From Bacillota bacterium (GTDB lineage: Bacteria > Bacillota > SHA-98 > UBA4971), in NCBI GenBank assembly GCA_012516125.1, contig JAAYXB010000005.1:1-58128 (forward strand): a stretch of DNA of 58,128 nucleotides, given 5' to 3'. Made by a program: the position numbers and the translations under genes. The notes beneath the pieces are model-generated. The model was given only the letters and a program-made list of their open reading frames with translations, did not search any database and was not told where the DNA came from. This document shows, piece by piece, positions 1 through 58,128 of the stretch (position 1 is the first letter of the stretch; each line of letters begins with the position of its first letter).

Positions 1-140
1 CTCGGGGACGGCGCCCCAAGCGGGGCGCGCTTCGCCAAAATCCGGCCCGTCCGGCTAGGCAGCCGGATTTTGACACCCCTCGTGCAATCACCGGCAACCC
101 CTCCCAAAAGTCGGGAGCATTTTTGCACCCCCACTTAGAG
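1..140 (+). repeat. Structured cloverleaf-like repeat, copy 1 (cut by window edge)
   Basis: This is the first of three same-orientation copies (others at 1575-1691 and 20157-20272). Complete copies are about 117 bp and begin and end with complementary arms, GGGTTGCCGGTG and CACCGGCAACCC; the left arm of this copy lies outside the window. Inside are two more perfect hairpins: GCGCCCC at 11-17 with GGGGCGC at 22-28, and AATCCGGC at 39-46 with GCCGGATT at 62-69. The block therefore folds as a closed stem carrying two hairpins. Weaker similarity to copy 3 continues past position 100 to about 137. It has no coding frame. Confidence 0.8.
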
Positions 141-154
141 GCGCTGCGGCTAAC

Positions 155-235
155 TGTGGGTAACCAGGTTCGAAACCACAAGAGCCGCCTTACGCATGCC
201 ATGCTTGGCCGGATGCTGTGCCGTCGGGGGTAGAC
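155..235 (-). repeat. Degenerate ~60-bp dispersed repeat 'A', copy 1
   Basis: The minus strand reads as a degraded version of a block also found at 4262-4340 (plus), 12954-13020 (minus) and 20642-20712 (plus). The shared core is TTCGAACCTGGTTACC preceded by a GC-rich AGCAT-GC-TG segment. In frame, the copies give related peptides ending SNLVTY/SSLVTY, so they may be remnants of one coding sequence that I cannot identify. Confidence 0.5.
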
Positions 236-678
236 GCATCGTACAAGTTCCAGCTTGGGCGCCTATAGTAAACGTTGTCGCGAGGGAGCTTCACACGCTA
301 CTCGATGAATTCGTCAAAGATCGGGGGCGAACTCGTTCTTGCCAACAACCTGTCGTGTGGGCTAGCAAGGATACAGCTTCTAGATTAGCCATATCTTCCG
401 ACCTCAGGGTGGAAATCCACTCCGCGCGGACACCTTCGAGGTCCCGCCGTGGAGCAGCGGGTACTCTCTTGACGAAGAGCGACGGCATGATCAATATGAT
501 GCAATATGTGCGACTATCGTCGGGGTCCCGCTATAGGGCCTTTTCTACTTGCTGATCGTAAAGACTCGGCCCGTAAAGCGATTTTACGGTACCAAGGAGG
601 AAATCAAGAATGCGTGTAGAAGTACCATACGCGGAACAGCCGTTCCGGCCGCCGGAACAGAAGGGCGGGGGATGATGT
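236..678. other. Intergenic region without a recognisable gene
   Basis: I see no convincing gene here. Open frames in this stretch have no family resemblance and no ribosome binding site. The last 100 bases are the leader of the IclR-type gene and must hold its promoter, but no clear -35/-10 pair stands out. Confidence 0.5.
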
Positions 679-1479
679 TTGGCATCTGACAAGCCTGAAA
701 GCCTCCGGAGCGTCGAACGAGCACTTGGGTTGCTCGAAGCTCTGGCTCGCTCCGATAGGGAAATGGGGGTTACTGAGTTATCCAAGCAGACATCGTTGTC
801 GAAAAGCGTGGTTCACAGATTGCTGCGCGCTCTTGAGTCCAGGGGATATGTCAAGCAAGACGTTGCAACGGAGAAGTATCATCTGACGCTGAAGCTGTTT
901 GAAATCGGCGCAGCATCTGTGAACCGCCTTGGTATCAAAAGGGCTGCGTCGGGGCCGATGAGCGAGCTGGCTTCACGCTGTCGAGAGACGGTTAATCTCG
1001 CTGTTCTCGACGGACGTGATGTAATATACGTGGACCGGGTTGAGAGCAACGAAATCTTACGTATTGAACTTCAGGTAGGCACCCGCGTGCCGGCGCACTG
1101 CAGCGCATTGGGCAAAGTGCTTCTGGCGTATAGTCCCGAAACAAGAACCAGAGAGGCCCTCCGGGGAATGGAACTAAGGAGGTACACACCTACAACCATC
1201 ACTAGCCTCAGCGATCTAGAAATCGAACTACGGAAGGTAAGGAGGTTGGGGTACGCAGTCGATAACGAAGAGTATATATCGGGGCTTCGGTGTGTGGCCG
1301 CGCCTATCAGAAACCACGAGGGCATCGTGGTCGCGGCTCTCAGTATCGCGGCCCCCTCAGTTCGGTTGACGCAAGAGGCAGCCTCGGAAAGAGTTCGGGA
1401 GGTCTGCCAGGCGGCGTTATCCATATCCCGCTCTCTGGGCTATAAAGGGAGTGCCGCGCCCGATGCAGGCCAGGCATAA
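679..1479 (+). CDS. IclR-family transcriptional regulator
   Basis: A 266-residue protein with the two-domain IclR layout. An N-terminal winged helix-turn-helix (about residues 6-65, with VTELSKQTSLSKSVVHRLL as the helix-turn-helix core) is followed by a ligand-binding domain (about 80-255) with the family segments GTRVPAHCSALGKVLLAY and SGLRCVAAPI. IclR proteins bind small organic acids or aromatic compounds and switch nearby catabolic operons. The frame opens with TTG at 679; two ATGs just upstream are out of frame. It is the only regulator beside the PanB/AtoE/cyclase/lyase set downstream, so it probably controls that set. The gene is bracketed by two structured repeats. Confidence 0.9.
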   Translation: MASDKPESLRSVERALGLLEALARSDREMGVTELSKQTSLSKSVVHRLLRALESRGYVKQDVATEKYHLTLKLFEIGAASVNRLGIKRAASGPMSELASRCRETVNLAVLDGRDVIYVDRVESNEILRIELQVGTRVPAHCSALGKVLLAYSPETRTREALRGMELRRYTPTTITSLSDLEIELRKVRRLGYAVDNEEYISGLRCVAAPIRNHEGIVVAALSIAAPSVRLTQEAASERVREVCQAALSISRSLGYKGSAAPDAGQA

Positions 1480-1574
1480 GTGAACCCCTGCGAGGGACTA
1501 CCTGACTAAGTAGATCGCCATAAGGTAGATCGCCATAAGTAATCGCCGGTTCCAGAGAGCGCACGCGCCGTGCA

Positions 1575-1733
1575 GGGTTGCCGGTGTTGCACTCGGGGAC
1601 GGCGCCCCAGGCGGGGCGCGCTTCGCCAAAATCCGGCCCGTCTGGCTAGGCAGCCGGATTTTGACACCCCTCGTGCAATCACCGGCAACCCAAGACCTCG
1701 GAAAACGAGAGAAAACTATGAGCTCATACTTAG
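1575..1733 (+). repeat. Structured cloverleaf-like repeat, copy 2 (complete)
   Basis: This is a complete copy. The outer arms are GGGTTGCCGGTG at 1575-1586 and CACCGGCAACCC at 1680-1691, and both inner hairpins are conserved with only loop changes relative to copy 1. Similarity to the other copies fades out to about 1733. It lies between the IclR gene and panB and could affect readthrough. Confidence 0.8.
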
Positions 1734-1775
1734 TAAAGCAGACTCAGGCAGACTCAGGAAGAAGGGTGAGGGACG

Positions 1776-2627
1776 CTGAACAAGACAACGCTGAACAAGA
1801 CGAAGCACACCATTCCCACTTTCCAGAACATGAAGGCGGCGCATCGCAGAATCAAGATGCTGACGGCCTATGACTATCCTACAGCGGCGATTCTTGACGA
1901 GTGTGACATTGATGCGATCTTGGTTGGAGACTCCCTGGGCATGGTCATGTTGGGGTACACCAGCACCCTTCCAGTAACCATCGAGGACATGATCCATCAC
2001 ACGCGCGCAGTAGTACGAGGTGCCCCCCACACCCTGGTTGTCGCGGACATGCCGTTTGCGTCTGTTACTGTGAGCCACGAGAGAGCCATTGAGAACGCAG
2101 CCAGACTCATCAAGGAGGCCGGTGCAGATGCTGTGAAGGTTGAGGGCGGCGGACCTGTATGCGAGCGAGTGAAAGGCATGGTTGAGGCAGGCATACCGGT
2201 AATGGGGCACCTGGGTCTCACGCCCCAGAGCGTTGGGGTGCTTGGTGGTTACAAGGTCCAAGGCAAGGATGAGCGTTCCGCGATGGAGGTAATTGAAGCT
2301 GCAAAGGCGCTTGAGCAGGCTGGTGTTTTCGCAATCGTACTTGAGTGCATTCCTGCGCGCCTTGCCGAGGTGGTGACATCGACCGTTCAAGTGCCAACCA
2401 TCGGAATAGGAGCTGGGCCGCACTGTGATGGGCAGGTGCTTGTGCTTCATGACCTGATAGGATTGACTGCAGGGCACGTTCCGAAGTTCGTCAAGCGGTA
2501 CGCGGACCTACGGAAAGACCTCGCCATGGCGGTCTCACAGTATGCAAAGGAGGTGGACGAGGGGGTTTTCCCTGACGAGGTTCACAGCTTCGGAGTAAGC
2601 GGGGAAATGACCGGCAGGTTGTACTAG
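1776..2627 (+). CDS. panB: PanB homologue (3-methyl-2-oxobutanoate hydroxymethyltransferase)
   Basis: PanB transfers a hydroxymethyl group from methylene-tetrahydrofolate to 2-oxoisovalerate, giving ketopantoate. Clear family motifs are MLTAYDYPTA, VGDSLGMVMLGY, HLGLTPQSV, GGYKVQG and IGIGAGPHCDGQVLV. The first ATG (1830) would cut into the conserved N-terminus. The frame stays open upstream and encodes TKHTIPTFQNMK, typical of PanB, back to a stop at 1767. No ATG, GTG or TTG exists there. A CTG at 1776, three bases after an AAGGGTGAGGG purine run, is the best candidate, but that start is unproven. The reading frame has a 15-bp tandem duplication at its 5' end. No panC, panD or panE is near, so the role may be catabolic. 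Confidence 0.85.
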   Translation: MNKTTLNKTKHTIPTFQNMKAAHRRIKMLTAYDYPTAAILDECDIDAILVGDSLGMVMLGYTSTLPVTIEDMIHHTRAVVRGAPHTLVVADMPFASVTVSHERAIENAARLIKEAGADAVKVEGGGPVCERVKGMVEAGIPVMGHLGLTPQSVGVLGGYKVQGKDERSAMEVIEAAKALEQAGVFAIVLECIPARLAEVVTSTVQVPTIGIGAGPHCDGQVLVLHDLIGLTAGHVPKFVKRYADLRKDLAMAVSQYAKEVDEGVFPDEVHSFGVSGEMTGRLY

Positions 2628-2726
2628 GGAGGTTGCCGACGAGAAACGAAGCGCCTATCCACTTTCCTATCCAGTTCAGGGATTCGTACAGTCTGGGAAT
2701 TCGTTGCATGAGAGGTGACACATAGC

Positions 2727-4073
2727 ATGTGGCGCAAGCTAGCTGAGTGGCTCGACCGTGTCGTGAGCAAATATGTGCCGGATGCCTTCCCCCTCGCGTT
2801 TATCCTCTTGTTTATCACTATAGTACTAGCCCGCATATTGACAGGCACGTCATTCCTCGATATCTCGTTTCACATGGGCAAGGGGTTCTGGACGCTTGTA
2901 GGATTTACAACGCAAATCGTGATGACCCTGGTTCTCGGCCATGTTGTCGCGTCCACGCCGCTGGTGGGAGGTTGGCTCAGGCGCTTCGCCGTTTCGTTGA
3001 GGAGCCCGCGGGCCACCATCTTTGCGACGAGCATGGTATCCAACGCGCTCAACTGGGTTAATCCGGCTATCGGGATGCTGGGATCGGCGGTTCTGGCCAA
3101 GGAGGTCATCGCGAACAACCGCAGGGTCCCTGCCGGGCTTGTAGTGGCCGCCGCATACGCAGGCATGGTGCCTCACGCTCTCGGGATGTCCGCCGCGATG
3201 TTCATGTCGGTTGCGACCCCGGGACATCCGCTTGAGAGCGCCATCGGTGTCATCCCGATTTCCAAGACAGCCCTGTGGCTGCCGAACCTCCTTCTCTCAG
3301 TAGTTCTGAGCGCGTCCATGGCGGCGGTATTCACGTTCATGCTCCCCCCGACCGACGACCTAACGATCGGCACTGTGGGGGTTACAAATGACCTGGAAAC
3401 TGGTGGGAACCCCACACGTGGGGCACACGAGGAGACAGAGAAGACCCCTGCGAGCGTTATTGAGAGGAGTATTGCGCTTTCGGTTCTCTCCGGAGTTGTT
3501 CTCGCAATCGGAGTCATTGAGATTTTCCGGAGAGGCGGTGCGATAACCTTTGACAGCGTGAACCTCATCCTCTTCTCAGTCGGACTGCTGCTTCATAGAG
3601 GGATGTCCAATTTCGCGAAGGCCCTCAAATCTGCAGTCACTCCCATGTACGGAACTCTCATGAATTTCCCAGTGTATGGCGCCATTATGGGAATAATGGC
3701 CGGGACCGGCCTCGCGAAGGTTATAGCCGACTGGTTCGTGAGTTTCTCAACTTCCACGACCTTACCCCTATATACATTCTGGTCAGCGGGTATCATCAAC
3801 ATATTCATTCCGTCTGCTGGAGGCCAGTGGGTGGTGCAGGGTCCAGTCATGGCACCGGCGGCCGTAACACTTGGCGTGTTGCCCGCGAAGATCGTGTCCG
3901 CTGTTGCCATTGGTGACACGTGGACCAACATGATCCAGCCTTTCTGGGCTTTGCCGATCCTTGGCATCACGGGCAGACGGATCAAAGAGATTGTCCCTTA
4001 TACCTTCGCGATCGCAGTCTGGATTGGCGTGTTGGTCAGCCTATGGATCAGGTTTGTGTACCCATTCTTCTAA
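2727..4073 (+). CDS. atoE: AtoE-type short-chain fatty acid transporter
   Basis: An integral membrane protein of about 448 residues with some 11 hydrophobic segments. It resembles the AtoE/TIGR00366 carriers for short-chain fatty acids: the N-terminal YVPDAFPLAF segment, GKGFWTLVGFTTQIVMTL, GHVVASTP, SNALNWVNPAIGML and the C-terminal IFIPSAGGQWVVQGP and GDTWTNMIQPFWALP motifs are typical. ATG 2727 is chosen because GAGAGGTG lies nine bases upstream; the GTG at 2715 would sit inside that site. It follows panB by about 100 bp in the same direction. In this context it probably moves a small branched or hydroxylated carboxylate in, or propionate/acetate out. Confidence 0.85.
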   Translation: MWRKLAEWLDRVVSKYVPDAFPLAFILLFITIVLARILTGTSFLDISFHMGKGFWTLVGFTTQIVMTLVLGHVVASTPLVGGWLRRFAVSLRSPRATIFATSMVSNALNWVNPAIGMLGSAVLAKEVIANNRRVPAGLVVAAAYAGMVPHALGMSAAMFMSVATPGHPLESAIGVIPISKTALWLPNLLLSVVLSASMAAVFTFMLPPTDDLTIGTVGVTNDLETGGNPTRGAHEETEKTPASVIERSIALSVLSGVVLAIGVIEIFRRGGAITFDSVNLILFSVGLLLHRGMSNFAKALKSAVTPMYGTLMNFPVYGAIMGIMAGTGLAKVIADWFVSFSTSTTLPLYTFWSAGIINIFIPSAGGQWVVQGPVMAPAAVTLGVLPAKIVSAVAIGDTWTNMIQPFWALPILGITGRRIKEIVPYTFAIAVWIGVLVSLWIRFVYPFF

Positions 4074-4427
4074 GGTTCCTACGTGTCGGCAGTTGCTGCC
4101 GTAGTTGCGGCTAACACTGTTGATGTGTGCCACATTATGTCAACGCAGCCCGGTCGAATCTCGCAAAACATGGTCAGGTTCGGATACACTGGGAGATGCT
4201 GGGGAAGTGCAACGGTCTCACTGCTATACATAACCGACTCCGAAATTGAAGCGACGGCCGCGTGTGCGGTGCGGGTGCCCCTTGCCGTGCAGCCCGTGGC
4301 GCACGCGGCTTGTAACTTCGAGCTTGGTTATCTATAGTTACTGCGTTTCGGTAGTTATACGGTGAGTTGGGAAGTGACGTAGCATGGAAAACACCGCGGG
4401 CATCGCGCCGGAAGAACCCTGAAGGAG
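4074..4427. other. Intergenic stretch with degraded repeat 'A' (copy at 4262-4340)
   Basis: The 354 bp between the transporter and the cyclase gene carry no convincing gene. Bases 4129-4165 resemble 20033-20070 (CCACATNATGNCAACGCA core), and 4262-4340 is a plus-strand copy of degenerate repeat A, ending in CTTCGAGCTTGGTTATCTAT. The two blocks occur in the same order in both places, so they look like remnants of one older element. Confidence 0.5.
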
Positions 4428-5123
4428 ATGAAGACAGTGTTCGATCGCGTGAAGTTCATTGACTTATCCCAGACGCTCTCTCCTGGGATCCCGTTGGCCT
4501 CGATTCTCCCAAGGATGAGCTCGTGGACCTATCTAGATCAGCGTCTTGGCGATCCTGTCAACTGCCAGGCCCTGCTCCTCAGCGAACACACTGGCACCCA
4601 CTGCGACGCTCCTGCTCACATCTTCCCTGGTAGGGCAGCCGTTGATGCTCTGCCGGCAGATGCGTATTCAGGTCCGGGGATTTGCCTCGACGTCTCTCAC
4701 AGAGCGGAGGGGCAGGGGATCACCGCCGACGATGTTGCGGAGGCGGAGGCTCGGTGCCCCCGGCGTATCACGAAAGGAGATGTTGTCCTTTTATATACGG
4801 GTCATGCCAGGAGATGGGACACGCTGCCCTTGGGTGCGGCGTACCTGAAAGGGCGTCCCTGGGTATCCGTAGAAGCGGCGACCTTCCTGATAGACAGGGG
4901 GGTAAAGGCTGTAGGCATTGACTTCGGAGGACCCGATCCCCTGGGTTCAGAACTTGTCATCCATAAGCTGCTACTCGACCGCGGCGTGTGGATCGTGGAA
5001 AGCCTCACCAATCTCGAGAAGCTCCTGGGTAAGGACTTCTACTTCTTGTGTCTACCCCTAAAGATCGCTGGCGGAACCGGATCCCCGGTGAGAGCCGTTG
5101 CCCTCGTACGGGAAAGTGAGTGA
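4428..5123 (+). CDS. Cyclase-family metal-dependent hydrolase
   Basis: A protein of about 230 residues of the cyclase/kynurenine-formamidase-like family (PF04199). The metal-binding signature HTGTHCDAPAH lies near residue 48, preceded by the family N-terminus IDLSQTLSPG. A second diagnostic segment is VKAVGIDFGGPDP. Members hydrolyse amides, lactones or cyclic esters. ATG 4428 abuts the GAAGGAG site, so GTG 4437, nine bases after it, could be the real start. Flanked by an AtoE carrier and a C-C lyase, it may open a lactone or amide intermediate of the same pathway. The substrate cannot be read from the sequence. Confidence 0.82.
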   Translation: MKTVFDRVKFIDLSQTLSPGIPLASILPRMSSWTYLDQRLGDPVNCQALLLSEHTGTHCDAPAHIFPGRAAVDALPADAYSGPGICLDVSHRAEGQGITADDVAEAEARCPRRITKGDVVLLYTGHARRWDTLPLGAAYLKGRPWVSVEAATFLIDRGVKAVGIDFGGPDPLGSELVIHKLLLDRGVWIVESLTNLEKLLGKDFYFLCLPLKIAGGTGSPVRAVALVRESE

Positions 5124-5531
5124 GAGTGGAACGGGAGGAATTCCAGAGGAATGGCGGGCCGATGCCGGGCCCGGGTTGAGAACGGCAGCTGGATGCCGGA
5201 CGCGATTGCCGGTAATTGCCGGTAGTACCGAGTTTCGTAAGTTTCGATCGCTTATAGGTCCAGCGTCGTGCAACCCTGCAAGCGCGAACAACAGGGCATC
5301 GTGCGCGGTCTTGTGAATGTGAAATCGAGTAGTAGCCACCTATGCCGGGCGTTTCCCCCGCCGCGCCATCAAAGCATGAAGGTGAAGTGGGCGTTTTCAA
5401 GGCGGGAAGATGATCCTCGGTGGTGGCCTGCGGTCGCCACCATCGTGCCACCATCGAATGGATCAAGAAGGATCAAAGTGGCAACCATCCGGTATTTTCA
5501 AACCAGAGGAGAGCCAGAGGAGGACGGAACC
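5124..5531. other. Intergenic region with a small hairpin
   Basis: No gene is recognised in these 408 bp; an open frame extends upstream from the lyase gene but has no family resemblance before 5532. A perfect 7-bp hairpin, TGGTGGC at 5421-5427 with GCCACCA at 5436-5442, lies about 90 bp before the lyase start and could be part of its leader. Confidence 0.4.
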
Positions 5532-6398
5532 ATGAAAACCACAAAGAAGCTACGTACACTGATTGAGTCTGGCGAGCCAATTCTCACGTCAGGCGTGCAC
5601 GATGCTCTAAGCGCTCGGCTCATAGAGAAGGCGGGCTTCAAAGCCGCGGTGATGGGCGGATACGCCACCTCCGCTTGTCTGCTGGGGAAACCCGACGTGG
5701 GGTTACTCACCATGACAGAGATGTCGAGACAGCTCAGGTACATCTGCCGTGCTACGAGCATTCCTGTCATAGCAGACGGGGACACAGGCCATGGCAACGC
5801 GATCAACGTCATCAGAACAGTGCAGGAGTTTGAAGCGGCCGGAGCAGCCGGCATCCTGCTTGAGGATCAGGTTGCTCCCAAGAAATGCGGTCATATGGAG
5901 GGTAAGCAGGTTATACCAAAGGAGGAACACGTGAGAAAGATCCAGGCGGCATGCGAAGCGCGTCGAGATCCTGATTTCATCATAATCGCGCGGACGGACG
6001 CAAGGTCCGTGAACGGGCTGGACGATGCCATCGACCGGGCGCTCGCTTACAAAGATGCAGGAGCAGACGTGCTTTTTGTAGAAGCGCCGATTGATGTTGC
6101 AGAGCTCGAGGAGATTGCCCGACGCATCAAAGCCCCGCTCGTGGCCAACATCATCGAGGGGGGCAAGACCCCTCTACTCAGCGTTACCGAGCTCAATGGG
6201 ATGGGTTACCAGATCATCTTCTACAACCTCGGCAGCCTTTATACGATCACGAGGGCTCTGATGGATTACTACGATTACGTCGTGCGCCACGGGACCTCAA
6301 AAGGCTTCGCCGGGCCGATGGTCAGCTTCGAGGAGTTTAACTCGCTCATAGGGCTGGATGAAATCAAGGAACTGGAGAGGAGATACCTGCGTCTTTGA
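5532..6398 (+). CDS. Isocitrate lyase/PEP mutase family C-C lyase
   Basis: A 288-residue TIM-barrel enzyme of the isocitrate lyase/PEP mutase superfamily. Visible signatures are GGYATSA (42-48), the Mg-binding DGDTGHG (82-88) and the catalytic loop KKCGH (117-121), whose Cys marks true lyases such as methylisocitrate lyase and 2,3-dimethylmalate lyase rather than PEP mutase. Such enzymes cleave 2-methylmalate-like acids to pyruvate plus a carboxylic acid. ATG 5532 follows an AGGAGGACGG site. With PanB and an AtoE carrier nearby, a branched dicarboxylate substrate giving pyruvate and a short-chain acid is plausible but inferred. Confidence 0.85.
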   Translation: MKTTKKLRTLIESGEPILTSGVHDALSARLIEKAGFKAAVMGGYATSACLLGKPDVGLLTMTEMSRQLRYICRATSIPVIADGDTGHGNAINVIRTVQEFEAAGAAGILLEDQVAPKKCGHMEGKQVIPKEEHVRKIQAACEARRDPDFIIIARTDARSVNGLDDAIDRALAYKDAGADVLFVEAPIDVAELEEIARRIKAPLVANIIEGGKTPLLSVTELNGMGYQIIFYNLGSLYTITRALMDYYDYVVRHGTSKGFAGPMVSFEEFNSLIGLDEIKELERRYLRL

Positions 6399-6409
6399 AC
6401 ACCTTGCGG

Positions 6410-6460
6410 GCTAAGCCCTCCACGGCGGCCTGTGGCCGCGGCTGCCATGGAGGGCTTAGC
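6410..6460 (+). terminator. Terminator-like stem-loop after the lyase gene
   Basis: A perfect 13-bp inverted repeat (GCTAAGCCCTCCA ... TGGAGGGCTTAGC) with a GC-rich loop begins 11 bases after the lyase stop codon. There is no following T-run, so it may protect or end the transcript rather than act as a classical intrinsic terminator. Confidence 0.55.
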
Positions 6461-6557
6461 TGTCAGCCTAGTACCATCGCATCTTGCGGCGCATGGCAGC
6501 TCGAGGCGGACGCGAGCGAGTAGCGGCAGTAGAAGAAGTCCGGCTTTCCCCCGACAG

Positions 6558-6782
6558 GGCGCGGGGATCGGCTGCCGCCCGTGCTTCACCCACATCCACC
6601 TCGATCCCTTCTACCGGGCCGAGTTCGGGTTCAAGGAAGGCGACTTCTCGGCAGCCGAGCTCGCTGGGCGTACCAGCATCGCCATCCCATCCCATCCCAT
6701 CCCATCCCGCAACCACCTTACCGCCGACGGGATCGACTACGTCGCCGACGTCCTCGAGCGTGCCCTGGGGGAGGTACGTTAG
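6558..6782 (+). pseudogene. C-terminal remnant of a DegT/DnrJ/EryC1 aminotransferase
   Basis: About 75 codons match the C-terminus of PLP-dependent sugar aminotransferases: GIGCRPCFTHIHLDPFYR, FGFKEGDFSAAELAGR and LTADGIDYVADVLERAL. The PLP-binding part is absent. Five tandem ATCCC units at 6684-6708 insert a SHPIPS-like stretch into the conserved C-terminal segment. The fragment is dead and marks lost polysaccharide or amino-sugar genes. Confidence 0.65.
6684..6708 (+). repeat. (ATCCC)5 tandem repeat
   Basis: Five perfect ATCCC units lie inside the aminotransferase remnant and interrupt its conserved C-terminal motif. Confidence 0.9.
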
Positions 6783-6922
6783 GCCCAAGTGCGGATTTCG
6801 CGACGGCGGCGGGGTTAGGGCGGTCGCGGTGGAAAGACCTAAACGGAAGTTCCCGCGGTATCAGGGCCGGAATCCGTTGGGGCGCTTGGTTTCTTGAGTA
6901 GCGGGAATTTTCAGCGCCGTGA

Positions 6923-7177
6923 CTACGGCAGGGGTAGTCCCAGGTGGGCGAAGATCCGGCGGTGCAGTTCGTCAGGCTGAGTGGTAAGGTTGAACTGCTG
7001 GCCGGCGCTCTCCATCGTGTTCCGCTGGATCGTTTCCAGGTGCCCCATCAGTAACTCGAAGGAATACTCCTTCCCCTCGGCCATAAGCGGCTCCAACGCC
7101 CGCATCATGTGCCACCTGACATACTGCGCGAGCACGCACAGGATGGCATTGTACCTCACCCGGTCTTCAAGCCGGCC
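6923..7177 (-). mobile_element. IS1634-type transposase C-terminal fragment
   Basis: About 84 residues resemble the end of IS1634/IS4-superfamily transposases: RYNAILCVLAQYVRWHMMRAL, then LLMGHLETIQRNTMESAG and QFNLTTQPDELHRRIFAHLG. The DDE catalytic part is missing, so this is a non-functional remnant. It lies between the dead aminotransferase fragment and livF. The remaining bases to 7365 hold nothing recognisable. Confidence 0.6.
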
Positions 7178-7365
7178 CCAACCCAAACTCCTTCTGCAGC
7201 CTCTCGATCTCTGGCCAGACGGTGAGGGGGTCTGACATGTTCCCCAGGACACCTCCACCTCACCACCCTCGCACCTTGGTGGCTACACGATTCACACAAA
7301 ACAAAGCGCAAACCCGTGCCGCCATTAAGCCTAAGCCCCTTTTAGGACCGGGAACTTGCGTTCAA

Positions 7366-8073
7366 TCACTTCTTCACCCCGAGGTACGATTCCTGGATCG
7401 TCTGGTCTTGAATGAGGTCTACCGCACGCCCTGACTTTACGATCCGCCCTTGCTCCAGCACGTACGCCCTATCCGCCGTGGAAAGCGCCTTGTAGGCATT
7501 TTGCTCCACCAGGAGCAGGGTCTTGCCGATCCGCCTGATTCCCTCGATGACCTCGTATATCGCTTCCACGAGTATCGGCGCGAGGCCAAGCGATGGTTCG
7601 TCCAGCAGCATCAGCACGGGGTCGCTCATGAGTCCGCGTCCGATGGCGAGCATCTGCTGCTCGCCGCCGGAAAGGGTGCCTGCCATCTGCTTCCGGCGTT
7701 CCTTGAGCCTTGGGAATAAGTCGTACACCCTCTCGAGATCCCTCTTGATGCTGGGCGCGTCACGCCTCAGGTACGCCCCGAGCATCAGGTTATCCTCCAC
7801 GGTCAGGTTGGCGAATACCAGCCGTCCTTCGGGCACCTGGCATATGCCTGCCTTCACTATGCGATGCGGCGCCGTCGGAAGCGGCGAGCCGTCGAAGGTG
7901 ATCCTGCCTTCACTGCTTCTTACGATGCCGGAGAGGGTGTTCAGGAGCGTGGACTTGCCCGCGCCGTTCGCACCGATGATGGTGACGATCTCGCCCTTCT
8001 CAACGGTTATGTTCACGCCTTTGAGAGCGTGAATGCCCCCGTAGTGGACGTGGAGGTTCTCTACCTCAAGCAC
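7366..8073 (-). CDS. livF: Branched-chain amino acid type ABC transporter ATPase LivF
   Basis: A 235-residue ABC ATPase of the LivF type, the second nucleotide-binding subunit of branched-chain amino acid/amide importers. Visible are Walker A GANGAGKST (about 34-42), the family signature LSGGEQQMLAIGRGLM, Walker B VLMLLDEPSLGLAP and the H-like LLLVEQN segment. Its start overlaps the end of livG by eight bases, indicating translational coupling. It is the last gene of the five-gene liv operon. Confidence 0.95.
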   Translation of the reverse strand: MLEVENLHVHYGGIHALKGVNITVEKGEIVTIIGANGAGKSTLLNTLSGIVRSSEGRITFDGSPLPTAPHRIVKAGICQVPEGRLVFANLTVEDNLMLGAYLRRDAPSIKRDLERVYDLFPRLKERRKQMAGTLSGGEQQMLAIGRGLMSDPVLMLLDEPSLGLAPILVEAIYEVIEGIRRIGKTLLLVEQNAYKALSTADRAYVLEQGRIVKSGRAVDLIQDQTIQESYLGVKK

Positions 8074-8842
8074 CGATCTTCGCCCCTTCTCCGAGGTACG
8101 CCTCGATCACCCGGGGATCGGTTTGGATCTCACCCGGCGACCCTTCCGTGAGCTTGCGGCCGAAGTTGAGCACGATTATGTTCTCGCAGATTCCCATTAT
8201 GAGGTCCATGCGATGCTCGATGACCAGCACCGTGCAGTTGAACTCCTCGCGTATTCTGCATATGAGGCTCATGAGTTGTTGCGTCTCATCAGGATTCATG
8301 CCCGCGGCGGGTTCGTCGAGGAGCAGGAGCTTGGGCTTCACCGCGAGCGCCCTCGCGATCTCCAGACGCCGCTGGACGCCGTAAGGCAGACTGTGGGCGA
8401 CGCTATTCCGCCACCTCGTAAGGCCCATGACCTCCATCAGCGCGTCGGCGTCTTCGCGCATGCGCCGCTCCTCGGCCTTGAACCCGCGAAGTCTTAGCAC
8501 CGCGTCGGCGATGCTATAGCGGGCATTCCTGTGGCAGGCGGTGAGGATGTTGTTGTACACCGACAATCGCTTGAAGAGGCGTATGTTCTGGAACGTCCGC
8601 GTGATCCCCATGTTGGCGATCACATGGGGTTCGAGGTTGTGAATGGGACGGCCGTCGAATACGATCTCACCGCTGGTAACCTTGTATACGCCCGTTATGA
8701 GGTTGAAGACGGTGGTCTTGCCGGCCCCGTTCGGCCCGATGAGTCCGGATATTGACCCGCGCTTGACCGCAAAGCTGACGTCGCCCACAGCGACAAGGCC
8801 GCCGAACGTTTTGGTAAGGTTTCTTACCTCAAGGATCCCCAT
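8066..8842 (-). CDS. livG: Branched-chain amino acid type ABC transporter ATPase LivG
   Basis: A 258-residue ABC ATPase of the LivG type. Walker A is GPNGAGKTT, the family-specific GITRTFQNIRLF segment follows, the signature is the variant HSLPYGVQRRLEIARAL, and Walker B is LLLLDEPAAGMNPDE, all typical of LivG. It pairs with LivF to power import through LivH and LivM. It is separated from livM by about 180 bp with no gene. Confidence 0.95.
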   Translation of the reverse strand: MGILEVRNLTKTFGGLVAVGDVSFAVKRGSISGLIGPNGAGKTTVFNLITGVYKVTSGEIVFDGRPIHNLEPHVIANMGITRTFQNIRLFKRLSVYNNILTACHRNARYSIADAVLRLRGFKAEERRMREDADALMEVMGLTRWRNSVAHSLPYGVQRRLEIARALAVKPKLLLLDEPAAGMNPDETQQLMSLICRIREEFNCTVLVIEHRMDLIMGICENIIVLNFGRKLTEGSPGEIQTDPRVIEAYLGEGAKIGA

Positions 8843-9025
8843 CAGGCAACCTCCTGCTCCCGCCTGCCGCGCGGTTGCGGCTACAGGTGCCCAGGCTAGT
8901 AGTCTGCTCCAAAACCGCCCGTGCCGCGCCCATGGGACAATCGGTACGCTGCCTAGCTGCGGGTTTGCGGGCTGAGCCTGCAGTCGCTAGAGTCGCGCGC
9001 GAGTTTCGGAGCACGCTTCTAGAAC

Positions 9026-10024
9026 TCAGAATGACGGCTTTATGGATTGCGCAGCCCTGTCTCCGCTCCCGCTCCCGCTCGCGCTCCCGTTCCCGTCCCT
9101 GTCTCCGCCCCTGTCGCCGACGCTTGCTTGCGCCCCTGCTCCGGCCTGTGACTTAGCTGCCGGGTGTAACCGCAAGCCGCGCTGGAGAAGGCTTGCGATA
9201 CCCTTCCAGGTGATCTCCTTGCCGCCCATGAGGCCTTCGGGCCTGCTTATCATGATGAAGATGACCGCTGCCCCGTACACCACGAGCCTCCATAGGGCAA
9301 ACGCCCTCAGTATCTCCGGCAAAGCGGTGAGGAGCAGCGCTCCCAGAACGCTGCCTGAGATGCTCCCTATGCCGCCGAAGATGACTATGATTGTGAGCTC
9401 GGTGGACTTGTTAAGGCTGAACATCTTGGGCTGCAGAAACCCCGTGTAATACCCCACGAGCCCGCCCGCCACGCCGGCGTATACCGCGCTGATGAAGAGG
9501 GAGATCATCTTATACCTGAACGTGTCAATGCCTATCGTTTTGGCCGCCAGTTCCTCTTCTCTTACCGCGATCATGTTCCTGCCATGCCTGGAGTTCACGA
9601 GATTCACGAGCAAGGCGATTCCCACCACGTTCACGAGAGCGACGTTCCACAGGTCGACCCTTATCGGGATGCCGGGCCACCCGCGCGCCCCGCCGAAGGT
9701 CTGCACGTTGTCGAGGATGAGCCTTATCGCCTCCCCGAAACCGAGGGTTGCGATGCAGAAGTAGTCGCCCTTTAGTTTCAGAGTGAGCTTGCCGATGAAC
9801 AGGCTCACGAGGCCTGCTGAAAAGCCTCCGGCGAGGAGGGCGACGGTGAGGGGCAGGCCCATCTTGACCCCCAGGTATGCAGCGGTATAGGCGCCTATCG
9901 CCATGAACCCTGCGTGTCCGAAGGAGAAGAGGCCGGTGAAGCCCGTCAGGAGCGAAAGCCCCAGGACTGCCATGAGGTTTATGCCCGATAGGATCAGGAT
10001 GCCTTTTATGTAGAACCAGTCCAT
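9026..10024 (-). CDS. livM: Branched-chain amino acid type ABC permease LivM with odd C-terminal tail
   Basis: A permease of about 332 residues with the LivM signature GLFSFGHAGFMAIGAY near the N-terminus, the coupling segment AVREEELAAKTIGID and FGGIGSISGSVLGAL. ATG 10024 is preferred because AGGAG lies nine bases upstream; a TTG further upstream is less likely. After the last membrane helix the protein carries a hydrophilic tail of some 40 residues rich in Gly, Ser, Asp and Arg (GNGSASGSGSGD). It is encoded by near-perfect hexamer repeats (GCTCCC on the plus strand, about 9060-9110). The tail is not part of the family and looks like recent repeat expansion. Confidence 0.93.
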   Translation of the reverse strand: MDWFYIKGILILSGINLMAVLGLSLLTGFTGLFSFGHAGFMAIGAYTAAYLGVKMGLPLTVALLAGGFSAGLVSLFIGKLTLKLKGDYFCIATLGFGEAIRLILDNVQTFGGARGWPGIPIRVDLWNVALVNVVGIALLVNLVNSRHGRNMIAVREEELAAKTIGIDTFRYKMISLFISAVYAGVAGGLVGYYTGFLQPKMFSLNKSTELTIIVIFGGIGSISGSVLGALLLTALPEILRAFALWRLVVYGAAVIFIMISRPEGLMGGKEITWKGIASLLQRGLRLHPAAKSQAGAGAQASVGDRGGDRDGNGSASGSGSGDRAAQSIKPSF

Positions 10025-10134
10025 TGCCATCTCTCCTGCGCACAATCCGGCCTAACCCAATCTAGGTGGGCCGCGCCACGGGGCCAGTAACCCTCCCCGG
10101 TGGCTGCCAGGCCTATCGTGGCTACCAGGTCCGT

Positions 10135-11013
10135 CTATGCCTTCTCCTCCGCCGGCTTCCCCATGAGGCCTATGGGGCGGAACACGAGTATCACTATGAG
10201 CAAACTGAAGGAGATGAGGTCTCTGAACTGCGACGAGAAATACCCCGAGACGAGGGTCTCTACGACCCCGAGCACGAGCGACCCGAGGACCGCCCCCGGG
10301 ATGCTTCCGAGCCCTCCGAACACCGCGGCGATGAAGGACTTGATGGTTATCGCCCCCATCTGCGGATAGACCGTGTACTTCATGCCAAAGAGCACGCCGG
10401 CAATCCCCGCGAGCAGGCCCCCGATGGCGAAAACGAGGATTACGATCATGTCGGTGTTGATACCCATCAGGGCGGCGGCGCGCGCGTTGAACGCGGTGGC
10501 CCGGATAGCTTTACCCATCTTCGTGTGGTCGATGAAGTAGACCAGGAGGAGAAGGCACACTGCCGACGTCACGAAGATCATGGTGTCCAGGCGTCCGACG
10601 AAGAGGGGGCCCACCTGAAAGGGGCTGCGGGAGAACACGGCAGGGTAGGTCCTGAACGTCGGCCCGATGGTTGCGATGACGAAGTTCTCAATGAACATTG
10701 AGGCGCCCATGGCCGAGATGATGAAATAAAGGAACGGCGCGTTCCGCATCCGTAGCGGCTTGTACGCGATTCGCTCCACCAGCACCGCCAGGACCGAGGC
10801 CCCCAGTGCGGCCCCGAGGAACGCCGCAGAGAAGGGCAGCTTGAAAAGGGTCAAAAGGAAGAACCCGAAGTAGGAGCCCAGCATTATGATCCCGCCGTGG
10901 GCGAAGTTGCTGAAGTTCATGATGCTGTATACGAGGGAATATCCCACGGCCATCAGGGCGTAAACGCTTCCGATGGACAGGCCGTTTATGAACTGCTGGA
11001 GCAACTGGTCCAT
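10135..11013 (-). CDS. livH: Branched-chain amino acid type ABC permease LivH
   Basis: A permease of about 292 residues with the LivH signatures GLSIGSVYALMAVGYSLVY and NFSNFAHGGIIMLGSY, the coupling loop TAFNARAAALMGIN and FGGLGSIPGAVLGSL. ATG 11013 has AGGAGGG upstream, so the six-residue extension of the longest frame is unlikely to be used. LivH and LivM form the membrane pore. About 490 bp with a strong hairpin separate it from livJ. Confidence 0.95.
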   Translation of the reverse strand: MDQLLQQFINGLSIGSVYALMAVGYSLVYSIMNFSNFAHGGIIMLGSYFGFFLLTLFKLPFSAAFLGAALGASVLAVLVERIAYKPLRMRNAPFLYFIISAMGASMFIENFVIATIGPTFRTYPAVFSRSPFQVGPLFVGRLDTMIFVTSAVCLLLLVYFIDHTKMGKAIRATAFNARAAALMGINTDMIVILVFAIGGLLAGIAGVLFGMKYTVYPQMGAITIKSFIAAVFGGLGSIPGAVLGSLVLGVVETLVSGYFSSQFRDLISFSLLIVILVFRPIGLMGKPAEEKA

Positions 11014-11499
11014 CAAAGCCCTCCTCGCCATATGCAGCGCGATACATGGCGGGATACGCGCGCGCCACTCTGCGTGGCGATGGGGTGCCGCGGCGACGGG
11101 GTGCCAGTGTGCCGGGGTGCCGTGGCGCCGTCTGCGTCACGGTGCGCGGCGCCATCCGCGTCACGGCGCGCGGCGCGGCCGGCAAGGCGGTGGGTCGTCT
11201 GCGGCGACCTTGCCGGCCGGACATACTGCGACGATGATCGGCGTACCAGGAGCCCTAGAAGCTAGCTCCAAAGCCGACTTCTTGCCGAAGACGCGGATCC
11301 TCAAATCGCGTCTACCAGGCACGATGAGGAACTGCCCCTCGTCTGGAGGGCGTTTTGGAGCATTCTTCTAGTATCCGCGGCATCCGGCATCCGGGGCTTT
11401 TGCGCCGCCCTCACCACCGTCCGAGACGTCCGAGGCGTCCGAAGCGCCCGGCACTTCTGGGGCGTCTCGGGCACAGAGGGCTGGCGGGCCCCTCCCGGG
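11014..11499 (-). other. livJ-livH spacer with GC-rich repeats and a hairpin (11177-11218)
   Basis: No gene is seen. The stretch 11090-11180 is built of imperfect GC-rich repeats. A perfect 11-bp inverted repeat, GGCCGGCAAGG at 11177-11187 with CCTTGCCGGCC at 11208-11218, can form a stable hairpin in the operon transcript. Hairpins after the binding-protein gene commonly lower expression of downstream membrane genes, which is the likely role here. Confidence 0.5.
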
Positions 11500-12660
11500 T
11501 TACGGGGCGTACTTCTGCTGGAACACGTAGTTGCCGTTTACGATCTTGATGATGGCAGCCTCTTTGCCCTCTGGGTTATGAGTATTCTTGTCTATACGTA
11601 TTCTGCCTGTTATGCCCTTGATGTCAGTAGTCTCGAGCGCGTCCCTGATGGCCACCGGGTCAAAGCTGCCTGCCCTCTTCACGGCGTCTACGAACATCAG
11701 GAACGCATCGTGGGCCAGGTAACCGTTGAGTTCCACCTTTCGGTTGTATTTCTTCATGTACCGCTGCTTGAAGTCCTGCACCTCAGGGTCCTCGAAGTCC
11801 AGGTGGTTCACGATGTAGCTACCCTCGATAGCGTCCTTTGCCATCTCGAGGAGCACCTCGGAGGGCCAACCGTCGCCGCCCATGAGCACGCACTTTATGC
11901 CGAGTTCGCGCGCCTGGTTGGCGCTGAGGGCCACCTCTTTGAAGAAGTAAGGCATGAAAATGACCTCGGGGTTCGCTGCCTTTATCTTTGACAGCTGCGG
12001 ACGGAAGTCCGTGTCACCAAACTTGAAGGCCTCCTTGGCGACGATCTTGCCGCCCTTCTGGGTGAAGGTCTTGATGAAGAACTCCGTCAGGCCCTGGGAG
12101 TAATCGTCGGCAACGTCATAGAGCACCGCGGCCTTCCTGAACTTGAGGACATCGTATGCGTAGCCCGCCGCGACCGCCCCCTGGTATGGGTCGATGAAGC
12201 AGACCCTGAAATTGAACGGCTTGACCTTTCCGTCCACCACGGTCACCTTGGGGTTCGTGGCAACGGTCGCGATGTCGGGGACCTTCATCTCTTCAAGGAT
12301 GGAGGAAATGGGGATCGCCTGGCCGCTGGCGTTGGGGCCGATGATGGTGACGACCTTGTCCTGGCTGGTGAGGCGCCGCACGGCGTTGACCGCCTCCATC
12401 GCGTCGCCGCGCGTGTCGTAGCCTATCACTTCGAGCTTCCGACCGAGGAGCCCGCCGGCCGCGTTAAGCTCTTCAACCAGCATCTTCACGGTGTTGAACT
12501 CGCACTGGCCCCACACAGCCTGGTCGCCTGTGAGAGAGCCGATCCAGCCGATCTTGACCACCTGGCCTTTGTCCTGCGCCGCCGCAACCGGGAGCAAGAA
12601 GGTGAGCGAAAGCGCGACACACAGGGCCACTACTACACTTCTTCCTGGCTTGCCTGACAT
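11500..12660 (-). CDS. livJ: Branched-chain amino acid type substrate-binding protein LivJ
   Basis: A periplasmic-binding-protein type I of about 386 residues, exported. The N-terminus has basic residues and a hydrophobic core (VVVALCVALSLTFLLPVAAA), then the mature part KIGWIGSLTGDQAVWGQ, GPNASGQAIPISSILEEM and FIDPYQGAVAAGYAYDVL typical of LivJ/UrtA proteins. ATG 12660 is chosen because GGGAG lies about eight bases upstream; the GTG at 12669 overlaps that site. It is the first gene of the liv operon. The ligand could be a branched-chain or other amino acid, an amide or a related acid. Confidence 0.93.
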   Translation of the reverse strand: MSGKPGRSVVVALCVALSLTFLLPVAAAQDKGQVVKIGWIGSLTGDQAVWGQCEFNTVKMLVEELNAAGGLLGRKLEVIGYDTRGDAMEAVNAVRRLTSQDKVVTIIGPNASGQAIPISSILEEMKVPDIATVATNPKVTVVDGKVKPFNFRVCFIDPYQGAVAAGYAYDVLKFRKAAVLYDVADDYSQGLTEFFIKTFTQKGGKIVAKEAFKFGDTDFRPQLSKIKAANPEVIFMPYFFKEVALSANQARELGIKCVLMGGDGWPSEVLLEMAKDAIEGSYIVNHLDFEDPEVQDFKQRYMKKYNRKVELNGYLAHDAFLMFVDAVKRAGSFDPVAIRDALETTDIKGITGRIRIDKNTHNPEGKEAAIIKIVNGNYVFQQKYAP

Positions 12661-13078
12661 CGATCTCACTCCCTTTCCAAGAAATGGGGCAATCTACGGT
12701 TATATTCTAACAGGCGGAGACATGCTCGGTCAATTACCAACACTGTGTATTGCGTAAGGTACTCCTTCTACGGTTGTGTGGATACCCGAGCCCGGACTCG
12801 AGAAATCGCTTTCGACGGCGGGCCACGAACGCAGAGCACGCTTGGCGCGCTTGGGATGTGCCCGAACGAATCAATGAATTGAACTTCGACCGCCGGGACT
12901 TCAATAGCATTTCTCGTACTTTAGGCCGCTCCCGTACTAAGCTGTTCACCACCGTGTTATAGGTAACCAGGTTCGAATCCACAACAATGGCTTTGCCCAC
13001 GCTATGCTCGCCTGGATGGTAGGTAGCTGCAAGCCCATATCAAGAGACGAGTGCCAGTCCAAGAATCCAAGAAAAGCG
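12661..13078. other. Intergenic region with degraded repeat 'A' (12954-13020)
   Basis: This divergent spacer between livJ (minus) and the EIIC-like gene (plus) has no convincing gene. Bases 12954-13020 are the best-preserved copy of repeat A, whose minus strand reads GKAIVVDSNLVTYNT. An open minus-strand frame continues from it to about 12734, but I recognise nothing in it. Confidence 0.5.
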
Positions 13079-13143
13079 TTGATCTTGCCACGGTTGATGA
13101 TATAATTGTATGTGACCGGATGTCCAGATGTACGGACATCTGG
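13079..13143 (+). promoter_or_regulatory. Promoter with overlapping palindromic operator
   Basis: A -35 box TTGATC (13079-13084) and a perfect -10 box TATAAT (13101-13106) are spaced by 16 bases. Just after the expected start point is a perfect palindrome, CCAGATGT at 13124-13131 with ACATCTGG at 13136-13143. An overlapping pair, GATGTCC at 13119-13125 and GGACATC at 13134-13140, lies in the same place. This suits a repressor site, probably for the GntR/UTRA protein encoded three genes downstream. Confidence 0.65.
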
Positions 13144-13189
13144 CAAGGGCCCACACACGGCACGAAAAACCACACGAGGAGGGAATCTT

Positions 13190-14755
13190 ATGCCCAAGCG
13201 CATCGCTCTAATCGGCTCAAGCGGCGGAAACCTGTACAACCTCGGAGGCAAAGACCCTGTAAACCTCATAGACGAGATCCTGAAACAGGCGGACGCTGCC
13301 GGTGTAGAAGTTGCAAGCGTGCTGTTCATAGGAGCAAAGGCTTCGATGGATCAGGCTGGGCCTGACACTCCGGCAGCCCTTTATGTGCTCGAGGACGGCC
13401 AGCCGAAGGTCTCCTTCAACGGGACCCTTTCGCAGGTCAATGAGAAAGCCAGAGAACTCGATGCGGGAATAGCCAGGTCGATCGAGTCGGGCCAAATCGA
13501 TGGGCTCTTTTTGGTGAGTTCGGACCCAGACGGCGTAAACAGAGAGAGCATTCGGGCTGCCGCACGCAGAAAACTCGTCGTGGTTGGTACGGGTGGCACC
13601 TCGATGGCCAAAGCCCAGTCTCTCGGGCTCACCGTGATCTCCGTATCAGGCACCACGGGAACCACCAACCGGACACGAGCCATAGCCGGGATGTCTGCCC
13701 TGGCAAGACACTGGGGCCTGAAGTACCGGCCAGCCATAGGTAAGACTCAGGCTGGCTCACCTACATCTCAAGGGAGTCCGTGGCAGCGAGTCAACTTCCG
13801 CGGTATCATGATGGCCTCTCTACCAGGCTTTATCGCCATGGCGCTCACCCTGGCTATCGGCAAGATCCCTGGGTTTAAGATCTTCGGAACCATTTTTGAT
13901 ACCATGATAGCAGCTTTGCCGGTGATCGTGGCAGCGGTCGCCGCAAAGCAGGTCTCCGGCCTCGATGAGGTAGCGATAGTGGCGGGAGTCGTGGCTGGTA
14001 CGCTATCGACAAAGGGCGGAATCATAGGCGGAATCATCGGAGGTGTGCTTGCAGGGCTGCTTGTACCATATCTCCTCAGCCTATGTTTCAATTGGCGTTT
14101 CCCGGCGACCACCGCCAACATCGTGGCGGGTGGTTTGTCGGGGCTGGGTTCTGGGCTCTTGGTTTACTTCCTCATCGCTCCCGTCGCCCTCTGGGCAGGA
14201 AATGGCATCAGGACGCTGATAAGCACCCTCGTGGGCATCAATGCTATAGCAGCAGGGGCGGTCGCGGGTTTTCTCATATGGCCCGCGATCATTGGGGGAG
14301 TCTACCACGCCGCTATACTGCCCATAGTTCTCCTGGAGATGGAGAAGACAGGTAACAGCTTCCTGGGCGCGATAGACATGACAGGACTCGTCATGGTGTC
14401 CGCGGGCATCACCCTGGCAAACATCATCTACCCCAGGACAAGAGACGAAGCGACGGTCGCCGCTCCGGGATTCATGGTCAATGTGGGATTCGGCACATTC
14501 GTCGAAGCGGCTTATCCGTTCATGTTCTCGGACAGGCTCGTCTTTGGCGGAGCCCTGTTATCCGCGGCATTAGCAGGCGCGTTCGTGGGTGCCTTTAACG
14601 TAAGAGGCACGGCTTACGTTCCTTCCGTGGTTGCCCCAGCCATGTCCAACAACCCGTTGGGATTCCTTGTGTCGATGGCGGTAGCCATGGGCGCGGCATT
14701 CTTCTTCACCCTGATAGCGAACAAGAGGGCGAGAGGCCGTTCAAACCGAAGCTGA
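13190..14755 (+). CDS. PTS EIIC-like membrane protein with an extra soluble N-terminal domain
   Basis: A 521-residue protein; ATG 13190 follows GAGGAGGGA. Residues 1 to about 180 form a soluble, probably Rossmann-like domain (RIALIGSSGGNLYNL, LDAGIARSIESGQIDGLFLVSS, LVVVGTGGTSMAKA, VSGTTGTTNRTRAI). Residues about 205-515 form a membrane domain of roughly ten helices resembling fructose/sugar PTS EIIC proteins (GGIIGGIIGGVLAGLLVPY, GGVYHAAILPIVLLEME, GFGTFVEAAYPFMFSDR). No EIIA, EIIB or HPr gene is near. The N-terminal domain has no obvious EIIB cysteine motif. It probably moves or senses a small sugar-like molecule with the enzymes encoded downstream. Confidence 0.75.
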   Translation: MPKRIALIGSSGGNLYNLGGKDPVNLIDEILKQADAAGVEVASVLFIGAKASMDQAGPDTPAALYVLEDGQPKVSFNGTLSQVNEKARELDAGIARSIESGQIDGLFLVSSDPDGVNRESIRAAARRKLVVVGTGGTSMAKAQSLGLTVISVSGTTGTTNRTRAIAGMSALARHWGLKYRPAIGKTQAGSPTSQGSPWQRVNFRGIMMASLPGFIAMALTLAIGKIPGFKIFGTIFDTMIAALPVIVAAVAAKQVSGLDEVAIVAGVVAGTLSTKGGIIGGIIGGVLAGLLVPYLLSLCFNWRFPATTANIVAGGLSGLGSGLLVYFLIAPVALWAGNGIRTLISTLVGINAIAAGAVAGFLIWPAIIGGVYHAAILPIVLLEMEKTGNSFLGAIDMTGLVMVSAGITLANIIYPRTRDEATVAAPGFMVNVGFGTFVEAAYPFMFSDRLVFGGALLSAALAGAFVGAFNVRGTAYVPSVVAPAMSNNPLGFLVSMAVAMGAAFFFTLIANKRARGRSNRS

Positions 14756-14777
14756 TCTTCCGGAACTCGTTGGGAGC

Positions 14778-14801
14778 GGGGCGGACCAAGGAGACCGCCC
14801 C
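14778..14801 (+). terminator. GC hairpin after the EIIC-like gene
   Basis: A 7-bp perfect stem, GGGGCGG at 14778-14784 with CCGCCCC at 14795-14801, begins 23 bases after the stop codon. It has no T-run, so it is more likely a transcript-stabilising or attenuating hairpin inside the operon than a full terminator. Confidence 0.4.
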
Positions 14802-14928
14802 TGTTCCCACTGGAACGTGGGGGGTCCCGTATCAATACCGCCAGACACTGGGTGTAGCTGGCTATCATGGCCATGAGTTGTGAACCATGTCACCTGGCTA
14901 AGGTCACTCGCGGTGCACACAAAACACA

Positions 14929-15813
14929 ATGAATCGTTGGGGGGCGCTTTCCATGATTCGCGGGGACATGAATCGTAAACGCCAAATCGCCATGAGGAAG
15001 GTACTTTCAGCCATCAAGATGCATGGCGGCACGACTCTTCTCTCCACTGGCATTACTGGAGACGACGCGCGGCTGGCAAAGGCCGCGGTGGACGCAGGGG
15101 CGCGGATGCTGGAACCCAATCATCCTGCGGTTGCTCTGGCAAGGGGTTACCGAGGCGTAACGAACATGCACGACGCGGAGGCCATCAGGCACGAGATATC
15201 CATCGAGCAAATGGCCGAAGTCACAGCGGGCGTCCGTAAGGTGGTGGGACCGGAGATATTCATCACCGTAGGAATACCGGGAGGCTTCACCGAGGTCTTG
15301 CCCCGGCCCCTTTCGGAAGAGGACGTAAGGCTCATAGCCGAAGCGGGAGCTGACGGGCTCCATGTGCACAAGAGTGACCTGGACGACCTGAGAGAGGTCG
15401 TGGAGCTTGCTCATGCCAATGGTCTTCTGGTAGACGCGTACGTGGCTCATCCTGCTGATCTCCATCCTTTTGGAATTCCTGCGGAAACGACGGAGGAAGT
15501 CAGGGATACGGCGAAGAAAATGGAATCCATAGGCGTCGACATGATCGGCCTCATGACAGGCATGAGCTATGAAGGAGTCGAGGCGGGTCAGATTCCCTCG
15601 CTAATCAGGGAAAGGCTTACGGCCCTCGTGACATCGGTCAATACTCCCACCCTGGCAGAAGGCGGCATCAACTTGCAGAACTTCAGGGCATTCAGGGAGA
15701 CCGGAGTGAACATCCTGGTTGTCGGGACGGCGTTCGACGATATCGCCAGGCAGGCAGTCAGGGATACGGTGAGGGTTTTTCTGCGGAACGGGGCTGAACA
15801 GGACCAGCCATAA
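14929..15813 (+). CDS. Unrecognised TIM-barrel-like enzyme linked to the EIIC-like protein
   Basis: I cannot assign a family with certainty. The protein has alternating beta/alpha segments typical of a (beta/alpha)8 barrel: STGITGDDARLAKAAVDAGA, EIFITVGIPGGFTEVLP, AEAGADGLHVHKSDLDDL, LVDAYVAHPADLHPFG, IGVDMIGLMTG and a C-terminal phosphate-site-like NILVVGTAFDDIARQA. The VAEGGINLQN-like segment also recalls phosphate-binding barrels such as HisA and PdxJ, but it is not one of those. ATG 14953 or 14968 are alternative starts, as no strong binding site marks 14929. Co-occurrence with a HisB-like enzyme suggests a phosphorylated intermediate. Confidence 0.65.
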   Translation: MNRWGALSMIRGDMNRKRQIAMRKVLSAIKMHGGTTLLSTGITGDDARLAKAAVDAGARMLEPNHPAVALARGYRGVTNMHDAEAIRHEISIEQMAEVTAGVRKVVGPEIFITVGIPGGFTEVLPRPLSEEDVRLIAEAGADGLHVHKSDLDDLREVVELAHANGLLVDAYVAHPADLHPFGIPAETTEEVRDTAKKMESIGVDMIGLMTGMSYEGVEAGQIPSLIRERLTALVTSVNTPTLAEGGINLQNFRAFRETGVNILVVGTAFDDIARQAVRDTVRVFLRNGAEQDQP

Positions 15814-15845
15814 AACTCAGGAAAGGGAAAGGACGGACCGGATGG

Positions 15846-16583
15846 GTGATTGACCGGACAAGTCCCGTGCCTCTGTACTACCAGATAGCTCAGACCTTGA
15901 GAGAGCGGATAAGGGCAGGTGAATGGCTGCCTGGGCACAGGGTCCCGCCTGAATACGAGCTGACCCGGGAGTTCGGAGTGTCCAGGTATACTATCAGACA
16001 GGCCTTGTCGTCTCTGGAAAAGGACGGTCTGATATACAGGCAAGCAGGACTGGGCACCTTCGTTCGGTCTGAAAAGTACAGCTATCCCCTCTCTTTTCTT
16101 CAGGGGTTTACAGAGCAAATGGAGCAGAGAGGGCTCGTGCCTTCCTCGAAGGTACTTTTGCTTGAGAAGAAGGTACCCGAGCCCTTTCTCCGTTCATCTC
16201 TTGCTCTGGCCGAGGGGAAAGAGGTGTGGGAACTAAGACGACTCAGGCTCGCTAATGGCGAGCCCATGGCACTGGAAACAATGTTCTTGTCAGTGGGGAT
16301 AGCGCCGTCTCTGGACAAGGAGGACCTGGAGAAGATCTCAGTCTATCGGCTTGTCGAGGGTAAACTGGGGTACAAAATAGTCGGCGCGACTCAGACGATC
16401 GAGGCCGAGATCCCTCCCCCGGAGGTGGTGAGGCTCCTTGACATTCAGCCGGGTAGCCCTGTGTTGAGAATGAAGAATGTGACCTATCTCGAGAACATGC
16501 ATCCTCTTTGCTTCGTGGACTGCTACTACAGGGCGGACAGGTACATATTCAGCGTCAGCGTGCCAAGACGGAGGATGCCCTGA
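15846..16583 (+). CDS. GntR-family regulator with UTRA ligand domain
   Basis: A 245-residue HutC/FarR-type regulator. The winged helix-turn-helix occupies residues 1-72 (PLYYQIAQTLRERIRAGEW, LTREFGVSRYTIRQALSSLE, GTFV). A UTRA effector domain covers about 95-240 (WELRRLRLANGEPMALE, LDIQPGSPVLRMKN, DCYYRADRYIF). It starts with GTG 15846, 32 bases after the previous gene. UTRA domains usually bind phosphorylated sugars or histidine/urocanate-like molecules. It is the likely regulator of its own operon through the palindrome at 13119-13143. Confidence 0.9.
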   Translation: MIDRTSPVPLYYQIAQTLRERIRAGEWLPGHRVPPEYELTREFGVSRYTIRQALSSLEKDGLIYRQAGLGTFVRSEKYSYPLSFLQGFTEQMEQRGLVPSSKVLLLEKKVPEPFLRSSLALAEGKEVWELRRLRLANGEPMALETMFLSVGIAPSLDKEDLEKISVYRLVEGKLGYKIVGATQTIEAEIPPPEVVRLLDIQPGSPVLRMKNVTYLENMHPLCFVDCYYRADRYIFSVSVPRRRMP

Positions 16584-16713
16584 GCGTTTCGCCTCACAGG
16601 GACGCCCCATCGGGAGTGCGACACCGGTGCCTCATGCCGGCTCAACACCTGGGACGACGGCGGCTAGTTGTGAGGAGACCCTTGGGCTTGCAAGGCTTGC
16701 AAGAGGTGATCGC

Positions 16714-17367
16714 ATGGATGCTCCACAGAACACTCCTGGAGTCCGGAGAGCCGTAAAGCTTACTCGCACGACCAGAGAGACGTCGGTCAGCGTATACCTG
16801 AGGATCGATGGGACCGGTAGTTCCAAAGTGGCAAGCGGCTTCCCTTTCCTGGACCATTTCCTCGAGACGCTGGCGTTACATGCTTCTTTCGACCTTGAAC
16901 TGGAAGTGAAGTCGGGTAGGCCCGATCTCCACCACAGCGCGGAAGACACGGGATGGGCTTTGGGAGCCGCATTGAGGCAGTGCCTTGAACACCCCGCCGA
17001 ACCGCCAGAAGGCGCAAACCGTGGTGAAGCTGTCCTCTCAAGAACTCTTCCAGTCAGAAGATTCGGCTGGGCGGCAATCCCCTTTGATGAAGTACTGATC
17101 TTGATTTCCGTGGATCTCATTGGCCGACCGGGATTCTACCTTTCGCCCGGCGGTGGTCTGGACCACTGTGATATCCAGGAGTTCTTCAAGGCCTTCACGG
17201 GCGGGCTGGGAGCCACGCTGCACATACAGGTGCTTCAGGATGGCAATCTTCACCACAAGATCGAATGTTCCGCGAAAGCCCTCGGACGGGCCTTAAGAGA
17301 GGCGGTAGCCCTGGACGATCGGGTGAAGGAGATATCAGTAAAGGGAAAGGTAACGTATCAGAGCTGA
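16714..17367 (+). CDS. Imidazoleglycerol-phosphate dehydratase (HisB) homologue outside a his operon
   Basis: A 217-residue protein with the full HisB fold and metal sites: RTTRETSVSVYLRIDGTG, FLDHFL (His48), DLHHSAEDTG (His73, His74, Glu77), IPFDEVL, DLIGRPGFY and the second half-repeat NLHHKIEC (His180, His181, Glu184). HisB dehydrates imidazoleglycerol phosphate at a di-manganese centre. ATG 16714 follows AAGAGGTG. No other histidine gene is near; instead it follows an EIIC-like protein, a TIM-barrel protein and a GntR/UTRA regulator. It is either a displaced hisB or, more interestingly, a dehydratase recruited for a similar phosphorylated polyol. All expected ligands are present, so it should be active. 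Confidence 0.85.
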   Translation: MDAPQNTPGVRRAVKLTRTTRETSVSVYLRIDGTGSSKVASGFPFLDHFLETLALHASFDLELEVKSGRPDLHHSAEDTGWALGAALRQCLEHPAEPPEGANRGEAVLSRTLPVRRFGWAAIPFDEVLILISVDLIGRPGFYLSPGGGLDHCDIQEFFKAFTGGLGATLHIQVLQDGNLHHKIECSAKALGRALREAVALDDRVKEISVKGKVTYQS

Positions 17368-17549
17368 TGTGCTGATGTGCCGTATCGGAGCGCTCTTGGC
17401 TGGGACGTTCAGTTTTCGCGGCTGCATTCGGCGGAGCCAGCACGAAGCTGGGCGGTTGCACGCGAGCGGCAGGCGGTGAGCCCATTGCATCCGTACACCG
17501 GCTTGCTTTCGGACAAGGGCCTGCAAAACCGCGTGCAAGCGGCCACGGG

Positions 17550-17709
17550 TCTCGTCCATCCGGTGCGGACGTCCACGACATACAGGTTGTCGAGGACGTA
17601 AGCGAGCTTGATGCCGTCCGGGCTCACCACGGGATGCTTGAGCTGTGCGCCGACGTTGGGAATGGTGGCCCTTCCCGGTGTCTACGTTAACGCTCCAGAG
17701 CCGTGGCAC
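17550..17709 (-). pseudogene. TolB/WD40-like beta-propeller fragment
   Basis: Two minus-strand frames together read LWSVNVDTGK, then HPVVSPDGIKLAYVLDNLYVVDVRTGW, the repeat pattern of PD40/TolB-like propellers. A frameshift near 17660 separates them and no start or end exists. It is a short remnant of a lost propeller protein. Confidence 0.5.
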
Positions 17710-18077
17710 GTGTAGGCGCGGGCAGAAGGAAAGAGGGAAAAAAGGATGAAGCCGTTGATAAGAGCAAGGAAGGGAACCTGGACGAGAGCAGGACGATACT
17801 CGAGGGTAGGCTCGAAGCTCTCGAGAGCGTGCGCTGTGACGAGCATAGGACCGATGATGTCGAGGTTAAAGAGGAAATCGAGAATCTCAAGAGCCTGATT
17901 CAACGGCTGGACGAGATTGAAGAGAAGAGGGAGAGCTTTAAGGCATACGGACCGCCGGACTCGCTACCGCTGAATGTTCCCTACTCCCTGTCAGAAGCGG
18001 AGTTCTTCAAGGAGCTGCGGAGCCAGAGTTACGAGACACGTCGGGACAAGCAGCGGCGTACCACATCCGAGAAATAG
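17703..18077 (+). CDS. Hypothetical charged, coiled-coil-like protein (doubtful)
   Basis: A 124-residue frame rich in Glu, Lys and Arg. A heptad-like stretch, EIENLKSLIQRLDEIEEKRESF, suggests a coiled coil. The C-terminal part (SLSEAEFFKELRSQSYETRR) could be helical. I recognise no family. There is no clear ribosome binding site, and the region is flanked by a pseudogene fragment and a microsatellite, so it may be a remnant or a chance frame. Confidence 0.3.
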   Translation: MARVGAGRRKEGKKDEAVDKSKEGNLDESRTILEGRLEALESVRCDEHRTDDVEVKEEIENLKSLIQRLDEIEEKRESFKAYGPPDSLPLNVPYSLSEAEFFKELRSQSYETRRDKQRRTTSEK

Positions 18078-18159
18078 CGCTCTGGTTCGGAGGAACCTCC
18101 ACGGCATCACCATGCTCAGAGATGGGCAATTGCGTTGGCTGGCGTGAAACGCGGCGCCA

Positions 18160-18255
18160 AGGCAAAGTAAGACGAGGCCAGGCGGGGCAAGGCAAGGCAA
18201 GGTGAGGCGAGGCGAGGCGAGGCAAGACGAGACAGTGTGAGGCGAGGCAAGGAAA
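18160..18255 (+). repeat. GGCAA/GGCGA pentamer microsatellite
   Basis: A run of imperfect 5-bp units (GGCAA, GGCGA, GACGA variants) gives a purine-rich plus strand between the hypothetical frame and the end of the MATE gene. Such runs can slip during replication. Confidence 0.75.
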
Positions 18256-18282
18256 GTTCTCAAGTTTCCTCGTCCTGTTCGC

Positions 18283-19659
18283 TCACTCGGGAGAAGGCCG
18301 TCGCGCGACGACGTGCCTCTTCCAGCGACCGGTCCGATAGTACACGAAGTTGAGCATGGTCCCTGAGACCGGCCCGGCGACGATGGCGATCCAGACGCCC
18401 TTGACCCCGAGGCCGGGGAGTCGAGACAGCACAGCGGCCATAGGGACCCTCACCAGCCATAGAGAAGCGAAAGTCGCGAGCATGCTAGTGACGGTGTCCC
18501 CGGCTCCGCGAAGCACTCCAGAGAGCGTGAACATAAGGGCATAGGGAACGTAAGATAGGGCGGCGTATCTCAGATACTCCGCGCCGATGGCAATGACGTC
18601 AGCGTTCCTCGTGAAGATCGCGACGAGGTTTGCGCGGCCCGACAGCACGGCCACTGACAAGACCGCGGTGACGCCGCCGCTGAGCACAACCGCCCAGCGG
18701 ACCGTTTCGGACACTCTGTCGTCGCGTCCTGCCCCGAGGTTCTGCCCGACGAGGGATGTGACGGCGATTCCGCTGCTCATGGCGGGCATGAAAGCGAACT
18801 GGTCCAGCCTGAGGCCTACTCCATAGCCTGCCATGGCCATGCTTCCGAAGCGGTTCACTATCGAGTTGACGGCAAGGCCGCTGAGCGAAACGAAGGTCTG
18901 CTGCACCCCGGCAGGCAGCCCAATTCGCGAGATTAGACCCAGAAGCGGGAGATCCAATCGCCACCAGTCACGCCCGAGCTTCAACAGCCCGGAGACCCTG
19001 TGCAGGTGCACGAGGGCGATCACAGCGGAAAAGGCCTGGGCGAGTATGGTGGCGAGCGCTACCCCGGTTACCTCCATCCTCGGGATCGGGCCTACGCCGA
19101 GGATGAAGAGCGGGTCGAGGACCATGTTCGTCACGGTAGCGTACGCGAGGAAGCGCAAGGGGGTTCTTGAATCGCCAAGGCCTCTCAGTATAGCGCTTGC
19201 GGCGTTGTAGAGGAACATCCCCACGAGCCCGGAGAGGAAGATCCCAAGGTAGGCGGAGGCGTGCTCGAACACGTCAGGCGGCACGTTTATCATCCGTAGC
19301 AGCGCGTTCCTGCTCAAGATCCCGATGATCGACAGGACGACGCCGATCTCGGTGAGGAACACCAGGGAGTTCGTGACAACGTGACGAACCCGGTCCTTCT
19401 CGCCGGCTCCGTAGAACTGGGCTACCAGGACGGTGACCGCCACAGTCAGGCCGAGCACCAGCGAGATCAGCGAGAATATGATGGGCGCGCTCACCGATAC
19501 CGCCGCCAGCGCCTGGGGGCCAAGGTACCTGCCCACCCAGAAGCTGTCAACGGTATTGTACGCCGCCTGGAGGAAATTCCCGAGCAGCATTGGTATGGAA
19601 AACGCTATGAGGTGCCGCGGTATGCTGCCGTGGGTGAAATCGGTTGCGCCGGGATGCAT
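18283..19659 (-). CDS. MATE-family multidrug/organic cation exporter
   Basis: A membrane protein of about 458 residues with 12 predicted helices in two related halves. Typical MATE segments are GSIPRHLIAFSIPMLLGN at the N-terminus, NTVDSFWVGRYLG, GLGDSRTPLRFLAY and, in the second half, LRLDQFAFMPAMSSGIAVTS, GQNLGAG and GVLRGAGDT. ATG 19659 is chosen because the family starts just before the GSIPRHL motif; the 45-residue extension of the longest frame is Arg/Gly-rich and unlike the family. AAAGGAG lies 13 bases upstream. It probably exports drugs or metabolites using Na+ or H+; the neighbours do not suggest a substrate. Confidence 0.92.
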   Translation of the reverse strand: MHPGATDFTHGSIPRHLIAFSIPMLLGNFLQAAYNTVDSFWVGRYLGPQALAAVSVSAPIIFSLISLVLGLTVAVTVLVAQFYGAGEKDRVRHVVTNSLVFLTEIGVVLSIIGILSRNALLRMINVPPDVFEHASAYLGIFLSGLVGMFLYNAASAILRGLGDSRTPLRFLAYATVTNMVLDPLFILGVGPIPRMEVTGVALATILAQAFSAVIALVHLHRVSGLLKLGRDWWRLDLPLLGLISRIGLPAGVQQTFVSLSGLAVNSIVNRFGSMAMAGYGVGLRLDQFAFMPAMSSGIAVTSLVGQNLGAGRDDRVSETVRWAVVLSGGVTAVLSVAVLSGRANLVAIFTRNADVIAIGAEYLRYAALSYVPYALMFTLSGVLRGAGDTVTSMLATFASLWLVRVPMAAVLSRLPGLGVKGVWIAIVAGPVSGTMLNFVYYRTGRWKRHVVARRPSPE

Positions 19660-20156
19660 CGAGGTATGGACGCTCCTTTGAAATCTTTCGGTATGCAGCC
19701 CTCCGGTCCCAGCACTTGCACGAACCGGCAACCAGGGGCGGCCGGCTGGATCGACGCTTGTTCGAAGCCTGCGCGGGCGTGCGACGTACTCCATCTTATG
19801 CGCTTATGCTCCGCCCCGAGCGGTGTTTCGTATGAATCTGTAAGCCCAAGCGCCATAGGTAATTACGGTTTGGCACAATCGACCTACTAAACGTAGCTTA
19901 ATTCTTCGTAAAAGGGCCTTTCCCTGCAGCCTGGGCCAGGAACCTCCCGCCGGTCTCGCCACCATACTCCCGCCTGCCATCGCAGCCCCGAGCTGGCGAT
20001 TTCTAAGTGAGGGTGCATGAGACTGTTGATCTTTCCCACATCATGGCAACGCAACTCGGTTGAGTCGCCCCACAGCCGTCGCCGTGCTCGACCAAACTGG
20101 CAGCTGCCGGGGAAGTTCAACAGTCTCGTGCATTAGTTCTTTTTCCAGTAGTTGCT
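19660..20156. other. Gene-poor region with degenerate repeat 'B' (about 19905-20010)
   Basis: I see no gene. Bases about 19930-20010 resemble 30985-31065 (CCACCATACTCCCGC and GAGCTGGC-type cores, with minus-strand peptides sharing AGVWW). Bases 20033-20070 resemble 4129-4165. These look like worn copies of older elements. Confidence 0.4.
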
Positions 20157-20315
20157 GGGTTGCCGGTGTTGCACTCGGGGACGGCGCCCCAAGTGGGGCG
20201 CGCTTCGCCATAATCCGGCCCGTCAGGCGAGTGGCCGGATTTTGACACCCTCTGCGCAATCACCGGCAACCCTTCCCAAAGTCGAGGGGATTTTCGCACT
20301 CTCACTTAGTGGCTT
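20157..20315 (+). repeat. Structured cloverleaf-like repeat, copy 3
   Basis: A complete copy with outer arms GGGTTGCCGGTG at 20157-20168 and CACCGGCAACCC at 20261-20272, plus the same two inner hairpins. Changes relative to copies 1 and 2 fall mainly in loops or are compensated in stems. Similarity continues beyond the right arm to about 20315 (CCCAAA...CACTTAG), matching the flank of copy 1. Confidence 0.8.
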
Positions 20316-20816
20316 CCTCGGGCTCGGGGAGCCGGGGCCAGAGTTAACCCCGGCTGAGCCCGTGGGGTAGCTGACATGCGCGTCTGCCCGAGTGTCTACC
20401 GATCATCCGTAAGATAACCAGTACCGCCTTCCAGGCGCGACGCTGCTGTGGTATGCTCAAGAGGGAATGGGAGGCATCGTCCCGCTGGCCCAGATCTGCG
20501 TGCGGACTCGAGGACAGGAGGCGCCTTCGCGTTTCCTGTGCAAGCCGCTGGCGCCGCCTGGCGAATCGTGTGCGCTCGTGCGCATGAGGAGCACACACGC
20601 ATAAGTGGCTAGTCCTGAACTTGCTAAACGCGTGTGCGGTCGACGGCGCCGCCCTGGGGAAGCACAGCATACGCGGAGCCCTTGTTGTAGCTTCGAGCTT
20701 GGTTACCTATGAACCCTATGAACGTTCGCAGTGCGGGATGTCCACAGCGCGCGACGCCGAAAGGGCGAGAGGCCCAAGTGCAAGATGCCCAAAAGGCTAG
20801 GCGTCCAAGGGGCGGG
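20316..20816. other. Gene-poor region with degenerate repeat 'A' copy (20642-20712)
   Basis: Apart from the plus-strand repeat A copy (core CTTCGAGCTTGGTTACCTATG), nothing is recognisable. The region precedes the P1 peptidase gene and should hold its promoter, but no clear boxes are visible. Confidence 0.45.
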
Positions 20817-22475
20817 ATGCTCAAAGAGATGCAAGGAGATGCACGGCCGATCAAGGACTACGCTCCAGACACCGCCGGACCCGCGGCGCCGGAGGCCAGG
20901 GACATCAGGCCGAGGGCCCGGGATATCGGGATAGACATTGGCATCTTGAGACCAGGGAGGCTCAATGCGATCACCGACGTAGCCGGCGTCGGGGTTGGCC
21001 ACTGCACGCTGGTGAGCGGCGAGGGGAAACTGGTGCCGGGCATAGGACCTGTGAGAACCGGCGTCACCGTGGTTGTGCCGCATGCGGCGAACTTGTTCGA
21101 AATGAAGATGCCCGCCGCCGCTTTTGCCCTGAACGCCTTCGGAAAGGCTATCGGACTTGCGCAACTCAATGAGCTCGGCAATCTCGAAACCCCCATAGCG
21201 CTCACCAACACCCTGAATACGCCGGTCGTAGCGGACGCGCTCATCGAGTGGTCGATCAGTCGGAACCCTGCCGTCGGGATCACCACCAGCACGGTTAACC
21301 CTGTGGTGGGCGAGGTGAACGATGGTTTCTTGAACGACATCCAGGGCCGCCATGTCAGGAAAGAACACGTCCTGGAGGCAATAGCCCGCGCGCTGGACGC
21401 GTCTTGTGCAAGTGCGGGAACTGGGTCCACTACCTCGGTTGGAGCTGGAGCTGGAGCTGGAGCCGAAGCTGCAGCCGAACCTGGGGCTGAGGCCGGAGCT
21501 GAGGCCGGAGCTGGGGCCGGGGCTGGGGCCGGGGCTGGAGGTGGAGCTAGACCTGGAGCTGGAGCGGTGGCGGGAGCGGCAGCTATCCCGCCGGCGCGGT
21601 TCGGCAGGGCTGTGCCCGTGGAGGAAGGCTCAATCGGGGCCGGGACGGGCGCGTGCTGCATGGGCTGGAAGGGCGGGATAGGCACGGCGTCGCGCGTGCT
21701 GCCCGAGCGGCGGGGTGGATATACAGTGGGGGCGCTCGTCCTGACGAACTTCGGCGGCATTCTGACAGTCAACGGTGCACCGGTGGGGCGCGAGCTCGGC
21801 CGTTACGCCTTCAAGGACGACTTCTCCTATGAGCCTAACCCATCAGTAGCCGTTGGAAGCCGGCCGCGCCCGGCATGCCCGCATGAAGTATGCCCGCCGG
21901 GCGAGAGTCACCTTTTTCCCGGTTCCGGTGGCCCGGGCCGTCCCGATGGTCACGGCGGTCTTAGTGGTCCTGGCGGTTCAGATGGTCCTGGTGTTTCTGG
22001 TGGCACTGGCGTTCCAGGCGGCCCCGGTGGGACCGCCGGCGAACTCGACGAACGAGACCAGGGCGGCTCCGTGATAGTGGTGCTTGCTACCGACGCGCCC
22101 CTCGACCACAGGCAGCTTGAACGGCTCGCGAGGCGTGCTGGCCTGGGACTTTCGCGCACCGGGTTTTTCAGCAGCAATGGGTCGGGCGATTTCTTCATCG
22201 CATTCTCCACTGCCTGGCACGTCCCGCATCGCCCACCGCTGACGCTCAACCACGAGGTGGTGAGCAACGACGCGATGTCCGCGCTTTTCCTGGCCGCGGT
22301 AGAGGCTACCGAGGAGGCGGTCATAAACTCTATCCTCCGCGCCACAACAGTCGTGGGCCGCGATGGCAATGTGGCAGACGCCATCGACATCGACGACCTT
22401 CTTGGCGTTCTACGCAAGTACAACGCCCTCCACTGGCAATGCCGGCTCCCGCCGTGGGACGTCACCAGGCGGTGA
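20817..22475 (+). CDS. P1/DmpA-type N-terminal-nucleophile aminopeptidase with low-complexity inserts
   Basis: A member of the DmpA/BapA family (Peptidase S58). These enzymes cut themselves before a serine, which then acts as an N-terminal nucleophile to remove amino acids or beta-amino acids from small peptides and amides. The family N-terminus NAITDVAGVGVGHCTL, GVTVVVPHAAN, LTNTLNTPVVADALIEW and the cleavage/nucleophile motif NGSGD (Ser about 456) are intact. The protein is much longer than the usual 330-380 residues because of two inserts: a Gly/Ala/Glu repeat (about residues 205-258) and a Gly/Pro/Ser repeat (about 370-415), both encoded by short DNA repeats. ATG 20817 is a tentative start. 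Confidence 0.88.
   Translation: MLKEMQGDARPIKDYAPDTAGPAAPEARDIRPRARDIGIDIGILRPGRLNAITDVAGVGVGHCTLVSGEGKLVPGIGPVRTGVTVVVPHAANLFEMKMPAAAFALNAFGKAIGLAQLNELGNLETPIALTNTLNTPVVADALIEWSISRNPAVGITTSTVNPVVGEVNDGFLNDIQGRHVRKEHVLEAIARALDASCASAGTGSTTSVGAGAGAGAEAAAEPGAEAGAEAGAGAGAGAGAGGGARPGAGAVAGAAAIPPARFGRAVPVEEGSIGAGTGACCMGWKGGIGTASRVLPERRGGYTVGALVLTNFGGILTVNGAPVGRELGRYAFKDDFSYEPNPSVAVGSRPRPACPHEVCPPGESHLFPGSGGPGRPDGHGGLSGPGGSDGPGVSGGTGVPGGPGGTAGELDERDQGGSVIVVLATDAPLDHRQLERLARRAGLGLSRTGFFSSNGSGDFFIAFSTAWHVPHRPPLTLNHEVVSNDAMSALFLAAVEATEEAVINSILRATTVVGRDGNVADAIDIDDLLGVLRKYNALHWQCRLPPWDVTRR
21430..21590 (+). repeat. GGAGCT/GGGGCC hexamer repeat inside the P1 peptidase gene
   Basis: Imperfect 6-bp units (GGAGCT, GGGGCC, GGGGCT) encode alternating Gly-Ala/Glu. 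The repeat sits between conserved segments of the enzyme, in frame, and lengthens a loop by about 50 residues. Confidence 0.85.
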
Positions 22476-22669
22476 CCGTTTTCTGTATTGGCGGAAATCG
22501 GGAGCAAGGCTGCAGCCTCGTCAACGAAAGGGCCGGCATCGATGCGGATCGGAAGATTGCCGCGGCGTCGGCTCTGGTGGAGCTGGGCATCCATCCGGAA
22601 TCCACAGATAGGCCGCCGCAAGCCCAGTCCCTATGCGTTGAGGCGCTAAAGGCGGTGATCGATAGATGA
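22472..22669 (+). CDS. Small hypothetical protein coupled to the P1 peptidase gene
   Basis: A 65-codon frame whose GTG start overlaps the TGA stop of the peptidase gene (GTGA), a layout typical of translational coupling. The product starts TVFCIGGNREQGCSLVNERA and ends with a helical EALKAVIDR stretch. No family is recognised. The tight overlap and uninterrupted frame argue for a real gene; a decayed tail of a longer gene is the alternative. Confidence 0.4.
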   Translation: MTVFCIGGNREQGCSLVNERAGIDADRKIAAASALVELGIHPESTDRPPQAQSLCVEALKAVIDR

Positions 22670-22723
22670 GGAACAAATGTATGATATAATCAATTGGTGC
22701 CGGCGCAAGAAAGGTGACGTAAA

Positions 22724-23503
22724 TTGCTATACTTCTTATTACCCGCCTACAATGAAGAAGCGAATATAGGTGCTCTCCTGGATAAGATACGTGCGCTTGA
22801 TCCGCAGCTCCCCCGGTATCAGGTGCTGGTCGTGGATGACGGCAGCACTGACGCCACAGCGGAAAGGGTACGTGAGAGACAGAGCCTGATGCCGGTCAAG
22901 GTGATCTCACACAGGGTCAACCAGGGGTTGCCGGCTTCGCTCCAGGACGGAATCGCGGCTTTCCTGGAATCAGCCGCTGACGATACAGACGTTCTAATAA
23001 CAATGGATGCCGACAATACGCATGAACCGATCCTTGTCCCTCAAATGCTTCATTGGCTCCAGTCCCGGGGTGATGTTGACATAGTCATTGCATCCCGCTA
23101 TCAGAAAGGTGGACAAGAAGTCGGACTCGCTTTGTCAAGACGGGCGATGAGCCGCGTTGTCAACCTAATGCTAAAGGCGTTTTTCAATATCCCAGGGGTC
23201 ACAGATTATACGTCGGGATTTAGGGCGTATCGAGCCGAGGCATTACGGCGGGCGGTAAAAGTGTATGGTGCGCGTCTTATTGAGGCCACTACCTTCAGCG
23301 CCACCGCGGAGTTGCTTCTGAAGCTGCGCTGCATCGGCGTAAAGGCGCGGGAGGTGCCGCTGGTTCTCCGCTACGATCAGAAGAAGGGCGGCAGCAAAAT
23401 GAAAGTCGCCCAGACTATCCTCGATTATTTCCGGATGATGTTCCGCGTGGCTGCCTCTCGGCAGCCCCGGGGGCTGGCAAAGAGGGAATGCGGCGGAGTA
23501 TGA
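22724..23503 (+). CDS. Family 2 glycosyltransferase (DPM1/polyprenyl-phosphate type)
   Basis: A 259-residue GT-A enzyme. The N-terminus FLLPAYNEEANIGALLDKI, the nucleotide-sugar site VVDDGSTDAT, TMDADNTHEP (DXD-like) and the later DYTSGFRAYRA motif resemble dolichol/undecaprenyl-phosphate sugar transferases. It would load a sugar from a nucleotide donor onto a lipid phosphate at the inner membrane face. The start is TTG 22724, 7 bases after AAAGGTG; a TATAAT at 22685-22690 may be its -10 box. It overlaps the next gene by 16 bases, forming an operon with an ArnT-like enzyme. Confidence 0.88.
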   Translation: MLYFLLPAYNEEANIGALLDKIRALDPQLPRYQVLVVDDGSTDATAERVRERQSLMPVKVISHRVNQGLPASLQDGIAAFLESAADDTDVLITMDADNTHEPILVPQMLHWLQSRGDVDIVIASRYQKGGQEVGLALSRRAMSRVVNLMLKAFFNIPGVTDYTSGFRAYRAEALRRAVKVYGARLIEATTFSATAELLLKLRCIGVKAREVPLVLRYDQKKGGSKMKVAQTILDYFRMMFRVAASRQPRGLAKRECGGV

Positions 23504-24504
23504 GAAATCCCCTGCGTTACGCGTTACTCTTCCTGGGACTCGCGGCGCTTCTACACTTCCTGATGACTTTGGATTGGACGACTCTGCGAGGAAGTATAAA
23601 GCAGGTCAACATATTCTTCCTCCTGGGAGCGGTGTTGGCCTCTCTCCTTAATATCGTTACTAAGGCGGTGCGCTGGCAGCGCCTGATTCGATCTGCGACC
23701 TCCGTGAGGGTATCCTTTATGCTGTCGGTAGGCTCGGTCTACGCCGGGGTCGCGTCATCGAGCCTGGTCCCCGGAAAGGCGATCGATGTAGCTAAACCGT
23801 TGATACTAAAGCGCTTCCACCGCATCCCGCTCACCCCGTCCACCACGGCCATGCTGGTCGAGCGGGCCTTCGACATGCTCAGCGTCGCAATTATCTTTTT
23901 GCTTGCCCTCGTCCGTCTTCCTGCTGTTGGCAGTGCCATGCATGTGCTAGCCGCAGCGGCGATCGTGCTATTGGTTTTGCTTGCCGCCGGTATAACCTTC
24001 CCACAGACGTTTTTGCGCGGAATCGGGTGGGCGGTGGCCGTATTGCCATGGCCGGAACACTTCAAGAGGCGGATAAACGGCATAGTGGCAGGCTCCGGAA
24101 GGAGCCTTCTTACATGGCGTCGACACGAGCATTTCTGGCCGCTTTTGGTCCTCTCGCTGGTTTCGCTGGCAGCCGAGGTGGTAAGGTTTTATTGTGTCTT
24201 CCGGAGTATGGGTCTAACAGTGGTTCCGTGGGGCCTCACTATAGGATACATGGCCTCGATTCTCGTCGCCGTCATTTCCTTCATACCAGGGGGATTGGGG
24301 GTTACTGAGTCTTTCCAAGCTGCGTTTCTTCGGCTCTTTGTTATCGGAGAGGCTACGCCGGGGGTAGAACGGGGGGCGGTGCTGCTCGACCGGGCTCTTT
24401 CCTACTATCTTGTAGTTCTTATTGGTACCATTTTCCTGCTCTGGTATCAGCACGGCGGCCAGCGACGGGGGCCGTCGTCAGTAGGGTCAGATGAGGTCAG
24501 ATGA
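23488..24504 (+). CDS. Lysylphosphatidylglycerol-synthase-like TM protein (UPF0104/AglD-like)
   Basis: A 338-residue membrane protein with about eight helices of the LPG_synthase_TM family (PF03706). Diagnostic segments are VRWQRLI near the first helices, SSLVPGKAIDVAKPLILKRFH, TAMLVERAFDM and the C-terminal FIPGGLGVTESFQAA. Members lacking the aminoacyltransferase domain, as here, accompany lipid-linked sugar enzymes and are suspected flippases or accessory proteins. The start is ATG 23488 or ATG 23500. Its overlap with the GT2 gene and closeness to the GT39 gene support a joint task. Confidence 0.85.
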   Translation: MRRSMRNPLRYALLFLGLAALLHFLMTLDWTTLRGSIKQVNIFFLLGAVLASLLNIVTKAVRWQRLIRSATSVRVSFMLSVGSVYAGVASSSLVPGKAIDVAKPLILKRFHRIPLTPSTTAMLVERAFDMLSVAIIFLLALVRLPAVGSAMHVLAAAAIVLLVLLAAGITFPQTFLRGIGWAVAVLPWPEHFKRRINGIVAGSGRSLLTWRRHEHFWPLLVLSLVSLAAEVVRFYCVFRSMGLTVVPWGLTIGYMASILVAVISFIPGGLGVTESFQAAFLRLFVIGEATPGVERGAVLLDRALSYYLVVLIGTIFLLWYQHGGQRRGPSSVGSDEVR

Positions 24505-24612
24505 GGAGAGGTGAGGGCAGGTGAGGGGAAATGAGAGAGGACCAGAGAGGATGAGAGAGGATGAGAGGCGATGGCGACGAAAGGGCAGGGAAAGATGAGA
24601 AACATGAAGGGT
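24486..24612 (+). repeat. Purine-rich GAGAGG/GATGAG microsatellite
   Basis: About 110 bases are almost entirely purines on the plus strand, in imperfect units of GATGAGAGAG and GGTGAGG. The run begins in the last codons of the LPG-synthase-like gene and ends at the ribosome binding site of the GT39 gene, so length changes could tune spacing or translation. Confidence 0.75.
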
Positions 24613-24620
24613 GAGCGAAT

Positions 24621-26306
24621 ATGAACGCGGCGAAAACCACAACCAAGGACCTGCTCCTGATTTTCCTCCTTGGAGCGCTCTTGTACTTGCCCTGGGTCAA
24701 CCTTCCGGTAACAGACGCGGATACAGCCTACTACAGCCTTGCGGCGCAAAGAGCGGTGGATTCAGGAGACTGGATGACTCTCCGGGGAACGGGGGGCAAC
24801 CTCCTGGACAAGCCACCCCTGTCAATATGGCCGATTGCCGTATCGTACCGGCTCTGGGGCCGGCATGATTGGTCGACCCGCCTGTGGCAGGTCATGCTAT
24901 CTCTCGGGACTCTAGCGCTTACCTATCTTGTCGGACGACGGTTCTTCGGCCGCAGGGAATGCCTGCTGGCGACCTTGATCCTTGCTACAAGCCTCCTCTT
25001 CTCTTACTGTACAATGGTAGTGCAGCAAGACATCCTCAACCTTCTTACGTATGCCCTGTTCTCTTATGTTTTCGTCCTCTTTTGGCAGACTCACAATCCA
25101 GTCGCTTACTATCTGGCCTGGCTGGCCCTCTCGCTTTCGTTTCTAAATCGATGGCATATTGCCCTGGTTATTCCGCTGGGGGTGGTTTTGGCTTGCATCA
25201 TTGCCGCCGGAATTCTTGGCAGAGATGACTTCCGGGTCAAGAACCTCTTTGGGTCATGGCGGTCCGCGCTTTGGCGGACTTTATTGGGATTGATGATCTT
25301 TGCCGCCGTAGGTGGGACATGGTACATTTATGAATACATGCATCTCGGCCGGCCGTTTTTGGACTTGTTTTTCGGTAGACGCAACCTGGCATTCCTTCAG
25401 GGGCCGGGAGGGAGGCCGCTTTCATGGCTAGGTGTTACATACCTGCCGCAGTTGCTTTTGGCAGCGATCCCGTGGGTGATTTTTCTTCCAGACGGCATAG
25501 TTACAGGGGTAAAGGGACTTCGGCTCCTACATCGGGTACGAACTCGAGAATCGGATGGTTTCCTCTTCATGTCGCTCTGGTTTCTTGTCGCCTTTCTTGT
25601 GCCGCACGTCAGCGCCTGGCGTGTAATTCGGTATCTCCTACCGGTGCTGCCGCCGTTAGCTATACTGATGGCGGTCGGTATAACGCGGAAGTTGCGGGAA
25701 CGTCGCAGCTTTGCCCTTTCAGCCGCAATAAGCGGAGCGATGATGCTGGTCTTCCTGCTGATCAACGTCTATCTCCTTACCCAACGACTGGACGCCGGTC
25801 TACAGCCCTATAGAGGCCTCATTTTGCCTTTTTCGCTGACGTCCATGATCATCTTCGCCGCTTTTACCCTTGCCGTGTCATGGCGACGTGAGCGCGTTGC
25901 GATTGTGCTTTTCGTCATCTGCACCGTGGCGAGTTATGTTGCACTGTTTGCCAGTGTGAGCTACAAGTGGGACCAGATTTCGCCGTGGCGTTCTTTCGGC
26001 CTGGAGGCTCGGGCCATGCTGCGGCCGGGGACACAGCTGGCGTGGTACAAGGCTGACGGCAAACTCCCATATGGGGCTCCAAGCGAGGATGAGAAGCTGA
26101 TTTACGAGTATTACGTAGGCCGTCCTGTGCCTTTCGTCGGGCAGCCGGGCGAACTCGGCCGGATGGCGGCTCAAGGGCCCACGCTCATTGTGATGAGGGA
26201 CCGGGCCTTTCTGGATCTGCAGATGCACCGTCCGGAAATCGATCTTCAAGAGATACAGGCCCACTCTAGCGGGTGGATGCTCGTCCAAGCCAAGGTCCGC
26301 GAGTAG
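24621..26306 (+). CDS. ArnT-like family 39 glycosyltransferase
   Basis: A 561-residue membrane enzyme of the PMT/ArnT class. The first helix is followed by the catalytic acidic loop TDADTAYYSLAAQRAVDSGDW and the typical DKPPLSIWPIA motif. Several further helices and a soluble C-terminal part (about 430-561) follow. ArnT-like enzymes use a polyprenyl-phosphate sugar to modify lipids or proteins on the outer face of the membrane. The start ATG 24621 follows AAGGGTGAG. With the GT2 and the LPG-synthase-like gene this makes a complete load-flip-transfer set for envelope glycosylation. Confidence 0.9.
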   Translation: MNAAKTTTKDLLLIFLLGALLYLPWVNLPVTDADTAYYSLAAQRAVDSGDWMTLRGTGGNLLDKPPLSIWPIAVSYRLWGRHDWSTRLWQVMLSLGTLALTYLVGRRFFGRRECLLATLILATSLLFSYCTMVVQQDILNLLTYALFSYVFVLFWQTHNPVAYYLAWLALSLSFLNRWHIALVIPLGVVLACIIAAGILGRDDFRVKNLFGSWRSALWRTLLGLMIFAAVGGTWYIYEYMHLGRPFLDLFFGRRNLAFLQGPGGRPLSWLGVTYLPQLLLAAIPWVIFLPDGIVTGVKGLRLLHRVRTRESDGFLFMSLWFLVAFLVPHVSAWRVIRYLLPVLPPLAILMAVGITRKLRERRSFALSAAISGAMMLVFLLINVYLLTQRLDAGLQPYRGLILPFSLTSMIIFAAFTLAVSWRRERVAIVLFVICTVASYVALFASVSYKWDQISPWRSFGLEARAMLRPGTQLAWYKADGKLPYGAPSEDEKLIYEYYVGRPVPFVGQPGELGRMAAQGPTLIVMRDRAFLDLQMHRPEIDLQEIQAHSSGWMLVQAKVRE

Positions 26307-26336
26307 AAGGGCGGAAATCCCACGGTACTTGCCACA

Positions 26337-26354
26337 TCGGCCGCTTGCGGCCGA
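26337..26354 (+). terminator. Short GC hairpin after the GT39 gene
   Basis: TCGGCCGC and GCGGCCGA are perfect complements around a TT loop, 31 bases after the stop codon. No T-run follows, so the termination role is uncertain. Confidence 0.3.
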
Positions 26355-26460
26355 GACGGCGCTGTGTCTGAAGTTGAAAGCCATTACCAAGGAGGCTGTG
26401 CCCTACGACGACATCCTTTAGAACTAGAACGCGCAGCGGCGCCGACGCCGCGAACTCCGA

Positions 26461-26535
26461 GTGGGTGAATTACATAAGCGCGGGGTGGGTGAGTTATTCA
26501 ACGCATCGCTGGGTGAATTTCATGATTGGCGGCAG
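26461..26535. repeat. Triple GGGTGAATT repeat resembling an IS21-type element end
   Basis: Three imperfect units begin at 26461, 26485 and 26509 (GTGGGTGAATTACAT, GTGGGTGAGTTATTC, CTGGGTGAATTTCAT), spaced 24 bases. Ends of IS21-family elements carry such multiple transposase-binding repeats. No istA or istB gene remains here. Confidence 0.45.
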
Positions 26536-26656
26536 GTACGGAAGGCGTAACCATTTGAAGGGCTTGAGTCTATCAGACGGCTGGCAACTCAGGAAGGGTA
26601 AACCGGGTTAGAAACCGCAGTCGTAGGCGCAGCAGAATCCGCCAGCCACCGGACGC

Positions 26657-26761
26657 GTCGAATTTCCGGAAATGCTCCAGAGTGTTAGGGGAGTATATCT
26701 GCCGCCAGTGCTCGCGCGGAAACGCCATGTAAGCAAAGATATCGTCTTCAGCATTGCTCAC
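26657..26761 (-). mobile_element. IS256-type transposase fragment
   Basis: The peptide NAEDDIFAYMAFPREHWRQ and the following IYSPNTLE match the conserved C-terminal block of IS256/Mutator transposases (usually FPREHWRKIWSTNPLER). Only about 35 codons remain; the rest is lost. The surrounding 26355-26799 contains no other gene. Confidence 0.65.
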
Positions 26762-26799
26762 TCATCTCTTACAGCAAATCGGGGTAGGAGGTTTGCAGC

Positions 26800-28443
26800 A
26801 TGAAAGCCAAGCTTACGGTGTGTTGTGTGCAGTTGAATGCGTATCCGCTCGACCGCGCAGAGGAGGGCTTGGCCCACGCCCTGGAAATGGTGGATGAAGC
26901 CGCGACAACGAAGCCCGACCTCATGGTGTTACCCGAGTGTACTTATCCGGCTTATTACCTGTCCGGCTGGCCGTCGCGGCGCGCCTCTCTCAGACCCACC
27001 TCGGAGGTGCTGGCCCTGTTTGCAGAGAAGGCAAAAAGATACGGCTGTTACCTGGCAGTCGGAATGGCCGAGGAGTCCTCCGACGGCAACACATACAACG
27101 CCGGTTTCCTGCTCGACTCCGGAGGCAAACTGGTGGGAAGCGCACGAAAGCAGTTCCTGTGGCACTTCGATTCCCACTGGTTCACTGCTGGGAAGGCGAG
27201 CGACACCATTGAAACACCTTGGGGCCGGGTGGGCATGTTCATCTGCGCTGACGGACGCCTTCCCGAGATCCCGCGAGTGCTCGCCCTGAAAGGCGCACGC
27301 CTCCTCATAGATCTCACGAACCTGGTTTCAACCGGCAAAGACCAGACGCGTTTGACCAACCCGCAAGCCGAATACATGCTCAAGGCCAGGGCCATCGAGA
27401 ACCAGGCCTGGATCGCAATGGCCAACAAGGTGGGGACGGAAGAAGACAGCATAGTCTACTGCGGCCGAAGCCTTGTCGTCTCGCCGCAGGGTGACGTGGT
27501 TGCGCAAGGAAGTGCCCATCTACCCGAGATAATAACGGCGGACATTCCATTGCCGTTCGAGCCGCCTGGAGCAGTCGACGGCGTCTTCTGGCCCACGGAG
27601 AGCCGCCGCCCCGACACATACGGTGACCTCGTGCACCCATTCTCGGAACTCCCGGTAGCCCGCACCATCAAGGAGGATATGGTTCCCGAGGAAAAGATTG
27701 CCGTCGTGGCGGTGTTACAGCTCGACATGGGCGGGACCGCCGAGCACCTGGCTACCAAGCTCGAACGCCACTTGCGCAGCCTCGCCATGCAGGGGGTGCA
27801 CGTAGTTGTCCTGCCGGAGCCACCCGCAGGAAAAGCGCAGATTGAACAGACTGACGCTCTCATGCGCCTCATCTCGAAGACAACGGCAGAGGCAGATCTG
27901 GGCGTGGTTCTCGTCGGGGACGAGGTGGACGCCGGTGAATGGTACCGAACAGCCTTTTTCATCGAGAGAGGGAACGTAATAGCCAAGTACCGCAAGCTGC
28001 ACCTGGATGCCACTGAGAGGGCCGCCTATGCCCCCGGACAAGGGGCCTATTGCATCGTCCGCGGCAGGCGCGGCAATTTCGGCATCATGCTTGGATACGA
28101 AGGCTTGTTGCCCGAAGTGGCAAGGATCCTCACCTTGCAGGGTGCCGATGTCATCCTGTGGCCGTGTCGTTTCAAGATCAATCGTCATGATTGGTTTGCC
28201 CGCACCCGTGCGGTGGAAAATCGTGTTTTCGTGGCGGTAGCCAATGCCGTTGGCGAGCACGGGATCGGCGAGAGCCTGATCGTCGATCCGCGTGGCGCTG
28301 TGCTCGCCCAGGCTTTTGGTGGTCGGGAGCAAGCCGTTTCCGCGATGCTGCCCGCGGCTGAGGCCCGTTGCAAGGCGATCGTTCCCGGCACCGACGCTGT
28401 TCTCGGTCGCGAGCCTATGTCGTACCAGCGGCTTGTTGAGTAG
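26800..28443 (+). CDS. Tandem nitrilase/carbon-nitrogen hydrolase with an apparently inactive second domain
   Basis: A 547-residue fusion of two carbon-nitrogen hydrolase domains; single-domain enzymes are about 270-300 residues. Domain 1 (about 4-255) has the Glu-Lys-Cys triad: Glu46 in VLPECTYP, Lys117 in SARKQF and Cys149 in MFICADGRLPE. Domain 2 (about 298-530) keeps Glu340 (VVLPEPP) and Lys399 (KYRKLHL), but the Cys position is Gly432 in MLGYEGLLPE, so it should lack amidase/nitrilase activity. The family hydrolyses nitriles, amides or N-carbamoyl compounds. It stands alone ahead of the glycerate dehydrogenase gene. The start ATG 26800 follows GTAGGAGG. Confidence 0.88.
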   Translation: MKAKLTVCCVQLNAYPLDRAEEGLAHALEMVDEAATTKPDLMVLPECTYPAYYLSGWPSRRASLRPTSEVLALFAEKAKRYGCYLAVGMAEESSDGNTYNAGFLLDSGGKLVGSARKQFLWHFDSHWFTAGKASDTIETPWGRVGMFICADGRLPEIPRVLALKGARLLIDLTNLVSTGKDQTRLTNPQAEYMLKARAIENQAWIAMANKVGTEEDSIVYCGRSLVVSPQGDVVAQGSAHLPEIITADIPLPFEPPGAVDGVFWPTESRRPDTYGDLVHPFSELPVARTIKEDMVPEEKIAVVAVLQLDMGGTAEHLATKLERHLRSLAMQGVHVVVLPEPPAGKAQIEQTDALMRLISKTTAEADLGVVLVGDEVDAGEWYRTAFFIERGNVIAKYRKLHLDATERAAYAPGQGAYCIVRGRRGNFGIMLGYEGLLPEVARILTLQGADVILWPCRFKINRHDWFARTRAVENRVFVAVANAVGEHGIGESLIVDPRGAVLAQAFGGREQAVSAMLPAAEARCKAIVPGTDAVLGREPMSYQRLVE

Positions 28444-28554
28444 CCTCGAGATCGAGATGGTCGGCCTGTGAGCATCGTGAGCAGCGTGAGGAAGGATTCG
28501 GATTATTAGCGTAGAATCGTCCTACCTAAACATATGTGTCAGGAGATGGCAAGG

Positions 28555-29541
28555 ATGAAGCCGAAGATCTACGTCACTCGAAGGATCCCCCAACCGGGCC
28601 TCGACATCCTGGCCGAGGTGTTCGAGGTAGAGGTCAACCCATATGATAGGGTTGTGACCCGGGAAGAACTTATCGCCGGAGTGAAGGGAAAAGACGCTCT
28701 CCTTTGCCTGCTCACGGACAAGATTGACGCCGAGGTCATGGACGCCGAGCCGCGCCTCAAAGTCATCGCGAACTACGCGGTCGGGTTCGACAATGTAGAC
28801 GTCACCGCCGCCACTCGGCGCGGAATCCCTGTCACGAACACCCCTGGCGTCCTTACGGACACGACTGCTGACCTTGCATTTACGCTCCTCCTGGCAACTG
28901 CGAGGCGCGTAGTTGAGGCGGACAAGTTCATGAGGGGGGGCAGGTACCAGGGTTGGGCCCCGATGCTCCTCCTGGGTCAGGACATCCACCACAAGACCCT
29001 AGGTATAGTCGGGTTCGGAAGGATTGGTCAGGCTGTGGCCGAGAGGGCTTCCGGATTCCACATGAGGATACTCTATAGCGATGCCAGACGGGCGTCCGGG
29101 GAAGTCGAGAACAAGTATAACGCCGAGTTCCGTGAGCTAGCGGACCTTCTCAGAGAGTCAGACTTCATCAGCCTCCACGTGCCGCTCACGGAGTCTACCT
29201 ACCATCTCATCAGCGACGAAGAATTCGACCTTATGAAGAAGACGGCGATACTCGTCAATACGTCGCGAGGTCCTGTCGTGGACGAGAAGGCTCTGGTGCG
29301 AGCGCTCAAGGCTGGGAAGATTGCCGGCGCGGGGCTTGACGTGTACGAACGCGAGCCGGAGTGTGAGCCTGAACTGAAGGAATTGGACAATGTCATTATA
29401 GTGCCACACATCGCGAGCGCATCTGTGGAGACCAGGACGAAGATGGCGACGATGGCGGCGGAGAACGCCGTTGCTGTCATACGGGGCGAAGTTCCGCCGA
29501 ACCTCGTCAACCCTGAAGTCTGGGAGAAGAGGCGGAAGTGA
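28555..29541 (+). CDS. gyaR: D-glycerate dehydrogenase / glyoxylate-hydroxypyruvate reductase
   Basis: A 328-residue D-2-hydroxyacid dehydrogenase, closest in pattern to glyoxylate/hydroxypyruvate reductases. The substrate-binding NYAVGFDNVDVTAA, the NAD(P) site GIVGFGRIGQAVAE, the catalytic Arg in NTSRGPVVDEKAL, the Glu in DVYEREPE and the His in VPHIASAS are visible. It interconverts glycerate and hydroxypyruvate, or glycolate and glyoxylate. ATG 28555 lies nine bases after CAGGAG; ATG 28534 is upstream of that site. It could serve the sugar-acid pathway downstream, where glycerate is a plausible product. Confidence 0.9.
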   Translation: MKPKIYVTRRIPQPGLDILAEVFEVEVNPYDRVVTREELIAGVKGKDALLCLLTDKIDAEVMDAEPRLKVIANYAVGFDNVDVTAATRRGIPVTNTPGVLTDTTADLAFTLLLATARRVVEADKFMRGGRYQGWAPMLLLGQDIHHKTLGIVGFGRIGQAVAERASGFHMRILYSDARRASGEVENKYNAEFRELADLLRESDFISLHVPLTESTYHLISDEEFDLMKKTAILVNTSRGPVVDEKALVRALKAGKIAGAGLDVYEREPECEPELKELDNVIIVPHIASASVETRTKMATMAAENAVAVIRGEVPPNLVNPEVWEKRRK

Positions 29542-29892
29542 TCGGGGAAGTAGGAGGAGATGAAGACCCTGCGGTTCCCGGCGCCCCGAGGTTGTCCCGG
29601 TCATCGTGGAAATCCGCGTAGGGCACCCCTGATTGATTTTCCACGCGTTTGTCGCCTCGCTCGCGGCGGCATTGAGAACCTCGCCCCTTAGGCGTATCCG
29701 TAGGAGTGGCAATTCTCGCTAGGAGCCCGCTCCAAAACGCCCACCGAATGGTGATAGAGACGGCGGTGGAGGGCGAGTTTCCAGTTTTGGACCGGAGGAT
29801 CTGGCCAGTCTGGCAGTTTTAGCCTTGTAATGTAGAGCAAGTAGTAGCACCCTCAAGACAGCATGCGATATAGCAAGAAAGGCTGATATGGA
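29542..29892. other. Intergenic region with a weak inverted repeat
   Basis: No gene is seen. CGTGGAAA at 29605-29612 and TTTCCACG at 29638-29645 can pair and lie some 60 bp after the dehydrogenase stop codon; this may be a weak terminator. The rest precedes the broken transposase. Confidence 0.35.
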
Positions 29893-30737
29893 TTGCTCAC
29901 CATGAATGAATCCCGGTCCATTATTCCCGTATTCGTGGATTGCCGCGAGAAGATCCCTCGCGACGAGCTTGAGGAGCCTATCGTTCGCGTGCTCGAGCGC
30001 AAGGACTACCTTGAGAAAGGCAAGCCGAAGATCAACTGGGGTGATCCGGAGGAAAAGAGAGCCCTTGTGGAATCTCCGGTCAAGGATGCCCGGCGCGTGG
30101 TTGACGTGGTCTCCCACCTTGAGGGCGTGCCTGGTGAGCTCAAACATGCTGCCCAGCTTCTGCATCGCGTGGCCGAGCAGGACATCGAGGAGAAGGACGG
30201 CAAGATACAGATAAGACGCAGGGTAGCCAAGGATAGGATAGTGTCCGTCACAGATCCTGAGATGAGGCATGGGCACAAGACCGCTCGAAGGGTGACTTCG
30301 AGCTGAACCTTGATGAGATGTGGGCCCGCTGCCTTGCAGGCCAGGTTACATACAAGACTCGCAAGACCAGGGACCACACAGGCAGGAGAACCCAGCTCTT
30401 CGTGTTCGATAACCAAGCGCGCTCTATCTGCCCGTTGAGAGACAAGTGTGTACGGGGGAGTAATCCGAGGACCGTAAGGATCGGCTACTACGAGACGAAG
30501 CGCGCGGTGGCGAAGATGAGGCAAGCCAGCTCCGAGTTCCAGGAGGAATACAGGAGGAGGTCTTACGTCGAGAGGGCAATTGCGTGGCTCACGGGCCACG
30601 GTGCAAGGCAGGCCCGGTATATCCGACGGAAGAAGACTCGGTTTCAGTTGCAGATCATCGCGGCGGTCCACAACATCGTCGCACTCTACAGGAATCTTGC
30701 CAGGAAGACAGAGCCTGTAGGAGCCATGGCGGGATAA
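29893..30737 (+). mobile_element. Broken IS1182-type transposase
   Basis: Two consecutive plus-strand frames (29893-30306 and 30318-30737) together cover the middle and C-terminal part of an IS1182-family transposase: RIVSVTDPEMRHGHKT in the first, then TYKTRKTRDHTGRRTQLFVF, CPLRDKCV and YVERAIAWLTGHGARQARYI in the second. A frameshift and loss of about 60 codons near 30300, plus a missing N-terminus, make it non-functional. Confidence 0.8.
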
Positions 30738-31360
30738 GTGTCTCCATGGCCTGGCAAATACAGGATATTGGGTGATGGGAAGGATGTTATCCATGCAAGA
30801 CCACCCGCTTGTACCAGAAATAACATCGGATCCGTAGGAGTTGGCTACCATATACTCCCTGGAAATCGCGAGCCGATAAGGCTATCGTTGCAAGTACGGC
30901 CGCTCTTGGAGCAAACTTCTAAGTGGGCATGCCCGAAACCATGAGCGTGGAGAGGCAAATAGTGCTCGAAGCGTACGGCGCCGCGCGGCCTCCGCGTGCA
31001 GGCTCGCTGGTACCGCTCCCACCACACTCCCGCACCAGCCGTGAGCCATCCAGCTGGCAAATTCACGCCGTCTAGCTCACACTGAGCGAAATGCCCGGTA
31101 CGCTTTAGCTTTCCTGCCTGCCTGGCTCGCCGGGAGCAGTTATGCAGAGATTTGTTTTGGATTTAAGGAGGAGTTGAGGCACGAACGGCGAATAGTCCTT
31201 CCTGGGACCGGTCCCGCATACATTCCAATACGGTGGGGCAACGGTGGGGCAAGAGGCGGTGCGGCGTGGCGGAGCGGGGAGGCCTGCAAGAGCCTCGTCC
31301 TGACCGTAAGCCGCCGAGTTGTCGCGCTTATCCATGCATCAAGCCCACGGATCGGGGTGG
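30738..31360. other. Gene-poor region with degenerate repeat 'B' (about 30985-31065)
   Basis: No gene is supported. Bases about 30985-31065 resemble 19930-20010. An AAGGAGGAG purine run at 31166-31174 precedes a TTG, but the frame that follows is Arg/Gly-rich and unlike any family. The promoter of the LacI-type gene should lie in the last 150 bases. Confidence 0.4.
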
Positions 31361-32443
31361 ATGAACTTGGGTCCGACGATTCGAGACGTCGCCAGGCTTG
31401 CTGGTGTCTCGAAGTCAACTGTGTCGCGGGTCCTGAACGGCGACCCGAACGTCGCCGAAGAGACCAGGAACGCTGTGGTTGCTGCGATAAAGGAGATACG
31501 GTACACGCCGAACGCGCTCGCGCGTGGGCTGAACACGCGAAAGACCGGCACGATCGGTCTCATCATATCGGACATAACCAACCCGTTCCATGCAGAGGTG
31601 GCGCGTGGTGTGGAGGATCTGGCCTCGGACTTCGACAGTAACGTGATCCTGTGCAACACGGACGGCAGGCCGAAGAAGGAGGCTGCCTACATAGACCTGC
31701 TCGTCGAGAAGCGGGTCGATGGCATCATCTTTACGTCGGTCAAGACAGACGAAAGCGACATGACGAATCTGCGCTCAAGGCGGATTCCATTCGTCTTTGC
31801 CGGGCGCACGCTGCCGGACGTCGCGGCTGACAGCGTGGTGGTCGACAACATCCTTGGTGGCTTCCAGGCTGCGAACCACCTCCTCAGGCTTGGTCACCAG
31901 AGAATAGCGTATCTAGCCGGTCCTTCCCACGTCTCGGCGAGCATGGACAGGCATGAAGGGTACTGCCAGGCGCTGCGCAGGGCCGGGATAGAGCCTGATC
32001 CCCAGCTCGTGATCGAAGGAGATTTCAAGCAGGAAGGCGGGTACCGTGCCATGAGCGCGCTCTTGGATCGCTCACTGGGCATCACCGCTGTGTTCGCGGC
32101 GAACGACTACATGGCCATGGGCGCCCTCGAAGCCATATATGAGCGTGGCTTGAGAGTGCCAGAGGACATCGCGGTTGTGGGATTCGACGACATCCCGTTC
32201 GCCCGTCTCCATCTTGTGCAACTCACGACCGTGGCCCAGCCCAAGTACGACATCGGTGCGATAGCCGCACGCATGTTGTTCGAGAGGATCGACGGAAAGG
32301 CCCAGGATGAACCGTCGCGCCGTGTGGTCCTTCCTCCGCGTCTCGTGATCCGCCGGACGTGCGGGGAGTATCTTGGGCAGCGCGACTTCGCGGAACCGAA
32401 CAGACCATCACGCGTGGCTGAGCCTCCGGTAGGGACGACGTAG
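31361..32443 (+). CDS. LacI-family regulator of the inositol-like island
   Basis: A 360-residue LacI/GalR protein. The helix-turn-helix and hinge occupy residues about 4-60 (TIRDVARLAGVSKSTVSRVL, YTPNALARGL). The periplasmic-binding-like effector domain follows (GLIISDITNPFHAEVARGVE, FAANDYMAMGALEAIYERGL, VGFDDIPFA). ATG 31361 starts the protein right before the DNA-binding domain; TTG 31367 is an alternative with better spacing from GGGGTGG. It directly precedes the dehydrogenase cluster and probably represses it until a sugar-like inducer binds. Confidence 0.92.
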   Translation: MNLGPTIRDVARLAGVSKSTVSRVLNGDPNVAEETRNAVVAAIKEIRYTPNALARGLNTRKTGTIGLIISDITNPFHAEVARGVEDLASDFDSNVILCNTDGRPKKEAAYIDLLVEKRVDGIIFTSVKTDESDMTNLRSRRIPFVFAGRTLPDVAADSVVVDNILGGFQAANHLLRLGHQRIAYLAGPSHVSASMDRHEGYCQALRRAGIEPDPQLVIEGDFKQEGGYRAMSALLDRSLGITAVFAANDYMAMGALEAIYERGLRVPEDIAVVGFDDIPFARLHLVQLTTVAQPKYDIGAIAARMLFERIDGKAQDEPSRRVVLPPRLVIRRTCGEYLGQRDFAEPNRPSRVAEPPVGTT

Positions 32444-32634
32444 GCTCTTATGAGGACGTAATCTCTCACGAGAAGGACGCGCCCTTCCGGGGGACCGGGA
32501 GAGGCCGACCGTGTTGGAGTCGGGAGAGTCAACTGGGCTAAGAGGCATGGGTCGAACAGGGTAAGACGACATTCTCCGCGCTCTCAGTGGGTCCGAGCAG
32601 ATGGCGACTAGATGTTGACAGGAGGTAGAGGGAG

Positions 32635-33816
32635 ATGAAAGCCGTTGTTCTGTCTTGTGACTGGCAGCCCAGGCAGGGTTTCAAGCTTGGGGCCAAGGAC
32701 ATCGATGGGAAGCTCACATACCTTGGGAGCAAGGTATGGCGCAACCCCAGACTCCAGGTGGTTGAGAAGGAGGTTCCCAAACCAGGCCCGACCGAGGTTC
32801 TGATCAAGGTGAAGGCCTGCGGAATCTGCGGAAGCGACGTGCACATGGCTCAGGCCGACGAAGAAGGCTACATCTTCTATCCCGGCCTCACCGCGTTCCC
32901 GTGCACGCTCGGGCACGAGTTCTCCGGCGTTGTCGTCGAAGCTGGCAAGAATGCCATAAACAAGCGGACTCGCAAGCCGTTCGAGCCCGGAGAGGCAGTG
33001 TGCTCCGAGGAGATGCTCTGGTGCGGGTCATGCCGCCCATGTGCGGACGGGTATCCAAACCAGTGTGAGGCCCTTCAGGAGCTCGGCTTCAGCTGCGACG
33101 GGGCGTTTGCAGAGTACATCACGGTAGACGCCAGGTACGTTTGGAGCATCGAGGAACTCAAGGAGAGGTACTCCGGCGACGATGTGTTCGTGGCCGGAGC
33201 TCTCGTGGAACCCACGTCTGTGGCATACACAGCTGTGATCGACGTAACAGGCGGGATCCGCCCCGGCGACAACGTGGTCATATGCGGCGGAGGGCCCATC
33301 GGGCTTGCTGCCGTGGCAATAATGAAGCGCGCCGGCGCGGCGAAGGTCATACTCTCGGAGCCTTCGCAGCGTCGCGCTGAGCTCGGCAAGAAGATGGGTG
33401 CCGACTACGTCATAAACCCCGCCGAGCAGGACTTCACCGAAGCGGTGCTTGAACTCACACGGGGCATGGGAGCAAACCTGTACCTCGAGGCCACCGGACT
33501 ACCGGCGAGGGTGTGGCCAGGCATCGAGCAGGCAATCTGGGAGGGCAAGACGATAGAGGCCACGGTGTCGATCGTTGCCCGCGCCGATGCGAAGATCCCG
33601 GTGACGGGAGAGGTCTTCCAGGTGAGGCGGGCGCGGATTGTGGGCTCGCAAGGCCACTCCGGCCATGGCACGTTCCCAAGGGTCATAAGCTCGATCGCGT
33701 CGGGCATGGACGTCCTACCGCTCGTTACCAAGAGGATCACCTTGGATGAAGTGCCGGAGAACATCATAAGGCTCCAGACGGACAGGAGCGAGTGCAAGAT
33801 AACGGCGCTCATCTAG
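32635..33816 (+). CDS. iolM: Zinc-dependent dehydrogenase, probable scyllo-inosose 3-dehydrogenase (IolM)
   Basis: A 393-residue medium-chain dehydrogenase. Catalytic-zinc residues appear in GICGSDVHMAQ and LGHEFSG, structural-zinc cysteines in CGSCRPCADGYPNQC, and the NAD site in CGGGPIGLAAVAI. The longer N-terminal region (GAKDIDGKLTYLGSKVW) and the genes around it match IolM of Thermotoga maritima (TM0412), which oxidises 2-keto-myo-inositol to a diketone. In the same order follow a creatininase-family and an epimerase gene, as in that pathway. The assignment rests on family resemblance and gene context. The start ATG 32635 follows GGAGGTAGAGGGAG. Confidence 0.8.
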   Translation: MKAVVLSCDWQPRQGFKLGAKDIDGKLTYLGSKVWRNPRLQVVEKEVPKPGPTEVLIKVKACGICGSDVHMAQADEEGYIFYPGLTAFPCTLGHEFSGVVVEAGKNAINKRTRKPFEPGEAVCSEEMLWCGSCRPCADGYPNQCEALQELGFSCDGAFAEYITVDARYVWSIEELKERYSGDDVFVAGALVEPTSVAYTAVIDVTGGIRPGDNVVICGGGPIGLAAVAIMKRAGAAKVILSEPSQRRAELGKKMGADYVINPAEQDFTEAVLELTRGMGANLYLEATGLPARVWPGIEQAIWEGKTIEATVSIVARADAKIPVTGEVFQVRRARIVGSQGHSGHGTFPRVISSIASGMDVLPLVTKRITLDEVPENIIRLQTDRSECKITALI

Positions 33817-33833
33817 GCTTGGGAGGGGTTCTG

Positions 33834-34862
33834 ATGGAAGACAAGACCATGCTGGCGGCGGTCTTCGAGGGCAACGGCAGGCTTGCCGTCAAGGAGGTCC
33901 CAGTCCCTACGATTCGCAAGGACGATGAGGTCCTTCTCAAAGTCGAGGCTGCCAGCATCTGCGGGACCGACGTACACATCCTGGAGGTCCCGCCGGGCCA
34001 TCCGGCGACACCCGGTTCCATCCTCGGCCACGAATACGTTGGGACCGTTCTCAAGACGGGTCCGCTTGTGGAAGGGCTTCAGGAAGGCGACAGGGTCGTG
34101 ATCGATCCCAACCTTACTTGCGGCAGGTGCCGGTATTGCCGCATGGGAATGCCGAACATGTGCGAGAACATGACCACACTCGGCATCTTCCTCGATGGCG
34201 GGTTTGCGAGGTACAACGTAGCACCGGCGCGGGCCCTCCACAAGATCTCGAACACGGTTCCTGCTGATGTGGCGGTCTTTGCGGAGCCTCTTTCATGTGT
34301 GGTCAACGGCACCGAGAAGGTGCGCTTGCATCCGGGCGAATCCGTGGTCGTGCTGGGGGCGGGGCCGATCGGGCTCCTGTTCATACAGGTGTTCCGCGCA
34401 GCCGGCGCGGGCAGGATAATCGTCTCCGAGATGGCCGAAGTGAGGGCAGAGGCAGCCAGACGGAGCGGGGCGGACCTTGTGATCGATCCGCGTAGCACCG
34501 ACATCAAGGCGAAGGTGATGGCTGAAACAGGCATCGGTGCGGATGTCGTGGTGGATGCCGTGGGCACGCTCCTGCCGGTGGCGCTGGATCTCGTAAGACG
34601 CGGAGGCAAGGTGCTCCTCTTCGGAATGAACCAGTCGGTTGCGCCTCCGGTTGCACAGTACTACATCACCCGCCACGAGGTTGCCGTGCTCGGCACCTAC
34701 ATAGCCAAGTACACGTTCCCGCCGGCCATCAAGGTGCTGGAGAGTGGGGCTGTCAAAACGGACGCGCTGATAACGCATCGCGTGAGCGTTGCGAACATAC
34801 ACGACGGTTTTGAAGCGATGAGGTCCGGCAAGGCTGTCAAGGTGGTCGTGACGCCGGAGTAA
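33834..34862 (+). CDS. Second zinc-dependent sugar alcohol dehydrogenase
   Basis: A 342-residue medium-chain dehydrogenase of the threonine/sorbitol dehydrogenase type. Catalytic site SICGTDVHILE and GHEYVG, structural zinc CGRCRYCRMGMPNMC, NAD site GAGPIGLLFIQVF. ATG 33834 follows GGGAGGGG; the 14-residue extension overlaps the previous gene and is not needed. No intact inositol 2-dehydrogenase (IolG) is present in the window, so this enzyme could supply the first oxidation of the cyclitol. Alternatively it reduces the keto-acid product further down. The sequence does not decide between these. Confidence 0.82.
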   Translation: MEDKTMLAAVFEGNGRLAVKEVPVPTIRKDDEVLLKVEAASICGTDVHILEVPPGHPATPGSILGHEYVGTVLKTGPLVEGLQEGDRVVIDPNLTCGRCRYCRMGMPNMCENMTTLGIFLDGGFARYNVAPARALHKISNTVPADVAVFAEPLSCVVNGTEKVRLHPGESVVVLGAGPIGLLFIQVFRAAGAGRIIVSEMAEVRAEAARRSGADLVIDPRSTDIKAKVMAETGIGADVVVDAVGTLLPVALDLVRRGGKVLLFGMNQSVAPPVAQYYITRHEVAVLGTYIAKYTFPPAIKVLESGAVKTDALITHRVSVANIHDGFEAMRSGKAVKVVVTPE

Positions 34863-34881
34863 AAGGAAGGAGCATGTCAGC

Positions 34882-35853
34882 ATGGGCAAATGGGAGCTAC
34901 CCCCGAAAAAGGGGCACATGGACGAACCGTCAGGTGTGTACCTGCAGAACATGACGATGAGCCAGATTGAGGAGCGTCTTAAGAAAGATGACATCCTCAT
35001 CATCCCGGTTGGATCCACGGAGAACCACGGGCCCAACGCGTGCATCGGCGAAGACACTTTTCTCGTGACGAGGATGGCCGAGGCAGTCGCGCTGCGGACC
35101 GGCTGCACCGTCGCTCAGCCGACCTGGTACGGTTCTCATCCGTTCCACCACATGGGGATGCCCGGCACGGTGATAGTGCCTGAGGAGATCTTTTGCGGGC
35201 TTCTCAAGTCCATGATGGCGGGATTCTGGAACATGGGGTTCCGTAAGATGATACTCCTCAACGGGCACGGCCAGGAGTATGTGATTCCCACGGCGATACA
35301 TCAGTTCGGGAAGACGTATCAGGTGCCGGCGATCATCATCAACGTCAATTGGTACCACGCTGTGCAGGACCATTTCAAGCTGAAAGACCAGGGCGGAGTG
35401 TACGAGACTCCTTTCATTCACGCCGACGAAGTGGAGACATCGTGGAGCCTTGCTTTGTTCCCGGAGTTGATGGACCAGTCGAAGGCGGTGGACACGAAGC
35501 CGAGGGGCTACCTGCCTGAGGGTCACGTGGACAAGGCGGGCAACCTGCTTCACAGGCCGATAGCCTGGTACGGGCATATCGGGTGCGGGCCGGCGGAGTA
35601 TGCCGCGACGCCTGAGGGATGTGTGGGCAGGGCGACGCTGGCGGACCCGGAGAAGGCGAAGCCTGGCATCGAGGCCTTCCTGGACTACATGGTGAAGCTG
35701 CATGACGACATCCTCAAGGCGTTCCCGCCTGGCAAGCTGCCGCCGATCGAGGATATGAGCCAGCGGCGTCGCGAGGACATCGAAGCCGTGCTCAAAGGAC
35801 CCCTTGCGCCCGGTGGGCGGAGCATTTACTCCCTAGTGTACCCGCCTGCGTGA
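34882..35853 (+). CDS. iolN: Creatininase-family hydrolase, probable 3-dehydro-scyllo-inosose hydrolase (IolN)
   Basis: A 323-residue creatininase-family protein. Metal-binding signatures VGSTENHGPNACIGEDT and LLNGHGQEYVIP, then HADEVETSWSLALFPE, are those of the family. In Thermotoga maritima the homologous IolN (TM0413) hydrolyses the diketo-inositol made by IolM to 5-keto-L-gluconate, opening the ring. The gene follows the two dehydrogenases with a 19-bp gap and precedes the IolO-like epimerase, supporting the same step here. It starts with ATG 34882 after AAGGAAGGAG. Confidence 0.8.
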   Translation: MGKWELPPKKGHMDEPSGVYLQNMTMSQIEERLKKDDILIIPVGSTENHGPNACIGEDTFLVTRMAEAVALRTGCTVAQPTWYGSHPFHHMGMPGTVIVPEEIFCGLLKSMMAGFWNMGFRKMILLNGHGQEYVIPTAIHQFGKTYQVPAIIINVNWYHAVQDHFKLKDQGGVYETPFIHADEVETSWSLALFPELMDQSKAVDTKPRGYLPEGHVDKAGNLLHRPIAWYGHIGCGPAEYAATPEGCVGRATLADPEKAKPGIEAFLDYMVKLHDDILKAFPPGKLPPIEDMSQRRREDIEAVLKGPLAPGGRSIYSLVYPPA

Positions 35854-35923
35854 GACAACTTCACGACCGGTTCCCGGGAAGAGGCCGCGGGAGCAACGCG
35901 AGAGTGACCGGGGGGACGCTGGA

Positions 35924-36742
35924 ATGAAGTTGAGCATCGTGGTCAACGCGACGCCCAGAGCGACGTCGCTCGCTGCCGACACATCGCTTGAAGAAGCGAT
36001 GGCGCTTGCAGCAGAGGTGGGATTCCACGGCGTTGAGCTCGCCATAAAAGACCCCGCAAGCCTGGACGCGGCGTCACTTAAGAATGTGCTGGCGGCCCGC
36101 GGCCTCGAGGTTCCGGCGCTCGGGACGGGGGCTGCATACGCGGAGGGACTCAGCTTGTCCCATCCGGACGCTGCGCGGCGTGAGGGCGCCGTTTCGCGCC
36201 TGAAAGCCCACGTGGACCTGGCTGGGGATCTCGGCGCTTACGTGATAGTCGGGCTCATCCGCGGTCGCGCCCAGGACGGCCTGGGCCGGGACCGTGCCAT
36301 CGAGTGCATCGCGGCAGGCCTTCGCGAGGTCGCGGGATATGCCGCCACGCGCGGAGTGAAGATCCTTCTCGAGCCCATAAACCGCTATGAGACGGACATC
36401 ATCAACACCGTGGCCGACGCGCTCGTGATCGCTGAGGCAACGGGCGATAACGTTGGGCTACTGGTCGACACGTTCCATATGAATATCGAGGAGCCGTCGA
36501 TCACGGGTTCGCTTCAGGATGCCGCGTCGCGAGTTTGGCATGTGCACGTGGCGGACAGCAATAGGTGGGCCCCAGGCTACGGACACCTGGACTTCCAGGC
36601 GGTGGTAGATGCGCTGGACCACATGGGGTACGAAGGCTACCTTTCTGCCGAGATAATGCACAGGCCTGACGTTCGTGCTGCTTACACGGGAACTTACAAG
36701 CACCTGGCGCCCCTCATCGGGTTAGCGGGGCGATTGGCATAG
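35924..36742 (+). CDS. iolO: Sugar epimerase, probable 5-keto-L-gluconate epimerase (IolO)
   Basis: A 272-residue xylose-isomerase-like TIM barrel. Metal ligands are visible in LEPINRYETDIINT (Glu), LVDTFHMNIEEPS (Asp, His), HVADSNRWAPGYGHLDF (His) and LSAEIMH (Glu). The N-terminus MKLSIVVNA, GLSLSHPDAARR and VGLIRGR closely follow Thermotoga IolO (TM0416), which converts 5-keto-L-gluconate to D-tagaturonate. The gene follows iolN by 70 bp. Of the three iol-like assignments this one has the clearest motif match. Confidence 0.85.
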   Translation: MKLSIVVNATPRATSLAADTSLEEAMALAAEVGFHGVELAIKDPASLDAASLKNVLAARGLEVPALGTGAAYAEGLSLSHPDAARREGAVSRLKAHVDLAGDLGAYVIVGLIRGRAQDGLGRDRAIECIAAGLREVAGYAATRGVKILLEPINRYETDIINTVADALVIAEATGDNVGLLVDTFHMNIEEPSITGSLQDAASRVWHVHVADSNRWAPGYGHLDFQAVVDALDHMGYEGYLSAEIMHRPDVRAAYTGTYKHLAPLIGLAGRLA

Positions 36743-36861
36743 AGAGACGCGCCGAGAGCCAACGACGTCGCCGACGCTGTCGCTGTCACGCTTGCGCTGT
36801 CGGTGCGAGATGCCGCTTACGGGTGCTGCTGTCAATGGCAGAGCAGAGGAGGGTACAAGGC

Positions 36862-37911
36862 ATGCCAGGACGGTTTGGGTACACCGTTGAGGGATATGAG
36901 TTTCAGGCGGAGGACTTCCTTCCTGCAAGGATATGCGACAGAATCGTTGACATCAGGGTGAGTAAGCCCGGGCTTATAAGGGAAGCCGCCCAGAGCCGCA
37001 AGAGGCGCCGCGCGTTGACACGGGATGGCAAGCTGACCATCCTGGCGACGGACCATCCCGCCCGTATGGTGACGAAAGTGGGCGATAACCCCGTGGCCAT
37101 CGGCGACCGGTACAGCCTGCTTGCCCGTGTGGCGAGGGTGCTGACCGACCCTGGCTTCGACGGGGTGATGGCGACGCCCGATATCATCGAGGAGTTGCTG
37201 GTTCTGGACTACCTCGTTCAAGAGGCTGGAGGGCCCTCGTTCCTCGATGAGAAGGTCATCCTCGGGTGTATGAACCGGGGAGGGCTTGCAGGTGTGGCAT
37301 TCGAAATGGATGACAGGATGACAGCCTATACCACGGACTCCATCGCCGAGATGGGGCTCGATGGCGCGAAGATCATGTTCAGGCTGGATCCAGATAACCC
37401 CGACTCGGGCAAGACGATCATGTACTGCGTGGAGGTCATCAACGAGCTCGTTGATCTGGGCATCCCGGTGTTCCTGGAAGCCCTCATGATGCAGAGGGCC
37501 GACGGGAAACTCAAGACCCTGAAAGAGGCGGAGGCGCTCATCAAGGTCGTAGGCGTAGCCTCCGGGCTTGGGAAGTCCAGTGCATACACATGGCTCAAAA
37601 TCCCGTACTGCGAGGGCTATGACAAAGTGGCCAGGGCCACCACCTGCCCCATACTCATGTTGGGCGGAGAGTCGACCGGCGATCCAACTGGCATACTCCA
37701 GGAGTTCGCCGCCGGAATGCATGCAGGGGCCACCGTAAGGGGCGCGCTTGTGGGTAGGAACGTGACGTTCCCTGGCAAGGACGATCCTCGTGCCGTGGCG
37801 GTCGCTGTGAACGAGATAGTCCATAGGGGCCTCGATGCTGAGGCTGCCACACGAGTGCTCATGGAGACTCGCGGCAAGGACATGGACGCGATTACTCGCT
37901 ATCTGGGCTAA
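36862..37911 (+). CDS. Cgl0159-type class I aldolase
   Basis: A 349-residue (beta/alpha)8 protein of the DhnA/LacD-like aldolase group; I recognise it as the Cgl0159 family, named from a Corynebacterium protein linked with sugar/inositol genes. The Schiff-base lysine is probably Lys246 in TWLKIPYC. The GGES segment and the C-terminal VGRNVTFPGKDDP resemble the phosphate-binding turn of class I aldolases, so a phosphorylated substrate is likely. ATG 36862 follows AGGAGGG by nine bases. It lies between the epimerase and a PPi-type phosphofructokinase homologue, suggesting that it cleaves the product of that kinase. Confidence 0.75.
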   Translation: MPGRFGYTVEGYEFQAEDFLPARICDRIVDIRVSKPGLIREAAQSRKRRRALTRDGKLTILATDHPARMVTKVGDNPVAIGDRYSLLARVARVLTDPGFDGVMATPDIIEELLVLDYLVQEAGGPSFLDEKVILGCMNRGGLAGVAFEMDDRMTAYTTDSIAEMGLDGAKIMFRLDPDNPDSGKTIMYCVEVINELVDLGIPVFLEALMMQRADGKLKTLKEAEALIKVVGVASGLGKSSAYTWLKIPYCEGYDKVARATTCPILMLGGESTGDPTGILQEFAAGMHAGATVRGALVGRNVTFPGKDDPRAVAVAVNEIVHRGLDAEAATRVLMETRGKDMDAITRYLG

Positions 37912-38034
37912 GGATGACGGGGCGCCGGTGCGACTGAGTCCGACCGGCACTACCGAATCGGGCCGGCGCGGCTGGCGGCACGCTTGACGGTAGGCGAGTG
38001 GTGCGCCGCAGCCAGACACAGGAGGATGATGGGC

Positions 38035-39240
38035 ATGCCGTTGAAAGGCAACGCAGTTGTGGGACAATCCGGTGGGCCAACCGCAGTGATAAACGCGAGT
38101 CTCGCGGGGGTAGTCGAGGAGGCTCTCGAGCATTCCGAGGTCCTGGGCGTTTATGGCGGGGTGCATGGCGTCCTGGGGATGCTCAAGGAGGACTTCATCG
38201 ATCTCGGCAAACAGGACCCGTCTGTCATTCGCGGGCTTCGCAGCACGCCTTCTGCGGCCCTCGGATCATGCCGCTACAAGGTATCGGCGGAGGATTGCCG
38301 GAAGCTCGTGGAGATCTTCAGGAAGTACAACATTCGGTACTTCTTCTACATAGGCGGCAACGACTCCGCCGATACCTCCAACAAGGTGAGTAAGGCCGCG
38401 AAGGAAGCAGGGTACGAGCTCGCCGTGGTGGCGATCCCCAAGACGATAGATAATGACCTCGCAGTGACCGACCACTCCCCGGGCTACGGCAGCGTCGCGC
38501 GCTGGGTCGCGACGGCGGTGAGGGACGCGGGGCTTGACACGGAAGCCATCGGAGTCGTCGACAACGTCAAGATCATTGAGGTTATGGGCAGGAACGCTGG
38601 GTGGATCACTGCCGCCACCGCGCTCGCAAGGGACCACGCGGACGCCGCACCGCACCTCATCTACCTGCCGGAGCGGCCGTTTTGCGCTGAGAAGTTCCTC
38701 GCGGACGTGAAGGCGGTCTACGACAAGCTCGGGCACTGCGTGGTGACGGTGTGCGAGGGACTGAAGGACGAGACGGGGACATACGTCACAGCTTCGTCTC
38801 GATCCATCGACACCGATAAATTCGGCCACAAGCAGCTCGGTGGGGTCGGAGAATTCCTCTGCAACCTTGTGGCGACGAACCTGAAGCTCAAGGCGAGGTG
38901 CGACAAGCCCGGCACGATTCAAAGGGTGTCCGCGGCGCTGGCCTCGCCGGTGGATGTTGCCGAAGCCTATGAGGTCGGCCGGCATGCCGTGAGGTGCGCG
39001 GTCCAAGGGATCACCGACAAAATGGTGACCATCATGAGGAAGCCGGGGCCGGGCTATGAGGCGGAGATGGGAACTTGCGACCTCGAAGCCGTCGCCAACG
39101 AGGAGAAGTATGTGCCCGATGAGTTCATAAACGAAGCGGGGAACGATGTCACCCGAGCGTTCGTGGAGTATGCGTCGCCTCTCATCGGCGGACCGCTGCC
39201 GCCGTACGCGAGGCTTGAGCGTATTCGTGTGAAGGCGTGA
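38035..39240 (+). CDS. pfp: PPi-type 6-phosphofructokinase homologue
   Basis: A 401-residue phosphofructokinase-family protein. The N-terminal GQSGGPTAVINASLAG phosphoryl-donor loop, GGNDS (Asp110 where ATP enzymes have Gly) and PKTIDNDL (Lys136 where ATP enzymes have Gly) are marks of pyrophosphate-dependent enzymes. GRNAGWITAATAL and the later LKDETG region also fit. ATG 38035 follows AGGAGG by nine bases. The placement, directly after an aldolase in an inositol-like operon, is unusual for a glycolytic enzyme. It may phosphorylate fructose 6-phosphate, or a keto-acid such as D-tagaturonate at C1; the latter is inference. Confidence 0.85.
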   Translation: MPLKGNAVVGQSGGPTAVINASLAGVVEEALEHSEVLGVYGGVHGVLGMLKEDFIDLGKQDPSVIRGLRSTPSAALGSCRYKVSAEDCRKLVEIFRKYNIRYFFYIGGNDSADTSNKVSKAAKEAGYELAVVAIPKTIDNDLAVTDHSPGYGSVARWVATAVRDAGLDTEAIGVVDNVKIIEVMGRNAGWITAATALARDHADAAPHLIYLPERPFCAEKFLADVKAVYDKLGHCVVTVCEGLKDETGTYVTASSRSIDTDKFGHKQLGGVGEFLCNLVATNLKLKARCDKPGTIQRVSAALASPVDVAEAYEVGRHAVRCAVQGITDKMVTIMRKPGPGYEAEMGTCDLEAVANEEKYVPDEFINEAGNDVTRAFVEYASPLIGGPLPPYARLERIRVKA

Positions 39241-39594
39241 AGGCCGGAGGTGTCGGCGAGTTGCCGGGCGAGCCGCGTAGCCGGATGGCCACGATGATCT
39301 GGGGATCTGGGCGCTCGACACGCTAGCCACCCGACACACGCAAACGCATTCACTGCCGTCAACTCAGCAACTTGCGCAAACCTTTAGAGTCAAAGCACTG
39401 CAGACGGACAGGCTGGAAGCGACCCTTGGCGACTCGGGATCACCGTCCGGTCTCCCATCGGAAGAAGGGGGTGGGAGACAGTCGGTGCGCCGCTGCGGAT
39501 CTCAAGGAGCTTAGCGAAGGAAACCTCGAGGGCGTGGAGTTTGACACTGTCGCTGCTTGTCACATTCCCGTAATCAAAAAAGGAGGGTTTCCGG
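39241..39594. other. Leader of the sugar ABC transporter genes
   Basis: No gene is seen in 354 bp. A TTGACA hexamer at 39541-39546 could be a -35 box, but the -10 position is poor. The strong AAAGGAGGG just before 39595 is the ribosome binding site of the binding-protein gene. Confidence 0.35.
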
Positions 39595-40560
39595 ATGAAG
39601 AGGCTTGTCGGGTTGGTCTTGGTGTTGTGTTGCGCTCTTGTGCTAGGCGGGTTTGGCTCCGCGACGTTGGCGGCGGATGAGATGACGTTCTATGTCATAG
39701 CCCATGCCGGCCCGGGCGATCCATTCTGGGCAGTGGTGCAACGTGGGGTGCAGGATGCCGGAAAGGCGCTCGGAGTCAGGGCGATCTTCGAGGGTCCAGC
39801 GGGTTACAACGTCCCGGAGCAGGTCGCCATGTTCCGTGCGGCTGTGGAGGCAAAGGCGAACGGGATTGCCACAACGATCAGCGATGCGAGGGCCTGGGCC
39901 GAGCCTATCAAAGAGGCCAGGAAGCGCGGCATCCCTGTCATAGCCATCAACTGCAAGGAACCCGAGGAGCTTCGCGGTACCATCCCCTACATGGCCTACA
40001 TCGGCATGGACGAGTACGAGGCTGGCAAGATGGCGGCGCGCCAGCTGTTGCCCAAGCTCAAGAAGGGTGCCCGGGTCGTGGTGGCGATTCACCAGGCGGG
40101 CCACGTGGGCCTGGAGGCTCGTGCAAAGGGCATCACCGAGGTGATCACCAAGGAGATCGGCGGGAAAGTAGACAAACTTGATATCACTCAGGACGCCACG
40201 CAGGCAATCGGCATTCTCCGCAGTTACCTGAAAGCTAACCCTGACACAGCGGCCATCTTTACCCTGGGCCCGCTCGGGGCGATCCCGACCATCAAGATGA
40301 TCAGGGACGACGGTCTGAAGGGCAAGGTCCTCATGGTATCATTCGACCTTGACCCGACGGTTATCCAGGCCATCTCGGACGGGATCTGCGAGGGAACCGT
40401 TGACCAGCAGCAATACCTCCAGGGCTACATGGCGGTGGTAGAGCTCTATCTGTATGCGAAGTACAAGCTAAACCCTGCCGACTATGACACCGGACGGGGC
40501 TTCGTCACCGCGGAAACCGCGGACGCGGTCGCGTCCCTTGTGAAGCAGGGCTATAGATGA
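39595..40560 (+). CDS. Sugar ABC transporter substrate-binding protein (CUT2/ribose-binding type)
   Basis: A 321-residue exported binding protein. The signal peptide (residues 1 to about 26, RLVGLVLVLCCALVLGG core, cleavage near LAADE) is followed by a periplasmic-binding-protein type I fold: AHAGPGDPFWAVVQRGVQDA, MFRAAVEAKANGIATTISD, RGIPVIAINCKEP and YIGMDEYEAGKMAARQLLP. These are patterns of ribose/inositol binding proteins. With the permease and ATPase that follow it makes a complete importer, probably for the cyclitol or sugar consumed by the upstream enzymes. Confidence 0.9.
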   Translation: MKRLVGLVLVLCCALVLGGFGSATLAADEMTFYVIAHAGPGDPFWAVVQRGVQDAGKALGVRAIFEGPAGYNVPEQVAMFRAAVEAKANGIATTISDARAWAEPIKEARKRGIPVIAINCKEPEELRGTIPYMAYIGMDEYEAGKMAARQLLPKLKKGARVVVAIHQAGHVGLEARAKGITEVITKEIGGKVDKLDITQDATQAIGILRSYLKANPDTAAIFTLGPLGAIPTIKMIRDDGLKGKVLMVSFDLDPTVIQAISDGICEGTVDQQQYLQGYMAVVELYLYAKYKLNPADYDTGRGFVTAETADAVASLVKQGYR

Positions 40561-40583
40561 GCCGCACGGTGTGCCTCGCAAGG

Positions 40584-40611
40584 AATGCGGGGAGGTGGTC
40601 CTCCCCGCATT
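40584..40611 (+). promoter_or_regulatory. Strong hairpin between binding-protein and permease genes
   Basis: A perfect 12-bp stem (AATGCGGGGAGG with CCTCCCCGCATT, loop TGGT) lies 23 bases after the binding-protein stop codon and ends in TTT, just before the permease ribosome binding site. Such hairpins protect the 3' end of binding-protein mRNA or cause partial termination so that less membrane protein is made. Confidence 0.7.
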
Positions 40612-40630
40612 TTGCCAAGGAGGGGTGGGC

Positions 40631-41593
40631 ATGCGCATAAAGGCGCTGCTGGGCCACCGCGAAGTTGGAGTGGCCGTGGCACTTGTTGTAGTATATGTCG
40701 TCTTTATGTCTATGAAGAAGGAGTTTCTCAGCGCGGGAACGCTCGGGGATATCGTCACCGTCGCAGCAGAGCTCGGCACCGTGGCCGTGGGAGTCAGCTT
40801 TCTGATGATAGCTGGGGAGATGGACCTCTCCGTCGGATCCAACTTTGCCCTCACGGGCATGCTCCTGGCTATGTTCATCACGCGCTTCTCGTGGAATCCA
40901 CACCTCGCCTTCGTGGTCGTTCTCGCGTGCGCGGCTGGGATCGGCGCACTGAACGGCCTGGTGACCTTGAGCGCAAGGATCCCATCGTTCATAACGACGT
41001 TGGGCGCAATGATGTTCTGGAGAGGGGTGGCCCTCTATCTGACGCAGGGCTGGCCGATCAGCGTGTTTGCCGATGTACCGCTTCTGAGATGGCTCGGAGG
41101 AGCAAAGGTGTACCACACGTTCCACATCTCCGCCGTTTGGTGGCTCATAATCGGCGCCGTGTTCTGGGTGACCCTGCAGAAAACGGCCTACGGGAACTGG
41201 GTGTTCGCTACCGGGGGTAAGAGGGCGGCCGCACGCGCGCTCGGCGTCCCGGACACCAGGGTCAAGCTGGTCAACTTCATCCTTGCAGGTGTGATGGCCG
41301 GCCTGGCTGGATGTCTTCAGCTGGGCAGGATGGGTTCGATGTCGCCGGTGTGGGGCCAGGACTTGCCGCTGGAAGCTATCGCAGCGGCAGTCGTCGGCGG
41401 CAACTCCCTGACCGGAGGCGTCGGCAGCATACTGGGGGCCATGCTCGGTGCGGTCACTATGGCGTCCATCAGGATCGGTCTCGTAATGGTGGGAGCGCCG
41501 GCGTACTGGTATATGGCGTTCGTCGGTTTCATCGTCGTGGCTGCCGTCGCGCTCAACGTGAGGTTGGGGGAGGTGATCTCGTGGCACCGGTGA
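40631..41593 (+). CDS. Sugar ABC transporter permease (CUT2 type)
   Basis: A 320-residue permease of the RbsC/FrcC type with about nine membrane segments. Typical motifs are AGEMDLSVGSNFALTGML, LNGLVTLSARIPSFITTLG, FATGGKRAAARALGVPD and AAAVVGGNSLTGGVGSILG. ATG 40631 follows AGGAGGGG, so the 20-residue upstream extension is rejected. It overlaps the ATPase gene by 13 bases. Confidence 0.92.
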   Translation: MRIKALLGHREVGVAVALVVVYVVFMSMKKEFLSAGTLGDIVTVAAELGTVAVGVSFLMIAGEMDLSVGSNFALTGMLLAMFITRFSWNPHLAFVVVLACAAGIGALNGLVTLSARIPSFITTLGAMMFWRGVALYLTQGWPISVFADVPLLRWLGGAKVYHTFHISAVWWLIIGAVFWVTLQKTAYGNWVFATGGKRAAARALGVPDTRVKLVNFILAGVMAGLAGCLQLGRMGSMSPVWGQDLPLEAIAAAVVGGNSLTGGVGSILGAMLGAVTMASIRIGLVMVGAPAYWYMAFVGFIVVAAVALNVRLGEVISWHR

Positions 41594-42399
41594 TGCGAGA
41601 TTCGGTTGCGCCGAACCATGCTGAGCAGGGCACGGCCCCGCTCATGGAAGGGATCTGCCTCTGCAAACGTTTCGGGAAGGTGACCGCTCTCGAAGGGGTC
41701 GACATCGCCATAAGGCGAGGCGAGGTCACCGGGCTCGTAGGGGACAACGGCGCAGGCAAGTCCACGCTCATCAAGATCCTCACGGGAGTGTACCGCCCCG
41801 ATGAAGGAGAACTGCGGTTCGAGGGCCAGAGGGTGGAGTTTGCGTCGCCCAAGGACGCTCGGAGGCTCGGTATCGAGACCGTGTATCAGGATCTCGCGCT
41901 CATCGAGAACATGAGCATCGCGAGGAACTTCTTCTTGGGCGCTGAGCCTCAGCGGAAAGTCGGAATTCTCAACTTGCTCGACGTGAGGAAGATGCGGCTC
42001 GTCACTGAGGAAGCACTCAAAGACATCGGCATCGCGGTCAGGTCTGCAAACGACGAAGTTTCGGTCCTCTCGGGCGGCGAGCGTCAGGCGATAGCGATCG
42101 GCAGGACAATGCACTTCGGCGGCAAACTACTCATACTGGACGAACCGACGTCTGCGCTCTCAGTGCACGAGACCAACAAGGTGCTGACTTACATCGACGA
42201 AGTCCGCAAGCGCGGACTCGCGGTGATATTCATCACGCACAACCTGTATCATGTGTATCCTGTGGCAGACAGGATAGTCGTTCTGGAGCACGGGAGGAAG
42301 GTCGGGGATTTCGCTAAAGACGAGATCTCCGTCGATGAGCTCGTCCAAATCGTCTCATATGGCGCGCAGCGAGTGGCAAGATCGGCAAGACAGCAGTAG
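41581..42399 (+). CDS. Sugar ABC transporter ATPase, single-domain CUT2 type
   Basis: A 272-residue ATPase starting at GTG 41581, preceded by GGAGGTGATCTC; it overlaps the permease stop codon. Walker A GDNGAGKSTLIKIL, the sugar-type TVYQDLALIENM segment, signature VLSGGERQAIAIGR and Walker B LLILDEPTSAL are present. Most CUT2 systems (RbsA, XylG) use a double ATPase of about 500 residues; this one has a single domain, like the fructose FrcA and related systems. It forms the importer with the two upstream genes. Confidence 0.9.
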   Translation: MAPVMRDSVAPNHAEQGTAPLMEGICLCKRFGKVTALEGVDIAIRRGEVTGLVGDNGAGKSTLIKILTGVYRPDEGELRFEGQRVEFASPKDARRLGIETVYQDLALIENMSIARNFFLGAEPQRKVGILNLLDVRKMRLVTEEALKDIGIAVRSANDEVSVLSGGERQAIAIGRTMHFGGKLLILDEPTSALSVHETNKVLTYIDEVRKRGLAVIFITHNLYHVYPVADRIVVLEHGRKVGDFAKDEISVDELVQIVSYGAQRVARSARQQ

Positions 42400-42422
42400 T
42401 CGGAATGGAGGGTTTCTGAAGG

Positions 42423-43718
42423 ATGTCTCAGATGGAAAACTTGAAGGCTCGAGCGAGGGAGCTTCTGAGGGGCTTCAAGGGTGATGGTTACGCATTCGGC
42501 CTTGGAGTTCTCGACAAGGTCGGAGAATTCGCTTCTGGGTTCGGGAATGGCGCTCTTGTCGTGGCAAACCGCGGCGATTGGTTCAGGCACGTGGTTGACG
42601 CGGTGCTCGAATCGCTCTCCAAGAGGGGTGTGAGGCTCGCGGGCGACCGAATCGTCCCGGATGCGGCTCCCAACGCGCCAAGGGAAGACGTGTACCGCAT
42701 CACTACATACGTGCTCCAGTTCAGGCCCGACTGCCTCATAGCTGTCGGGGGAGGCAGCACCATCGATGCTGTCAAGGCTGCGAACGTGCTCGCAAGCCTG
42801 GGCGAGTATGAGCCGGAGATCGACCCGTACTTCGGCACGGGCCAGGTTAGTGCGGTGTTGGCCAAAACGGGCAAGAAGCTTCTGCCGATGGTGGCGGTCC
42901 AGAGCGCGGCGAGCTCGGGGGCGCATCTAACGAAGTACTCCAACGTGACCGATCCCGTAGCCGGGCAGAAGAAGCTCATTGTGGACGAGGCGATAGTGCC
43001 ATCGCGCGCTGTGTTCGATTATGCGGTTACGAAGAGCATGCCGAAAGGAATGACACTAGATGGCGCCTTTGACGGAATAGCGCACTGCCTTGAGGTGTTC
43101 TTCGGAATAGGCCCGCAGAAGTACGACCTTGCGAGAGAGATCGCAGAGGTCGGCATCGAGCTTGCCGTGGCCAACATGGAGAGAGTCATCGAAGACCCCA
43201 AGAGCGATGAGGTCCGTGAGGCGCTCGGGCTCGCCACAGACCTCGGCGGATACGCGATCATGGTCGGGGGAACGAACGGCGCCCACCTCACGAGCTTCTC
43301 GCTCGTGGACATCGCCAGCCACGGGCGGGCGTGCGCGGTGATGAACCCCTACTACACGGTGTTCTTCGCGCCAGCTGTGGAGAGGCAGCTGCGTGTGGTC
43401 GGCGACATCTACAAGCGTTATGGGTACATCACAGCCGACCTCGACCGGCTGAGCGGCCGCGAACTCGGGGTGGCGATCGCAGAGGGGATGGTCAACCTGA
43501 GCATGAGGGTTGGCTTCCCGACGACGCTCTCGGAGATCCCGGGGTTCACCGATGAGCACATCGAGCGCGCCATGACTGCGGCAAAGGATCCTCAGCTCGA
43601 CATGAAGCTGAAGAACATGCCCGTGCCGCTCTCCGCATCGCTCGTTGAGGAGTACATGAGGCCGATCCTTCTTGCTGCGAAAACCGGGGACTTTAGCCTG
43701 ATCAAGAATATGAAGTAA
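42423..43718 (+). CDS. Iron-containing alcohol dehydrogenase
   Basis: A 431-residue family III dehydrogenase. The NAD site GGGSTIDAVKAANV and metal-site segments SSGAHLTKYSNVTD, DGAFDGIAHCLEVFFG (Asp, His) and IASHGRACAVMNPYY (His) are visible. Family members reduce aldehydes or ketones such as lactaldehyde, tartronate semialdehyde or tagaturonate. Its position after the importer and ahead of a LarA-family gene suggests reduction of a sugar-acid or a three-carbon semialdehyde in the island's pathway. It starts with ATG 42423. Confidence 0.85.
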   Translation: MSQMENLKARARELLRGFKGDGYAFGLGVLDKVGEFASGFGNGALVVANRGDWFRHVVDAVLESLSKRGVRLAGDRIVPDAAPNAPREDVYRITTYVLQFRPDCLIAVGGGSTIDAVKAANVLASLGEYEPEIDPYFGTGQVSAVLAKTGKKLLPMVAVQSAASSGAHLTKYSNVTDPVAGQKKLIVDEAIVPSRAVFDYAVTKSMPKGMTLDGAFDGIAHCLEVFFGIGPQKYDLAREIAEVGIELAVANMERVIEDPKSDEVREALGLATDLGGYAIMVGGTNGAHLTSFSLVDIASHGRACAVMNPYYTVFFAPAVERQLRVVGDIYKRYGYITADLDRLSGRELGVAIAEGMVNLSMRVGFPTTLSEIPGFTDEHIERAMTAAKDPQLDMKLKNMPVPLSASLVEEYMRPILLAAKTGDFSLIKNMK

Positions 43719-43747
43719 GAATCGTCAATGATAGGCGGTGCCTTGCC

Positions 43748-45130
43748 ATGCCGAGGTTTCCAATGGTATTCGGGACGGAATCGGTGGACGTCGAGCTTCC
43801 AGCTGAGACGGTGTGCCTCTCCATGTCAGAGCCCGGGCCGCTCGGGAACCCGGCCCGGGCGATCCGGGAGGCTCTTGCGACGCCGATAGGCTCGCCGAGC
43901 CTCGCGGAGGTCGTGCGAAAGAAAGCGGAGGGCAAGCCGCGAGCGACCGCCGCCATAGTCATCTCGGACAACACCAGGCCAGTGCCGTACCGTGGCGAGT
44001 CAGGGATCCTCGCGCCTGTCGTGGACACCCTCATTGGTGCGGGGATTGAGCCGGGCCGGATCACGATAATAGCGGCCACGGGCACGCACAGGCTGCTCTC
44101 CAGGGACGAACTGGAGAAAATGATCGATCCATCTGTTCCCGCTCGCGGGGTCAAGATCGTGTGCCATGATTGCCGCGACCGCGCGAGCCTCGCGAGCCTG
44201 GGCACGACGTCGCGGGGGACCCACGTGCTCATCAACAAGACTTACCTGGAGTCGGACGTGAAGATCCTCACCGGGCTCGTGGAGAGCCACTTCATGGCCG
44301 GGGCGTCAGGAGGCCGCAAGTCTGTCTGCCCCGGACTCATCGGGGAGGAGAGCACATACATCTTCCACGGGCCGTCGTTCCTGTCGTCGCCGAATGCCCG
44401 GGATCTCGTTCTTGACGGGAACCCGTGTCACGAGGAGTCTCTTGAGGTAGCCAAGATGGCCGGGGCTGACTTCATAGTCAACGTGACTTTGAACAGCCGA
44501 TTCGAGATCACCGGCGTGTACGCGGGGGACCTGGAGGAAGCCCACCTCGCGGCCGTGAGGAAGCTCGCGGAATACGTGAGCATCCCGATTGAGCGCGAGT
44601 ACGATATCGTGGTGACTCATGCGGGGTTCGTGGGGATTAACCATTATCAGGCCGCGAAGGCCGCGGTTGTCGCCATACCTGTGCTGAAGCCCGGTGGAAA
44701 ACTTATCTTGGGCGCCAATGACGTGGATACGGATCCGGTGGGAAGCCCGACGTACAGGACAGTCCTGCACCTCCTTGCGTTGCACGGTCCGGACGCGTAT
44801 GTGCGCCTAATCATGAGTCCTAACTGGAAGTTTGTACCCGACCAATGGCAGGTTCAGATGTGGGCGAAGGTATTTGCGAAGATCCCGATGGAGAACTTCA
44901 CCTATTGCGCCTCGCACATCACACCCAAAGACGCAGCCATCCTCCCTGGGAGGGACGGCAACCTGCTCTTGCCGCCTCAGAGGCGGTACTCGCGCTCTCT
45001 CGACGACACGGCGCGGATGGTCGAACTCGCCGTGGCTGAAGCTGTAGCTGAGTGCAAGGCAAGAGGCACTGCCCCGACGATCGCCTACCTGCAAGACGGC
45101 CCGTACGGCATCCCAGTGCGTCGCGCCTGA
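43748..45130 (+). CDS. LarA-family nickel-pincer racemase/epimerase
   Basis: A 460-residue protein of the LarA (DUF2088) family, which uses the nickel-pincer nucleotide to racemise lactate or epimerise other 2-hydroxyacids. Diagnostic segments are ISDNTRPVPYRGE, AATGTHRLLSRDEL (catalytic His), FMAGASGGRKSVCPGL (cofactor-linking Lys) and THAGFVGINHYQAAK. The cofactor genes larB, larC and larE are not in this window and must be elsewhere. Beside an iron-type dehydrogenase in a sugar-acid island, it more likely epimerises an aldonate or glycerate than lactate. Confidence 0.88.
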   Translation: MPRFPMVFGTESVDVELPAETVCLSMSEPGPLGNPARAIREALATPIGSPSLAEVVRKKAEGKPRATAAIVISDNTRPVPYRGESGILAPVVDTLIGAGIEPGRITIIAATGTHRLLSRDELEKMIDPSVPARGVKIVCHDCRDRASLASLGTTSRGTHVLINKTYLESDVKILTGLVESHFMAGASGGRKSVCPGLIGEESTYIFHGPSFLSSPNARDLVLDGNPCHEESLEVAKMAGADFIVNVTLNSRFEITGVYAGDLEEAHLAAVRKLAEYVSIPIEREYDIVVTHAGFVGINHYQAAKAAVVAIPVLKPGGKLILGANDVDTDPVGSPTYRTVLHLLALHGPDAYVRLIMSPNWKFVPDQWQVQMWAKVFAKIPMENFTYCASHITPKDAAILPGRDGNLLLPPQRRYSRSLDDTARMVELAVAEAVAECKARGTAPTIAYLQDGPYGIPVRRA

Positions 45131-45197
45131 GTTGCCTGAGGCCATGAGCCGCGCAGCCTTGCCGCGGCGAAAGCCGAACACCGCGTGAGACACGGTG

Positions 45198-45234
45198 CCA
45201 GACTTCCCCGCCATCTCCAGGCGGGGAAGTCTGG
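45198..45234. terminator. Bidirectional terminator between the LarA-family and HAD genes
   Basis: A perfect 15-bp inverted repeat (CCAGACTTCCCCGCC with GGCGGGGAAGTCTGG, loop of seven) lies between two convergent genes, 67 bp after one stop codon and 8 bp before the other. It suits both directions, although the T-runs are short. Confidence 0.7.
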
Positions 45235-45241
45235 TAGGTTT

Positions 45242-46045
45242 CTAGAAGAATGTCTCGATCACTTCGGCGACACCGCATTCCTCGTTCGACCTCGAGATGA
45301 AGTCGGCGCGCTCCTTAAGTTCTGGGGCTGCGTTTGCGACTGCCACACCCAGTCCTGCAGCTTCGATGAGGGTCATGTCGTTCGGGCCGTCGCCCATGGC
45401 TACGACCTCTTGTAGGTCGAGCCCGAGATGCTCACATAGAACGAGAAGGGCTGCGCCTTTGGAGATCCCGGGCGGCAGCACCTCAAGGTAGGTTGGCTCC
45501 GACTTCATGACGGATAGCGTCGGAAGCCCAGCTTGTATGACTCGGCGCAAGCCTTCAAGCACGTAATCAGCTCCGATAAGGAGGATCTTGGTGGGCTTCT
45601 CCCGGTGTGGCGCCCGCTCGAGGAAGCGTGCGAGGTCCCCGACCTCTATCCATGGTATCCCGTTCCTTGCCATGTGGTCACGAACGACCTGGTTCGCACG
45701 TTGAACGTATACATGACCGCCTAGGTGAAGGGTGGGATGGACATCGAACGACGACACGAGCCTCAGGACGAAGCGTGCAGCCTCCCTCGACAGGCAATGC
45801 TCGAACAGGGTCTTATTGCGGGACAAGTCCACCACTTTGGCGCCGTTGTACAGAATTGCGGGGGCGTTGACCCCGAGAGCCTCCGCATAAGGCCGCACTG
45901 ACTCCTCGTTGCGGCCTGTGGCGAACGTGTACAACCCTCCGGCCGCTACCAGCCGCCTTATTGCCTTTACATTCGCCTCAGGCACTTCTTGGTGGGAATC
46001 CACCAATGTTCCGTCTATGTCGGTGACAAGAAGCCTGTATCTCAA
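45242..46045 (-). CDS. Cof-type HAD phosphatase
   Basis: A HAD-IIB (Cof-like) phosphatase of about 267 residues. Motif I DIDGTLVDS holds the nucleophile Asp. Motif II is in TFATGRN, motif III Lys in GISKGAAL, and motif IV in GDGPNDMTLIEAAG. The TTG at 46045 is taken as the start because AGGAGG lies eight bases upstream. The 38-residue extension of the longest frame overlaps the neighbouring pseudogene and is unlike the family. Such enzymes remove phosphate from sugar phosphates or flavins; here a sugar or inositol phosphate is possible. Confidence 0.88.
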   Translation of the reverse strand: MRYRLLVTDIDGTLVDSHQEVPEANVKAIRRLVAAGGLYTFATGRNEESVRPYAEALGVNAPAILYNGAKVVDLSRNKTLFEHCLSREAARFVLRLVSSFDVHPTLHLGGHVYVQRANQVVRDHMARNGIPWIEVGDLARFLERAPHREKPTKILLIGADYVLEGLRRVIQAGLPTLSVMKSEPTYLEVLPPGISKGAALLVLCEHLGLDLQEVVAMGDGPNDMTLIEAAGLGVAVANAAPELKERADFISRSNEECGVAEVIETFF

Positions 46046-46155
46046 ACTGCGCTGCCTCCTGGCCCAGGACTTGTTGCACCTGCTCTTCGCGATGGTCTGC
46101 CCATGGGTGCGATACCACCCACGGGCCTGCGCCGCGCTGCGGTGCCACATCGACA

Positions 46156-46338
46156 TCACTCGAGCAGATCGTCGAGCGTGGGGTAAGATCTCGCGTTCAG
46201 CGCTGAAGCCAACGCGTCCGCGCGCTCTTTCTGCACGTCCACGACGCCCCGAATCTCGACCCTCTTGTCCTGAGCCAGGATCATGCCATGGATCCGCCCC
46301 ATGTGGCCAGCGCCAATCAGACCGACTCGCACAGACAT
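46156..46338 (-). pseudogene. Truncated Gfo/Idh/MocA dehydrogenase (inositol-dehydrogenase-like)
   Basis: Sixty codons encode the N-terminal NAD-binding part of a Gfo/Idh/MocA protein: MSVRVGLIGAGHMGRIHGM, then VVDVQKERADALASALN and YPTLDDLLE, followed by a stop. In the next frame DVDVA follows, as expected for the family, so a frameshift and a large deletion removed the catalytic domain. The family includes myo-inositol 2-dehydrogenase (IolG). It has a good ribosome binding site (GGGGGTGG) and may have been lost recently. Confidence 0.75.
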
Positions 46339-46698
46339 GTCGGCCACCCCCTACGTCGCGGCATTACAGGATTCTGAGGTGTCTTGCTACTCTGGGAAGG
46401 CCTGGCTGCACCGGGAAACGGATGTTCCAGTCCGTCCTCACTCAGTTCAGCGTCGGGGACCATCCCCCGAAAGCCAGTGTTCCCCATGTCGCAGCTAACA
46501 CCTTCTAGCTCCTCCAGGTCGTTCGCCTGGGTGCGGGGCAGGCAAGAACGGTGACGTTCTCGGTCTATTGATCATGCCTGATGACTGGCGCGTGAGCGCG
46601 GGCTCGCCGGAGCCGGGACCGGTGAAAACCCCAGAAAGATTTCCATTTTGAGTGGCGGGGAACCGGTATCCCCATTTGTTCACGCACCAGCGTTTGGA
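46339..46698. other. Intergenic region without a clear gene
   Basis: Nothing is recognised in this 360-bp spacer upstream of the truncated dehydrogenase. Bases about 46560-46690 contain a minus-strand AT/GC mosaic that could be an insertion-sequence end, but no inverted terminal repeat or transposase peptide could be fixed. Confidence 0.3.
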
Positions 46699-47568
46699 TT
46701 ACAGGGTCTGCATCCGTGTCAGCACATCCTGGACGGTACCGGAAAACGGGCCTAACTTCTCCATCTTGATACTGGTGAGCGCTGCCGCGTAGCGGACTGA
46801 CTCCTCGACGTCGTGCTCGAACCGCCACGTCATATAGGACGCGAAACATGTATCCCCCCTTCCGTTCCGTCCCGACAGGTTGGCGGGATTGAACGGCGCC
46901 CGGTAAATCCGCCGGCCGTCGTACACGATGACCTCGGACGCGTGGGTGACCATCACTTCCTTGGCCCCCAGGTCGAACAGGATCCGGGCGGCCCGTTCCC
47001 GGTCGGCCGTCCCTGTGCATACCTCGGATTCCTGGGAATCCGCCTTGAGGAAGGTCACCATCGGCAGGTACTCCTTCTTTTCCGGCCAATCCCTGAAGCC
47101 GAACTTCTCTCCTTCGCTGTAGCGTAACATCGCCTGCATATCCAGGGCCACCGGGCCTTTCGCGGCCAGGTGAGCGATCATCCGGGGCGGGATGTCCCCG
47201 ATGAACAGCCCCGCCAGGTCGTAAATCCTCGCCTTCACGTCGGGCAGGTCTTCGATCGTGAAGGGATCCGCATGTGCGAGCAGCCTGACTTTGCGTTTGT
47301 CGACGTCGTCGGAGACGAAGGTGTTCTCGATGGAGGTGGTCCGCGGTGAGGGAAGGCATATTACATCGATTCCCTCGTTCCTCAGTATCTCGAGAACGCC
47401 CCGATGTTCCTCGGCCATCTTGGTCACCACGCAGACTTTGGCCTTGGACCTGCTGGCGGCGATGGCCGAGAAAAATGCCCCTCCGCCCGTGAACTTGGTT
47501 CTCTTGCCTTGATACTCCTGGATATCGCTGGTGACATGACCGATGATCAGAAAATCGTATGTCGACAT
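46699..47568 (-). CDS. PfkB-family carbohydrate kinase
   Basis: A 289-residue ribokinase-like kinase. The N-terminal FLIIGHVTSDIQEYQGKRT and GGGAFFSAIAASRSKA form the substrate lid region, and NGRGDTCFASYM contains the catalytic Asp and anion hole. The early GHVTSDI and GGGAFFSA motifs resemble myo-inositol 3-kinase-type PfkB proteins of archaea more than fructokinases. That reading is tentative but fits an inositol island. It starts with ATG 47568 after GGGGGGAGG. Confidence 0.83.
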   Translation of the reverse strand: MSTYDFLIIGHVTSDIQEYQGKRTKFTGGGAFFSAIAASRSKAKVCVVTKMAEEHRGVLEILRNEGIDVICLPSPRTTSIENTFVSDDVDKRKVRLLAHADPFTIEDLPDVKARIYDLAGLFIGDIPPRMIAHLAAKGPVALDMQAMLRYSEGEKFGFRDWPEKKEYLPMVTFLKADSQESEVCTGTADRERAARILFDLGAKEVMVTHASEVIVYDGRRIYRAPFNPANLSGRNGRGDTCFASYMTWRFEHDVEESVRYAAALTSIKMEKLGPFSGTVQDVLTRMQTL

Positions 47569-47688
47569 CTGCCTCCCCCCATTACTATCAAAATCACTTG
47601 TCCGATTATCGTAATTTAGTCAGCGGCGGGCTGAACGCCCCGGTAATCGACTCTCGGAGGACCAACTTACAGTTAGAGAAGGCCCCCC

Positions 47689-47719
47689 GCCCCCTCCTCC
47701 GTAGCGCGGGGGAGGGGGC
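47689..47719 (-). terminator. GC-rich hairpin downstream of the kelch gene
   Basis: GCCCCCTCC at 47689-47697 pairs with GGAGGGGGC at 47711-47719. It lies 48 bp after the kelch gene stop codon on the minus strand, followed by TTCTCTAACTG, a weak T-rich tail. Confidence 0.5.
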
Positions 47720-47766
47720 AAGAGAAGAGGGAGAGCGGTTTGATATGGTCCTCTTATGATCGACCG

Positions 47767-48768
47767 TTATTGATAATAGGTATCCTTGGTTGGATCGTAG
47801 ATCTCCATAGAGGTCAGCAGATCGCCCTCCAGGCTTTTGCCGGTGATGCAGTAAATCTTGTTGCCGAGCGCCACCACCGCGCCCTCGTACCGCGGCGTCT
47901 TGAGCGTGGCCGACATCTCCTTGAAGGTCATCGCCCGCGGGTCGAACTCAATGATGAACATGGAGCCCTCGCCCTTGCCTGTCAGGATATAAACCTTATC
48001 GTTGACCACGACGGCGCGGGGCACCTCCCAGGGATAGGGAATGGTGAATCCGGTCTGCCAGGTGTCGGTCTCGATATCGTAGACTTCCATGGTGTCCGTG
48101 GTGGCGTCGTCCTTGTTCCCGCCCTGGCCAGCCACGATGTAGATCTTGTTCCCGAAGGGCACGGCGTAGGCATCCTGGCGCGGGTTTGGCTGGGGCGCCC
48201 CGACCGACCACTCGCCGGTGGCGGTGTCGTATATGTCCACCGCCTTGGCGTAGTCGAAGGCCTCGTTGGTCAAGGCATCGTCCTCGCCGCCGAAAAGGTA
48301 GATCTTCGTACCAACGACCGCGCCCTGGCCGTCGTAGTGCCCCATGCTGGCCTCACCCGGCAGCTCCTGCCAGGATTCGGTGGTGGGATCGAAGACGTAA
48401 CCCTTCTTGTTTCGGGATTTGCCATCCACGCTCTTGCCGCCGAAGCTGTAGAGCTTGCCCCCGACTGCGAATTGGTGCCCGCTGTAGCCGGAGTTTTGCG
48501 GCCAGGACTTGGGCCCGAGGACCTGCCATTGGTTGGTGGCCGGATCAAAGACCTCAATCGGCGGCGTTGGATTGTTGTCGTCCCCTTTTCCGCCAATGAC
48601 GTAGATCTTGCCGTCAAGCACCGTCACCCCGCACTTGGTTCGGGCGTAAGTGAGTGGCGGCCCCTCGGTGACGGCCGGGTCAGCCGCGGTGACCGGCAGG
48701 GCGACAGACAGGATCACCGCCACCAGGAACACTCCCCCGAACAATCCCAGCTTCTTACCGGTTTTCAC
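47767..48768 (-). CDS. Exported kelch-repeat beta-propeller protein
   Basis: A 333-residue secreted protein. The signal peptide covers about residues 1-29 (LGLFGGVFLVAVILSVAL, cleavage near VTAAD). The mature protein consists of about six kelch repeats, each with a double-Gly strand and a following Tyr/Trp pair: DGKIYVIGGKGDD, GGKLYSFGGKSVD, GTKIYLFGGEDDA, GNKIYIVAGQGGN, NDKVYILTGKGEG and GNKIYCITGKSLE. This makes one closed propeller with no enzyme domain. It lies 22 bp after the phosphatase gene, so the two are probably cotranscribed. A binding or scaffold role outside the membrane is likely. Confidence 0.88.
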   Translation of the reverse strand: MKTGKKLGLFGGVFLVAVILSVALPVTAADPAVTEGPPLTYARTKCGVTVLDGKIYVIGGKGDDNNPTPPIEVFDPATNQWQVLGPKSWPQNSGYSGHQFAVGGKLYSFGGKSVDGKSRNKKGYVFDPTTESWQELPGEASMGHYDGQGAVVGTKIYLFGGEDDALTNEAFDYAKAVDIYDTATGEWSVGAPQPNPRQDAYAVPFGNKIYIVAGQGGNKDDATTDTMEVYDIETDTWQTGFTIPYPWEVPRAVVVNDKVYILTGKGEGSMFIIEFDPRAMTFKEMSATLKTPRYEGAVVALGNKIYCITGKSLEGDLLTSMEIYDPTKDTYYQ

Positions 48769-48790
48769 GGCAATCTCCCCTTTCTCTTTT

Positions 48791-50005
48791 CTACTTTCTT
48801 GGCGTCACGGTATACTCGTCAAGAATACCGCCGTTTGAGTCAACGACGGTCGCTGACAACACCCGGGGCGTGATCTTATAGATGATCATGTGCTCCGTCC
48901 TTATGGTTTTCGCCGTCGTTTCTGAGGTACCCAAGGCGTACAAGGGCGCGCCAGCCCCACCGGTCACTTGGTACACAATCCCTCCCTTCGCGGGTTTTCC
49001 GCCCAGCATGGGCACGGAGCGTTCGTAGAGATGGACGTGGCCGCTGAAGACCATGGAAACCCCGTTGTTTTCCACCACCGGCAACAGGATGTCCTTGGGC
49101 GATTGGGACTCATCCCATTCCGGCGAGGAAGCGTAGAACGGCCGGTGCAACGCCAGGAACTTCCAAACGGCGTCGCTGCCCGCCAGGTCCTTGGCGAGCC
49201 ATGGCACTTCTTCCTCGAGTTCAGCGTTGGTCACATCGTAGACAATGGCGAAATGAGCCATGCCGTAATCGAAGGAGTAGGACTTCTCCGTGCCCGGCAG
49301 GACGAACTGCTCGAAATACGTCCGGGGGGCACCCCGCTCGTGATTGCCGAAGACCGGCATGAGCGGCAGGTACGGGAGGGTGTCGGCGGCCGCTTCGAAC
49401 CACATGTTCCACTCGGCCTGGGTGGCCCCGTCTGTCATGTCCCCGGTAAAGAGGACGAAGCGGGCTCCAGCCTCGCGGGCCATGCGCATGAACTTGCCGA
49501 ACAGGCCGTAATTCCCCCGGCAGTCGCCCATGACCACGAAGGTATACCCGGCCTCGACGTCGGTGATCGCCGTTTGCAGCTGGTACACCGGACTGGACTC
49601 GCCCGCGCAGTTCACGATGTAGTTATAGACCGTGTCCGGCCGCAGTCCCTTGAGCGTTGCGTCGTAGATGTTCACCGTCTCACGGGCGAATTTGTAACTG
49701 TGCTGAACCGCCTGTGCGGTGACCACCTGTGCTTCGTCGGCCGGCATCTCCCCGAGTTGGGCCGGCCAGGCCTTGACCACGCCGTCCTCCGTGACCTGAT
49801 TCGAGCGCCAGGTGACGTTGACGACGGTCGGGTCGTCGCTCAAGGTCAGATGCACGCAGGAGATCGCTCGTTCTGGAATTGATTGCCCGAGGCCGCTTTG
49901 AGCCGACAGGGCGGCCAGGATACAGACACCCAGGATCGCCAGTAGAGCGAGTGAACGACGTCGGGCTCCAGCGAACGCCGGCCGCTGTGGGATGATCGAC
50001 ATCAT
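48791..50005 (-). CDS. Exported purple-acid-phosphatase-like metallophosphoesterase
   Basis: A secreted enzyme of about 404 residues. The signal peptide contains SLALLAILGVCILAALS. It is followed by a fibronectin-III-like N-terminal domain (VNVTWRSNQ, LKGLRPDTVYNYIV) and a calcineurin-type catalytic domain with metal motifs GDCRGN, FTGDMTDG, GNHERG, LHRPFYA and SGHVHLYER, the order seen in purple acid phosphatases. ATG 50005 follows AAAGGAGTGAAG. Such enzymes release phosphate from organic phosphates, including inositol phosphates, outside the cell. That would feed the importers and kinase nearby. Confidence 0.88.
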   Translation of the reverse strand: MMSIIPQRPAFAGARRRSLALLAILGVCILAALSAQSGLGQSIPERAISCVHLTLSDDPTVVNVTWRSNQVTEDGVVKAWPAQLGEMPADEAQVVTAQAVQHSYKFARETVNIYDATLKGLRPDTVYNYIVNCAGESSPVYQLQTAITDVEAGYTFVVMGDCRGNYGLFGKFMRMAREAGARFVLFTGDMTDGATQAEWNMWFEAAADTLPYLPLMPVFGNHERGAPRTYFEQFVLPGTEKSYSFDYGMAHFAIVYDVTNAELEEEVPWLAKDLAGSDAVWKFLALHRPFYASSPEWDESQSPKDILLPVVENNGVSMVFSGHVHLYERSVPMLGGKPAKGGIVYQVTGGAGAPLYALGTSETTAKTIRTEHMIIYKITPRVLSATVVDSNGGILDEYTVTPRK

Positions 50006-50308
50006 CTTCACTCCTTTCCTTGAGATTCGACCATAATCCGCGGCCATTGGGGCCCAATTGCAGCCCCAGGGGTCGCGCCGGATTCATCGATGACACTGCT
50101 GTCGGCATTCCTGATGGTAAGCCGCGATGCGTTGAGGGGATCCCGCAACCGACAGGGTCGTAAGGATGGTCTCGTCTACTGCCCCTCTCGATTCCCTGAT
50201 CTCCCGCATAAACGCCGCGCTCATCTTGAGTGCTTCGCCATTCTGGCTAATGGCTCGGAAGCTGTGCACCGGGACAAGTTTACGAGTGAAAGAACATATT
50301 GGCGGAGG
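50006..50308. other. Spacer between phosphatase and isomerase genes
   Basis: About 300 bp with no recognisable gene. It should contain the promoter of the phosphatase-kelch pair on the minus strand; no clear boxes stand out. Confidence 0.35.
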
Positions 50309-51169
50309 CTACTTTGCTGTGCAGCTTCTTATCCGCCGGCAAGACCGGGACACCTGTTGCCACAGTGATGATAGATGCTGCAGGCTCTGTAAGAGCGCCA
50401 GCATGGTCTTGACTTCGATAACGAGGGGAAAGTCCCAGTTGTTCGAGTAGTATGCCTCAAGAAAGGCTCTGTAGTCGATAAGTCCGTCCGGTGTCGCGCC
50501 ATGCTCGTCTTCGATGCCCCGGTTGTTGTGGATGTGGGCCAGGGCTACATTCTTCGCGCCCAGCCGTTCCACGAACTTCTCTGGCTCCTGCCCCACGAAG
50601 GTCAGGTGGCCCACATCCACCGTGTACTTCACGTCCTCGCCCAGGTAGCTCCTGAGCTGACTGAGCTCACTGAAGGACCTGCCGTACTTGTACGTGTTGC
50701 GTTTGACTTGACCCCGGTTCTCGAGGCTAAGTTGCACACCCCTTTGCCTGGCCAAGTCGAGCACCTGCCGGAGCACATCAATAGTATTCTGCCTCACAGC
50801 TGGAAAGAGCCCCTCGGGAGCTTCAGCGCTATCCCCTGGATGTACGGTCAGAATCGTGCCGGGTCCTATCGCGGCCGCAAACTCGACCGAACGTTTCAAC
50901 TCCTCGAGAGTCACCTGTCTTACGTGCGGGTTTACCGACCCGGCGTTAAGCTCTTGGTAAAGAGCGTGGACCGAGACTGGAACCCTGGTGGCGAACCGAC
51001 GCAGGAACTCTACCGCTTCCTCTTCAGCCACGCCTTGGTAGTACAACACCGGTTCGAGCTTGATCTCAATCCAGCTTATCCCGTGCGACGCGACGAATTC
51101 GCAGAAATCTTGGTACGACAACTTGGGGTCGAAGAACACCGAAGCTCCTAAGGTAAGACCTTCTTTCAT
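50309..51169 (-). CDS. Sugar phosphate isomerase/epimerase-like TIM barrel
   Basis: A 286-residue xylose-isomerase-like/AP-endonuclease-2 barrel. Likely metal ligands are in LSLENRGQ (Glu), YTVDVGHLTFVG (Asp, His), LAHIHNNRGIEDEH (His) and LVIEVKT (Glu). The family isomerises or epimerises sugars and cyclitols, or dehydrates inosose. It is the last gene after an ABC importer on the minus strand, so it probably acts on the imported compound. The C-terminal 25 residues (LLQSLQHLSSLWQQ...) are unusual and may reflect a frame change near the end. Confidence 0.8.
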   Translation of the reverse strand: MKEGLTLGASVFFDPKLSYQDFCEFVASHGISWIEIKLEPVLYYQGVAEEEAVEFLRRFATRVPVSVHALYQELNAGSVNPHVRQVTLEELKRSVEFAAAIGPGTILTVHPGDSAEAPEGLFPAVRQNTIDVLRQVLDLARQRGVQLSLENRGQVKRNTYKYGRSFSELSQLRSYLGEDVKYTVDVGHLTFVGQEPEKFVERLGAKNVALAHIHNNRGIEDEHGATPDGLIDYRAFLEAYYSNNWDFPLVIEVKTMLALLQSLQHLSSLWQQVSRSCRRIRSCTAK

Positions 51170-51278
51170 GCTCTGATTCCTTTCTCGTTTCGTCTGGCCC
51201 GACGTTCAGGCCAGCAAGCAAGGACCCGAGTGCCGGGTTCCGGTGGCCCGGCACTCGACTGTAACGTGGAACGAATGC

Positions 51279-52439
51279 TTACAGGAGAGACAGCCAGAAA
51301 TCAAAGAACTCGGCGGTATGGTAGTATATGTAGTCGAAGTCCGGCATCCAGCAGTTCAACTCCGAAAGGGGTTTCGCCCCCGCCGGGGTCACCACGTCGG
51401 TCCGCACGGAATAGTTGCCGGGCACGTGCCATGGCTGGAGTCCGAGACCGCCCTCCTTGTCGCCCATCATGAACTTTATCAGCAGCTTCGCAGCATTCGG
51501 GTGTGGTGCCTGGTTCACGATTCCAACGAAAGCTGGTTGTAAGACACCGACAACCGGCTTTACGTCAAAGGCGACATTGAAGACAAGCTTGCCGTCGATA
51601 ACATCCCTCATCTTGCCGTAGTCGCAGATTCCAATCGGAGGATCCTTCTGCCCTCTGGTACCCACTGCCTTTGCGATGTCTCCGTCGGACGACATGAGAA
51701 CCAACCCGTTCTTAACGAGCATCTTGATGAACTCCCGGCCTGCGTTTTCTGTGGTAAGCGTGATGTCTTTCCCGAACACACGCTTGTACTCGGCAGCCAT
51801 CTCCTCGGAATGCTGGATGACTGTCATGAGCCATTCCATGTTTCCGGTATCCCGGAACGGGTCCTTGAAGATGACTTTGCCCTTCCACTCAGGCTTTGTG
51901 AGGTCCCAGAGACTGTTTACTGGAGCTTTGGAATACCTTTCGGAGTTGTAGATCACCACTTTCGTGGAGATGTGATGCCCCATGATCGGTTCTCTGTACT
52001 GCGGCGGCAAGACATCCCGCACCTCCGGGGGGATGTAGTTCCACAGAAGACGCGGCTTCACCAGCTCGTGTACTATGAGGGAACCACCCGTCAGTAGACA
52101 AACGTCGGCGTTGTATACCTTCGCGGCCTGCTCCCGCTTGACTTTTTCTATTTGCGTATTCGTAGGTATGTCGTACGGGACCAACTCGATACCGGGGTAC
52201 GCTTTCTCAAAAAGCGTTTTCAGCTGGAATACCCTTGATGACATCGAGTATACTACGACTTTGCCTTCCTTCTTGGCAGCCTCTTCGATCGCCTTCCAGT
52301 CCTCGGCAGCCGGGGCGTAAGGACCTAGTTTCGCATCTTTCAACCATTTCTCTTGTGGCGTCTCTCCCCACGCGAGCCCCGTCTGCAGCGCCACCAGTGC
52401 GAGAACGACCAGGATGGAAAGCCCGACCCTCCTTGACAC
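51279..52439 (-). CDS. Extracellular solute-binding protein of FbpA/AfuA type
   Basis: An exported family 1 binding protein of about 386 residues. GTG 52439 follows AAAGGAG by nine bases; the signal peptide is LSILVVLALVALQTGLAWG. The mature part has EGKVVVYSMSSRVFQLKTLF, YNADVCLLTGGSLI, SLWDLTKPEWKGKVIFKDP and PHPNAAKLLIKFMMG, patterns of iron(III), thiamine or sugar-phosphate (AfuA) binding proteins. The iron-binding tyrosine pair is not obvious. With an RpiR regulator and a sugar isomerase beside it, an organic phosphate or sugar ligand is more likely than iron. Confidence 0.87.
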   Translation of the reverse strand: MSRRVGLSILVVLALVALQTGLAWGETPQEKWLKDAKLGPYAPAAEDWKAIEEAAKKEGKVVVYSMSSRVFQLKTLFEKAYPGIELVPYDIPTNTQIEKVKREQAAKVYNADVCLLTGGSLIVHELVKPRLLWNYIPPEVRDVLPPQYREPIMGHHISTKVVIYNSERYSKAPVNSLWDLTKPEWKGKVIFKDPFRDTGNMEWLMTVIQHSEEMAAEYKRVFGKDITLTTENAGREFIKMLVKNGLVLMSSDGDIAKAVGTRGQKDPPIGICDYGKMRDVIDGKLVFNVAFDVKPVVGVLQPAFVGIVNQAPHPNAAKLLIKFMMGDKEGGLGLQPWHVPGNYSVRTDVVTPAGAKPLSELNCWMPDFDYIYYHTAEFFDFWLSLL

Positions 52440-52537
52440 GTCTGTTCTCTCCTTTCGTTGAGGTTTTTCCGCACGGAAGACGGCCGGCACAGGGTCCACC
52501 ACGGCTACACGGCGCCATCACCTCCACATGGTTCTCA

Positions 52538-53632
52538 TTACACGCAGGCGCAAACCAGCGCCCTGGAACGCTCGTCGTAGATATTGACCGCTCCCTGCCT
52601 CGGCTTTATATAAACGACCTGATCCGGCGCCACGGCGGATTCGGGAGACTCTCTGATGGTGAGGGTTATCCCGTTGCACAAGGCGCGCACGATTATCTCC
52701 GGGCCGGTAGGTAACACCGAGTGAACCCTGGCCTCCACCGACCCAGGCTCGCGGGTGTGACAGACCACAACGTCCTCGGGCCTCAGGGTGGCTATCACGG
52801 CGCAGCCTGGTTTGGGGAGCTTGTCGAAGGGCACCTCAAGCTCACCGAAGCCTTCGAGGACGAGCCTCCCTTCGCTGAGTGTCCCGTGCAGGACGTTAAC
52901 GGTGGGATTACCCATGAAATCCGCTACGAACAGATTGGCCGGAACCCTATACAGCTCCATGGGCTGTGCGAACTGTTGCACTGTCCCCTTGTCGAGAATC
53001 GCGATCCGTGTCGCAAGGGTCAGCGCCTCGACCTGATCGTGCGTGACGTACACGCACGTCGTGCCGAGGTCGGCGTGAAGGCGCTTTATCTCGGCCCTCA
53101 TGTCCAGGCGCAGCTTCGCGTCGAGGTTGGATAAGGGCTCATCCATGAGGAACACCTGCGGGCGTGTGACCAGCATCCGCGCTATAGCCACTCGTTGCTG
53201 CTGGCCGCCGCTCAACTCGTTGATGTACCGGTCCTCAAACCCCTGGATTCGCATCATGTCAAGTGCTGCTTGGACCCTGCGCCGAACTTCGTCCTTTGGC
53301 ACTTTCGCGATCTCTAACCCGAAGGCGATGTTCTGGAAGACGGTCAGGTGGGGCCACAGGGCGTAGCTTTGAAAGATCATGCCCACATTGCGCCTTCCCG
53401 GCGGCACGAAGATGCCTTTGCGTCGCGAGAAGACCGTCTGGTCTCCTATTGTGATTTCCCCATCGTCTGGCTCCTCAAACCCGGCTATCATTCTCAATAT
53501 GGTGGTCTTGCCACATCCCGAGGGGCCGAGGAGCGCGACGAACTCACCGTCTGCTATCTCAAGGCTGACGTCGTTCACCGCTGTGACTTTCCCGAACTTC
53601 TTGCTCACGTTTCTCAGGGTAATGCCCGGCAT
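52538..53632 (-). CDS. ABC transporter ATPase of FbpC/PotA type
   Basis: A 364-residue ATPase. Walker A GPSGCGKTTILRMIAGF, Q-loop GMIFQSYALWPHLTV, signature ELSGGQQQRVAIARML and Walker B VFLMDEPLSNLDAKLR are followed by a C-terminal TOBE-like regulatory domain from about residue 240 (FMGNPTVNVLHG, ATLRPEDVVV). It serves the fused permease encoded 16 bp upstream and the binding protein encoded downstream. Confidence 0.94.
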   Translation of the reverse strand: MPGITLRNVSKKFGKVTAVNDVSLEIADGEFVALLGPSGCGKTTILRMIAGFEEPDDGEITIGDQTVFSRRKGIFVPPGRRNVGMIFQSYALWPHLTVFQNIAFGLEIAKVPKDEVRRRVQAALDMMRIQGFEDRYINELSGGQQQRVAIARMLVTRPQVFLMDEPLSNLDAKLRLDMRAEIKRLHADLGTTCVYVTHDQVEALTLATRIAILDKGTVQQFAQPMELYRVPANLFVADFMGNPTVNVLHGTLSEGRLVLEGFGELEVPFDKLPKPGCAVIATLRPEDVVVCHTREPGSVEARVHSVLPTGPEIIVRALCNGITLTIRESPESAVAPDQVVYIKPRQGAVNIYDERSRALVCACV

Positions 53633-53648
53633 CTTAAGCTCCTCCCCG

Positions 53649-55484
53649 CTACGAGGTCTCTTCCCTCGACCGCAGCACCCTGTTGATTAGGAAGTTGCCT
53701 ATCAGGATCAGCGTTACGAGCAGTACTATGACGGCGTCCGCCATCTGAGCTACGCCTTGCTCAGTATACCTGTATGTCATCGTGGTAAGCGTGCGTGTCG
53801 AAGGGGACACCAGAAGGACTATCAGGCTCATTTCTCGCATAATCGTGATGAAAGTGAGCAGAAACCCCGCCAGGAAGCCGCGCTTGCTGAGAGGAACGAG
53901 TATCCTTCGGAACCTCATAGACCACGACGCGCCCGCGACCTCTGCGGCTTCCTCCAGCTCACCCCCGATCTGCAGCATTGAGCTGGTGCTCGACCTCGTA
54001 GAGTACGGCAGGCTCTTGATGGCGCAAGTCAACACCAGTATGCTGAACGTTCCGTAAAGACTCGGGATGATCCAGTGGGGCGTCGAGAACATTGTGAGGT
54101 AGATTGCGCCAAAAGCGATGCTCGGCATGAGGAACGGCAGGAAAGTGAGTTGCTCCACAGCCTTTCCGATCAGGGTGTGCCGGCCTTTGGCCACGACGTA
54201 ACCCGTCAGGACCCCTGCGACTCCTGTTATGAGCGCTGTCGTAAGGGCGAGTCTGACGCTGTTCCACGCCCCGCCGAGTATCATTGAGTTCCTGAGGATG
54301 CCGGCTTCCCCCTGCGCATAGCGGGGATTCGGGCGGCCGACCCAATAGTGAAGGGTGAAGTTGGCGGGACTATAGTTGCCTTCAACCAGCATGAAAGTCT
54401 GCCAGACGAGGATCCCAAGTGGGAGCACTACTCCCACCGCCAGGAAACCCGCGACCAGGAACGCCACTATTCCCCTCATCCTCCCAAGCCTGACCAATCT
54501 ACGCCTGAAGCCGCGGCCCCCGAGCGTCACGAAACTCCTTCTGGCCCTGATAATCTTGTTGTTCGCGTACACCGTCGCGGCCGAGATAAGGATCATGAGC
54601 AGGGCCAGGATGTATGCGTTTGATACAAACCTGTTGTCCATATTTGCGTAAAGCATCGTTGAAAGCACGTAGAACCTCACGGGCAGTCCCAGGAACACGG
54701 GGGTCCCGAAGGTGCCCACGGCGCGCGAAAACGTGAGGATTAGCGCGGACAAGATGGCCGGAAGGACTATCGGAAACGTTATCTTCCTCAGGATCTGAGC
54801 TCTTGTGGCCTTCACCATCTCAGCGGCTTCTTCGAGCTCCGCGTCTACTGAACTCAAGGCTCCTGAGATTAGCGTGAACGCAAAGGAGTAGTAATGTAAG
54901 GCCAAACACAGCGTAATAGGGATGATCCCATAGCTTAGCCAGTTCGGCGGGCTTACTCCTGTGATATACTCAAACAGCCCCATAGCGCCCCCGATTTGTC
55001 TGTTCTTGAAAACTACGATCCACGCGAGGGCGATTACCCAGGACGGAAGCGAGTATGGGATCACTGCCAGTGCCGACACCAAGTGTTTGAACGGCAGGTC
55101 GGTCCTCACCACAAGCCAGGCGAGTATCCCACCTATCGCGAGAGAGAGCACCGAGACCCCGATGGCTATCGCCATCGTATTCATCAGAGGTCTCCACAGC
55201 ATGGGCACCGAGGTTCTTCCAAACAGGACCCTTGACCAATGAAAGAGAGTGAAAGCGCCAGGCGATGCCCCAGGGGCGTACCTGAGGTCTTCGCTCTGCC
55301 AGGTGAGGGTAGTCTCCACCATCGCTAGAAGCGGCCCGATTATGAAGTACGCCAGCAGGATTATGAGCACAGCCCCGACCACCTTATACGGTGTGTGCAA
55401 GAAACGCCTGACACGATACAAGGCGTAGGCCCGCGTGGCGCTGCCGATTTGGTACCCTTGGGACACCGTTCTCAAGCTAGTCAC
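53649..55484 (-). CDS. ABC transporter permease with two fused domains (FbpB/AfuB type)
   Basis: A 611-residue permease carrying two copies of the binding-protein-dependent transport domain in one chain, each with about six helices. The two EAA loops appear as AELEEAAEMVKATRAQILRK and ELEEAAEVAGASWSMRFRRI. Fused permeases are typical of ferric, thiamine and sugar-phosphate importers. It starts 33 bp after the RpiR gene stop codon, so all five minus-strand genes from 56423 to 50309 are likely one operon. Confidence 0.93.
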   Translation of the reverse strand: MTSLRTVSQGYQIGSATRAYALYRVRRFLHTPYKVVGAVLIILLAYFIIGPLLAMVETTLTWQSEDLRYAPGASPGAFTLFHWSRVLFGRTSVPMLWRPLMNTMAIAIGVSVLSLAIGGILAWLVVRTDLPFKHLVSALAVIPYSLPSWVIALAWIVVFKNRQIGGAMGLFEYITGVSPPNWLSYGIIPITLCLALHYYSFAFTLISGALSSVDAELEEAAEMVKATRAQILRKITFPIVLPAILSALILTFSRAVGTFGTPVFLGLPVRFYVLSTMLYANMDNRFVSNAYILALLMILISAATVYANNKIIRARRSFVTLGGRGFRRRLVRLGRMRGIVAFLVAGFLAVGVVLPLGILVWQTFMLVEGNYSPANFTLHYWVGRPNPRYAQGEAGILRNSMILGGAWNSVRLALTTALITGVAGVLTGYVVAKGRHTLIGKAVEQLTFLPFLMPSIAFGAIYLTMFSTPHWIIPSLYGTFSILVLTCAIKSLPYSTRSSTSSMLQIGGELEEAAEVAGASWSMRFRRILVPLSKRGFLAGFLLTFITIMREMSLIVLLVSPSTRTLTTMTYRYTEQGVAQMADAVIVLLVTLILIGNFLINRVLRSREETS

Positions 55485-55517
55485 CTCGCCCTGGGACTCA
55501 TGAGCTTGCCTGAATGC

Positions 55518-56423
55518 CTACCGGACCCGTGCGTGGCTGGCCCTGATCTCATGCAGCCTGTCCAGAGCTGCAAGGCAACGCTCTTCGTCTGCCGCGACCA
55601 CGCCGAGCGCCAATGCCTCCACAACAATCATCGGAATCGCATACGAGCGGAAGGTGCCCACATCGCCCCGCTTCACAAAGAGTATCACGTCGACCCCGTT
55701 TGCCAGGTCCGGTTCGACCGACTCCGCCACGAGGATCGTCTTGGCTCCCGCGGACCTGGCTTGGTCAAGGACGATAACGGCGTCTTCATCGGTTTGGAAG
55801 AAAGTAAACGCGACGACCACGTCCTTTTCGGTGATGAGGTGCAGCTTTTCGAAAATGTCGCGACCGCCACTGGTGAGCGTGTACGTATGGAATCCGCACC
55901 TTTGCAGGCGGAAGTTTAGCATTTCGGGGAGGATGACGCCTGCCCCCTGACCGAACAGGAAGACGCACCGGGCCTTGCAGATGGCCTCCACCGCGCACCA
56001 GAACGCCTCGTGCGACAACAAGCTGCGAGTCTCCCGCAGAAGTGTTTCCTGAATGTCAAACACCTTGTCAAGAATCGCCCTGTGGTCCGGCGTGAGCGTC
56101 AGGAATCCGCGTATCTTGTCCCCCGGGCCGAGATAGAATCTGAGGAACCTCTGGGCCTCTCGTCGAAGATCCTGGTAGCCGGCGTACCCCAGGGCCCTCG
56201 CGAACCTGATGACCGTCGGCTCGCTGACGCCAGCCTGCGCGGCGAGGTCGGCAGCTGGCATGAACGCTACCTCCTGCAGGTGGTCGAGGATATACCGGCC
56301 CAGGAACGCCTGGCGACGCGGCATACGCGAGAGGTTCGACTCAATCTTGTCCTTGATGGTGGCCAGCGTCGCATAATCAGCGGTGCGTCGGGCAACCGGG
56401 TCGGCGGCGGTTTCGGTACGCAT
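55518..56423 (-). CDS. RpiR/MurR-family regulator with SIS domain
   Basis: A 301-residue regulator. An N-terminal helix-turn-helix (about 20-95, with PAADLAAQAGVSEPTVIRFA and LGYAGYQDLR) is joined to a SIS sugar-phosphate-binding domain (about 125-280, with VFLFGQGAG, VVVAFTFFQTDEDAVIVLD and AKTILVAES). RpiR proteins sense phosphosugars. ATG 56423 follows AAGGAGG by about nine bases; an upstream in-frame start lies before that site. As first gene of the importer operon it probably controls it, which supports a phosphorylated substrate. Confidence 0.92.
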   Translation of the reverse strand: MRTETAADPVARRTADYATLATIKDKIESNLSRMPRRQAFLGRYILDHLQEVAFMPAADLAAQAGVSEPTVIRFARALGYAGYQDLRREAQRFLRFYLGPGDKIRGFLTLTPDHRAILDKVFDIQETLLRETRSLLSHEAFWCAVEAICKARCVFLFGQGAGVILPEMLNFRLQRCGFHTYTLTSGGRDIFEKLHLITEKDVVVAFTFFQTDEDAVIVLDQARSAGAKTILVAESVEPDLANGVDVILFVKRGDVGTFRSYAIPMIVVEALALGVVAADEERCLAALDRLHEIRASHARVR

Positions 56424-57117
56424 TCGAGTATGCCTCCTTGGAGTCCCGGGACGCAAAATCGCGCCTGATGATGGGGTGTTTTGAAGGACAAAGTATCGTC
56501 CTGGTCATGTTATGATATTCTATACTACTAATTGGACACTCATTCGAGAAATCCTTCATAACTGTCGGTAGTTAGATTCAGAACTTTTCGCGGCCGGCAG
56601 GTGCGCTATGCGGCCACAAAGAGGGAGAGACATCAAGATGCCCTCAAACTCGCGTTTGACAGCGATCTCTGTAAGCCCCTCCCGTGCTGGACCTAGCATG
56701 TGGCACAACTTTACGGGTCAGAAGGACTCAGAGCCTTTCGGCCCTGCGCCTTCACCGCAGAGCATCAGAATGTGTCGTTGGAAGATTAACTTGTGGTGCA
56801 TTCTGACACCATGGAGCGAGGAAGAAATTGCGGGATTGCTTCTTTGGTTCAGGGCTGTTTGTCGTGTTGGGACCATCGCAGTAGAGCGCAATGCTTGGAA
56901 CAACTGGCGATGACGCGGGATGGGCGGTGTAGTAGTAAGGACGGAACGTACCGGCGGTCAGGTTCAAGACATTGCTTCAACATTGCCGCCTGTGATAGGG
57001 GGAGGCAATTGCCCGCCTAAGAGTGATGATCGGTTGATAGAACCCATCTTTTCCACCGTTACCCGCGCGGCTCCTCGGGTTCCAAGGGCCCGAGTTTCCC
57101 TGTGGAGCGCACAGGCA
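56424..57117. other. Upstream region of the RpiR operon and gene-poor DNA
   Basis: No gene is recognised. An AT-rich patch at about 56505-56545 upstream of the RpiR gene is the likely site of its promoter. The remaining 550 bp have short frames on both strands without family resemblance. Confidence 0.4.
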
Positions 57118-57420
57118 TACGGATGGGAATATGGCTAAGGCTTCAAGCGTCTTATGGGAAAACAGCAGGGATTTGGCCAGCGTTTGGGTGTCGTCGGGCG
57201 TTACGACCACAATGATCGGTTCGAGCGAGTCGAGGATTATACGAGCCGTCGGCCGCGTCGACGTCCTCTCGCCCGGGATCGGAAGCTTCTCACCGGTCGC
57301 CTCTGCGTATCGCCTCGCACGTCGTTCAACGATCGCCTGCACCAATGCCGCGAGCAGCACCACGCACGCCAAGGTCTCCAGACACTCAGGGGTCTTTACA
57401 TACATTGCGCCAACGAAGGA
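57118..57420 (-). mobile_element. IS1634-type transposase C-terminal remnant
   Basis: About 100 codons match the end of IS1634-type transposases: MYVKTPECLETLACVVLLAAL, VQAIVERRARRYAEATG and TRPTARIILDSLEPIIVVV. The catalytic part is missing, and its upstream side is joined directly to an IS630 remnant. Confidence 0.65.
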
Positions 57421-57424
57421 ACGA

Positions 57425-57769
57425 CCACGAGGAACGCGATGAAGTTCTTGGCGAGCCTTCTCTTGAATACCGAATGTATCCACTCTCCGGTATTGGGATT
57501 GAGGGCACCATACATACTCACCCGCTCGTTGGTGCCTGGTGTCATGATCTTCTTTTGCTACCCTCGTCTCATCCGGCAGGACCGGACGTTGGGTAGTAGG
57601 TCGCAGTGGCACTCGTCCTGGTAGAACACAGTACAGGCAGAGCCAAATGCCCTGAGGAATACGTCTCGTCTATGAGTGCGACCTCGAAATCACTTATGGG
57701 GTCCGACTTCAGCGCAATGAGTTTCGGCCTTCTCCACCTAAAGCCAAGGCTGCGGAGGAGTCGTCTCAT
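57425..57769 (-). mobile_element. IS630-type transposase remnant
   Basis: The minus strand reads LRRLGFRWRRPKLIALKSDP-like N-terminal sequence, then, after a frame change, FYQDECHCDLLPNVRSCRM and, after a stop, TPGTNERVSMYGALNPNTGE and WIHSVFKRRLAKNFIAFL. These are the DDE-core segments of IS630 transposases. One frameshift, one stop and a truncated C-terminus make it dead. Confidence 0.7.
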
Positions 57770-57838
57770 GGTGAAGATGCTTAGCCGATATTTCGCAGGT
57801 CCGGCATTTCGAATTGGTGCCGAGGTCAGCGGCGTTGT

Positions 57839-58128
57839 TCACGTGGAATCATCTGCCAGTTTGCTGTAACTCCCGCGTGCAAGTCCAAGCCTGCGAATGA
57901 GATTCATGTGCTCGCCAGTGACGTTGACGACTGTGGCGAATCTCTCGCCGTTCAGCGTCTGGCCTGCTGTGTACGTTATGGACACGTACTTCTTGAGCAC
58001 TTGATGTGAAGTGAGCTTGCGGTCGTGTTTCTTCGCCAGGTGCTCCAGCAGGCAATAGGCGATCAGTGCTATGAAGCAAACCAGCGCCAGCCCCCGTACC
58101 CGTTCCTCTTTGTGTAGGAATACCGGCC
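57839..58128 (-). mobile_element. IS1634-type transposase, C-terminal part running off the window
   Basis: An open minus-strand frame from the window edge ends at a stop at 57839-57841. It encodes PVFLHKEERVRGLALVCFIA, then LIAYCLLEHLAKKHDRKLT and a helical tail, the C-terminal pattern of IS1634-type transposases. It differs from the remnant at 57118-57420, so it is a separate element. Whether the rest is intact cannot be seen. Confidence 0.7.

Follow-up and report, generated by a model that had tools for sequence, protein, structure and literature searches.

The hairpin that occurs three times in the window (the whole 58,128-nucleotide stretch analysed) is the middle of a larger, gene-less mobile DNA element (MITE), and the element represents a new, previously uncurated family of TA-type MITEs whose internal fold is unusually well conserved. 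Very probably, it is a non-autonomous DNA transposon that is moved by a transposase acting in trans and that inserts at the TA inside CTAG, duplicating this TA. A transposase made elsewhere would cut or copy the element, 120-230 bp long, at its short terminal inverted repeats (TIRs); insertion at the TA would leave the duplication, and the enzyme would be of the IS630 type. The element has spread to about 250 copies, and the survivors lie almost all between genes.

Boundaries, copies and insertion sites

The sequence-only reading matched three stretches (1-100, 1575-1691 and 20157-20272), and these do align as claimed: nothing disrupts the arms GGGTTGCCGGTG/CACCGGCAACCC or either internal hairpin, and it is mostly the loops that differ. 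It was also right in guessing that the stem is only part of the element. When the flanks of all copies are read and their ends paired, the element is bounded by CTAAGT...ACTTAG, and the 40 bp of similarity outside one arm belong to the element too, as its right outer arm. The long form spans about 197-230 bp, most commonly about 197-200 bp (a left arm of about 45, a core of 115-117 and a right arm of 38), and the short form, about 126 bp, has a 43-bp core with the loop TTGCACTCTCTCTTTGAGT in place of the branched centre. One core is combined with several outer-arm subfamilies, CTAAGTGAGGGTGC..., CTAAGTAGATCGCC... (window copy 2) and CTAAGTGTAAGTTC... (genome G013), and across these the core is more conserved than the outer arms. 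The flanks of copy 2 look different because its outer-arm subfamily is not that of copies 1 and 3. The TIRs are short: AGTGAGGGTGC in the main subfamily, with CTAAGTGAGGGTGC/GCACCCTCACTTAG as the paired ends, and a match over CTAAGT only in the other subfamilies, so that about 6 to 14 terminal bases are common to the element ends. In the list of open reading frames, none of 90 or more amino acids is confined to 1506-1733, and the element carries no transposase gene.

Table 1. Elements in the window, their parts, and the exact empty sites in related species
Feature	Position	Strand	Basis or remark
Copy 1	1..138	+	3' part of a long-core element; contig starts inside the core
Copy 1, right terminus GCACCCCCACTTAG	125-138		
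Copy 2	1506..1733	+	complete; CTAAGTAGATCGCC outer-arm subfamily; termini read directly
Copy 2, probable TA duplication	1507-1508 and 1731-1732		boundary rule from empty sites of sister copies
Copy 2, probable mobile body	1509-1730		same empty-site boundary rule
Copy 2, core	1575..1691	+	fold; covariance model match, E 5e-21
Copy 2, closing stem P1	1575-1586 with 1680-1691		fold, pair counts
Copy 2, stem extension P1b	1587-1592 with 1673-1678		fold, pair counts
Copy 2, stem P2	1595..1670 (1595-1598 with 1667-1670)	+	encloses both inner hairpins; fold, pair counts
Copy 2, inner hairpin P3	1602..1619	+	fold, pair counts
Copy 2, inner hairpin P4 (CAAAATCCGGC...GCCGGATTTTG)	1627..1663	+	fold, pair counts
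Copy 3	20003..20309	+	complete long-core element; second MITE inserted in left arm
Copy 3, probable TA duplication	20004-20005 and 20307-20308		
Copy 3, core	20157..20272	+	alignment, fold, covariance model
Second MITE nested in copy 3	20019..20127	+	109 bp; TIR GAGACTGTTGA(A/T)CTT(T)CCC
6-bp duplication GTGCAT around nested MITE	20013-20018 and 20128-20133		
Exact empty sites	L038/L017 v L118; L048/L023 v L129; L096 v L043; L055 v L050; L078 v L039; L143 v L006		loci compared

Other mobile DNA is present in the window. The nested MITE is unrelated to the main family (TIR GAGACTGTTGAACTTCCC, 108-109 bp) and has a second copy at L171:14862-14969; both copies found sit at arms of main-family elements, within the 6-bp duplications GTGCAT and CTGCAC. 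An IS1182-type transposase fragment (PF13751) lies at 30318-30737 (+). The last 1260 bp (56869-58128) match, at 100% identity, a 3.3-kb contig (G002:C51) from a different species of the genus. A PF01609 transposase ORF and a degenerate PF13358 stretch lie on that contig; this end of the window is a recently shared insertion sequence (IS) cut by the contig end.

Mobility can be read directly where element flanks are compared with the same loci in sister species. At six exact empty sites (Table 1), CTAG in the allele without the element corresponds to CTA[AGT...ACT]TAG in the filled one; at two more (L045 v L132 and L130 v L184), the empty allele has one later substitution (CCAG). The set covers two outer-arm subfamilies. 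Insertion thus duplicates the TA of CTAG, which is the target duplication that the earlier reading had proposed to look for. Insertion at TA with TA duplication is documented for IS630/Tc1-mariner elements (PMC2170065) and is the insertion signature of their transposition; by the title of Tenzen and Ohtsubo (1991), cited in PMC2170065, IS630 prefers the TA in 5'-CTAG-3'. The element has both of these IS630-type traits, the TA duplication and the CTAG target preference.

The repeat is not a product of chance: the 12-base arm GGGTTGCCGGTG, with at most one mismatch, has 246 forward and 247 reverse matches in the 3.24-Mb genome, far above the 12 and 13 matches of the reversed control pattern. An 842-kb sample of this genome, G000 (L031-L050, L171-L190 and the window), contains 72 cores read directly, which extrapolates to ~275 per genome; the genome-wide count that had been suggested as a check thus comes to about 250 (estimates about 235-275). 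Among 37 intact-ended matches in the 842 kb, a list that includes the same element on both strands, 21 have a nearest copy that is 95-97% identical, and flanks are unrelated between copies. Arm matches number 614, 267, 163 and 551 in four congeners and do not rise above background in the fifth. Searches with a covariance model of the core (R1) find 45 to at least 150 matches in each species of the own genus, with only 3 in G005; 1-16 in six of seven species of a second genus of the same family; and 80 and 31 in a third genus from another family of the class. The core therefore spans three genera and two families of one class; outside this class, a phylum sample of 149 genomes has no match at E below 1e-6. 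Genome G013, of a species from another family, holds about 80-90 copies, and many of its contigs begin or end inside elements of the main family; very similar, recently amplified copies are suggested there.

Contigs of these draft metagenome-assembled genomes (MAGs) often break inside the repeats, the window contig included. Such contig ends, both here and in G013, are what could be cited for treating the copies as remnants of a larger duplicated region or as an assembly artefact, a possibility so slight as to be negligible given the unrelated flanks and the orthologous empty sites in other assemblies. Further copies exist, they covary, and they are not part of a larger duplication; the original proposal would have fallen had this been otherwise.

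With genes called by a purpose-written hexamer-based gene finder, 66 of the 69 classifiable copies are intergenic in a genome that is about 85% coding (p about 1e-49), and the intergenic position described for the window copies is general. Their shared orientation is not: both orientations and all gene contexts are used, and tandem, convergent and divergent gene pairs are occupied without bias relative to all intergenic regions (p = 0.26). Targets for the family are scarce: the 842 kb of G000 (62.6% GC) contain 471 CTAG sites, about one sixth of the 2886 expected from base composition. Of the CTAG sites, about a tenth coincide with TAG stop codons, and in 14 of the 64 places scored the neighbouring gene ends in a TAA that the element's own end supplies. 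Since insertion turns TAG into TAA, the gene stays whole and its protein unchanged. There is no preference for stop codons beyond the CTAG census (14/64 v 49/217, p = 1); their share is that expected from random use of tolerable CTAG sites, those in non-coding DNA and at stop codons.

A conserved branched core

The core consists of a long closing stem and two internal hairpins. Each full window copy folds far below its shuffles as RNA (z -6.7 to -8.6), and the whole elements do so as DNA (z -9.3 and -7.0). RNAalifold on the raw MAFFT alignment recovers the structure only in part; P3 is misaligned there, and for this reason a structure-guided covariance model was adopted. An alignment of 96 copies, which are related sequences and were fitted to the structure model, has 92.3% of its cells paired. 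Both sides have changed in 24 of its 37 pairs; shuffles give 11.0 such pairs (0/500), and slid controls give 8-15. Distant copies pair with different letters, a change that in G009 and G007 reaches the closing stem as well. The compensatory changes that the sequence-only reading had hoped to see are therefore present, and at least two bacterial families share the branched fold despite their divergent outer arms. Paired changes could also arise without selection, through template-switch repair of inverted repeats.

A fold kept by paired changes across genera is also what one would expect if the repeats were structured RNA genes or regulatory RNA elements scattered through the genome, with a core that is transcribed and acts as RNA, and about one in five termini lie directly after a stop codon, where co-transcription would occur. 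This reading, one of those first offered for the repeat, is nevertheless improbable. Selection on one RNA strand should favour G-U over A-C, so the balanced mismatches in paired columns (83 G-U v 99 A-C, p = 0.27, with two P3 columns of clade-wide G-U left out) lend no support to a one-strand RNA and fit, though they do not prove, a constraint on the DNA inverted repeat. The core matches no Rfam family at gathering or permissive thresholds, the copies lie in both orientations and in all gene contexts, and their insertion polymorphism between species shows mobility. Of the structured RNA first proposed, the fold with its compensatory changes stands; selection on an RNA strand finds no support. 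As the centre of a transposon moved in trans, the core would matter as folded or cruciform DNA rather than as RNA, perhaps as a binding site or because it draws the two short ends towards each other.

Candidate mobilising enzymes

No transposase with matching ends, for which the original reading had proposed to look, was found in these fragmented draft MAGs. The six congeneric genomes, all draft MAGs, have no intact IS630 transposase (PF13358, DDE_3): G000 and G002 each contain only a degenerate stretch, and the match in G003 is weak. G013 has no PF13358 match, despite its many element copies. A DDE_3 survey of ten genomes of the class finds some in G015, G014 and G016, at loci that, when checked for the CTAAGT motif at ends flanked by TA, do not fit. 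The roughly 1.7 Mb searched in the genus and related genomes holds no gene-bearing element with these ends, and a scan of G013 with the TIR pattern gives no gene-sized pair among the places listed. The sole long case that looks complete, L044:4515-7691, is an element copy broken by a different IS with DUF1670 proteins. This insertion lies in the core and has two long ORFs of similar kind, one of them with a DUF1670 domain (PF07900), a domain that may belong to a mobile element not yet characterised. Because MAG contigs break in repeats, a multi-copy IS could be missing from the assemblies, and the absence of an enzyme is weak evidence.

That no IS630 enzyme was found with the elements speaks for a mover from another TA-duplicating transposase family, e.g., the IS427 group of IS5, or for an undescribed enzyme. 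We regard this as unlikely, though a serious minority possibility: PF13586 (IS5-type, DDE_Tnp_1_2) has no match in the high-copy genomes, the PF01609 transposases (IS4/IS5-type) present there lack CTAAGT ends and were set aside as mobilisers, and the pairing of CTAG target with TA duplication is a documented IS630 preference.

The element shares with REP/BIME/REPIN sequences and their RAYTs the character of a high-copy, intergenic, conserved palindrome, and hairpin recognition by a single-strand HuH transposase (RAYT, IS200/IS605) would explain why the core is the best-conserved part. REP and REPIN units, however, are 20-40 bp long and have neither terminal repeats nor target duplication, and TA duplication together with terminal inverted repeats is foreign to HuH transposition. 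The element here is larger (126-230 bp) and has both, and RAYT (PF01797, Y1_Tnp) is absent from its own genome and from four of five congeners, occurring only in G003. A REP-like origin is thus very improbable. The MITE half of the "MITE/REP-like" label first given to the repeat holds, by virtue of the TA-duplicated empty sites, the copy number and the intergenic position; the REP half does not, given the TIRs, the TA duplication and the lack of a RAYT.

A core that outlasts its outer arms is not something that a plain deletion-derived MITE needs, and this counts against the non-autonomous, IS630-like reading. Alternatively, the branched core may itself be the recognition structure. The element would then move in the form of folded single-stranded or cruciform DNA, or be caught by way of it, and the enzyme that reads this structure would be an undescribed one that still inserts at CTAG with TA duplication. 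We hold this to be rather unlikely; if true, it would explain both the contrast between a core with paired changes and the turnover of outer arms across families, and the lack of an IS630, IS5 or RAYT enzyme in genomes with hundreds of copies.

Relation to known repeats and significance

In the properties stated in PMC2229807, the element appears close in kind to ERIC, RUP and Correia elements; its CTAG target choice is like that of IS630. IS630 (Tc1/mariner superfamily) shares the TA insertion, CTAG preference and TA duplication (PMC2170065), whereas the element here has no internal transposase gene, and no intact IS630 transposase with these ends was found in the genus. RUP is a gene-less intergenic repeat of ~100 bp with over 100 copies and a TA target, for which mobilisation in trans by an IS630 (IS630-Spn1) has been proposed (PMC2229807). 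RUP has this partner IS with matching ends, while none was found for the element here, which also differs in sequence and size and has a conserved branched core. ERIC (also IRU or RU-1) is a 127-bp intergenic stem-loop element with short TIRs and TA at its ends (PMC2229807), present in hundreds of copies in some genomes (PMC10969869); it is enterobacterial, and what sets the element here apart is a core in two forms, long and short, combined with several subfamilies of outer arms. Correia elements (NEMIS) are gene-less, TA-flanked MITEs with hairpin-forming TIRs (PMC2229807); their TIRs are longer (24 bp) and their hosts other, while the element here shares only its outermost bases and conserves its centre.

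In an uncultured Bacillota genus, the family is the dominant component of intergenic DNA and a cause of broken assemblies. Its insertion rules can be read directly, and its insertion polymorphisms are many. It raises two questions: what moves an element without genes, and why its branched internal fold should be maintained by compensatory change even between families. Should transposition turn out to need the core, TA-type MITEs would amount to more than stripped IS ends.
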